Shown one piece after another: positions 1-39,104 of a DNA stretch of 39,104 nt. The DNA comes from Bacteroidia bacterium (GTDB lineage Bacteria; Bacteroidota; Bacteroidia; Bacteroidales; Azobacteroidaceae). A program made the position numbers and the translations under genes. The notes under the pieces are model-generated. The model ran no database searches. It worked only from the letters and a program-made list of their open reading frames with translations, and had not been told where the DNA came from. The DNA lies in contig BNTV01000038.1 in NCBI GenBank assembly GCA_025996865.1, positions 1 to 39,104 of the forward strand, given 5' to 3'. Within the stretch, counting starts at the first letter, position 1. Each line of letters starts with the position of its first letter.

Positions 1-101
1 ATATGGACGGACGGAATCCAAATACAGCACCGCTACGCGGCGCTTGGTTGGGGAACATTCATTTTATTCCGGGCGCTGTCGCACCCGGCTATAAACGCAT
101 A

Positions 102-119
102 AGCGCTACGCGCTTTTTT
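102..119 (+). terminator. Possible rho-independent terminator
   Basis: A 5-bp GC-rich stem (AGCGC, loop TAC, GCGCT) at 102-114 is followed directly by a T run at 115-119. The form fits an intrinsic terminator for a plus-strand gene lying left of the window. The stem is short, and the palindrome may instead be part of the repeat DNA around it. Confidence 0.35.
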
Positions 120-262
120 AATCCCTTAACTTTTTACGTTAATCTGAGATTTTAAATTAATGATCCCACAAAGTTGCAGTCCGTCATTGGTAGCTCCTAT
201 AAAATATTTTAGATAAAAATGGATGACGTATTATCGTTAAAAATCAACGTGTTGTATAAATA

Positions 263-335
263 CGTCATTGGTAGCCGTAGGCGAATCAATCCGGAAATAA
301 TAAAACCGGATTGATTCGCTTCGCTTGCAATGACG
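263..335. repeat. Long imperfect inverted repeat (REP/MITE-like)
   Basis: CGTCATTG at 263-270 pairs with CAATGACG at 328-335. Inside it, GCGAATCAATCCGG at 281-294 pairs perfectly with CCGGATTGATTCGC at 306-319 around an 11-nt AT-rich loop. Elements with CGTCATTG-type ends and internal palindromes are common dispersed repeats in bacterial chromosomes. Copy number in this genome cannot be judged from one window. Confidence 0.6.
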
Positions 336-349
336 GTAGTGATATTATA

Positions 350-976
350 ATGCGACAATTTGAAATGCACCCAACTAATTTGGGTGGTCCGGCATTTTTA
401 TTTATCTTTGTCTGTGGCATTTTATTTATTTACCTAATAACAAATTGTAAAATAATGGAAGAATATTCAGAAAAACAATTATTGGTAAGAATCCGATTAT
501 TAGTCGTGTTTTTTATAATAGCCCTTGTAGTTAGCGGTATTACGGCATTCCCATTGGTAACGGAATTGAACATTTTATCTTCGTGGTTAGGTATAGACGG
601 TAGTTTGCCGCCGGATACCTATTGGGGATTAAAGCATTGGATTGCCATTGTCAACGAGGGTTTAACCAACACAAACAAGCAATATCCATTTATCTTGTAT
701 GGAACGGATTGGTTGGCATTTTCGCATATTGTCATTGCTGTTGCCTTTATCGGTTTATACCGTGAGCCAGTACGCAATAAATGGATTATATATTTTGGGA
801 TGATAGCTTGTGCCGGCATTATTCCTTTAGCTTTGATTTGCGGGGCAATCCGGGGAATTCCGTTTTATTGGCGACTGATTGATTGCGCTTTCGGTGTATT
901 TGGAATTATTCCGTTGTATTTGTTGCATGTTTATGTAACAAAATTGAGTGCTATGAAATATTCAAGTGACCATTAA
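350..976 (+). CDS. Hypothetical multi-pass membrane protein
   Basis: This is a 208-residue protein of unknown function with about five hydrophobic segments (roughly residues 11-30, 45-68, 128-150, 155-178 and 180-203). It is therefore almost certainly an inner-membrane protein. I chose the ATG at 350 because an upstream in-frame start near 311 would lie inside the right arm of the palindrome at 306-319 and would add residues that do not look like a signal. No catalytic motif or recognisable family signature was seen. It stands alone: the remnant of an HTH gene follows immediately, and the fucosidase gene beyond is convergent. It could be a late remnant of an accessory module. Confidence 0.6.
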   Translation: MRQFEMHPTNLGGPAFLFIFVCGILFIYLITNCKIMEEYSEKQLLVRIRLLVVFFIIALVVSGITAFPLVTELNILSSWLGIDGSLPPDTYWGLKHWIAIVNEGLTNTNKQYPFILYGTDWLAFSHIVIAVAFIGLYREPVRNKWIIYFGMIACAGIIPLALICGAIRGIPFYWRLIDCAFGVFGIIPLYLLHVYVTKLSAMKYSSDH

Positions 977-978
977 AA

Positions 979-1077
979 AAAGACAAATTTGATATTGAAG
1001 CGCTACTAAAATATATCGGCGGAACGGTAACAAAAACAGCATTAGCTAAAGCATCCGGCATTAATCCTGCGCAATAG
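979..1077 (+). pseudogene. Remnant of a helix-turn-helix (antitoxin-like) gene
   Basis: An open frame without a start codon encodes about 32 residues containing IEALLKYIGG and TKTALAKASGINPAQ, ending at TAG (1075-1077). The second part reads like the first helices of an XRE/HicB-type HTH domain, where family members continue with a recognition helix (typically LSHY). Here the frame stops just before that helix, and an in-frame stop at 967-969 precedes it. It is best read as a broken fragment. The family assignment is from motif memory only. Confidence 0.5.
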
Positions 1078-1087
1078 TATATATTTT

Positions 1088-2605
1088 TCAAGTTATAGCT
1101 TGTTGATACGCCCCTTTCTCTCCCTTGTTGACTTGTTTTAATTTTATTTCTATCACAAACGGTTCATTTAATTTCTGAATTTCGGAAGGAAGAACGATAT
1201 CATAATAAATCGAACCTGATTTATCACGTCCTCCATCTCTTACAACTGCGGCTTTTTTAGCAGCAATAAATTTAGCGCTTTCTATCACATAGACCATATC
1301 CTTTTCTTTACTTCCCGGTACTTTTATTCTCAGTAAATTATTCACCGGCTTGTTGAATACCGTCAGATAAACGGTATCGCCCTTTTGAGTCGAATAGCCC
1401 CAATCCTGCTTGTCAAGCATGGAATGTTGTACGCCATATACGGCATTTCCATTGACAGACATCCAATTGCCTATCGCTTTAGCGATTTTTGTTTCCTCCG
1501 GACGTATATTGCCCTCCCCGTCAGGGCCGAAATTAATGACAAAATTACCGTCCAGGGAATTGGCTTTTATAGTCATTTCAATTAAATCGTATGGGGTTTT
1601 CAGATAGGTCAACGACCAGTCGCGGTGGTATCCCCATTGATTTTCCGGAATGGTCATTACGCAGTCCCAATCGTTTCCTCCCGTTTCAGCCAAACTGTTC
1701 GGCAAATTACGCTCGAAACGCTGGTCGTAATCATCTATCAGGTCGCCGTTTGTATCCACATGGCGTTTCCCGTTTTCATCCGCCCTGAAACGACTGCCGA
1801 TAATCAGTCCGGGTGCATATTTCCGAAGTTCTTTCCCCAGATTGTCAACCCAGGCTGCTTCTTTCATCCATGCGCCGTCCCAAGAACCGTCGAACCAAAG
1901 TCCTTTGATTGTCGGATAATTTGTTAAAAGTTCTATCAGCTGATTCCGTGTAAATTCTTTAAATGTCTCATAACGAATTTTGTTGTTTTCTCCTGAAATT
2001 GCCGTGTAACCGGCCCAGTTAAGCCGGTCGTCGGCCGTAATCGCAGCTCCGGCCTGATAACCCGGATGGTTCCAGTCTATAATGGAAAAATAAAGGTACA
2101 CATCTATGCCTTCGGCATTATAAGCATCTACAATTTCCTTTACAATATCTTTTTTATAGGGAGTGTTTGCGATTGTATAATCGGTATATTTACTTGGCCA
2201 CATACAAAAACCGTCGTGATGTTTCGTGGTGAATATCATGTATTTGGCTCCCATTTGCTTGGCCTGTCCGGCCCATTGTTTGGCATCAAACTTCGTTGGA
2301 TTAAATTGTTTGTACAAATTATCATATTCTTCCGTGCTGATTAATCCGGATGTCCGGAACCATTCGGCGGCGTATTGGGTGGTTTTACCGTTCCACTGAC
2401 CGCCGGGAATTGCATAGATTCCCCAATGGATGAATTGCCCTAAACCGTATTCTCGCCAGCGTTGCATCTCTGCATCGGTACGTTTACCGATTCGGTGCGC
2501 TCCATGTTTTAAAGGGATTCTTCCCTTTTTTTCTGTGGTTTGAGCGATACTTTGCAAAGAAAATACCGCACACAATAAAACTATCCAAAATGTATTTTTC
2601 TTCAT
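1088..2605 (-). CDS. Alpha-L-fucosidase, GH29 family
   Basis: A 505-residue secreted glycoside hydrolase that removes alpha-linked L-fucose from glycans, probably in the periplasm. A signal peptide covers about residues 1-21 (MKKNTFWIVLLCAVFSLQSIAQ). GH29 hallmarks are GLGQFIHWGIYA (54-65), FTTKHHDGFCMW (125-136) and LWFDGSWDG (236-244), in which Asp239 is the expected catalytic nucleophile. NFVINFGPDGEG (354-365) is the conserved strand after the barrel. The general acid is variable in this family and was not assigned. It is the last gene of the minus-strand PUL, 28 nt after the GH2 gene, and is presumably co-transcribed with it. Length is normal for a single-domain GH29. Confidence 0.93.
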   Translation of the reverse strand: MKKNTFWIVLLCAVFSLQSIAQTTEKKGRIPLKHGAHRIGKRTDAEMQRWREYGLGQFIHWGIYAIPGGQWNGKTTQYAAEWFRTSGLISTEEYDNLYKQFNPTKFDAKQWAGQAKQMGAKYMIFTTKHHDGFCMWPSKYTDYTIANTPYKKDIVKEIVDAYNAEGIDVYLYFSIIDWNHPGYQAGAAITADDRLNWAGYTAISGENNKIRYETFKEFTRNQLIELLTNYPTIKGLWFDGSWDGAWMKEAAWVDNLGKELRKYAPGLIIGSRFRADENGKRHVDTNGDLIDDYDQRFERNLPNSLAETGGNDWDCVMTIPENQWGYHRDWSLTYLKTPYDLIEMTIKANSLDGNFVINFGPDGEGNIRPEETKIAKAIGNWMSVNGNAVYGVQHSMLDKQDWGYSTQKGDTVYLTVFNKPVNNLLRIKVPGSKEKDMVYVIESAKFIAAKKAAVVRDGGRDKSGSIYYDIVLPSEIQKLNEPFVIEIKLKQVNKGEKGAYQQAIT

Positions 2606-2633
2606 TTTTTTTATATTGCTTGTTTATTAACGT

Positions 2634-4727
2634 TTACAAACCTATATGTTCTGTTGTTTTTTTCTTGGGTTGATCGGACTCTGTCGATTTTTTATTTTCC
2701 GGCGAATAATTCCAGATTATTTGGTCTTCATATTCCTTTCCGTCTTTTATAACTTTGGCTTCCACCCTGTTTTTCCCCTGATTTAATTCTACGTTATTGA
2801 AAATATAGTGTACTGCGGTAGTTCCCTTTTTAAACCCGGTAATTTCCGTTCCGTTGACAAAAAGCCTTGGAATTCCTATATTTGAATAAACAGTTACAGA
2901 AGTTGTTTTATTCTCCCTTTGTGCAGCTCTACGTTGCGTAAGATATAAAACGGGTTCTTTGCTCCAGTTTGCCTTATACCAGTAAAACGGATCTTTTTTT
3001 ATCTTGCGGTCAAAAGTCACAAGGCCTTTCATATTGCGGGCTTCCACGCCTCCCTGCGTATTTACGGGCGTTGCAAAGTCGAATGTATTCCATACGTAAG
3101 AAGCAAGCAGATAGGGATGTCCGGAAATGAACCCCCACTGTATTTCATGAAATTTGGTAGAAAATGTTTCGGGATAAAATTGAGAGAAATACCGTCCAAA
3201 TTCACCGACAACTTCCTCCTGTTGATTAACATTCGCTTCGGCGCCGTATTCTGAGAATATAACCTTATAATCAGGAAAATCTTTTTCCATGCCTTTTATC
3301 CATTTTTCCACATCGCTGATTTCCCCGTTATACCAGCCGAAATAATGGTTTATCCCTTGTATATCGGCATTCAGGTTAGAGGCCTGATCAACTTTCGAAT
3401 AGCCGCTGACAGAGACTGTGTATCTGTCCGGATCCTCGGTTTTTGCCCAATCATTCAAATCTGAAGTGAGGGCAACCGTATAATTATAAGGAGTATAGAC
3501 TTCATTATGCAGTCCCCAGACATAAATACAAGGATGGTTGTAGTTCTGGCGAATAAGTTCCGTCAATTGCTGTTTGGCGTTACCGGCTTCCTGTGTGCTG
3601 ACTCTGTTCACAAACGGAATTTCTGCCCAGACGATAAACCCGATGCTGTCGCATTTGGCATAAATCCTTTCCGCTTGCTGATAGTGGGCAAAACGAATGG
3701 TTGTCGCACCTATTTCTTTTATAATTGCCAGGTCCGTATCATGTTGTTCGTCCGTCAGGGCGCTTCCCAGTTCCCACCAATCCTGATGGCGGCATACGCC
3801 GTACATCGGAACTTTTTTACCGTTCAGATACATTCCGTCTGCAGTTTTCAGTTCAAAATGTCTTATGCCCAAAGGTTGTACAACTTCATCTATCATTTTA
3901 CCATCGGCTATGAGTTGTGTTACAAGTTTGTACAGGTATGGGTCTTCAAGGCCTTGCCACAAGTGAGGATTTTTTACGGTAAAGTTTTGCGTAAAAGATT
4001 GTCTTCCCTGGGGCAATACGGTAATGCGCGTATCCTGCTTTGATTTAATCTTTCCGTCGGCTTCATACAGGGTGGTTACCAGAAGGGCGTCCTTGGCATC
4101 GTGGTTTTTATTTTCGAGTTTTATTTTTACACTTATGCCGGCAGATTTACCGGTCACATTTTTTTGACTGATATAAATTCCGGGAGAGGCATAATCCGTA
4201 ACGGTTATATTCAGATTTTCCGTTACGATAAGTTCTACCGGACGGTACATTCCGCCATATACGCCGAATAAAGTATGATTGACCGGGATAATATCCGGTT
4301 TGGAAGCGTTATCCGCTTTTACTAATATTTCATTTTCCTGTCCGTATTTTAATAATCCGGTAATTTCGATTGCAAAGGCGGAGTATCCTCCTTTATGATT
4401 TCCCGCAAGTGTTCCGTTGATATATACTTCCGCTTCCGCCGCCACCCCTTCAAATCGAAGGAATACCCGTTTCCCGGATAAAGACCGGTCGGGTGTATAT
4501 GTTTTCTTGTAATAAGCCTCGCCTGCATAAAATATGTTTTTTTTAGTTTGCATATCTTCTGCATTCCATGTGTGAGGAATTTTGACGGGTTGCCAATCTT
4601 CATTCATAGTTCCGGGCAGGTTTTCGGCTTTCTTGAATGACCATCCGTCATTAAACGGTAGATTCTTCCGGGCAAAACCCGGAAGAATAACCATCGTTAA
4701 AATAAAAATTAAAAATGTTTTTTGCAT
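2634..4727 (-). CDS. GH2 glycosidase (beta-galactosidase/glucuronidase type)
   Basis: A secreted GH2 enzyme of about 697 residues, beginning with a signal peptide (MQKTFLIFILTMVILPGFA). It has the usual order of a sugar-binding jelly-roll domain (FNDGWSF, VKIPHTWNAED), an immunoglobulin-like domain and a TIM barrel. VWGLHNEVYTP contains the acid/base Glu (about residue 409), and VIFSEYGAEAN holds the nucleophile Glu (about 493). Substrate cannot be read directly; beta-galactosidase is the commonest activity for this architecture and fits a fucosylated glycan PUL. I chose the ATG at 4727 because it places the signal peptide at the N-terminus and sits 16 nt after the M60 stop. The alternative at 4754 overlaps that gene. 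The C-terminal tail is Lys/Thr-rich and low in complexity. Confidence 0.9.
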   Translation of the reverse strand: MQKTFLIFILTMVILPGFARKNLPFNDGWSFKKAENLPGTMNEDWQPVKIPHTWNAEDMQTKKNIFYAGEAYYKKTYTPDRSLSGKRVFLRFEGVAAEAEVYINGTLAGNHKGGYSAFAIEITGLLKYGQENEILVKADNASKPDIIPVNHTLFGVYGGMYRPVELIVTENLNITVTDYASPGIYISQKNVTGKSAGISVKIKLENKNHDAKDALLVTTLYEADGKIKSKQDTRITVLPQGRQSFTQNFTVKNPHLWQGLEDPYLYKLVTQLIADGKMIDEVVQPLGIRHFELKTADGMYLNGKKVPMYGVCRHQDWWELGSALTDEQHDTDLAIIKEIGATTIRFAHYQQAERIYAKCDSIGFIVWAEIPFVNRVSTQEAGNAKQQLTELIRQNYNHPCIYVWGLHNEVYTPYNYTVALTSDLNDWAKTEDPDRYTVSVSGYSKVDQASNLNADIQGINHYFGWYNGEISDVEKWIKGMEKDFPDYKVIFSEYGAEANVNQQEEVVGEFGRYFSQFYPETFSTKFHEIQWGFISGHPYLLASYVWNTFDFATPVNTQGGVEARNMKGLVTFDRKIKKDPFYWYKANWSKEPVLYLTQRRAAQRENKTTSVTVYSNIGIPRLFVNGTEITGFKKGTTAVHYIFNNVELNQGKNRVEAKVIKDGKEYEDQIIWNYSPENKKSTESDQPKKKTTEHIGL

Positions 4728-4743
4728 AGTGAATACGTTATGT

Positions 4744-7700
4744 TTACCGGACAATGATTTTCGAAACGGATTCTTTCTTTGCCTGTTTCACTTCAATAAA
4801 GTACGTTCCCGGCTTGTCGATACTTAGTTCGCCCGGCTTATCGCCCATCTTTCTTTCGGACAGTTTGACGCCCGAAAGGGTATAGACATTCACTACGGCA
4901 TCGGAAAATCCATTGTCCGACAGGATATAAAACGGCTGTCCCGCTTTTACCGGATTGGGGTAAACGCTTATTCCCGATTCGCCGGCCGGCGGCTTCAAGC
5001 CGGTTTTAATTTTTGCGGAAATGTTGACGTCCAAGTGGTTTGTTACATTTACGGTCAGGCTGTATATGCCGTTATCTACTGTTGGCGTTACTACCTCTTC
5101 ATCGACCGTTACACTCAAATCTTCCGCATCCGGCGATAAAGAGAAGGTGATTGTATAATCGCTGTCTTCGTCGGCCGATTGTATGCCTGCCTGCGAAGTG
5201 ATTATTCCATCGTTCGTCATTACGTTTACTCTGAATTTGAGCGGTTCGGGCGCGGGCAATTGTACTTCCGGAGCTTTGGAGCCTGCACTAAATTCCGCGA
5301 CTTGTATAGTACTTCCGTTCGGCTTGTTCCAGTCTTCAATGACTACTCGAATGTAACGGTACGATACATCTGAAAATTCAATGATTATTTCATTGTCGTT
5401 TTTCACGTAATCGATTATGTGGTGTTCTTTAACAGGCGTAAATGTGGTGTTATCGTTTGATGCGTAAACGGATAACTGCCTTGCCCTGATATACTCGGAA
5501 GTATTGCCCGCACTGCGATGCAAATAACTTACATAATTGAATGTTTGTGCAGTTTGCATGTCGATTGTAAACGACGGAACATAATCGGCGGGGCCTGTTA
5601 CACCTTCGTATGTTTTTCCCGGTTTGATAAATGAGAATGAAGATGTCGTATTACCGTCAATGATGTTCGCCGGATTGTCGCCGCCCACGGTGCCGTCGGG
5701 AACACCCTCAATAGAGGTAGTAACCGTCCAGTTTGTTTTGTCTATCGGGGTCGTTGTATTTTCCGGGCTTGAGGTTGTGATACCTCGCAGCGCTATGGGC
5801 GTCCATGCGGGACGAATTTGCCCCGTAACCGTTGTGAATTCTTCGGCTGTGCGGTTGATGTCCGACAAATCAAGAATTTCACCCTTTGTCTTTGCATCGG
5901 CCATTCTTGCCCGCAATTTTGCCTTGATTTCACGGTCTGTTACACGTATTCCCCAAATATTGAAAAATTCCGTAAGGTCGTATCCCGATACTTGCGAGGC
6001 TTTCCAAATCAGGTAAGCGCGTCGTTCGTCGGCTCCGCCGCCGGTAATATTTTCTTCCCGCACTACGCGGTGCATGTTTTTGTAAAAATCGTCTCCGAAA
6101 ATTAAAAATAATTGTTCCCAAACCATGAACCGCAACTCGTCGCGGTTGAAGCCGGTAATATTTTCCAAATCCCCATCTTCCATATCATATATCCGCTTTG
6201 AAAACGGCAGTTTCAAATACGTATTCTGCGCTTGTTCCCATCGTGCGGCGGAAGTACGGTTGTAATCAGGTCCCTGTATGTTTCTTTCCACTGTGTATGA
6301 ATAAATATTGACGGTTGATTCGGTAGCCTTATTAATCATGTAAGCGGGTTGTTGGTGCTGATGCCCCAGTTCATGTCCCAACATCCATGAGTTATTACTT
6401 GCCGTACCCAGTTTTGTCAGATAACGGTGGCGGCTGGCGCTCGGATAGCCGGTATAACCGGTCGAATTGGCATGTGGACTCTCGCTCGTATTTTCTACTA
6501 AGAGGAATCTCACTTCGCCCGTTTTCAGGCGATGATGCAACGGATTCGCATCGTTGTTGTCCATGCCGCTGATTTCGTCTTCTTTTGCGAGTAAGGTATG
6601 GATGGATTCCATCCACTCGTCTTTATTCTCGTTGATAGAGTATTGCAGGGCTGACGCGCGCGTAGCCGCGACTGCGATATAGTCGGATTGATACAGTACA
6701 TCAGGCGTTTGATAGTCGTTCATCATGCTTGCAAACTCGGCGTGTTGGGTAACTCCAAATACATAGCGCGGCGCACGCACGTGCTCGCTGTTGTCTGTAA
6801 AAGTAATTTTTGCCTTGCCTTCCGGTTCGGGGCTTCCGTCCTGAATAAAACTCAACCAGATGAGGCCTCCCGAAGCGGCTGTTATCGTATTTACGCCTGC
6901 TGTCAGCGGATATTGCGCGCCGGTATTTCTGCCGTCCACGTTGAATCCCATCGTTCCAACGGTAAGCGCCGGCATCACATTCAGTCCGGTCGGCGTAAGG
7001 ATTTCGACGTTTACTTCCACTTTTTTTCCGGCTTCCACATAGAAGCCTGTGGGCTGCTTGTCATACTTTTTATGTCCTTGGCACAAACGAATCCGCTCTT
7101 TTTCGGCGCTGTTAATCTGATTGATTTCGATTGTTGAGGGATAAGGCGTAGTAATATTGGATTGTCCTTGTGTTGCTGAAATGGAAAGGTTCATGTCCGA
7201 TGTAACGCTGGCGACACGTATCTTGTCGCCTTCTATAATCGCACCGCCGGTTGCAACAGGATTTACATAATCGGTTTTTAATTTGAAAACGGCCGTAAAT
7301 TCATCGCCATCATCTACTCTGGCAAAAGAGGGTGTAACATTTGAAATGCCTTCGCCTAAACTTACGATGACGTTATGTTTAACAACTCCGGGCGGCAATT
7401 CGGTCTTTCCCAAACCAAATTCGGCGATTTGCATGGTGCTGCCGCTTCCGGATCCCGCTCCCGGATAATCGGGGTGCTGACCGCTGTAAATATCACTCCA
7501 CATAGCAAGTTTTACCCTGATATACCGGCAGGTAGATTGCGGTATATCTATTTTGTATGTGTTCGGGTCGGCTATTTCGACAGAACCGGTATATCCGGCT
7601 ATATTCGGAATCCATACTATGTCGTTATTAATTTTGACAAAGTCTGTACCGTCGTTACTGATTTCGATATTGATGCCATACACGCGCAGGTATTTGTAGT

Positions 7701-8031
7701 TATTGCCGCCACGGTGACGCCATTTGATATAATCAAACGTTTGCGCCGATTGCATATCAATGGTAAATGAAGGTATGAAACCGGAAGGCTGCACGGGTAC
7801 CGTACCGTAGCCTTTACCCGGCTTGGCCAATGACAGGAATGTAGTAGCATTGTCGTCGAACAGATGCTCCGGCAGTCCGGTGGCATTATCAACTACATAC
7901 CCATAGTCTGTTGCCGTTTGCGTAGTTACCGTCCAGTTTGCACGGTCGATATCAGTTTCAGTTGCTGTTTGCGCTATCATCGTTGTTACCATTAACAATG
8001 ATGACAAAAATAAGGGTAATTTTTTTTTCAT
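4744..8031 (-). CDS. M60-like metallopeptidase with F5/8C modules and T9SS tail
   Basis: This 1095-residue secreted protein probably cleaves glycoproteins such as mucins near O-glycans, as known M60-like (PF13402) enzymes do. Order: signal peptide 1-21; F5/8C (CBM32-like) carbohydrate-binding domain about 25-208; beta-sandwich linker about 217-290; M60 peptidase about 315-690; second F5/8C about 763-918; Ig-like linker; T9SS type-A sorting domain about 1020-1095 (YPNPV near 1024, ending SKIIVR). The gluzincin motif HELGH (553-557) with Glu571 thirteen residues later gives HExxH-X13-E. The T9SS tail implies export to the cell surface or medium, unlike the neighbouring lipoproteins. The first F5/8C domain closely resembles that of the adjacent lipoprotein. 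It lies 109 nt after that gene and 16 nt before the GH2 gene. Confidence 0.9.
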   Translation of the reverse strand: MKKKLPLFLSSLLMVTTMIAQTATETDIDRANWTVTTQTATDYGYVVDNATGLPEHLFDDNATTFLSLAKPGKGYGTVPVQPSGFIPSFTIDMQSAQTFDYIKWRHRGGNNYKYLRVYGINIEISNDGTDFVKINNDIVWIPNIAGYTGSVEIADPNTYKIDIPQSTCRYIRVKLAMWSDIYSGQHPDYPGAGSGSGSTMQIAEFGLGKTELPPGVVKHNVIVSLGEGISNVTPSFARVDDGDEFTAVFKLKTDYVNPVATGGAIIEGDKIRVASVTSDMNLSISATQGQSNITTPYPSTIEINQINSAEKERIRLCQGHKKYDKQPTGFYVEAGKKVEVNVEILTPTGLNVMPALTVGTMGFNVDGRNTGAQYPLTAGVNTITAASGGLIWLSFIQDGSPEPEGKAKITFTDNSEHVRAPRYVFGVTQHAEFASMMNDYQTPDVLYQSDYIAVAATRASALQYSINENKDEWMESIHTLLAKEDEISGMDNNDANPLHHRLKTGEVRFLLVENTSESPHANSTGYTGYPSASRHRYLTKLGTASNNSWMLGHELGHQHQQPAYMINKATESTVNIYSYTVERNIQGPDYNRTSAARWEQAQNTYLKLPFSKRIYDMEDGDLENITGFNRDELRFMVWEQLFLIFGDDFYKNMHRVVREENITGGGADERRAYLIWKASQVSGYDLTEFFNIWGIRVTDREIKAKLRARMADAKTKGEILDLSDINRTAEEFTTVTGQIRPAWTPIALRGITTSSPENTTTPIDKTNWTVTTSIEGVPDGTVGGDNPANIIDGNTTSSFSFIKPGKTYEGVTGPADYVPSFTIDMQTAQTFNYVSYLHRSAGNTSEYIRARQLSVYASNDNTTFTPVKEHHIIDYVKNDNEIIIEFSDVSYRYIRVVIEDWNKPNGSTIQVAEFSAGSKAPEVQLPAPEPLKFRVNVMTNDGIITSQAGIQSADEDSDYTITFSLSPDAEDLSVTVDEEVVTPTVDNGIYSLTVNVTNHLDVNISAKIKTGLKPPAGESGISVYPNPVKAGQPFYILSDNGFSDAVVNVYTLSGVKLSERKMGDKPGELSIDKPGTYFIEVKQAKKESVSKIIVR

Positions 8032-8060
8032 ACGACATAATTTTTTAAAAGATTATAAGA

Positions 8061-8078
8061 AACAAGCAATGGCTTGTT
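8061..8078. repeat. Short hairpin upstream of the M60 gene
   Basis: AACAAGC (8061-8067) and GCTTGTT (8072-8078) form a perfect 7-bp stem with a 4-nt loop. It lies in the leader between the lipoprotein and M60 genes, about 30 nt before the M60 start. It may affect mRNA stability or translation of the peptidase gene. Confidence 0.4.
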
Positions 8079-8086
8079 GAAATAAT

Positions 8087-8133
8087 GAGGCTGTCTAAAA
8101 AGGACGGGCAAAACGCCCTTTTTAGACAGTCTC
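8087..8133. repeat. Intra-operon long hairpin between lipoprotein and M60 genes
   Basis: GAGGCTGTCTAAAAAGG (8087-8103) pairs with CCTTTTTAGACAGTCTC (8117-8133) with one mismatch, and GGGC (8106-8109) can pair with GCCC (8115-8118) at the tip. On the transcribed (minus) strand it starts about 7 nt after the lipoprotein stop codon. No T run follows, so it is more likely a processing or attenuation hairpin than a full terminator. A small dispersed palindromic repeat is the other possibility. It would allow SusCD and the lipoprotein to be expressed more strongly than the downstream enzymes. Confidence 0.55.
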
Positions 8134-8140
8134 AACGAGA

Positions 8141-9469
8141 TTATTCGATAACGATTTCTCCTAATCCAAATTCGGCAATCTGCATCGTATTACCGCTCGT
8201 GACGCCGTTACCGGGATAATCGGGATGCTGATACTTATCCGTAGTGTAATTCCTGCTTTGTACAGCCAAATTGACCTTGACATAACGATAGGACGACTTG
8301 GTTATCGGAATTGTATAAATAGCATCTTCCACGGAAGTAACGGAACCGACATACGAACCTTTTTGCGGAATCCAAACTATATTTGCATCGGCGCCGGCAG
8401 ATTCGGCAGGAGCTATCAGGGTGAAATTTTCACCATCGTTACTGCCCTCTACTATAATGCCATACACCCGCAAATAATTGTAGTTATTCGTACCTACGGA
8501 CCCTGCCGGATTGGAATAACTTCCGCTGCGGTGGCTCCACTTGATGTACTCAAACTCCCGGACTGTTTTCATATCAACGATAAATGAGGGAGGCGTGGAT
8601 CCTTCCGGAGGAGCTACTCCGTTTATAGATCCGCCCGGTTTCACCAATGACAGATAGGAGCCGGATTGTCCATCGAACATGTGTTCAGGTAGTCCTGTTA
8701 CGGGGGCAGCCTGTGAACCGCCGTCCCACATATAACCATAACCATTGTGGGTTTGTGTAGTTACCGTCCAGTTTGCACGGTCGATATCTACTTCTCTTTT
8801 TACGAGATCCTGCACGGTCACATTACAATCCATTGACAAGTTGCTGCCGTCGGTTGTTTTTATTGTGATCGTTGTATTGCCTACGTTTACAGGAGAAATA
8901 ACACCTGCTGCACTGACCGTAACGACAGTCTCGTCATTAGAGGCATAAGTAACGGATTTATCCCATGTATCTGCAGGAATAAGCGTTACACATGCGGCTA
9001 AATCGAAGGTCGTTCCGCCTACTTTCAGTTTTATATCGCGCCCTGCCGCCGTCACGTTAATAGCAGTGGCTTTTATCATGTGGTCGGTAATATTGACCAC
9101 AAATCTTGTACTTACTCCGGAACCATCCGTCGCACTGACGATTAAGGTATCTGTCCCGAAAGCTTTCGGTTTAAGAAGTCCTGTTCCGGTTACTTCCATC
9201 AATTCGGAGCGCTTGTTTGTGAATGTTACCTCTTTATTTTTTGCATCTTGAGGCAGGATCACCACATTGAGTTGCAGTTCTTCGTTGTCTTTAAACGAAA
9301 TTTGCATGGAGGGCGTTCCCGAACTTACATAAACCGCTTCTTTAACGGCGATTGAAGTGACCTTGCCGTCATTTTCCGGTTCAAAGCCTTGGGGTTCGCA
9401 GCCTGTTATCGCCGTCATCGCAGTCGCTATTACGGCGGTTAAATATAAATAATAGCTAATCTTTCTCAT
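8141..9469 (-). CDS. Surface lipoprotein with Ig-like and F5/8C domains
   Basis: A 442-residue lipoprotein (lipobox ITGC, Cys24) in the position normally taken by SusE/SusF-type surface glycan-binding proteins, 24 nt after susD. Two bacterial Ig-like (BIG2-type) repeats span about residues 34-131 and 132-222. A C-terminal F5/8C discoidin-like domain spans about 228-442. The F5/8C part resembles the first F5/8C domain of the neighbouring M60 peptidase (shared IDRANWTVTTQT, LPEH-FD, YNYLRVYG, MQIAEFGLG). The two genes share an identical 32-nt stretch at 8757-8788 and 7922-7953. Likely role: binding the target glycan at the outer surface. It has no catalytic motif. Confidence 0.85.
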   Translation of the reverse strand: MRKISYYLYLTAVIATAMTAITGCEPQGFEPENDGKVTSIAVKEAVYVSSGTPSMQISFKDNEELQLNVVILPQDAKNKEVTFTNKRSELMEVTGTGLLKPKAFGTDTLIVSATDGSGVSTRFVVNITDHMIKATAINVTAAGRDIKLKVGGTTFDLAACVTLIPADTWDKSVTYASNDETVVTVSAAGVISPVNVGNTTITIKTTDGSNLSMDCNVTVQDLVKREVDIDRANWTVTTQTHNGYGYMWDGGSQAAPVTGLPEHMFDGQSGSYLSLVKPGGSINGVAPPEGSTPPSFIVDMKTVREFEYIKWSHRSGSYSNPAGSVGTNNYNYLRVYGIIVEGSNDGENFTLIAPAESAGADANIVWIPQKGSYVGSVTSVEDAIYTIPITKSSYRYVKVNLAVQSRNYTTDKYQHPDYPGNGVTSGNTMQIAEFGLGEIVIE

Positions 9470-9493
9470 ATTTTTTTATTTGACGGTTGTTAA

Positions 9494-11491
9494 TTAACGT
9501 TTTATATCTTGCCATCCGGGACTTTGCGTCAGGTTTTTATTTAATTCGAGTTCCTGTAAGGGAATCGGATTGTAATAATACTTGTCATCCCACTTTACAA
9601 CTCCATTTGCTACGTTCGGGCTTTTCGGATAACCGATGATGAAACCTTCGCTATCTACGAAGACATCCGAGTTGAGGGTAGCTTTCGGCGCATTTTTCGC
9701 TTTGCCTGTATTTGAGCCGTCATACAATTTTTGCTTTTCCGTCGTAAACTTTATGCCCCGTATCGGTTTTTCGATAAATTTACCGGCTTTCCAACGCAGA
9801 AGATCTTCGCGGCGCAATCCTTCCATAGCCATTTCTATGCGGCGTTCGCGGCGGATTTCGCGGAGTACCGGACTTGGAATATATCCCGCATATTGTTGAT
9901 AGAGATTGTCTAATCTTTCGTCGGCGGGAATATTCTGCAAGCTCAGCTTGCTGTTGGGATATTTGGTGAAATCAAATCCGGCGCGCCCGCGCAAGGCATT
10001 AACGGTAATATCCAAATCTGCATTGGTGATTGTACCCAATTCCGCTTTGGCCTCGGCATACATCAACAAGGCTTCGGCATAACGGAAAATCAAGGCTGTT
10101 TGTGTACCGGAGGTAGTCGATCCGTTGTCAATTTGTTCGTTCGTCCAATGTTTGATGAACATATAGCCGGTAACGCACGGACCGCCTGTCGGTGTTTGAT
10201 TGGCCGTAGGGCAGTTGTAGGTAATTTCCGGATATTTAAGACCTTGCAGCGCTTGATTGATTGCTCCCCCGTTTTCGTCCCGGTTGAAAATGGTGACATA
10301 TTCGCCCGGTTTCACTACGGTTTGCCGCAGGCGCGGGTCGCGGTCATCCAATTCTCGCCAGTCGTCGCCGTCATAACCTTTGAAGAGCGAACTTGAGGTA
10401 ACGGGCAATCCGTCGATACATAAATATTCGTCTATCAAATCTTTGGTTGCTCCTTTACAGTAACGTCCGCTTGCATTTCCACGGTTCATACTGAAGTATC
10501 GCGAAGTTCCATGTCCCAATTTAGATCCGTCGTACACACGCGCAAGAATGGCCTCCTTGTGGTCGCCGCCCGTCATTCCGTTCAGTTTGAACAGGTGCCA
10601 GTAAGGATCGTTTCCTACTTCGGCGCTCGGTACATTGTACAATTGATATTTGCCGGAAGCGATGATCTCATTACATGCCGTCGCACATTCTTCAAGGAAT
10701 TTATTGGCTGTAGCCTGTAAGTTCAATTCGGTGTGATACTTGCGGAAAGTGCCTTCAAAAAGGCAAAAACGCGCTTTCAGGAAGTTTGCCATATCGCGAT
10801 TGATCCGTCCGGTTGCTCCTCCGGTATTGCTTATATGCTGAACGGCAAAGTTGAGGCAGTTCAGTACGCTATCGGCAAGTTGCGTGCGCGGGGTACGCGG
10901 AGCATACAATTCGGGAGAATTGATGTTCAGATCTTTTTCCAGCCAGGGTGCTTCGCCAAAGGCAACCATTTTCTGGTAATAGTCCCATGCCTTGAAGAAA
11001 TAAGCTTCGGCTACCCATTTGTTCAGGACGTCGAGATTGCTCACCGATCCTTCCGCTTCGTGATAGTGATTCAGAAAATAATTGATAATACGCAAGTTAT
11101 TCCATCTCCAACCGGTGTTGTCTGCGTTATCAAGCGAAGTTGTTGCGCTGGACGGCACCTGCCAGGTACCTTGTAACCGGTTCACAATATCACCCGAAGT
11201 GCTGCTGAATCCTATGGCATTATCGGTGAAAATATCGCCGAACATAATTTGACTTCCGCGTGTAATAAAAAACGGCGGGGTATATTGATAGGCGTTTCCC
11301 GTCTGATGTCCCTGCGCATATACGTTATACAATTGGTTCAGATACAACGGCAGGTCGCCTTCGTTTTTCAGGAAAGAACCTTCAGCAAGCGTCTGAATGG
11401 GATCTTGCTGCATAAAATCGTCATTACATGAGGTCAGGACAAATCCGGCGGACATGCAAGCGATTGCAATATGTTTTATTATTTTGTTCAT
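9494..11491 (-). CDS. SusD/RagB-family outer-membrane lipoprotein
   Basis: A 665-residue glycan-binding lipoprotein that caps the partner SusC channel. The lipobox LTSC places the acylated Cys at residue 22, followed by NDD, an acidic stretch fitting surface export. SusD features are the N-terminal NEGDLPLYLNQLYNVY helix, WRWNNLRIINYFLNHY, VAEAYFFKAWDYYQKM, the LIFRYAEALLMYAEAKAELG TPR helix and the C-terminal IRRERRIEMAMEGLRREDLLRW block. It ends near LTQSPGWQDIKR, a typical SusD C-terminus. It follows susC by 21 nt, so it is clearly co-transcribed. Confidence 0.95.
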   Translation of the reverse strand: MNKIIKHIAIACMSAGFVLTSCNDDFMQQDPIQTLAEGSFLKNEGDLPLYLNQLYNVYAQGHQTGNAYQYTPPFFITRGSQIMFGDIFTDNAIGFSSTSGDIVNRLQGTWQVPSSATTSLDNADNTGWRWNNLRIINYFLNHYHEAEGSVSNLDVLNKWVAEAYFFKAWDYYQKMVAFGEAPWLEKDLNINSPELYAPRTPRTQLADSVLNCLNFAVQHISNTGGATGRINRDMANFLKARFCLFEGTFRKYHTELNLQATANKFLEECATACNEIIASGKYQLYNVPSAEVGNDPYWHLFKLNGMTGGDHKEAILARVYDGSKLGHGTSRYFSMNRGNASGRYCKGATKDLIDEYLCIDGLPVTSSSLFKGYDGDDWRELDDRDPRLRQTVVKPGEYVTIFNRDENGGAINQALQGLKYPEITYNCPTANQTPTGGPCVTGYMFIKHWTNEQIDNGSTTSGTQTALIFRYAEALLMYAEAKAELGTITNADLDITVNALRGRAGFDFTKYPNSKLSLQNIPADERLDNLYQQYAGYIPSPVLREIRRERRIEMAMEGLRREDLLRWKAGKFIEKPIRGIKFTTEKQKLYDGSNTGKAKNAPKATLNSDVFVDSEGFIIGYPKSPNVANGVVKWDDKYYYNPIPLQELELNKNLTQSPGWQDIKR

Positions 11492-11512
11492 ATTATTTTT
11501 GTCATTTAGCGT

Positions 11513-14500
11513 TTAAAATGTAATCTGAGCGCCTAAGGCAATCGTTCTTTTCTGCGGATAACTGTCCGAAATCTGGTCGGGATCAAAAATAGAGGGTATT
11601 TCCGTAATTTCAAACAAGTTGTAGCCCGACAGGGTAAAGCGCAGTTTTTCGACATGCAACTTTTTCATCAGCGGCGCCGGTACGGTATAACCCAATACCG
11701 CCTGTTTCATACGCAGATAAGCTCCGTTCGCTATCCATCCGGTTTGTGTGGAAGGGGCGCCTGCCGTCGAACGGTAACGGGGAAATCTTGCATCTGTCTG
11801 ATCCGGCTTCCAAGAACGTTCATACATCCATTTACTGCCGGCATTGTTGGTTCCTCCGCCCCAATAAGTGGTGTTGCCGATCCACAAGTCGCGCATACCT
11901 ACTCCTTGTAACAACATGTTGAGGTCGAAACCTTTCCATGAAGCGCCCAGGGTGACGCCGAATTTATAACGCGGCGTGTTGTTTCCGATGACGCGTCTGT
12001 CGCCCGGATCATCGGCGGTATTGGATCCGGTGTTGATAACTCCGTCGCCGTTGAGGTCTTTCAGCCATGGATCGCCCGGATACAGGTTGCTTGAATGGCG
12101 AGGGCCGTAGAAGATATACTGGTTGCCGTTTAGTACAAGGTCTTCTTTCTGCAGGATGCCTCCTGTTTCGTAACCCCAGATATCTCCGACAGTCATGCCG
12201 TTGTAGTACAGATAATCTCCCAACGTTTTTATGGCATTGGACGGATAGTTCAGTACTTTAGTTACAGCGTCCGACAAAACAAGCCCGGCATTGTACTGCA
12301 AGCCGTTGGATAGTTTTTCCCGCCATTCCAAGGTGAGTTCCCAACCTTTTCCCTTGATTGCGCCCGAATTTTCACGCGGAGCCGTCGTTCCCAGCAAATT
12401 CGGGTATGCGGCGCTTCCTTCTACCAGAATATCGGTAACTTTGCGTTCAAATACGTCTAACGAAAAATTCAACCGGTTTTTGAGGACTGTCGCATCCAAC
12501 CCGAAGTTGGTAGTTGCCGTTTTTTCCCAGGTCAGGTAGGGCGATACCAAGTTCGGCGCATTTACCGTATTGCTCCAACTGCCGTCGATCCAGTAATTGG
12601 AACTTGTTGAAGCCATTTGTGGCTGATAGGGATAATAGGAGTCCGGCTGGCTGCCCAGTTTACCATACGAAATCCGGAATTTAAGGTTTGAAAGCCAGTC
12701 TTTCGAAAAGTCCATGAATTGTTCTTCCGATATTCTCCATCCGGCGGAAAAAGAGGGGAAGAAAAAGTAACGTCCGGTAGGCGTAAAACGGCTGCTGCCG
12801 TCGTAACGTCCGTTTACTTCAAACAGATATTTACCGGCGAAGTTGTAGTTGATTCTGCCGAATACAGCCCTTCCGGTTCTCCTTTGCGCTGAAGTTTCCA
12901 TCGTATTTAAAGTCGGATCTTCCGTCGCATTTGGATTTAGCACATTGGGTGAAAATAAATTACGCAGATTAAGAATCGACTGGCTGTATTCTACATATTC
13001 CTGATTGAAACCCAGTACAGCCGAAAGCGTATGTTTTTCTCCGAATGTTTTATTGAAATCGGCATACGCATTGATTTGGTAGTTGTCGGTAACATCTTTT
13101 TCAAATCTACCCCTGTTTTCTTTGTATTCCTGTTGTTCGCTCACCGGCGTCCAGGTATAGGTGATATAGTAATGGGACGGATCGACACGTCTTAATGTGC
13201 GTCCTTGCGGCAAATAGGAAAGATCAGCCTTGATTTTCAAAGTTTTCGGAATAACAATAAATTCCGGGGATACGGACAACGCGGTAGTCCACCGGTTGGT
13301 AACCGCCCTGTTCCCGAAATTCAGCCATGCGAGGTAATTATCCGTCCACTGCTCACCACTCGGGTCGGACGGCAAGGTCTTAACCGGCATATTGATATTC
13401 TTGTCGGCGTCTTGTTTCAGCACCGCCCAGATATTGCCCTTGTAACTCGGCACGTAGGGTTCGTCGTAACTGTAACGGTTGTAACTGACCTTTGTTTCCA
13501 GGTTAAACCAATCCGTTACTTTTGCATTAAAACGAGCGGTCATATTGTAACGATTGTACGTGTCTTCGCCGATCTTGTACATGCCGTCTTCCGTGAGGTA
13601 ACCCAACGAGAGATGATAGGCTATTTTATCTGAGCCTCCGGATATACTCAGGTTGTGTTTTTGCGTAGGCGTCCAGTCGCGTACCACTTCTTTGTAAGGG
13701 TTCATGTTTCCTACCCATACGATGGAGTTTCCGTTCATCATGTAGCGGTTGTCCGGATTGGTTGGATCTGCCATATATTTTTCGATGGCTTCCATTTTTC
13801 TTTTATCCAAATCGCTGACGGTACCAAGCGTCCATTCGGCATTTTGCATTACAAAGCGTTGTATTTCGTATGCGTTCATGATGTCGGGGAGGGCAGAGGG
13901 CTTATCATACGAAAGGTCGTAACTGTAACTGATTTTTCCCTTTTGATTGAACTTGCCGGACTTCGTGGTAATCAGTACAACCCCGCGACTTGCTTTTGTT
14001 CCGTAAATGGCGGAAGCCGAAGCGTCTTTAATTACACTCATACTCTCTACATCGTTGGGATTCATCTGATTAACTAATGTAGAGGTCATTTCTACCCCGT
14101 CAACAAGAATTAATGGTTCTCCGTTTTTGAGTTCCCATCTGCCGTCTGTTGAATTGTAATCAATTGAAGTAGTTCCGCGTATATTAAAGTTCGGAACAGT
14201 GGTTGGTTTCCCGTCACTCATGCTGATATTCAGGTTCGGCACCGCTCCTTGTAAAGCCTGACCGATGTTCGTCACAGGGCGGTTTTCAAATGCTTCGGAG
14301 CCAACGGAATTTATCGCTCCGGTCAGGTTGACCTTCTTTTGAGTTCCAAACCCGACGACAACTACTTCGTCCAATAATTTTGAGTCTTCCGCCAGTTTGA
14401 CGTTGATCACTGTTTTTGAACCGACCTTGATTTCTTGTTTTACGTATCCCATAAACGTGAAAATCAAAACAGCGTTTGGATCGTTAATGTCAAGACTATA

Positions 14501-14710
14501 CTTCCCGTCAAGATCGGTCGCTATGCCTTTGGTCGTGTTTTTAACAAAAACACTAACTCCTGCGAGTGGTTCATTATCCTCAGCGGTTACTGTTCCCGTT
14601 ACATTCTGCGCCCTCGCAAAAGCAAGAGACATAAAACCGAAAAGAAACAACAAAAAGATTCTACACCCGAATCTCTTTTTCTTTTTAAAAATTCCCGATA
14701 AATGTTTCAT
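11513..14710 (-). CDS. SusC/RagA-family TonB-dependent transporter
   Basis: A 1065-residue outer-membrane importer for glycan fragments. A long basic signal peptide ends at about FARAQ (residue 35). A carboxypeptidase-regulatory-like domain spans about 36-115 (VTGTVTAEDNEPLAGVSV). DEVVVVGFGTQKK near 114-126 is the TonB-box region. The plug (about 125-240) contains VPNFNIRGTTS, PLILVDGVEM and the SusC hallmark SVIKDASASAIYGTKASRGVV. The beta-barrel fills the rest and ends in the aromatic LGAQITF. It starts 14 nt after the GH105 gene and is followed by its SusD partner. Size is normal and the frame is intact. Confidence 0.96.
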   Translation of the reverse strand: MKHLSGIFKKKKRFGCRIFLLFLFGFMSLAFARAQNVTGTVTAEDNEPLAGVSVFVKNTTKGIATDLDGKYSLDINDPNAVLIFTFMGYVKQEIKVGSKTVINVKLAEDSKLLDEVVVVGFGTQKKVNLTGAINSVGSEAFENRPVTNIGQALQGAVPNLNISMSDGKPTTVPNFNIRGTTSIDYNSTDGRWELKNGEPLILVDGVEMTSTLVNQMNPNDVESMSVIKDASASAIYGTKASRGVVLITTKSGKFNQKGKISYSYDLSYDKPSALPDIMNAYEIQRFVMQNAEWTLGTVSDLDKRKMEAIEKYMADPTNPDNRYMMNGNSIVWVGNMNPYKEVVRDWTPTQKHNLSISGGSDKIAYHLSLGYLTEDGMYKIGEDTYNRYNMTARFNAKVTDWFNLETKVSYNRYSYDEPYVPSYKGNIWAVLKQDADKNINMPVKTLPSDPSGEQWTDNYLAWLNFGNRAVTNRWTTALSVSPEFIVIPKTLKIKADLSYLPQGRTLRRVDPSHYYITYTWTPVSEQQEYKENRGRFEKDVTDNYQINAYADFNKTFGEKHTLSAVLGFNQEYVEYSQSILNLRNLFSPNVLNPNATEDPTLNTMETSAQRRTGRAVFGRINYNFAGKYLFEVNGRYDGSSRFTPTGRYFFFPSFSAGWRISEEQFMDFSKDWLSNLKFRISYGKLGSQPDSYYPYQPQMASTSSNYWIDGSWSNTVNAPNLVSPYLTWEKTATTNFGLDATVLKNRLNFSLDVFERKVTDILVEGSAAYPNLLGTTAPRENSGAIKGKGWELTLEWREKLSNGLQYNAGLVLSDAVTKVLNYPSNAIKTLGDYLYYNGMTVGDIWGYETGGILQKEDLVLNGNQYIFYGPRHSSNLYPGDPWLKDLNGDGVINTGSNTADDPGDRRVIGNNTPRYKFGVTLGASWKGFDLNMLLQGVGMRDLWIGNTTYWGGGTNNAGSKWMYERSWKPDQTDARFPRYRSTAGAPSTQTGWIANGAYLRMKQAVLGYTVPAPLMKKLHVEKLRFTLSGYNLFEITEIPSIFDPDQISDSYPQKRTIALGAQITF

Positions 14711-14724
14711 ATACCATGAATAGA

Positions 14725-15861
14725 TTAATGTATAATAGTTTGATAAATTTCACTTCCTGCAAGCAAGAAAGCGCCTACTCCATACGGAGCCGTCATGCTT
14801 TCCGTCACTTTTTTAGGGTCTGCGCCAATGGGTTGCACCCATCCGAGTTTTCCGTCGCTGTCTATGACCGACAACAGAGATGTCCATGATTTTTCCACCA
14901 CAGGCGCATATTTTTCTTTGTCCAACAGTCCCTGATTGACGCCGTAGGCCAATGCGTATGTAATAAGCGCCGTTGCGCTTGTTTCGGGTGAGGGATAACT
15001 GTCCGCATCCAAAAGACTTGCATGCCAAAAACCGTCGCTATTTTGTAATGTCGCCAATTGCGGCACAAATTCTCTAAATAGATTTTCATAAAAAGGTCTA
15101 TACGTAGCGTTTTCAGGCAGTAATTTCAATATATTCACCAATCCTGCGGCAACCCAGCCGTTGCCTCTTCCCCAAAAAACTTTTTTACCGTTCGATTCTC
15201 TTTTATTAAAATAACTGCTGTCTCTGAAAAACAATTTATTTTCCTTGTCATATAAAAAGTGGTATGTCCTTTTAAATTCCTTATCCATGAATTGAAGGTA
15301 GCGGGCATCGCCTTCAATTTTTGCTATGTGTGCATACACGGGAGTGGCCATAAACAGGGCGTCGCACCAAGTCCATGATTGTTTATTCGATATATTCATC
15401 GTAGAATCCGGAGGATTATTCAGGATATAATCCACTCTTTCTTTTGTAGAATAAAGCATTTTCTCGTCCCGATACAGGTCGAACATATTTAAATAAAACT
15501 GACCGATACATAGTTCGTCGGCATGATATACCCGGTATTTGGGGTATTTTAGCAAGTTGTCCGGAATCTTCCAGTGATTGGTTGAAGCGGTGTTGGTTAA
15601 CCAATGATAATAAGTCGAATCACCGGCTATTTTCGCCCATTCGAGCATTCCAATGTACAAAACAGCATTTGTCCATGCATCTATTCCATAATCATGCAGA
15701 TTACCGGTAGTAGAATAATTGAAATTATGAATCTGCCAATCGGCAACCTTTTTCATTGAATATTTTATGCCTGACCGGCTTAATGCCGGATGGCTCTCCC
15801 CGGAAAAAAAGATTCCCGCGAACAGCAAACAAAGGATTATCCTATTCTTGTGTTGCTTCAT
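14725..15861 (-). CDS. GH105/GH88-type unsaturated glycuronyl hydrolase
   Basis: A secreted enzyme of about 378 residues with an (alpha/alpha)6-barrel. Family members hydrate the double bond of unsaturated uronic acids left by polysaccharide lyases. Motifs: SWTWCDALFMATPVY, with the conserved Asp near residue 167; VFWGRGNGWVAAG; and DGFWHASLLD. The MTAPYGVGAFLLAGSE end is typical. The signal peptide begins at the ATG at 15861 (MKQHKNRIILCLLFAGIFFSG). A longer frame from 15921 would lie over the predicted -7 box at 15897-15904, so I reject it. It is the first gene of the tight block leading into susC. GH105 and GH88 are not reliably separated by eye; GH105 is favoured by length and the GRGNGW motif. 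Confidence 0.85.
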   Translation of the reverse strand: MKQHKNRIILCLLFAGIFFSGESHPALSRSGIKYSMKKVADWQIHNFNYSTTGNLHDYGIDAWTNAVLYIGMLEWAKIAGDSTYYHWLTNTASTNHWKIPDNLLKYPKYRVYHADELCIGQFYLNMFDLYRDEKMLYSTKERVDYILNNPPDSTMNISNKQSWTWCDALFMATPVYAHIAKIEGDARYLQFMDKEFKRTYHFLYDKENKLFFRDSSYFNKRESNGKKVFWGRGNGWVAAGLVNILKLLPENATYRPFYENLFREFVPQLATLQNSDGFWHASLLDADSYPSPETSATALITYALAYGVNQGLLDKEKYAPVVEKSWTSLLSVIDSDGKLGWVQPIGADPKKVTESMTAPYGVGAFLLAGSEIYQTIIH

Positions 15862-15896
15862 AGTGTACATACATATCTGTTTTTTAAAACCACAGA

Positions 15897-15904
15897 CAAA
15901 AGTA
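15897..15904 (-). promoter_or_regulatory. Bacteroidetes -7 box for the PUL operon
   Basis: Read on the minus strand, the sequence is TACTTTTG, a full match to the TAnnTTTG consensus, about 36 nt upstream of the GH105 start codon. The -33 element is not clear. It would drive GH105-susC-susD and downstream genes. Confidence 0.5.
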
Positions 15905-15971
15905 TGGGTTTTGGTTTTCATTAGTACATTATAGGGGTTGCTATTTTTGCTTTATTTTTTGCCGTAATCGC

Positions 15972-15993
15972 CAAGTTGCTGATTAACAACTTG
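15972..15993. promoter_or_regulatory. Inverted repeat upstream of the PUL operon
   Basis: CAAGTTG (15972-15978) and CAACTTG (15987-15993) form an inverted repeat with an 8-nt spacer, upstream of the predicted GH105 promoter and just after the beta-lactamase-like gene. It could be an operator or a weak transcript-end hairpin. No T run follows on the minus strand. Confidence 0.3.
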
Positions 15994-16018
15994 AATTAGG
16001 GGTAGTGTTGTGTTATCT

Positions 16019-17110
16019 TTACTTGAAAGCCGGAAGCAGATACTCCCAAACCGTGTTTAGTTCTGCTTGCATGTCCTGAAGACCGGCCGTAATAGCGATG
16101 ACGACGTTCTTTTCCGGCAGGACAAGGATATACTGTCCTCCCGCACCGTCGGCGCGGTATGAATTATGGCGGCTGCGCCACATCTGATAACCGTAGCCTT
16201 GCAACCAATCACTGTCTTCTGTTTTCATTTTCAGGTCTTTCCGTTTTGTTCCGGACGGAAGCGATGCAATATGCGAAGTCGATGCTTCTTTAACCCATGC
16301 TGCAGGGATGAGTTGCTTGCCGTCCCATTTGCCTTTTTGCAGCAAAAGCAGGCCCAACTTAGCCATATCTTCCGTTTTTACGTACAGTCCCCAGCCTCCG
16401 CAATTGATTCCCTGAGGTGACTCTTCCCATCTGGCGCCTTGGATTCCTAACGGTTGGAACAAGCGGGGCGTCAGGTAATCAATTAATTTCTCGCCGCTTA
16501 TTTTTTGGATAATGGCGGACAACACATACGTAGCCAAGCTATTGTAAACATATTCGGTTCCGGGCGTGTGCTCAAATGGCGCGGAAAAAAATACGGTTAG
16601 CCAATCTTTGCCTTTGTTGGCTTCGGAGTTTCTGCTGGGTTCAACGTCGTGTCCTGACGACATGGTCAGTAAATGACGGATTTCAAGCTTTTTCAGGTTG
16701 TCATTGATGGTTGCAGGCATCTTGTCGGGGAAAAAAGACATGACTTTATCCGTCACTTTCAATTTGCCTTCGGCAACGGCAAAACCAATGGCTGTCGCTG
16801 TATAGGTCTTGCTGACAGAGTTCAGAACATGTGGTTTGTCGGGCGCATTGTCGCCAAACCAAGTTTCGGATACGACTTTTCCGTTCCGCACAATCATCAC
16901 GCTATGAATCCCTTGTTTGCTCTTTTGTATAGCCTCCAGATAATTTGCGACACCTTGAGCGTTTACTTTCTCTGCGGCGGGCGTACTTCGCGGCAAAGCT
17001 TTGGCCGGATTGCCGTTTTCCGGATTTGCCTGAAGGCAGTATGACGGGAAGCATACAGCAAGGCAAAGGCCAATAATACGGATTGACTTTTTAAAATGAA
17101 TCGCGTTCAT
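16019..17110 (-). CDS. Serine beta-lactamase-fold hydrolase (class C-like)
   Basis: A secreted protein of about 363 residues of the beta-lactamase/penicillin-binding-protein-like superfamily (PF00144). The signal peptide runs from the ATG at 17110 (MNAIHFKKSIRIIGLCLAVCF); a longer start at 17131 is possible. The SxxK motif is SVSK (Ser98 to Lys101), the Tyr of the YNS motif is near 189, and GAGGQY near 323-328 replaces the KTG-type third motif. Such proteins in PULs are usually esterases or peptidases rather than antibiotic-resistance enzymes. The substrate here is unknown, and deacylation of the glycan is a reasonable guess. It is transcribed toward the PUL, with about 157 nt before GH105, so it may have its own promoter. 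Confidence 0.85.
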   Translation of the reverse strand: MNAIHFKKSIRIIGLCLAVCFPSYCLQANPENGNPAKALPRSTPAAEKVNAQGVANYLEAIQKSKQGIHSVMIVRNGKVVSETWFGDNAPDKPHVLNSVSKTYTATAIGFAVAEGKLKVTDKVMSFFPDKMPATINDNLKKLEIRHLLTMSSGHDVEPSRNSEANKGKDWLTVFFSAPFEHTPGTEYVYNSLATYVLSAIIQKISGEKLIDYLTPRLFQPLGIQGARWEESPQGINCGGWGLYVKTEDMAKLGLLLLQKGKWDGKQLIPAAWVKEASTSHIASLPSGTKRKDLKMKTEDSDWLQGYGYQMWRSRHNSYRADGAGGQYILVLPEKNVVIAITAGLQDMQAELNTVWEYLLPAFK

Positions 17111-17177
17111 AGATAAAACTGAATTTTCCATTGTATATAATATATTAAACTGTAATAATCAGTGTTGAGATACAATA

Positions 17178-17185
17178 CAAATATA
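17178..17185 (-). promoter_or_regulatory. -7 box for the beta-lactamase-like gene
   Basis: On the minus strand this reads TATATTTG, a perfect TAnnTTTG match, about 68 nt before the start codon at 17110. The upstream region is T-rich and the -33 element is poorly defined. Confidence 0.45.
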
Positions 17186-17278
17186 TTGGAAAAATAAAAA
17201 ATAATTATACGATTTTAAGACAAAAATATATAAAATCAGGACATATCCGAAAAGTATTGCCCTTTTTGTTGAAAAAAA

Positions 17279-17310
17279 TTTGGAAAATTAAAAAAAAAAT
17301 TAAAAATTTG
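17279..17310 (+). promoter_or_regulatory. Candidate promoter for the second susC
   Basis: TTTG at 17279-17282 and TAAAAATTTG at 17301-17310 resemble the -33 and -7 elements of Bacteroidetes promoters, with about 18-20 nt between them. The -7 box deviates from TAnnTTTG by extra A residues. The putative start site would lie about 30 nt before the ATG at 17347, in a very AT-rich intergenic region. Confidence 0.35.
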
Positions 17311-17346
17311 CGTTCTGTTTACGTTAATTTTATTTTTTAATCATTT

Positions 17347-20300
17347 ATGAGTATGAAGAGCTATTTAAAAAATCTCTCAAAGATGCTGCTGGTTGGCATC
17401 ATCTTATCGGGGGGGGGGGGGTACAGCCTCTGTACGCCGAGCCGCCTCAGAGTGTTAAGACGGCCATAACGGGTGTAGTATCGGATGTCGATAAAGACGG
17501 ATTGCCCGGCGTGACTGTTTCTGTGAAGGGGACAAACATTGTGGCTATAACCGACATCGAAGGTCGCTTTTCGATAGAAGTTCCTTACGCCGATGCTACC
17601 CTTATTTTTTCGTATGTAGGATTTCAACCCCAGCAAATCGCACTACAAGGAAAAACTACATTGGATGTAACTCTTGTTGACGACGAGAAAGCGTTGGAAG
17701 AAGTCGTCGTCATCGGCTACACCACCCAGCGCAAGGCAACCATCACCGGATCTGTTGCCACCATCACCACGAAAGATTTGCAGCAAAGTCCTACGGCTAA
17801 CCTCAACAATGCGTTGGCTGGCCGTATGCCGGGCTTGATTGCCACACAGTTTTCGGGTGGCGAGCCGGGTGTGGATGCTGCGGACATTCGTATTCGCGGC
17901 TTCGGCACTTATGGCGATAAAAATCCCATCGTCATTATTGATGGAGTAGAACGCAGCGGTGGATGGAGCTACCTTTCGCCGGAAGAAATCGAAACGTTTA
18001 CCATCCTGAAAGATGCCTCTGCTACCGCTCCTTACGGTGTTCGCGGCGCCAACGGGGTGATTATTATTTCTACCAAGCGCGGTAAAGCGCAGGAAAAGGC
18101 AACCGTCGATTTCAAAGCCTCCTACGGTACGAATGCCCCAGTGAAGTTTCCAACCTATCTTGGATCGGCAGATTATGCTACCTTGTATAATGAAGCGCGA
18201 ATCAACGAAGGCGTTAGCTCATCCTCTCCGGAATTGTTTTTGCCCTCAGTGATTGACAATTTCCGCAAAGCCAAAGGCGACAATTCCGACGGTTTGGGCT
18301 ATAGTTGGGACTATTTCGACTATGCGTTTAAGCCCGGCTCGCAGCAGGATTACAGCCTGTCGGTGCGCGGCGGATCGAGCAACGCGCGTTACTATGTGAT
18401 GGCAGATTATTTCCAACAGAGCGGAAACTACAATCATGCGGTGGAGAACAACGTGAACAATACGCAAGCCATATTCACACGTTACAACTTCCGGGCGAAT
18501 GTGGATGTGGACGTGACCAAAGATTTCTTTGTCAGAGTGGACTTGGGCGCCCGCATCACCGACCGCAACGCACCGGGGACAACCGCAAGCCGTATTGTGG
18601 CTATTGCCAACACACAGCCGCCTCATCTGCCCATTACGCTGCCAAACAATGGCAATCCGGCAAACGAAACTTTTGTTCTCGACAATCCCGAAGGCTTGTT
18701 GTACGGCGATTTTCAGCACCGCTACAACATATTGGGCGAATTGTCGCGCACAGGCTGGCTCAACGAGAAGAAAACCTTTCTCAACGGTTCGTTTGCCCTC
18801 GCCCACAAATTGGACTTTATCACAGAGGGCTTGAAAGTGGAAGGCGTTTTTTCTTATGATGCCGAAGAAGGGCGTTGGATAAGGCGTGATGTTGAAGGCT
18901 ACAGCGATGGCTACCGCGGTTACGGCGGATATGCCACATTTCAACCCACGGAGGGTTCTTTCGGTTCCTATTATCTTGCCAATGCGAATTACGACGGCGC
19001 GTATAAGCTTGGAAACCGTGACCTCTCGAAAGATAAAACGCCGCGCAACAGACTTGACCACAATGCTACGCAAAACAGGACGTATCTTCAATTGAAATTG
19101 GAATATGTGCATAAATTCAACGACCACGATATATCGGCGCTCGCAATGGTCAACCGTTCAGGCCGCGACAACGACGCAGATGTCCAATATCGTTATCAAG
19201 GGTTTGCCGGACGTGCAGCTTACGCTTTCCAATCCAAATATCTGGCAGAATTTAATGTGGGCTACAATGGCTCCGAAAATTTTGCCAAAGGCAAACGCTA
19301 CGGCTTGTTTCCCGCCGGCTCCATTGGCTGGGTGCTGTCCGAAGAAAATTTTATGGAAAGCACGAAATATTGGCTCAGCGGACTGAAATTGCGCGGCTCT
19401 TACGGCTTGGTAGGTAGCGACAACATCGGTGGAAGCCGTTTTGCCTATCTGCAATTCTTTAATAATGACGGTAATCGTTACAGCGTGGGTGGCGACAATT
19501 TCAACATTGGCATGGCAGATTATGTGAGGGAAGGCAATTTTGCCAATCCCGATCTGACATGGGAAAAGGCAAGGAAACTGGATATCGGTATTGATGCGCA
19601 GTTCCTCTCCAACCGGTTGACGTTGGTAGCTGATTACTTCAAGGAGCATCGCTACGACATTATCACGTCCCTCTCTGATGGCAACAGAATGGGATTTCCC
19701 GACATTGTAGGGAAGGATGCCCCGCCAATCAATTCAGGCATTGTGGACAACCATGGTATTGAATTTGAAATCGGATGGAATGGGCGTATCGGCAAAGACT
19801 TCCGCTACTTCGTCAAACCAAATTTCACGTTTGCACGCAATACGATTGGCTTTATGAATGAAATAACCCGCGATTTTGCATGGCGGCAACAAACCGGCAA
19901 GCGCGTGGACGAAAACTTCGTTTATGTATTCGACCATTTCGTGTATGACCAGGCGGAAGCCGACCGGCTGAATGCAAGCAACTACCAACAGTGGGGCACA
20001 TTGCACCCCGGCGATGTGGTGTATAAAGACCTTGACGGCGACGGAAAAATTACTGATTTGAACGACCGCACATCCATGGGCTATCCGCGCACACCGGAAA
20101 TTCAGTTCGGTATCCCCTTCGGGTTTCAATACAAAGGCTTCGATTTCAGTGTCATGCTTCAAGGCTCTGCCAACACGAGTCTGCTGCTCAATGGACCTGC
20201 CGTATGGGCATTCCCCAGTTACGAACAAGACCAGTACGGGAAGGTTAAACCCATGCACCTCAATCGCTGGACAGAGGCTACAAAAGATGTTGCCACCTAT

Positions 20301-20591
20301 CCGCGCTTGACCTACGGAAGAGACGATAATAATAAGAATGAGAATAGCAGCCTGTTCCTCTACGATGCAAAATACATCCGCCTCAAAAACTTGGAAATCG
20401 GCTATTCGCTGCCAAAGAAGAGCATTCGTTTTGCAGGATTTCAAAATGTGCGCATCTATGCACAGGGTATGAATTTACTGACGTTCGACTCGTTGAGCAA
20501 TGTGGATGTGGACCCTGAAACACGGAATGGAGATGGCGCATGGTATCCAATTCAACGCATTTTCAATTTTGGGATAGACATCACGTATTAA
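17347..20591 (+). CDS. SusC/RagA TonB-dependent transporter, out of frame at a G13 tract
   Basis: A second outer-membrane glycan importer, about 1081 residues when in frame. The ATG at 17347 starts a signal peptide (MSMKSYLKNLSKMLLVGIIL) running into 13 consecutive G. With 13 G the frame ends after about 40 codons. With 14 (or 11) G it continues through a normal signal-peptide end (VQPLYAEPPQ) into TGVVSDVDKDGLPGVTVSVKG, the carboxypeptidase-regulatory-like domain. The rest is intact: EEVVVIGYTTQRK, the plug with IRIRGFGTYGDKNP and ILKDASATAPYGVRGANG, and a barrel ending FNFGIDITY. An internal ATG at 17502 opens the long frame but lacks any export signal, so it is not a credible start. The SusD partner follows 22 nt downstream. 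Either phase-variable (OFF here) or a homopolymer sequencing error. Confidence 0.88.
17409..17421 (+). repeat. Poly-G tract (13 G) in the susC signal peptide
   Basis: Thirteen uninterrupted G lie in otherwise moderately AT-rich coding DNA, inside the hydrophobic end of the signal peptide. The frame of the upstream ATG and the frame of SusC differ by one position, and one added G (or loss of two) joins them. Long poly-G runs are known slippage sites for phase variation in many host-associated bacteria. Confidence 0.85.
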
Positions 20592-20613
20592 TTAATCTAA
20601 TAATAGTATAGAT

Positions 20614-22548
20614 ATGAAAAATATAAAATTTTTAATTGTCTTGGTTGCTTGTGTATCCTTCCATTCATGCGAAGATTATTTAGACAAAGCGCCGGACAAT
20701 CAGATGACCGAATTAGACGTTTTTACACGTTATGACAAGGTGGATGGTATGATATCCGATTTGTACGACAAGGTAAAAAATTCCAGCAAACCGCTTATTT
20801 ACTTCAATCACTTTGGTACGGCATCTATCACCGACGAAGGTTCTGCGAGTAACCACGAGCAGTCTATCCCTCATCAGTTCCACACAGGAAACTGGGGACC
20901 GGAAAGGATGCCCGCAAATTCCGATGCCAGACAATACTGGGACCGGTTATACGAAAATGTGCGTATAGCCAATTTGATTTTGGATGGGATTGACCGGTAT
21001 AATACACCCGACAACCCCCGCGACGGCCGCGAAGGCGATATACAAAAACGTATCGGCGAAACGCATTTTCTCAAGGCTTACCTTTATTACATCCTTATCA
21101 AGCAATACGGTGAAGCGCCTTATGTGGACCATATCATAAAACCGCAAGACGACATGAAGTTTGAAAAGGAATCTGTTCACGCCATCGTTGACAGAATATG
21201 CGCAGAGGCTGATGTGGCTTACGGCATGGTGCCCGATTTTCAGAGCACTGAATTTGGGCGTGTGGATAAAGGAGCTTGTCTCGGATTGAAGGCAATGGCG
21301 CGTTGGCTGGCGGCTACCCCGATGTGGAACGGAGGCACACTTCCCAACGACACGCGAGTGCATAAAGAGGAATATAGTTACAATGCTGCCCGTTGGACAG
21401 CTGCCAAAGAGGCTGCCAAAGCCGTAATGGATTTCAGGCGCAACGACGGGTCACTTCGCTACAAACTTTATGCGCCTGCGGCTTATGATGAAAATGATTT
21501 TACGGATGTCAACGGTGCGGATGCCAGCGCAAGTCAGGTGCATCGTCGTTTGTGGGATATGCTTTTACGCATGGATTCCTATAAAGAGGAATGGATTTGG
21601 TTCAGCACCAACGACAAAGACATCGGCGGCTGGGGCGGCGACCGGGTGCCGCCTTCTATGGGTGGGCACGCCCGCGAAAGGCCTGTTCAGGAACAAGTGG
21701 ATGAGTATGAAATCATCATCGACGGTTACGGATACCCCATTTACAGCGACAAAGCCAAAGAAATAAATCCGCTTACCGGAAGTCCGTATTATGACGACGG
21801 CAATCCATACGTCAACCGCGACCCGCGTTTCTACCGCGACATCGTGTATCACGGAGCCACATTCAGCGGCAGGGTCATCAATACATTCGACGGTCAGGAT
21901 GTTGTTGGCGCCGACTACCAATCTTCGAGTTCACATACAGGGTATTATCTCCGCAAATATTTCAAGGAAGGATGGACCAAAAATTCAGCCGGTTACAGTT
22001 TGCATGGTCCTGCCCATTTCCGCCTGCCGACCATCATTTACATCTATGCGGAAGCCGTCAACAACACGGACGGTCCAAGTCAGGCTATCGTTAACCTGCT
22101 CAACGAGGTGAGAGCACGTTCCTTTATGGCTCCCATACCTCCGGCGGCAGCCTCCGACAAAGCGTTGCTGAATGAGTATATCCAACGGGAACGTCGCGTG
22201 GAATTGTTCTTCGAAAACGACCGTGTATGGCGTTGCCGCCTTTACCTCGAGCCGGACGATTCCAACGAAAAGGCTAAGGACGCTAAATACGGAGCTTTCA
22301 ACCATTCCTCGGACACCTATATAGCGAATGGCGGCCAGTTGCCCTACCCCAAAACACAACACAGGGTGCATGGCATGAAACCGGTGAGAGATGACAACGG
22401 GAAAATCCAAATCGGAGCCAATAAGTACCGGATGGAACGTTTTGAGGTAGAAGACCGCGTCTTCGAGTCGCCAAAACACTACTTTTTCCCGATAATGAAT
22501 TCCGAACTGAAACAGACACCGGGCCTGGTACAAAATCCGGGCTGGTAA
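20614..22548 (+). CDS. SusD/RagB-family outer-membrane lipoprotein
   Basis: A 644-residue glycan-binding lipoprotein paired with the second SusC, 22 nt downstream of it. The lipobox FHSC puts the acylated Cys at residue 19, followed by the acidic ED of a surface-export signal. SusD traits include YWDRLYENVRIANLILDGID, IGETHFLKAYLYYILIKQYGEAPY, LPTIIYIYAEAVNN, NEVRARSF and the RERRVELFFENDRVWRCRLY block before a C-terminus ending in TPGLVQNPGW. It has no enzyme genes of its own next to it. If SusC is phase-OFF, this protein may still be made without its channel partner. Confidence 0.94.
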   Translation: MKNIKFLIVLVACVSFHSCEDYLDKAPDNQMTELDVFTRYDKVDGMISDLYDKVKNSSKPLIYFNHFGTASITDEGSASNHEQSIPHQFHTGNWGPERMPANSDARQYWDRLYENVRIANLILDGIDRYNTPDNPRDGREGDIQKRIGETHFLKAYLYYILIKQYGEAPYVDHIIKPQDDMKFEKESVHAIVDRICAEADVAYGMVPDFQSTEFGRVDKGACLGLKAMARWLAATPMWNGGTLPNDTRVHKEEYSYNAARWTAAKEAAKAVMDFRRNDGSLRYKLYAPAAYDENDFTDVNGADASASQVHRRLWDMLLRMDSYKEEWIWFSTNDKDIGGWGGDRVPPSMGGHARERPVQEQVDEYEIIIDGYGYPIYSDKAKEINPLTGSPYYDDGNPYVNRDPRFYRDIVYHGATFSGRVINTFDGQDVVGADYQSSSSHTGYYLRKYFKEGWTKNSAGYSLHGPAHFRLPTIIYIYAEAVNNTDGPSQAIVNLLNEVRARSFMAPIPPAAASDKALLNEYIQRERRVELFFENDRVWRCRLYLEPDDSNEKAKDAKYGAFNHSSDTYIANGGQLPYPKTQHRVHGMKPVRDDNGKIQIGANKYRMERFEVEDRVFESPKHYFFPIMNSELKQTPGLVQNPGW

Positions 22549-22557
22549 ACTTTAATG

Positions 22558-25500
22558 TCATAAGGAACCCGCATCATGGTTATGCTCTTTGGCGTAACTT
22601 TTGCATGCGGGTTTTTTATGTTTTAAGGAAAAAGCGAAAGGGGTTTCACCGAACTCTTTTTTGAAAACGTTTATAAAATAAGATTGGCTTTTGATGCCTA
22701 TTTTCTCTATTACCTGAGCCATAGACATATCCTGTTCGATAATTAAACGAGCCGCTTTTCTCAATTTGTAGTTTAAAATAAATTCAACAATAGATTTGTC
22801 CGTAAGCATTTTCACTTTTGAATAAAGTTTACTCCGACTCATCGACAACCCGGAGGCTATGTAGTTCACATCTATGTTCGGCTGATCGAGACTCTTGTCT
22901 ATAATTTTCACCAAATTTTTCAGAAAATCGTTATCGCGCTCATTACCGGACAACTCTGCACTATCGACATAATAATTTTTAGCGTAGAACTCTCTCTGGT
23001 TTTGTTGGCGCTTAAACATATTCCGGATAGTCAATAACAATAAATTCAAATCAACCGGCTTTTCAAAATAGATATCCGCACCCGCATCCGTTCCTTCTAT
23101 TTTAGATTCCAGTCCGGTCTTTGCCGTCAACAGAATAACCGGTATATGGGAGGTATTTACATCTGCTTTCAGTTCGCGGCATAATGTAACTCCGTCTTTT
23201 AGAGGCATCATTATATCGCTGATAATAAGATTTAAATCCGTTTTCGCTAAAATCCCGGAAACTTCAACGCCATTGGCCGCTTCCAGTATTTCATAAGACT
23301 GAGATAAGAATCCGGATAAAAGACTTCGCAAATCAGGGTTGTCTTCAACGATTAAGATTCTTTTTTTATTGGGAAACAACATCTTTTCCATGCCGTCCGT
23401 AATATCCGTATTATTTTCCGGCAGTAAGCCGCTATCCGGGGAGTGCACCGTATTTTTATCAATTTCCGCAAATTCGGATTCATCATATACTCCCGAACCG
23501 GCGGGAAGGTGTATGGCAATATCAGTGCCTTTATCCGGCTCGCTGAAAATGGAAATGCTTCCTTTATGGAGCAATACTAAACTTTTGACCAAAGCCAAGC
23601 CTATTCCCGTACCAAGGTGCTGACTAAGATTTGCTGTATTTACTTTGTAAAATCGTTCAAAAACGCTTTCGATAGAGTCTTTAGATATGCCGATTCCGGT
23701 GTCACGGACAACCAGAAGAAATCCGTTTTCCGGAATCGTATCCCCCGATACATGATAATTATAGCTGTATTTTGATACAAACTTGGAAAGGTTGGAGTAG
23801 GTTTCAATCATAATCCCGCCTTTGTCTTTCGTATATTTAAATGCATTGTTGAGCAGATTCATCACGACCTTTTCCAATATTTGTTTGTCTGCATAGAGGG
23901 CATCGGGAAGTTCGGGATCGCATATTATCTCAAATTTTATTTCTCTTTTTTTCGCATAATCTTTAAAATCAGACGATAAGTCCGTAATCAGGCGATTCAC
24001 ATTGAGAAGTTGTACTTGTAGCTGCATTTTACCGTTTTCTACCGTCCTGAAATCCATGAGGTCATTCACTAAATCTAATAATCTCCGGGCATTATTATGT
24101 AATATACGATAATAGTATTCTTTCAGGCCTTCTTGTTTCAAATTGTCAATAGCCGCAAGAATAAGCGATAGGGGCGTCCTGAAATCATGAGATATATTGG
24201 TGAAAAAACGCAACTGGGATTGATGAATTTCTTCTTTTTTCTGTTTGTCTAAACGGTCTATATGCAGTTGAATCTTTAATTTACGCTTTTCGGCATAATA
24301 ATAAAAAATGATTCCTGCAATACCTAAAACCAAGACCGAATATAGTAAATAGGCCGGCAAGCTCGCCCACGGCGCCGGTTTACATTTTATTTTTATAATT
24401 GCCGGCGCATCACTCCAAACGCCGTCATTATTCGCGGTTAATATTTCAAAATAGTATGTTCCGGCAGGAATTTTCGAGTACATTACCGTACGGTTGGAAG
24501 CGTCGGCCATTACCCAACGGTCATCATATCCTCTCAAGCGGTATTTAAACCTGTTTTTATTTGACGACAAATAATTGTCCGATGAAAATTTGAATCCGAA
24601 ATTAGTCTGATTATGATTCAACAGGATTTCATTATAAAGTGAGTCTTTCCAAAACCGGGATGTTGCAGGTATATTGTCTATATAAAAATCGGAAATAGTA
24701 ACTTTCGGTTTTCGGCTGTTCGGTTTAATGTTTTGCGGCTCCACCACTGTAAATCCGTTGGTTCCGCCAAAATAAAGTTTTCCGGTTTCGCTTCTCAAAG
24801 CAGCTAAAGGGTAATATACCTGTCCTTGAAAACCATCGCTCTCATCAAATTTTTGATAAGAATGGTTTCTTATATTATACCTGAACAATCCGTTATTCGT
24901 ACCCAACCATAAACAACCGGAAGCATCGGTGCATATACTGCATATAGCGGATATGTTAAATTGAAGTATATCATCGACATGCATCAATTCCGAAGTGGAA
25001 ATGTCGTATTTTACAAGTCCGCGCCCAATTGTCCCTATCCATATATTATTCTCTGCATCGACACAAAGCGACCGGGCATTGAGTATCCCTATTTTTTCGG
25101 AAAACATGTTTTCTACAATCCGTTTTTTCACGTCTATTTTATAGAGCCGTTTATGGGTTACCGCCAACAGGTTGCCATAGTTGTCTCTCTGAATATCAAA
25201 AACATACGCATCTTCATCGAAAAAATAATGCGTAAATTTTTCGCTTTGAAACGAAAAGTACGAAACTAACGAGCGATTAACCTGATAGGCAATCCATAAA
25301 CCGGAATCCCCATCCAGGATAATTTTTCTGAGGCTATTGCCGTATAAACTCTCCTTATCGTTAGGATTGTTGAGAAAGTGCCGGAATTTGTCTGTTCCCG
25401 TATCCAAACAATCAAGCCCGCCCCGGTACATGGCAATCCAGAGTCTTTTCCGGGAATCAAGCGCTAATGATTTTATATTATTATAGGACAAGCTGTTTTT

Positions 25501-26649
25501 ACCGTTATCGTGCTTGTAGTGTGTGAAAACGTCGGTTGATTTATCCAAACAATTCAGGCCGCCGCCTTCCGTACCCAGCCACAAGCGGTTTCCGTCTTCG
25601 ACGAAACTGCTGACAAGGTTATGGTTGAGGGGACTTTCAAAAGGAGTATAGGTTTTGAAATAGACGTTTTCATCCAAGTCCACATAACATAAACCACCTG
25701 CGTATGTTCCTATCCATATATTCCGGTGAGAATCTCCGGTAATAGTCCATACCGAATTATTCGGCAGACTAAATTTGTCGAACCTTGAATGAAGGTATAA
25801 CTGACGTTCGCCCGTTGAGGGATTTAGTATATACAATCCTCTTTGTGTGCCAATCCATAATTGATTATTTTTATCCACATAAAAAGTTTTAACGGGAATG
25901 TTTTCTTCTTCATCCTGAAACCGCAACCGCTCTTCTATTTCTTTGGTTGAAATATTCATTTTAAAGATACCGTGTTTTGCGGTCAATATCCACAGGTATT
26001 CACCTGCCCGCCGGATACCCTGTATAGAATAATCCGGAGGAAAAAAATGAAAGAGCGTTATTTCTCCGGAATTTTCATCATTGTAATGATATATTTTGTT
26101 AGAAGCAGAAGTGAAAAACAGATCATTTTCCCCACAACTAAGATAACCGACGTTATTTACCGGCTTTTGATCATATAAAACCGGTTCAAGGTTTTTGTTA
26201 ATTTTGTTTACTCTGTATAACCGCCCCTTAAATTTGCACCATATATTGTTTTTCAGATCAATTGTCAGATCGGAAACACTTTCATTGATCATTTTTTCAA
26301 AAGAATCCGATAGCTTACTGTATCCGAAAAGTCCGTTGCTTGTTGAAACATAAAGCTGTCCTGAAGTATCTTTGGCGATATTGAAAAAATTCCAAACGTC
26401 CCAAACGTCCTGATTTTGAAAATACGGCAAGTATCTTTTATATTCATATCCGTCGAAACGCAGTAAGTCATTCTCGAGCAGAATCCAGATAAAGCCGTCA
26501 TTATCCTGAATTATATCCTGCACTCCATCGTAGTAAAACCCGCCTTTGGGCGAAAATGTCCTGAAACGATACGAGTTTTCGGAATAAACGGATACGTTTG
26601 CCAACAACAAAAGTTGTATAAAAAGCAATATCAGACAGTTTGTTTTCAT
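22558..26649 (-). CDS. Hybrid two-component system (HTCS) PUL regulator
   Basis: A 1363-residue one-protein sensor and transcription factor. Approximate order: signal peptide 1-23; periplasmic beta-propeller of Reg_prop-type repeats 30-650 (repeated W(I/L)GT and LDS-RLWIA motifs); Y_Y_Y domain 680-750; transmembrane helix near 757-785; HisKA with NISHDFRTPL (His near 820); HATPase about 915-1055; receiver about 1095-1215 with LIISDIMMP (phospho-acceptor Asp); AraC-type HTH about 1240-1350 ending SYFINVFKKEFGETPFAF. Family members bind a glycan fragment and activate susC/susD genes. It is convergent with the second susD (9-nt gap), so it most likely controls that pair, and possibly the PUL at 1088-15861 as well. 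Confidence 0.95.
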   Translation of the reverse strand: MKTNCLILLFIQLLLLANVSVYSENSYRFRTFSPKGGFYYDGVQDIIQDNDGFIWILLENDLLRFDGYEYKRYLPYFQNQDVWDVWNFFNIAKDTSGQLYVSTSNGLFGYSKLSDSFEKMINESVSDLTIDLKNNIWCKFKGRLYRVNKINKNLEPVLYDQKPVNNVGYLSCGENDLFFTSASNKIYHYNDENSGEITLFHFFPPDYSIQGIRRAGEYLWILTAKHGIFKMNISTKEIEERLRFQDEEENIPVKTFYVDKNNQLWIGTQRGLYILNPSTGERQLYLHSRFDKFSLPNNSVWTITGDSHRNIWIGTYAGGLCYVDLDENVYFKTYTPFESPLNHNLVSSFVEDGNRLWLGTEGGGLNCLDKSTDVFTHYKHDNGKNSLSYNNIKSLALDSRKRLWIAMYRGGLDCLDTGTDKFRHFLNNPNDKESLYGNSLRKIILDGDSGLWIAYQVNRSLVSYFSFQSEKFTHYFFDEDAYVFDIQRDNYGNLLAVTHKRLYKIDVKKRIVENMFSEKIGILNARSLCVDAENNIWIGTIGRGLVKYDISTSELMHVDDILQFNISAICSICTDASGCLWLGTNNGLFRYNIRNHSYQKFDESDGFQGQVYYPLAALRSETGKLYFGGTNGFTVVEPQNIKPNSRKPKVTISDFYIDNIPATSRFWKDSLYNEILLNHNQTNFGFKFSSDNYLSSNKNRFKYRLRGYDDRWVMADASNRTVMYSKIPAGTYYFEILTANNDGVWSDAPAIIKIKCKPAPWASLPAYLLYSVLVLGIAGIIFYYYAEKRKLKIQLHIDRLDKQKKEEIHQSQLRFFTNISHDFRTPLSLILAAIDNLKQEGLKEYYYRILHNNARRLLDLVNDLMDFRTVENGKMQLQVQLLNVNRLITDLSSDFKDYAKKREIKFEIICDPELPDALYADKQILEKVVMNLLNNAFKYTKDKGGIMIETYSNLSKFVSKYSYNYHVSGDTIPENGFLLVVRDTGIGISKDSIESVFERFYKVNTANLSQHLGTGIGLALVKSLVLLHKGSISIFSEPDKGTDIAIHLPAGSGVYDESEFAEIDKNTVHSPDSGLLPENNTDITDGMEKMLFPNKKRILIVEDNPDLRSLLSGFLSQSYEILEAANGVEVSGILAKTDLNLIISDIMMPLKDGVTLCRELKADVNTSHIPVILLTAKTGLESKIEGTDAGADIYFEKPVDLNLLLLTIRNMFKRQQNQREFYAKNYYVDSAELSGNERDNDFLKNLVKIIDKSLDQPNIDVNYIASGLSMSRSKLYSKVKMLTDKSIVEFILNYKLRKAARLIIEQDMSMAQVIEKIGIKSQSYFINVFKKEFGETPFAFSLKHKKPACKSYAKEHNHDAGSL
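22566..22617 (+). terminator. Terminator-like hairpin after the second susD
   Basis: ACCCGCAT (about 22567-22574) pairs with ATGCGGGT (22605-22612), followed by a T run, about 20-60 nt past the susD stop. The hairpin lies inside the 3' end of the convergent HTCS coding sequence. The loop is long (about 30 nt), so efficiency is uncertain. Confidence 0.4.
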
Positions 26650-26670
26650 GGATTAATGTAAAATCAGTTG

Positions 26671-26678
26671 CAAATATA
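26671..26678 (-). promoter_or_regulatory. -7 box for the HTCS gene
   Basis: The minus strand reads TATATTTG, a perfect TAnnTTTG match, 22-29 nt before the HTCS start in the 56-nt gap after rmuC. It suggests the HTCS is transcribed independently of rmuC. No clear -33 TTTG is present. Confidence 0.45.
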
Positions 26679-26705
26679 CTCTTGTATGCTCCTTTTTTAT
26701 TGATA

Positions 26706-27989
26706 TTATTCTCCGATTTCCGGTTGATTATCCTCTTCAACTTCAATAGCCTCTCCCAACAGTTCAATAGTTTGTTGTTGAGGCAATTCTTGTACGGTTC
26801 GCAATTTGCGTTCGATGACTCTGGAACGGATTCCGGCTTCGTCGATTACATTGGCGGCTTCTTGCAGCTTTTTCTTGGTTCTCTCCAAAACAAGGCCGAA
26901 TTTGCCAAATTCGGTTTTCACAGCGCCTAAAATTCCCCAAACTTCACTGGACCGTTTTTCAATGTCTAATGTATTGAAACCCATTTGTAAACTGCTCAGG
27001 AAGGCAACCAAATTGGTCGGGCCTACTACCGTGATTTTAAAATCGCGTTGCAAAGTTTCGAACAATCCTGTGCGCCGGAGAATTTCCGCGTAAAGCCCTT
27101 CCGTCGGAACAAACATGATGGCAAAATCGGTAGTTACAGGGGGATTGATGTATTTGTCACGAATGTCTTTGGCGTTTTTCTTCACCGAGTTCTCAAATTG
27201 TTTGGAAATAAGTTCGACGTCTTTCGGATTGAGATTTGCCATATTTTCATAAGCTTCGAGCAGACGTTGATAATCTTCATTCGGGAATTTCGAATCAACA
27301 GGCAACAACAGGGATTCGTCGTCGTAGTTTTTCCTCGGTAGTTTGATGGCATATTCGACCCGTTCCTGACTGCCTTCTTTGACGGCTGCATTTTGCTCGT
27401 ATTGTTTGGGCGATAGAAACTGTTCAAGAATAGAGCCTAATTGTATTTCACCCAAACTCCCTCTGGTTTTTACGTTCGTTAATACCTTTTTCAAATCACC
27501 GACGCCGGAAGCCAGTGACTGCATTTCACCTAATCCTTTGTGGACTTGTTCGAGCCGCTCGCTAATCATGCGGAACGATTCGTTGAAACGTTTTTCGACG
27601 GTTTCCTGAAGCTTTTCGTCCACGACTTTCCGCATGTCTTCCAACTTACGGCTATTGTCTTCTTGCAGGGTTTTTAGTCTGTTTTCGACTGTTTCGCGGA
27701 TATCTTTCAGGTTCAGGTTTAATTTGTCCTCAAATGATTTGAGGGTATTGGTTAGTTCAAAGCGATTATCTTTGAAAGAATTGTTTAATTCTTCGCGATT
27801 GTCTTTGAAGGATTTTTGATTTTCCTCGCGGTTTCGTCCGAATTCGTCGCGCATCAAGAGGTCGAGTCTGGATAGGGTGTTATCCATCTTTAAAAAGTCC
27901 TCCCGGTTATCTTTCGGCTTTTTGAGGATAATCAGGAGGATATTGATAGCCGCGAGAATAATGAGAATAATGAGGATTGTTGTTGTCAT
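26706..27989 (-). CDS. rmuC: RmuC family protein
   Basis: A 427-residue protein with an N-terminal membrane anchor (MTTTILIILIILAAINILLII). A long charged coiled-coil region follows (about 30-160, with repeated FKDNREEL segments). The conserved RmuC domain spans about 165-400 (LTNVKTRGSLGEIQLGSILEQFL, LPVDSKFPNEDYQRLLEAYE, FAIMFVPTEGLYAEI, TVVGPTNLVAFLSSLQMGFNTL). RmuC is a nuclease-fold protein whose loss changes recombination at inverted repeats in E. coli; its molecular role is not settled. The gene overlaps the upstream secreted-protein gene by 4 nt (ATGA type), so they are translationally coupled. Confidence 0.93.
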   Translation of the reverse strand: MTTTILIILIILAAINILLIILKKPKDNREDFLKMDNTLSRLDLLMRDEFGRNREENQKSFKDNREELNNSFKDNRFELTNTLKSFEDKLNLNLKDIRETVENRLKTLQEDNSRKLEDMRKVVDEKLQETVEKRFNESFRMISERLEQVHKGLGEMQSLASGVGDLKKVLTNVKTRGSLGEIQLGSILEQFLSPKQYEQNAAVKEGSQERVEYAIKLPRKNYDDESLLLPVDSKFPNEDYQRLLEAYENMANLNPKDVELISKQFENSVKKNAKDIRDKYINPPVTTDFAIMFVPTEGLYAEILRRTGLFETLQRDFKITVVGPTNLVAFLSSLQMGFNTLDIEKRSSEVWGILGAVKTEFGKFGLVLERTKKKLQEAANVIDEAGIRSRVIERKLRTVQELPQQQTIELLGEAIEVEEDNQPEIGE

Positions 27990-28561
27990 TTTTTATATTT
28001 CCAGTCTTTCATTATTTTATAGATTGTTGACGCCCAATAATTCCGAAAACCAAAACCGCCTGCTTTTTCAACAACGTTTTTCGAATATATGATTTCTTTT
28101 GTGTCTTCTTTGAAAAAAACTATATAATAGGAGGCTTTTGTATTGGGTTTATCAAGGCTTTCAGCAATAAATACCAACCCGGTTCCGTTACCTTCACTGC
28201 AAGAAAGATTATTTACGATAATTTCGATTTGTTCCGGGCTTATTTTCAATTGGTCTTTCGAATTCGTAATCATCGCTTCTACATTCATCGCTTCATTGTC
28301 GGCATCGGCAGATTCCAAACAATAAGAACCCAAACTTTTTTTGAAGTATTTTTCTATATCATACTTTTTTTGTTCCCGTTTGAGTAAAGCATTAATATCA
28401 CATAAGCCGTTTTTAATCGTTTTCCAGGATTCTTCCAATCCATAGAAGGAAGCAGCAGAGAAGTCAACACCGTAAAAATTGATTTTATCAACTGATGAAA
28501 TGTCTTGGGAAAAGGCTTTTGCCGAGAGGCAAATAAAAAAAAACAGAATGACTTTTCTCAT
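27986..28561 (-). CDS. Small secreted protein of unknown function
   Basis: A 191-residue protein with a clear signal peptide (MRKVILFFFICLSAKAFSQ, cleavage after about residue 18) and no lipobox. Visible features are conserved-looking FYGVDFSAASFYG near the start, a mixed central part (ISPEQIEIIVNNL) and a C-terminal TKASYYIVFFKEDTKEIIYSKNVVEKAGGFGFRNYW. Its stop overlaps the rmuC start by 4 nt. I do not recognise a family and assign no function. A periplasmic location is likely. Confidence 0.7.
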   Translation of the reverse strand: MRKVILFFFICLSAKAFSQDISSVDKINFYGVDFSAASFYGLEESWKTIKNGLCDINALLKREQKKYDIEKYFKKSLGSYCLESADADNEAMNVEAMITNSKDQLKISPEQIEIIVNNLSCSEGNGTGLVFIAESLDKPNTKASYYIVFFKEDTKEIIYSKNVVEKAGGFGFRNYWASTIYKIMKDWKYKK

Positions 28562-28595
28562 AAAAATGATGTTTATTTGTTAATAATTGGTATGA

Positions 28596-28626
28596 CAAAT
28601 TTACGTAAAAGAAATGGAATAACAAC
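28596..28626 (-). promoter_or_regulatory. Promoter for the secreted-protein/rmuC pair
   Basis: On the minus strand TAAATTTG (28596-28603) matches TAnnTTTG perfectly, with a TTG about 19-20 nt upstream (28623-28625). It lies 35-65 nt before the start codon at 28561. Confidence 0.5.
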
Positions 28627-28631
28627 AATAT

Positions 28632-29930
28632 TTATTCTCGCCTGTCGATAAATTTAATAGATTTACGTTTGGACTGCGGAAATTGCAAGGCATTGACGTA
28701 TTCGACCGATTCGAAAACAATGGCCGGCGCAACACGGATTTTCGCCCTGAAAACGTCTTTGATGTGTTTTTCCAACTGTTCCGATTTTTTATTGGTACCG
28801 ACCCTGATTAATATTTCATCTGTTCCCAGTTCATTATGGAAAACTTCCACCACGTAATTAACCACATCCGGTATGCCGTCGATAATATCGTATAAGGCGG
28901 GCGGATACAAAGTCGTTCCTTTGAATTTGACCATTTGCCCTTTCCTTCCGGTGACGCTGCTCAGGCGAATCGTATTCCGTCCGCAGGGACAGGGTTCGGT
29001 ATGGTAAACCACGATGTCGCCTGTTTTGAAACGCAGCAAAGGCATTCCTTCCACGCCTAAAGTGGTAATGGTGACTTCGCCGGCTTCTCCCGGCCGCACC
29101 GGTTTTTCGTTCGCATCCAAAAACTCCGTGATAATCAGCTCCGGTTGAAGGTGTCCGCCTTTTCCTTCCTCACATTCGGTGAATGATGACTGCATTTCCG
29201 TAGAGGCGTAAGTCGAAAACATGCGAATACCGTCCCATTGGCTTGCGATTTTTTCGCCCAAAGTGTTCAGGCTGAAATCCAAATTGCGAAGCGGTTCTCC
29301 GATACAAATCAATTTTCGGAGGGAAGCGTGTTTGTAATTTATATTTTCTTGTTTCGCATAATCAATCAGTTTACAGGCAAAGGAAGGAACCATCATGGCG
29401 ACAGTCGGTTGTATGCGATTAATCGTGTCCCATTGCAATTCGGGAATTCCGTTGCCGACGCGGCAAATGCTCATGCCTATTTCCCTCGCCCCCAAGAAGT
29501 AAGCCAAACCGGCCATGAAGCAACGGTCGATGGTTGTCATGAGTTGCATAATATCGTTTTGGGTTAAACCGACGGTTTCGAAACTCAAACGTTCGTTGTA
29601 TGCGAGGCGTTGTAAATCGTTTTCCGTCAGTCCGAAAATAACCGGTTCGCCCAAAGTGCCGGAAGTGGTTACAATATCTATAATTTTTTCCCGGGGCACG
29701 CAGGCGAAATCCATATTTCGGTTTTGTAAATCCGTTTTGTCTGTTGTCGGGATATTTTGCAGGTCTTCGACCGTTTTTATTTGGGAAACATCTATTTTTT
29801 CCTTTTTAAATAAGGCTTTGTAATAAGGAGAATAAGCGTTTAAATAGGCCAACGCTTCTTTTAATTTTTCCTCTTGAAATTTTTTTATCGTTTCAGGGGA
29901 TTCGTATTGGATTTTTGTATGGTGTTGCAT
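28632..29930 (-). CDS. PaaK-like phenylacetate-CoA ligase family protein
   Basis: A 432-residue member of the adenylate-forming (ANL) superfamily, phenylacetate-CoA ligase / coenzyme F390 synthetase branch. The P-loop-like motif is TTSGTLGEPVIFGLTENDL (about 88-106). FSTYASTEMQSSF is the usual Y-x-STE adenine-site motif. RFKTGDIVVYHTEPCPCGRNTIRLSSVTGRKGQMVKFKGTTLYP includes the conserved TGD and the hinge before the small C-terminal domain (PaaK C-terminal type). It should activate an aromatic or other carboxylic acid as an acyl-adenylate and transfer it to CoA or another acceptor; the real substrate is not visible. It is transcribed divergently from the thioredoxin gene. Length is normal and no catabolic paa genes are nearby. 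Confidence 0.85.
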   Translation of the reverse strand: MQHHTKIQYESPETIKKFQEEKLKEALAYLNAYSPYYKALFKKEKIDVSQIKTVEDLQNIPTTDKTDLQNRNMDFACVPREKIIDIVTTSGTLGEPVIFGLTENDLQRLAYNERLSFETVGLTQNDIMQLMTTIDRCFMAGLAYFLGAREIGMSICRVGNGIPELQWDTINRIQPTVAMMVPSFACKLIDYAKQENINYKHASLRKLICIGEPLRNLDFSLNTLGEKIASQWDGIRMFSTYASTEMQSSFTECEEGKGGHLQPELIITEFLDANEKPVRPGEAGEVTITTLGVEGMPLLRFKTGDIVVYHTEPCPCGRNTIRLSSVTGRKGQMVKFKGTTLYPPALYDIIDGIPDVVNYVVEVFHNELGTDEILIRVGTNKKSEQLEKHIKDVFRAKIRVAPAIVFESVEYVNALQFPQSKRKSIKFIDRRE

Positions 29931-29955
29931 TTGTTTATGTTTATAAATATGAAAC

Positions 29956-29983
29956 GCATAGATTTGATTTTTATTTTCTATGC
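29956..29983. promoter_or_regulatory. Inverted repeat between divergent genes
   Basis: GCATAGA (29956-29962) and TCTATGC (29977-29983) form an inverted repeat with a 14-nt spacer, and outer AAACG/CGTTT extends it with a bulge. It sits just upstream of the -33 element at 29988 and could be an operator for one or both divergent genes. Confidence 0.3.
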
Positions 29984-29987
29984 ATCG

Positions 29988-30019
29988 TTTGAATTATTCG
30001 GGATAAATGATTATTTTTG
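29988..30019 (+). promoter_or_regulatory. Consensus Bacteroidetes promoter of the thioredoxin gene
   Basis: TTTG at 29988-29991 is followed after 20 nt by TATTTTTG at 30012-30019, a near-ideal -33/-7 pair (TTTG ... TAnnTTTG). A frame extended to a TTG at 30017 would start inside the -7 box, so the gene must start at the ATG at 30062. Confidence 0.65.
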
Positions 30020-30061
30020 CATACGCTGCCGAAAATAATCGAACAATCAATAAAATTATTT

Positions 30062-31546
30062 ATGAAACGGATATTTACCGCTTTTATCTTTGCCCCATTG
30101 TTTCTTGCCGGGTGTATGAAACAGGAAACTGTAGTAACCGGTCATATTTCCGGCGTTTTGGAAGATTCGCTTTTATTTGTTACTAACCCGATATACGGGA
30201 CTTCTTATGCGGGGTTTGCCGATACGCTCCACGTGGACATGAATGGAGGGTTTACATGGAAAACAAACCTGCGAGAGCCTGTATTGGTTAATCTACGGGG
30301 GATTGTAAAACGTAATTATGCACTGCTGTTAGAACCCGGCGAACAATATCATCTCGAAATGGATGCGGAAGAAGGTATGCAACAAATTTCCGGCCAGAAT
30401 GAAAAAGGATCGATGCTCTACGCTTCACTCCCCAATCCTTGGCACATTCAGGAAGTAGCACGATCTTACATGAACGATACTTCGCTGCTGTCAATCCGTG
30501 AAAAAATCGACAAGTTACAGCAGGATGAAATGGCGAAATGGAAAGACTTGGCAGACAAGCAAGAGATTTCACCGGCTTTCTTTAAACTCTCTCAGACAGA
30601 ACGTAATTTTTATTATGCAGCAATGGAAGCATTTCCATCTTTGATGCAACTTTATTCTTTAACCCGCAACAGTGAAAATGATTCCCTGCTCCGGCGCAAA
30701 ACAGTTCTCATAGAACATTTGGAAAGCATTTATGCGCAATATCCGCCGAACGATGAATCATTGATTGTGTCCTCTTTCTGGCCTGATTATGTATATTATT
30801 ATATTCAATACAAACAAATTAGCCAACCGAATTACAATAATGACAGTATCCGGACATTTCAGGAGAGAGGGATTCTTCACACTTGGCTGCTCGGTGAAGC
30901 GCAAAAATATCTGAAAGGAAAAGCGCTCGAATATTACACGGCTCGTTATCTTTTTGATGCTGCTTTTCAGCAGATGTTTGAAAAAGAACTCATTACTTTA
31001 TTCGATCAATTCAAGAAAGACTATCCTCGAAGCGAGTACACTTGGTACATTCAGCCGCATATTGATAAGATTATCCGGTATCATCAAGCCATCTCCCAGC
31101 CTTTTGAGGAAGCGGTGTTTCTGAAAGATTATGAATCTATGAATACCTTGGAAGAAGCGTTAAAGCCTCTGCGCGGAAAGAAAGTTTATGTAGATGTCTG
31201 GGCAACATGGTGTGGCCCTTGTAAAGACGAGTTTAAGCATAACGGGGAACTGAAGAAAATACTCGAGAAAGACGATATTCGGAAATTGTATATCTCAATC
31301 GACCGGAAGAACAACCATCAACAATGGTTAGATAACATCAAATATTACCGGTTGGAAGGATATCATATTCATGCGGATAGTGTCCTTTCGAGTAATTTAA
31401 TGAAGCTTTTTTCAAAGACAGATGATATACACAAGATGATGATTGCTATTCCTTGGTATATCCTGATAGACGAAGAGGGAAATATCTTGGAAGAACATGC
31501 GAAAGCGCCAAGTGATCTGGTCAAAGGTGAACGTTTGTCTGAATAG
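30062..31546 (+). CDS. TlpA-type thioredoxin-domain lipoprotein
   Basis: A lipoprotein of about 494 residues (signal peptide MKRIFTAFIFAPLFLAGC, lipobox LAGC). An N-terminal DUF4369-like beta-sandwich (VTGHISGVLEDSLLFV) is followed by a helical middle. The C-terminal thioredoxin-like domain has VYVDVWATWCGPCKDEF, with redox Cys at about 384 and 387, and a cis-Pro region (AIPWYILIDEEG). Such proteins are periplasmic, membrane-tethered thiol-disulfide reductases common in Bacteroidales; the physiological partner is unknown. The ATG at 30062 is supported by the promoter just upstream. The end lies 12 nt from the tRNA-derived fragment that marks the presumed island boundary. Confidence 0.88.
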   Translation: MKRIFTAFIFAPLFLAGCMKQETVVTGHISGVLEDSLLFVTNPIYGTSYAGFADTLHVDMNGGFTWKTNLREPVLVNLRGIVKRNYALLLEPGEQYHLEMDAEEGMQQISGQNEKGSMLYASLPNPWHIQEVARSYMNDTSLLSIREKIDKLQQDEMAKWKDLADKQEISPAFFKLSQTERNFYYAAMEAFPSLMQLYSLTRNSENDSLLRRKTVLIEHLESIYAQYPPNDESLIVSSFWPDYVYYYIQYKQISQPNYNNDSIRTFQERGILHTWLLGEAQKYLKGKALEYYTARYLFDAAFQQMFEKELITLFDQFKKDYPRSEYTWYIQPHIDKIIRYHQAISQPFEEAVFLKDYESMNTLEEALKPLRGKKVYVDVWATWCGPCKDEFKHNGELKKILEKDDIRKLYISIDRKNNHQQWLDNIKYYRLEGYHIHADSVLSSNLMKLFSKTDDIHKMMIAIPWYILIDEEGNILEEHAKAPSDLVKGERLSE

Positions 31547-31558
31547 AATGTCTTAAAG

Positions 31559-31584
31559 TGGACATGGAGGGATTCGAACCCTCG
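31559..31584 (-). other. Orphan tRNA 3' end (candidate attachment site of an island)
   Basis: On the minus strand this reads as a tRNA T-arm, GAGGG-TTCGAAT-CCCTC (stem 31567-31571 with 31579-31583), followed by a 7-nt acceptor strand CATGTCC and the discriminator A. No tRNA body exists upstream on that strand: no GGACATG partner strand, D-arm or anticodon arm is seen in the 200 nt before the coding region. It is therefore a fragment. Such 3'-tRNA scars are typical attL/attR sites of tyrosine-recombinase elements. The orientation predicts that the element extends to the right and that the intact tRNA is at its far end. Confidence 0.7.
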
Positions 31585-31752
31585 TTCAAACGAAGAAAAA
31601 CAGGCGGTTTTTCTTTTGGCGTTAAGTGGCGTTTATTTTCAATCGTTCTCACAGGTTGGGGTGTGTACTCCCAAGTCGTATGCTTTTTAAAATTGAATAA
31701 TTATGAACATTGAAAATGTCAAAAAGAAAAAGCGGGAGCGAAAATTGGGATG

Positions 31753-33555
31753 CTATTTTGATGCTGATTTTTGATTTTTCCAATTATTCAAAGTTTTTTC
31801 GGTAACACCAAGTTTTTCAGCTGCGGATTTTCGGCTTTGATAATTCTCTACTGCCCATTCCTGCAATTTGAAGTAAAAATCAGTTATCATTTCGGACGGT
31901 TGTTTCTCATTGTGATTTACCAAAATCCCGTTTTGCTCGTTTGACGGTTTTTGTGAATGATATTTTGTAAATGCGTTTTTGGTATATTCAAACGGCGATT
32001 GTTCTTCAATCAGTGCTTTTGTTTCATCATCAAATTGATTGAAAGCATTGTAATACATTGCAATCTTTTGTAAATCACGATAATTACCATATAATTTTAA
32101 TTCTTTGAGCCAATTAAGTAATTCTATTTCTTGCGGAACATTCGGCATCGGTTTGATTTTGTCAAACAAATATTTCCAAGTATTTTCCCAATCAGTTTCT
32201 CTGTCTTCTTTCGTATAACGCAAAGGCGGCAATTCAACAACGTGCTGCACAATTCTGTCATAAAAATCCGGCAATAAAATATCTCTCAATTCGGCAACCG
32301 TTTTATTCGTTGCAAAAATCAGTTTACATTTTATTTTTGTCGACTCTGTTGAACCTAATTTTCTGATATACATAAAATCATTTTTATCTGTTTGAATTGC
32401 TTTCATTAGCTTTGATTGAACTAATTTTGACAGATTATGTATTTCGTCTAAAAACAATATTCCGCCGTTTGCCTCTACAAAAAGTCCATTTTTACCCTCT
32501 TTCAAACCACCTGTAAAAGTACCTTCTTTGTAACCGAATAATTCCGATTCGGCTGTATTATCATCAGAAAAAGAGGCACAATCAGCCTCAATGATTTTAG
32601 TTCCGCGTTCACTCAATTTTCTAATATTATTTGATTTACCGATACCTCTTTCGCCGATAAGTAAAATAGAAAATCCGGTATTTAGAAAAGTACCTAATTG
32701 TTTATCAACTAACTTTCTATTTGCTGATTTTGTTTCGGGAAAAACTTCTTTTATGTTTTTTCCAATATCAGAAATCAATTTTACAGGTATTTCTTTAATT
32801 GAAAACAGTTTAAATCTATCTTTTGTAGAAGATTTGGTTTTATCGTCATAAGTTTTTACAAATCTTGTTCTTTCCGGCAACAATCCCGCTTCTGCCAAGG
32901 TGTGCCAGACTACTTGCGTTTCGCTACTGCCTAACGAAACATTGATGAAAACTTGCGTATCGTGTTTTTGTTTCCCAAAATAAGTTTTCGACCATTTATT
33001 AACCTCTTTAGCTATTTGTTGCTCGTCCCGTAAATCTGTTACAGGTAATTCAATAACTTGTAGATTGTGATACACATTCTTAAAATTTGATTTTTCTTGC
33101 AGCCATTTCAACTGTTCTAAAATAGGATAATGTTGAATATTACGCCAAACAGTTTGTTCAAAAGCAGGCAACTTGTCAGCATGATTATTTTGGATAAAAT
33201 CAGTTTCTTTTTCGAGGCAATAACAAATATCGTCATTTTCTATTATTTGTGCGTAAACGTCTTTCAATCCCAATTCAATTATTTTTGTGTCTTCCAAAAT
33301 ATTTTTTTTGTAATCAAACCGTCTTGTCGAAAGTTTATCAAACATTTCTTGTGGTGCAGTCAGATAAATAATTTTGTCAAAAATAAAACCATTACTATTT
33401 GGGGTATTAAATACCTCATTCAGTTTCTCTTGATTAAGGTTTTCAAAAACAATCTTGTTGCTTGGTAATCCTTTCAGATAAAATTCGCTCAAAATATGCT
33501 TGAGATAAGCAACTCCGTGAGTTGTGTAATGCCAAGTGATGTATGTATTTCTCAT
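31753..33555 (-). CDS. RtcR-like CARF sigma-54 activator (bEBP)
   Basis: A 600-residue regulator. The N-terminal part (about 1-265) resembles the CARF domain of RtcR: VFINVSLGSSETQVVWHTLAEA (202-223) matches the RtcR ligand-pocket segment of the type TTGTHVAQICWFLLTEA. The AAA+ domain has Walker A GERGIGKS (301-308), the sigma-54 contact loop GTFTGG (345-350), Walker B GILFLDEI (365-372) and sensor regions (FATNKTV, DFYDRIVQHVVELPPLR). A Fis-like HTH lies at about 571-595 (SRKSAAEKLGVTEKTLNNW). RtcR proteins sense RNA-derived ligands such as tRNA fragments and activate RNA-repair genes. Here it is divergent from the viperin operon and its sigma-54 promoter, and no rtcAB is visible. The contact loop departs from the usual GAFTGA. 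Confidence 0.88.
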   Translation of the reverse strand: MRNTYITWHYTTHGVAYLKHILSEFYLKGLPSNKIVFENLNQEKLNEVFNTPNSNGFIFDKIIYLTAPQEMFDKLSTRRFDYKKNILEDTKIIELGLKDVYAQIIENDDICYCLEKETDFIQNNHADKLPAFEQTVWRNIQHYPILEQLKWLQEKSNFKNVYHNLQVIELPVTDLRDEQQIAKEVNKWSKTYFGKQKHDTQVFINVSLGSSETQVVWHTLAEAGLLPERTRFVKTYDDKTKSSTKDRFKLFSIKEIPVKLISDIGKNIKEVFPETKSANRKLVDKQLGTFLNTGFSILLIGERGIGKSNNIRKLSERGTKIIEADCASFSDDNTAESELFGYKEGTFTGGLKEGKNGLFVEANGGILFLDEIHNLSKLVQSKLMKAIQTDKNDFMYIRKLGSTESTKIKCKLIFATNKTVAELRDILLPDFYDRIVQHVVELPPLRYTKEDRETDWENTWKYLFDKIKPMPNVPQEIELLNWLKELKLYGNYRDLQKIAMYYNAFNQFDDETKALIEEQSPFEYTKNAFTKYHSQKPSNEQNGILVNHNEKQPSEMITDFYFKLQEWAVENYQSRKSAAEKLGVTEKTLNNWKNQKSASK

Positions 33556-33618
33556 TTTCCTATTAGTTTAATTTTGCAAAGGTAATAAATTTCCTAATAA
33601 GAAAATAATTTCCAATAG
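33556..33618. promoter_or_regulatory. Three repeated motifs, candidate activator binding sites
   Basis: TTTCCTATTAG (33556-33566), TTTCCTAATAAG (33590-33601) and TTTCCAATAG (33609-33618) are related copies in the divergent intergenic region. TTCCTATTAG and CTAATAAGAA (33594-33603) also form a 9/10 inverted repeat. They lie about 100-160 nt upstream of the expected start at 33717, the usual distance for enhancer sites of sigma-54 activators, and next to the regulator's own start. The AT-rich context lowers confidence. Confidence 0.45.
33577..33584 (-). promoter_or_regulatory. -7 box for the RtcR-like gene
   Basis: The minus strand reads TACCTTTG, a TAnnTTTG match, 22 nt before the regulator's start codon and embedded between the repeated motifs. 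It suggests constitutive or autoregulated expression from a housekeeping promoter. Confidence 0.4.
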
Positions 33619-33690
33619 CAAAATCTGTGAAATATTTTTATATCATTAATATTCAGAATATTAAAATTGAAGCGTAAATTTTTTTTTCTT

Positions 33691-33706
33691 TGGCACGCAG
33701 ATTGCA
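33691..33706 (+). promoter_or_regulatory. Sigma-54 (-24/-12) promoter of the viperin operon
   Basis: TGGCACG followed by 4 nt and TTGCA matches the sigma-54 consensus (TGGCACG-N4-TTGCW) at every defined position, with the invariant GG (33692-33693) and GC (33704-33705) 12 nt apart. Start is expected near 33717, leaving a 43-nt leader before the ATG at 33760. It faces the operon and lies beside a sigma-54 activator gene. Confidence 0.93.
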
Positions 33707-33759
33707 AATATAATAGCAGCAACGCCTGAAGCAATTAGAGGGCAATTAAAAAATACAGT

Positions 33760-34047
33760 ATGAACAATTTCATTATTACAGACCACGCACTTTATCGGCA
33801 ATGGGATAGAGGCATTGACAGAGGGGTATTATCAAAAATTTATCCGTTTGTTGCAGATTCAAAGAACAAAAAACAAGTAGTTTTTGTAATGCCCTCGTTT
33901 TTCAAAAATCAGGGAGTTTCAGCTATTGTCAATCAATGCTTAATTCTAATCGTAAGAGGCAAATATTTAGTTACTTGCTATTGGCGGGATTTAAACGAAT
34001 GTATGTTCGGGAAAAAGATTTTTAACAATCTTCAAATATTGAACTGA
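33760..34047 (+). CDS. Small DUF4258-like protein, first gene of the viperin operon
   Basis: A 95-residue basic protein. The start FIITDHALYRQWDRGID resembles the signature HAxxRxxxRGI of DUF4258-type proteins. The late strand LILIVRGKYLVTCYWRD fits the terminal beta-strands of small RelE/BrnT-like folds, several of which are RNases or toxins. The resemblance is by motif only and no activity can be claimed. It follows the sigma-54 promoter directly, and its stop is one nucleotide before the viperin ATG, so the two are translationally coupled. Possible roles are a nuclease effector or an accessory factor for the viperin. Confidence 0.7.
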   Translation: MNNFIITDHALYRQWDRGIDRGVLSKIYPFVADSKNKKQVVFVMPSFFKNQGVSAIVNQCLILIVRGKYLVTCYWRDLNECMFGKKIFNNLQILN

Positions 34048-34048
34048 T

Positions 34049-34918
34049 ATGATAACGACAGTAAATTATCACCTCACAAAAGCCTGCAATTTCAAATGTA
34101 AGTATTGCTATGCACAGTTTAAGGATATTCACGAAGAAGGATTACCGAAAGCCAAACAATTTGAAGTTGTACGCCAACTTGCTGAAAGCGGCAAATTTCG
34201 TAAAATCAATTTTGCTGGTGGCGAACCAACACTTGTTCCGCACATTACGGAATTGATTCAGTACGCAAAATCGTTAGGACTCGAAACGAGCATTGTTACC
34301 AATACAAGCCAAATTGATTTTGAGTGGGTAAAAAACATTTCGTCTTATTTGGACATTTTGGCGATTAGCATTGATAGTCTCAATCTTGAAACCAATATCA
34401 AAATTGGCAGCAATCAATCGGGCAAGATATTGTCAATAAACAATTTGCGTAATATTTCAACCGCTTGTCAATGTTTTGGTGTTCAATTGAAAATCAATAC
34501 TGTTGTGTCAAAATTCAATCACACTGAAAAATTGACCGATTTTGTAAACGAGATGCAGCCTTTTCGATGGAAAATTCTGCAAGCAACAGAGGTCAAAGGG
34601 CAAAACGACTGCAATTTTGAAGAAGTTGCAGTTTCAACAGACGATTTTTTGTACTTTTGCAGTCGCAATAGCAAGGGATTACTACCTGAAATCAAAGTTG
34701 TTAAAGAAAGTAACGAACTAATCAAAGGGTCATATATTATGGTAGATTGTCTGGGTAGATTTTTCGACAGTAGTCAATCTTGCCATAATTACTCAGCTCC
34801 TATTTTAGAGGTTGGAGTTAAAAATGCTTTAAATCAAATAAATGTTGATTCTCAAAAGTTTATTGCACGAAACGGAAATTATTCAACAATAAAAGAAAAT
34901 ATAGTATGCACATTTTAA
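34049..34918 (+). CDS. Prokaryotic viperin (pVip), radical SAM ddh-nucleotide synthase
   Basis: A 289-residue radical SAM enzyme. Viperins convert CTP (or UTP/GTP in some bacteria) to 3'-deoxy-3',4'-didehydro nucleotides that terminate viral RNA synthesis. The [4Fe-4S] motif is CNFKCKYC (Cys13, Cys17, Cys20). KINFAGGEP (52-60) matches the animal viperin KINFSGGEP. YLDILAISIDS (100-110) matches YLDILAISCDS, and KINTVVSKFN (148-157) matches KINSVINRFN. PFRWKILQ (171-178) parallels PVRWKVFQ, and the C-terminal ILEVGVKNAL parallels ILDVGVEEAI. These shared blocks separate it from MoaA and other radical SAM families. The membrane helix of animal viperin is absent, as in other bacterial forms. It lies 1 nt after the small gene and overlaps the glycosyltransferase by 13 nt. 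Nucleotide preference is unknown. Confidence 0.93.
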   Translation: MITTVNYHLTKACNFKCKYCYAQFKDIHEEGLPKAKQFEVVRQLAESGKFRKINFAGGEPTLVPHITELIQYAKSLGLETSIVTNTSQIDFEWVKNISSYLDILAISIDSLNLETNIKIGSNQSGKILSINNLRNISTACQCFGVQLKINTVVSKFNHTEKLTDFVNEMQPFRWKILQATEVKGQNDCNFEEVAVSTDDFLYFCSRNSKGLLPEIKVVKESNELIKGSYIMVDCLGRFFDSSQSCHNYSAPILEVGVKNALNQINVDSQKFIARNGNYSTIKENIVCTF

Positions 34919-36186
34919 AAATAATTCACGGCTACCCGCCTACCTACAATGCTGGATCGGAAGTTTACAGCCAATCAGTCTGTAATGAACTATCAAAGAA
35001 ACACAAGGTTTCGGTTTTCACGCGCGAAGAAAATTTGTATGCTCCCGATTTTTCCATTCGCCACGAAAAACAAAGCGACAATTTGGATTTGTACATTGTT
35101 AATAATCCACAGGGCAAAGACGGCTACCGACATAAGCAAATGGATGATAATTTTGCCGATTTGTTAAAAACTATAAAACCTGATATTGCCTATATTGGAC
35201 ACCTCAATCACCTTTCAACAGGGCTTGTAGATGAACTCAATAAACAAAAGATTCCAATCATTTTCATGCTGCATGATTATTGGTTAATGTGCCCAAGAGG
35301 TCAATTTTTAACCCGAAGTATCGGGAAGAAAGACAATTTTCAGGTTTGCAACGGACAAGATGACCACAAATGTGCCTGCAATTGTTACGAAGTTTATTTT
35401 AGTGGCAAAGAAACTGAAAGAGAACAGGATATTGCTGCATGGACAAATTGGATAAATCGCAGAATGATTGAAACAAAAGCTATTATCAACAAAATAGATT
35501 TGTTTATTGCACCTGCAAAATATCTACGAAATCGCTTTATCAACGATTTTAGTATTCCTGAGAACAAAATCATTTACCTTGATTACGGTTTTCCTATTGA
35601 ATATCTGACGCAAACCGAAAAATCAAAAGACAAAACCAATTTCACTTTTGGCTATATTGGGACTCATATTCCCGCAAAGGGGGTGAATTTGTTGATTGAA
35701 GCATTTAAACGAATTGAACAACCGGCAACACTGAAAATATTCGGGCGCGAAAATGGACAAAGCACAAAAGCATTGAAAAAAATGGCGGAAACTTCGCATA
35801 ATCCTATTGAGTTTTGCGGCGAGTATGTGAATAAAAACTTGGCAAATACAGTTTTTGCCAATGTCGATTGTATTGTTGTACCTTCAATTTGGGCAGAAAA
35901 TTCGCCGCTTGTCATCCACGAGGCACAGGAGTGCAAAGTGCCTGTGATTACGGCAAATTATGGTGGAATGTGCGAGTATGTAAATCATAAAGTAAATGGA
36001 TTGTTATTTAATCACCGAGATATAAATTCATTGGCAGAACAAATGAAATGGGCGGTTGAACACCCTGTCGAGATGCAGCGTTTGGGCAATCGTGGCTACC
36101 TGTATTCCGAAGGCGGCAAAGTGCCTGATATTGAAAATCATTGTGTTGAACTTTTAAAACTCTTTGAAAATGTCAGAACAAAATAA
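34906..36186 (+). CDS. GT4-family glycosyltransferase in the viperin operon
   Basis: A 426-residue retaining GT-B glycosyltransferase. The N-terminal acceptor domain begins IIHGYPPTYNAGSEVYSQSV, containing the GT4 pocket motif. The C-terminal donor domain has FGYIGTHIPAKGVNLLIEAF and SPLVIHEAQECKVPVITANYGG, the latter with the conserved Glu region. An unusual Cys-rich insert (CPRGQFL, then CNGQDDHKCACNCY, about residues 127-165) could bind zinc or an iron-sulfur cluster. The substrate is unknown. It starts inside the viperin gene (13-nt overlap) and its end overlaps the second radical SAM gene by 17 nt. This argues for a shared pathway rather than a cell-envelope role, although the latter cannot be excluded. 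Confidence 0.88.
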   Translation: MHILKIIHGYPPTYNAGSEVYSQSVCNELSKKHKVSVFTREENLYAPDFSIRHEKQSDNLDLYIVNNPQGKDGYRHKQMDDNFADLLKTIKPDIAYIGHLNHLSTGLVDELNKQKIPIIFMLHDYWLMCPRGQFLTRSIGKKDNFQVCNGQDDHKCACNCYEVYFSGKETEREQDIAAWTNWINRRMIETKAIINKIDLFIAPAKYLRNRFINDFSIPENKIIYLDYGFPIEYLTQTEKSKDKTNFTFGYIGTHIPAKGVNLLIEAFKRIEQPATLKIFGRENGQSTKALKKMAETSHNPIEFCGEYVNKNLANTVFANVDCIVVPSIWAENSPLVIHEAQECKVPVITANYGGMCEYVNHKVNGLLFNHRDINSLAEQMKWAVEHPVEMQRLGNRGYLYSEGGKVPDIENHCVELLKLFENVRTK

Positions 36187-37204
36187 ATTGTGGCGCATAA
36201 CGCTTGATACCAACCCCGAAGATTGTAATTTGCACTGTATAATGTGCGAGGAACATAGCCTGTACAGCGATTTCAAGCAAAAACTTTTTGAAACAACGGG
36301 CGTAAAATTTCGTCGAATGAAGTTTGAAATTGTTGAGAGAATTTTTGATGAAGCGGCAAAATTAGGCGTAAAAGAAATTATCCCTTCAACGATGGGCGAG
36401 CCGTTGTTGTACAAAGATATAGAACGGATTTTTGAATTGTCGCAAAAGCATAATATCAAAATCAACCTCACGACAAACGGTACTTTTCCCAAGAAATCGG
36501 TAGAAGAATGGGCAAAAATCATTATCCCCAATACGACCGACATAAAAATCAGTTGGAACGGCGCAACCACCGAAACTTCCGAAAGGATAATGACAGGCTC
36601 GAATTTCCAAATGGCATTGGAAAACACAAAGAAACTGATTGTTCTCCGAAACGCCCATTTTGAAAAAACAGGTTATTTCTGCCGTATTACTTTCCAACTG
36701 ACTTTTATGCAAAACAATATGCACGAGTTAGCTGACATTGTGAAACTTGCCGCCGAAATTGGAGTTGATAGAGTCAAGGGACACCACCTTTGGACACATT
36801 TCGCTGAAATCGAAAATCTGTCAATGAAAGCCACGAAAGAAAGCGTTGCAAAGTGGAACGAGTATGTAAAACAGGCATACGAGGCACAGGAAAAATACTG
36901 CAAACCAAACGGCGAGAAAGCTTTGTTGGAAAACATTTTACCTTTGTCTGATAACGAAAAAACGGAAGTTCCCGAAAGTTATGAATGTCCGTTTTTAGAA
37001 AAAGAACTTTGGATTTCCGCAACTGGAAAAGTTTCTCCCTGCTGTGCTCCCGACAACCTTCGGCAATCGTTGGGCGATTTTGGAAATGTCGAAACAACAA
37101 CGATACAAGAAGTTTTAGCAAGTCCGATTTACAGGAAACTTGTTGAAAACTATAAAAACGTTGAATTATGTAAAACTTGTAATATGCGTAAACCATTATG
37201 TTAG
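36170..37204 (+). CDS. Radical SAM/SPASM-domain enzyme
   Basis: A radical SAM protein of 344 residues. The cluster motif is CNLHCIMC (Cys19, Cys23, Cys26), followed by a variant STMGEP in place of GGEP, and INLTTNGTF. The C-terminal region has ECPFLEKELWISATGKVSPCCAPDN and ends CKTCNMRKPLC, a SPASM/twitch-type auxiliary-cluster region. Such enzymes modify peptides, sugars or other small molecules; no substrate can be assigned. I chose the ATG at 36170; a TTG six nucleotides earlier is possible. It overlaps the glycosyltransferase gene by 17 nt and the phosphatase gene by 7 nt. It has no visible precursor peptide gene beside it. Confidence 0.88.
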   Translation: MSEQNKLWRITLDTNPEDCNLHCIMCEEHSLYSDFKQKLFETTGVKFRRMKFEIVERIFDEAAKLGVKEIIPSTMGEPLLYKDIERIFELSQKHNIKINLTTNGTFPKKSVEEWAKIIIPNTTDIKISWNGATTETSERIMTGSNFQMALENTKKLIVLRNAHFEKTGYFCRITFQLTFMQNNMHELADIVKLAAEIGVDRVKGHHLWTHFAEIENLSMKATKESVAKWNEYVKQAYEAQEKYCKPNGEKALLENILPLSDNEKTEVPESYECPFLEKELWISATGKVSPCCAPDNLRQSLGDFGNVETTTIQEVLASPIYRKLVENYKNVELCKTCNMRKPLC

Positions 37205-37785
37205 AACAAATCAAAAAATATTCTGAAAACGATAAAATTTCTCTTTTAATTCGCCACGCCGACCGCGACAAAATTCCCGCAGGCGAATTTGGAAACGATG
37301 TTTTGCTTAATGAAAAAGGCGAAGAACGAGCATTGAGCTTCGGTAAAAGTTTGTCGGAGTTGAAAATAAACAAGATTTTCACAAGTCCTGTTCAACGCTG
37401 TGTTCAGACAGCGGAATATATTACAAAAGGTTACGGAAAATCGCTTGAAATAACACAATCGCACGAACTTGGCGACCCCGGATTGCACATTTCAGACGAC
37501 CAAGTAGCAGGAAAATTCTTTCTAACAGAAGGATTTGACGAATTATATTACAGAATTACGCACAACATTGACATTCCGGGAATAAGCGTAACGAAAGAAT
37601 TTAACACAAATATGACTGATTTTTTGACTGAAAACAGCAAAGAAAACGGCTTAACTATATTTGTCACACACGATTTACTGGTTGCTCACTATCATTTCAG
37701 TATTAATGGGAAAATTTACCCAAAAGACGATTGGGTAAAATATTTAGGTGGTTTAATACTTAAAAACGGCAAATATGAAGAATGA
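37198..37785 (+). CDS. Histidine phosphatase (phosphoglycerate mutase-like)
   Basis: A 195-residue cytosolic phosphatase of the histidine phosphatase superfamily. LLIRHADRDKI carries the phospho-acceptor His20 of the RH(G/A) motif. TSPVQRCVQTAEY supplies the second phosphate-binding Arg (67), and FVTHDLLVAHYH holds the second catalytic His late in the chain. Family members act on sugar phosphates, nucleotides or protein phosphates. In this operon a nucleotide or sugar-phosphate substrate is an attractive guess. It overlaps its upstream neighbour by 7 nt and the methyltransferase gene by 11 nt. Confidence 0.88.
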   Translation: MLEQIKKYSENDKISLLIRHADRDKIPAGEFGNDVLLNEKGEERALSFGKSLSELKINKIFTSPVQRCVQTAEYITKGYGKSLEITQSHELGDPGLHISDDQVAGKFFLTEGFDELYYRITHNIDIPGISVTKEFNTNMTDFLTENSKENGLTIFVTHDLLVAHYHFSINGKIYPKDDWVKYLGGLILKNGKYEE

Positions 37786-38731
37786 ATTGAAAAATATGTT
37801 TACAGAACATTGGAAATATTTTGCCGTCAATGCCGCTTGCAAGTTGAATTTGTTTGATGCGTTGGAAAATTCTAAAACTGTAAAGGAATTAGCCAATGAA
37901 TTGAATTTGCACGAAAAAAATCTTGTAACATTGCTTTCGGCATTGTGTAATAACGATTTTTTGAAATACACAAATAGCAAATTCAGTTTAACAGCAAAAT
38001 CGGAATTGCTTACCGACAAGCACCCCGAAAGTTTGAAATACGCTTGTATGAATTGGGCAGGCGAACACTTGACTGCGTGGCAGAATCTTGATTATTCCAT
38101 ACGAACAGGGCAAAGTGCTTTTGAAAACTTGTATCAAAGTAATTTCTTTGATTATTTAGACAAGCACCCAGATAAGTTAGGCGACTATCATAAGGCGATG
38201 TTTGAATACGCAAGAGATGATTACAAACATTTGCCAGAATTGGTAGATTTCAGTGTACATAAATCCGTTTTGGATTGTGGCGGCGGTTACGGCGCAGCGA
38301 TAAATGCAGTTAAAGAAAAGTTTCCTCAAATTGAATGTTATTTGTTTGATTTGCCGAAAGTAGTTGAAAGTATAAAAGTTATAAATATTCAAAAGATTGG
38401 CGGCAGTTTCTTTGAAACAATTCCGCAAGTTGCCGAAGCAATTATTTTGTCGAGGGTATTGCACGATTGGGAGGACGAAAAAGCAAAGTTGATTTTACAA
38501 AATTGCTTTGCTGCATTGCCGAAAGGCGGAACGCTTTATGTAATTGAAAATTGCGCCGACAAAATTAATATTGATTTGTCATTGCTTTCACTCAATATGG
38601 CTGTGATGTGCCAAAGTTTCGAGCGAACTTCTACTGAATACATTGACCTTGTACAATCAGCAAGATTTGTGTTTCAAAAAAACATAAAACTCAATGAATT
38701 ACAAACCGTTTTAATCTTTAAAAAATTATGA
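37775..38731 (+). CDS. SAM-dependent O-methyltransferase-like protein
   Basis: A 318-residue class I methyltransferase of the COMT/hydroxyindole O-methyltransferase type (Methyltransf_2). An N-terminal winged-helix dimerisation domain covers about 1-95 (LFDALENSKTVKELANELNLHEKNLVT is split here into LFDALENS and KELANELNLHEKNL). The SAM-binding motif SVLDCGGGYGAA is at about 164-175, and SRVLHDWEDEKA (226-237) includes the conserved His of O-methyltransferases (His230). Methylation target unknown; a small-molecule hydroxyl is likely by family. It overlaps the phosphatase gene by 11 nt and the next gene by 4 nt (ATGA), so all members are translationally coupled. Confidence 0.88.
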   Translation: MKNELKNMFTEHWKYFAVNAACKLNLFDALENSKTVKELANELNLHEKNLVTLLSALCNNDFLKYTNSKFSLTAKSELLTDKHPESLKYACMNWAGEHLTAWQNLDYSIRTGQSAFENLYQSNFFDYLDKHPDKLGDYHKAMFEYARDDYKHLPELVDFSVHKSVLDCGGGYGAAINAVKEKFPQIECYLFDLPKVVESIKVINIQKIGGSFFETIPQVAEAIILSRVLHDWEDEKAKLILQNCFAALPKGGTLYVIENCADKINIDLSLLSLNMAVMCQSFERTSTEYIDLVQSARFVFQKNIKLNELQTVLIFKKL

Positions 38732-39104
38732 ATTGGCAACAAATAACAGTATCCCCCGACAACACGCACTTTCTTTTTGAGAGCAACCCGATTTTCGACA
38801 AGCGTTTTATCGAAGTATTGAAATTCCATACGCCCGGATTTGCACCTGTAAAAGATGAAACAGGGGCGTATCATATTGACAGTAACGGAAATCCTTTGTA
38901 TTCTGAACGATATAGTCGAACTTTCGGCTATTACTGCAATCGTGCCGCCGTTATCCAAAAGCAAAACTGGTTTCATATCAACGAACAAGGCAAAAGAGTT
39001 TACCCACAAAACTATGCATGGACAGGCAATTTTCAAGAAAATTTTTGCACAGTAAGAGATTTTGATGGCAATTATTTTCATATTGATTTGCAGGGAAATA
39101 GGAT
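38728..39104 (+). CDS. WG-repeat-like protein, cut by the window edge
   Basis: The frame opens at the ATG at 38728, overlapping the methyltransferase stop by 4 nt, and stays open to the last base (125 codons seen), so the gene continues beyond the window. The visible part contains repeated short units of about 22-30 residues with aromatic and HID/HIN motifs (YHIDSNGNPLYSERYS, WFHINEQGKRVYPQNYA, YFHIDLQGNR). These resemble WG/KWG-type beta-repeat proteins. No signal peptide is seen. Function unknown; such repeats usually mediate binding. Confidence 0.7.
   Translation, partial: MNWQQITVSPDNTHFLFESNPIFDKRFIEVLKFHTPGFAPVKDETGAYHIDSNGNPLYSERYSRTFGYYCNRAAVIQKQNWFHINEQGKRVYPQNYAWTGNFQENFCTVRDFDGNYFHIDLQGNR

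Follow-up and report, generated by a model that had tools for sequence, protein, structure and literature searches.

Prokaryotic viperins (pVips) were reportedly described by Bernheim in 2021, and how bacterial viperins are switched on is, to our knowledge, largely open. The question is raised by the window, that is, the whole 39,104-nt stretch of Bacteroidia DNA analysed here, in which a viperin operon lies opposite the gene of a CARF-type sigma-54 activator. The locus offers a testable answer, in which a CARF-sigma-54 alarm would induce viperin, and from its sequence we read it as a putative RtcR-like-controlled defence operon joined to a biosynthetic module, with induction, ligand, product and antiphage role all predicted.

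The regulator and its control region

The regulator gene (31753..33555, minus strand) encodes a CARF-AAA+-HTH protein of the RtcR_PspF1 family, probably a sigma-54 activator, as judged by domain and profile matches, structure comparison and motifs. RtcR_PspF1 is its top PADLOC model (253 bits vs 138.8 and 88 for the sister models), and the models rank in the same order for the regulators of loci L201, L197 and L204. Comparison of an AlphaFold2 model with the PDB reveals a Rossmann-like CARF fold, and membership of the CARF superfamily is thus supported by predicted fold; the nearest solved folds to the CARF domain are Csm6, Can2, Card1, Cad1 and Csa3, all cOA-binding CARF proteins. A motif scan located the Walker A and B sequences GERGIGKS and LFLDE, and the activation loop reads GTFTGG, versus the GAFTGA of sigma-54 activators; the exact GAFTGA is present in 12 of 20 other regulators scanned, and GTFTGG in one of them (L204). 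No match to PF06956 was found in the window regulator. The first-pass annotation had called this protein RtcR-like, and the CARF/sigma-54 architecture stands. However, its identity as RtcR does not, since a canonical RtcR is ruled out by the score against the NCBIfam RtcR model NF038308 (120.8 bits vs an equivalog cut-off of 650) and by the gene context, neither rtcA nor rtcB being present among the nine window proteins scanned. The RtcB match in the host assembly sits on a different contig (C70), and RpoN was found in the assembly as well.

The divergent control region (33556..33759) between the regulator and the operon contains a 10-nt direct repeat, TTTCCTATTA at 33556-33565 and TTTCCTAATA at 33590-33599, which is possibly an activator site, and an exact -24/-12 sigma-54 promoter motif on the plus strand (33691..33706), 53 bp before the first operon gene. 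Both the divergent activator and the perfect promoter that had been claimed for this locus are therefore present. The strict sigma-54 consensus occurs upstream of one of 22 regulators, that of the window. For weaker patterns we used 13 hand-picked divergent regions, 11 from CARF-regulator loci and two from CARF-less ones (L191, L192, L193, L196, L204, L205 and L162 lay outside this test), among which those of L201 and L202 are 92% alike and thus not independent. An intermediate sigma-54 pattern was found in five of the 13, against a mononucleotide-shuffle mean of 0.06, and the looser [AT]TGGCA[CT], a pattern picked post hoc after the sequences had been inspected, occurs on the operon strand in eight of the 13 and on the opposite strand in none (shuffle mean 0.79).

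Viperin and its companion genes

The second gene of the operon (34049..34918, plus strand) encodes a radical SAM protein that is, on profile models, motifs and a tree, clearly a bacterial viperin and a predicted ddhNTP synthase. It matches the pVip models, scores 288 bits against NF038283 (cut-off 180) and 176.4 against TIGR04278, below the cut-off of 450, contains the CX3CX2C and GGEP motifs, and falls in a Bacteroidota-type clade among the prokaryotic viperins of a tree without eukaryotic rows, in agreement with the earlier naming of a clear prokaryotic viperin. Five genes follow on the same strand. A GT4-family glycosyltransferase (GT; 34906..36186) overlaps viperin by 13 nt; its Pfam GT4-conflict match was used for no conclusion because it is weak (28.9 bits). 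Next come a radical SAM/SPASM enzyme with the cluster motif CNLHCIMC (36164..37204 from a TTG start; 344 aa from the ATG at 36170), which is fused to the GT in several relatives, a branch 1 histidine phosphatase (37198..37785), in place of which other loci have a tyrosine-phosphatase-like enzyme, and an O-methyltransferase (OMT) with a dimerisation domain (37775..38731), which in some loci is missing or has a carbamoyltransferase in its stead. A WG-repeat protein (38728..39104), about 233 aa in relatives, is cut by the contig end. Neighbouring genes from viperin through the methyltransferase overlap by 7-17 nt, with the radical SAM gene counted from its ATG. The recurrence of this GT-radical-SAM-WG module around the regulator had been overlooked in the first-pass annotation.

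The operon starts with a small gene of 95 codons (33760..34047, plus strand). Members of its family head the operon in five of 11 module loci (the window, G017, G185, G805 and G858), follow viperin directly in the named-genome loci L006, L008, L009 and L039 and at about 0.5 kb in L023, and form the C-terminal part of two viperin proteins. Since the family leads module operons, follows viperin and is fused to it, the small gene ties viperin to the module. Its product is possibly RelE-like, an assignment that we regard as weak, and Foldseek returned no match for it. DUF4258 was considered as its family and lost ground: Pfam gave no match, DUF4258 included, for the window gene or its L199 homologue, the viperin-fused domain of L211 reached an E-value of 0.18, and the first gene of L236 scored 20.8 bits, below the cut-off of 25. 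Moreover, with an alignment of 20% to the window ORF, no BLAST match and an E-value of 0.36 against the window-type profile, the L236 gene was not counted as a homologue.

Recurrence in Bacteroidota

We collected 21 regulator loci from two overlapping draws of 295 genomes; four of the loci end at a contig edge beside the regulator, leaving 17 informative ones. Viperin adjoins the regulator in five of the 17, and genes of the module (GT, radical SAM, phosphatase, methyl- or carbamoyltransferase, WG) in 11, although three of these (G017, G171 and G769) show the GT only before the contig ends. Either viperin or the module is present in 13 loci and neither in four, and eight loci have module genes without an adjacent viperin. 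Because of these eight and four loci, we reject the notion that the regulator is a dedicated viperin switch, and the proposal that a viperin had been placed under an RNA-damage alarm is not supported as put, the window being one configuration of a wider regulon. The recurrence of the pair in other genomes, which had been set as a check, was found nonetheless: besides the five loci, there are 10 further viperin/regulator pairs on same-sized contigs, compared with a mean of 0.60 and a maximum of 3 at 100 offsets. The same comparison gave no excess over chance for the radical SAM gene, either with the regulator (1 against 0.77) or with viperin (6 including the window, against a mean of 0.98 and up to 8 at one offset). 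One candidate pair, with regulator and viperin of G171 on two contigs (C133 and C115), was dropped; the 3.3-kb viperin contig carries no regulator, and the genome was scored as module only because L166 has the GT, not viperin, directly beside the regulator.

Seen from the viperin side, three of eight viperin-bearing genomes stand out: viperin has the regulator beside it in G000 and G249, and a distantly related protein in G035. The matches listed for named genomes comprise 80 viperin loci (10 of them shorter than 10 kb), and none of these carries the regulator; since these viperins are at most 49% identical to that of the window, the result does not bear on the window viperin's own clade. Seen from the module side, the module of G816 and that of G927 are each headed by a relative of the activator that has no CARF domain, and no such CARF activator was seen within the stretch covered in four of 11 radical-SAM loci. 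With the N-terminal domain of the regulator as the query, 10 of 295 genomes in the class had matches. The whole regulator recovered one of 395 genomes in the phylum draw, its own, in a search that was insensitive because only three candidates per genome were scored; viperin was found in two of these 395, its own included. Viral contigs yielded neither the regulator nor a close radical SAM enzyme, and plasmids no regulator; plasmid viperins, among 15 of 38 records, are at most 38.3% identical, and phages gave only partial matches to viperin.

Relation to known systems, signal and product

The window regulator has the same CARF-AAA+-HTH architecture as the RtcR of rtcBA and, like it, is divergent from the operon that it is predicted to control; however, the window operon encodes viperin and a biosynthetic module rather than RNA repair, and PADLOC RtcR_PspF1 fits far better. 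The first-pass annotation knew of no described system with this architecture, and our searches for viperin together with sigma-54 and CARF, or with RtcR, returned no relevant paper (CARF and viperin alone lay outside that scope), nor did the available portions of PMC8649781, PMC11291487 and PMC7159879 contain anything on it. On the other hand, RtcR-like activators beside defence genes are already in print, according to the parts of PMC4012209 and PMC11090510 at hand. The latter source, in the same sections, describes CoCoNuT (type IV restriction) superoperons that resemble the window in having an RtcR-like activator ahead of a defence operon; a BrnT-like gene of the RelE family often separates the activator from the effector and immediately precedes the CoCoNuT genes. 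In contrast, the genes seen in the window operon, the 3' end of which is off the contig, include neither a McrBC-type GTPase nor a helicase or HEPN, and the effector is predicted to perform nucleotide chemistry instead of RNA/DNA cleavage. Likewise, relE or hicA genes beside pVips have been reported in the part of PMC10865869 seen. The window viperin has a small, possibly RelE-like neighbour too, and the viperin of L208 a kinase neighbour, but the window operon adds the CARF-sigma-54 regulator and the GT-radical-SAM-WG module. Cami1, a CARF-RelE effector of type III CRISPR, also pairs CARF sensing with a RelE-type fold; as far as the source at hand describes it, both domains reside in one ribosome-acting protein, whereas in the window they would be in separate genes and CARF would drive transcription.

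Wolbachia phage WO carries the Undecim cluster (PMC9203015), to which the core of the module is related by sequence: UC3 is a GT-radical SAM fusion matching the window proteins at 47% and 49%, the gene after it (UC4 by position) fuses WG repeats and a methyltransferase, and an epimerase lies upstream. The core alone is common to both: the eleven contiguous genes UC1-UC11 are not present in the window, where the counterparts are confined to the GT, radical SAM, WG and methyltransferase genes, and the Undecim dioxygenase, aldolases and transporters have no window counterpart. No viperin was seen beside the module relatives of Wolbachia and Arsenophonus. The module is linked to a family of regulators associated with defence and, via the small first gene, to viperin, which provides a new functional lead for the Undecim cluster.

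With moderate confidence, we favour the reading that this sigma-54-type viperin and GT-radical-SAM operon is predicted to be switched on by a CARF-AAA+ activator whose likely signal is RNA ends arising from phage attack. By analogy with what has been shown for RtcR, such ends would bind the CARF domain and the activator would assemble; it would then remodel the sigma-54 polymerase at 33691-33706. Viperin would produce ddh-nucleotides, which would halt transcription of the phage. The protein encoded by the small first gene, which may be RelE-like, would partner viperin as well as the module, and it might feed the signal by cleaving RNA. From the GT-radical-SAM-phosphatase-OMT-WG module would come another small molecule, one that carries a sugar and acts together with the ddh-nucleotides. 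All these parts would form a swappable regulon, with viperin as one optional effector. If this likely reading holds, RNA-damage sensing would be tied to antiviral chemistry, and antiviral nucleotide chemistry would join RNA repair and restriction under RtcR-type control.

The signal might differ with the architecture unchanged, as CARF domains are best known as cOA sensors and the nearest solved folds are of that kind, so that the domain could read a cyclic oligonucleotide (cOA or another nucleotide messenger) instead of an RNA end. However, no Csm1/Cas10 (TIGR02578) was found in the 88%-complete host assembly, and the regulator groups with RtcR-type proteins, the tested ligand of which is cyclic-phosphate-ended RNA; we consider this alternative rather unlikely. 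The product might differ too, if viperin and the module form one pathway; a new antiviral nucleoside would then arise from the viperin nucleotide by dephosphorylation, glycosylation, further modification and either methylation or carbamoylation. The overlap of viperin and module genes in a single operon, the phosphatases, nucleotidyltransferase-like and kinase-like genes and sugar GT in module loci, the presence in L208 of viperin and the module together with a cytidylate-kinase-like gene, and the small gene accompanying viperin as well as the module all speak for such a pathway, which would then offer new chain-terminating nucleosides. Yet several loci (L201, L202, L195 and L206) have the module without an adjacent viperin, and none was seen beside the Wolbachia and Arsenophonus relatives either, so the core reaction of the module does not depend on viperin; we regard a single pathway as unlikely. 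Quite unlikely, in our estimate, is the still broader picture of an inducible chemical immunity of Bacteroidota, in which a CARF sensor of broken RNA would control a small-molecule factory (GT, radical SAM, phosphatase, methyl- or carbamoyltransferase and WG scaffold), viperin, if present, would supply a ddh-nucleotide for a decorated antiviral nucleoside, and Undecim would be a repurposed branch.

Our favoured reading, a viperin operon induced by RNA ends, also has to be weighed against a cluster that serves mainly the cell surface or secondary metabolism and responds to RNA stress from antibiotics or colicin-like RNases, with viperin as an incidental passenger. This would fit the higher frequency of module genes than of viperin beside the regulator (11 vs 5 of the 17 loci) and the interpretation of Undecim genes as polysaccharide or antibiotic biosynthesis in the part of PMC9203015 at hand; however, viperin does recur beside the regulator, the small gene at the head of the module partners viperin in other loci, and RtcR-like activators accompany defence genes in the reports cited above; we hold it to be rather unlikely. 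Finally, the regulator and the operon might be functionally unrelated, chance neighbours on an ssrA island, which is very improbable given that the exact promoter motif points at the operon, that the promoter-like site is strand-specific and that the arrangement recurs across families. What suggests an island is a 26-nt 3'-end fragment of the tmRNA gene ssrA (31559..31584, minus strand; 26/26 match), which lies about 170 bp past the 3' end of the regulator gene; its Rfam tmRNA match is weak (E-value 0.0029, below the gathering score), and no integrase was noticed. Copies with one mismatch each lie at C74:174-199, inside an intact tmRNA, and at C109:174-199 in the same assembly. The fragment is likely an attachment-site remnant, and under the usual model of ssrA integration the island would be on the regulator side, beyond position 31584.

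Recurrence of the regulator with viperin and the module

The operon divergent from the CARF-type sigma-54 activator (window 31753-33555, minus strand) begins with a small ORF of 95 aa (33760-34047, plus strand), which precedes the viperin gene (34049-34918, plus strand) and, in order, genes for a GT4 glycosyltransferase (GT), a radical SAM/SPASM protein, a histidine phosphatase, an O-methyltransferase and a WG-repeat protein, the last incomplete since the contig end interrupts it. We refer to the genes from GT to WG as the module. Consecutive genes from the viperin through the methyltransferase overlap by 7-17 nt, which suggests a single transcript. The first-pass annotation had called the viperin a clear prokaryotic one, and this holds: it passed NF038283 with 288 bits (cut-off 180) and retains C13/C17/C20, GGEP and K52, K148 and K175, the three lysines presumably lining the nucleotide site. 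The nearest named relative of the radical SAM protein (36164-37204) is from Dysgonomonas reticulitermitis (89%), and the host may accordingly belong to the Dysgonomonadaceae of termite guts. The sigma-54 contact loop of the regulator reads GTFTGG, not GAFTGA, and locus L204 has the identical variant.

Among 295 genomes sampled from the order, a whole-protein profile detected the regulator in 12, and among 295 from the class, its N-terminal domain detected it in 10; the two draws overlap, the window's genome being in both, and yield 21 distinct loci, four of which (genomes G010, G036, G044 and G726) end at a contig edge within 0.6 kb of the regulator. Viperin adjoins the regulator in 5 of the 17 remaining loci (window, G249, G769, G837 and G884, the G249 and G884 contigs stopping inside viperin), and in the large protein set the best 120 viperins and best 120 regulators gave 10 pairs with an equal-sized longest contig, versus a mean of 0.60 and a maximum of 3 at 100 other offsets; thus, the pairing of viperin with an RtcR-like gene recurs in other Bacteroidota genomes. 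Module genes occur at 11 of the 17 loci (window, G017, G171, G174, G185, G226, G769, G785, G805, G837 and G858), although in G017, G171 and G769 the contig ends after GT, the sole module gene visible; G174 has a module that does not diverge from the regulator, and G226 one that is interrupted by another gene. Altogether, viperin or module is present at 13 of the 17 loci, and neither at G077, G128 (about 2.6 kb visible on the relevant side), G718 and G781.

Starting from viperin (E-value at most 1e-40), we found eight genomes (7/295 in the order and 2/395 in the phylum, the window's own genome counted twice), and the regulator adjoins viperin in two, the window's genome and G249. In G035, a distant relative of the regulator (33%; 226 bits to the profile) adjoins viperin, while the regulator was not seen in the fetched viperin stretches of G185, G238, G288 and G604, nor on the short contig of G171. 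The G035 viperin lies in pieces on two contigs (L214 87-578; L215 7326-9993), one match containing an in-frame TAA, and on L215 the regulator relative is on the same strand as the adjoining piece. In G185, the viperin (L211 8656-9810) and the regulator locus (L195), which has the module without viperin, are on separate contigs. Counting against the pairing, none of the 80 named-genome viperin loci listed (viperins at most 49% identical among the matches listed; 10 loci shorter than 10 kb) showed a regulator N-terminal match scoring above 60 bits in the surrounding sequence, which extended to at most 10 kb.

A viperin tree of 101 rows (quick method, SH-aLRT support only) places the window viperin in a 44-row clade (support 95). 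Of the 15 viperins linked to the regulator, 12 belong to this clade, to which those 80 loci contribute no row. Linked viperins cluster, with 3 label changes versus 13.8 in shuffles (36 unlabelled rows left out), partly by construction, since ten linked rows were drawn from the 120 proteins nearest the window. Of the four viperins found via the regulator, only L203 falls inside the clade, and L197, L209 and L208 do not; the tie must therefore have been gained or lost repeatedly.

The small first gene

The small first gene ties viperin and module together. A profile built from the window, L195, L201 and L202 copies matches the L199 copy (76 bits), so that a member of this family is the leading gene at 5 of the 11 module loci. 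Scanning every ORF in the viperin loci retrieved, we found that it immediately follows viperin in L006, L008, L009 and L039 (51-57 bits), whereas in L023 (68 bits) some 0.5 kb separates the two, all five loci being devoid of the regulator; it also forms the C-terminal part of the G185 viperin (residues 298-372, E-value 5e-11 alone) and of viperin P0119 of the large protein set (residues 295-367). The small protein thus occurs with viperin where the regulator is absent, and with the module where viperin is absent. In fold it may be RelE-like; a link to DUF4258, counted among BECR-fold toxin families in PMC11980606, was not established. It may correspond to the relE genes beside pVips described in PMC10865869, and resembles in its placement the BrnT-like genes that immediately precede RtcR-associated CoCoNuTs (PMC11090510).

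Promoters, mobility and a possible mechanism

The motif [AT]TGGCA[CT], chosen after the sequences were read, occurs on the operon strand in 8 of 13 hand-picked divergent regions and on the opposite strand in none (dinucleotide shuffles, 0.79); of 22 regulators, the strict sigma-54 consensus was found for one, that of the window. Beside the regulator, a 26-nt piece (31559-31584) is identical to the ssrA 3' end, and the assembly contains two more copies of that end, one of them belonging to an intact tmRNA (1 mismatch). This is what an island at ssrA would be expected to look like, although no integrase was seen; the two additional copies have a 204-bp flank in common, a hint that ssrA may harbour more than one element. 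An RmuC-family gene (26706-27989) lies in the flank across the ssrA fragment.

In the reading we favour, by analogy with RtcR, for which PMC7790460 shows RNA-end sensing by the CARF domain, RNA ends arising in infection would be sensed by this domain, sigma-54 would fire the operon, viperin would make chain terminators and the module a second, sugar-bearing compound; the steps between signal and product are inferred. Our literature search, which covered few subscription papers and leaves novelty unproven, returned no relevant paper on RtcR, or CARF plus sigma-54, combined with viperin, nor on the module's parts.

The wider module and its relatives

Searching with the window radical SAM protein, we identified 11 loci in 295 class genomes, all with GT, radical SAM and WG genes (the WG gene incomplete in the window and on the far side of the regulator in G837). 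A histidine- or tyrosine-type phosphatase is present at nine, an O-methyltransferase at five and a carbamoyltransferase at two, and a GT-radical SAM fusion occurs in L195, L201, L202, L232, L233 and L234. Five of the 11 genomes have the CARF regulator, and in G816 and G927 the gene divergent to the module encodes a shorter, CARF-less relative of the regulator's AAA+ part (sigma-54-activator-like proteins at L236 6132-7085 and L232 6689-7702), so the sensor domain of the module's activator is not fixed; at the other four loci, the stretch retrieved showed no activator of this kind. At L199 (7235-9599), a different, N-terminally extended radical SAM enzyme takes viperin's place, and an adenylate-kinase-like gene precedes GT.

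Outside Bacteroidota, the Undecim cluster of Wolbachia phage WO shares GT, radical SAM, WG and methyltransferase counterparts with the window (L230 12678-16669). Its UC3, named a GT-radical SAM fusion in PMC9203015, corresponds to the GT and radical SAM pair (47% and 49% to the window, respectively), and is followed by a WG-methyltransferase fusion. Similar genes occur on three Arsenophonus plasmids, one of which was read (L231 7852-11936) and has panB, panC and panE as well.
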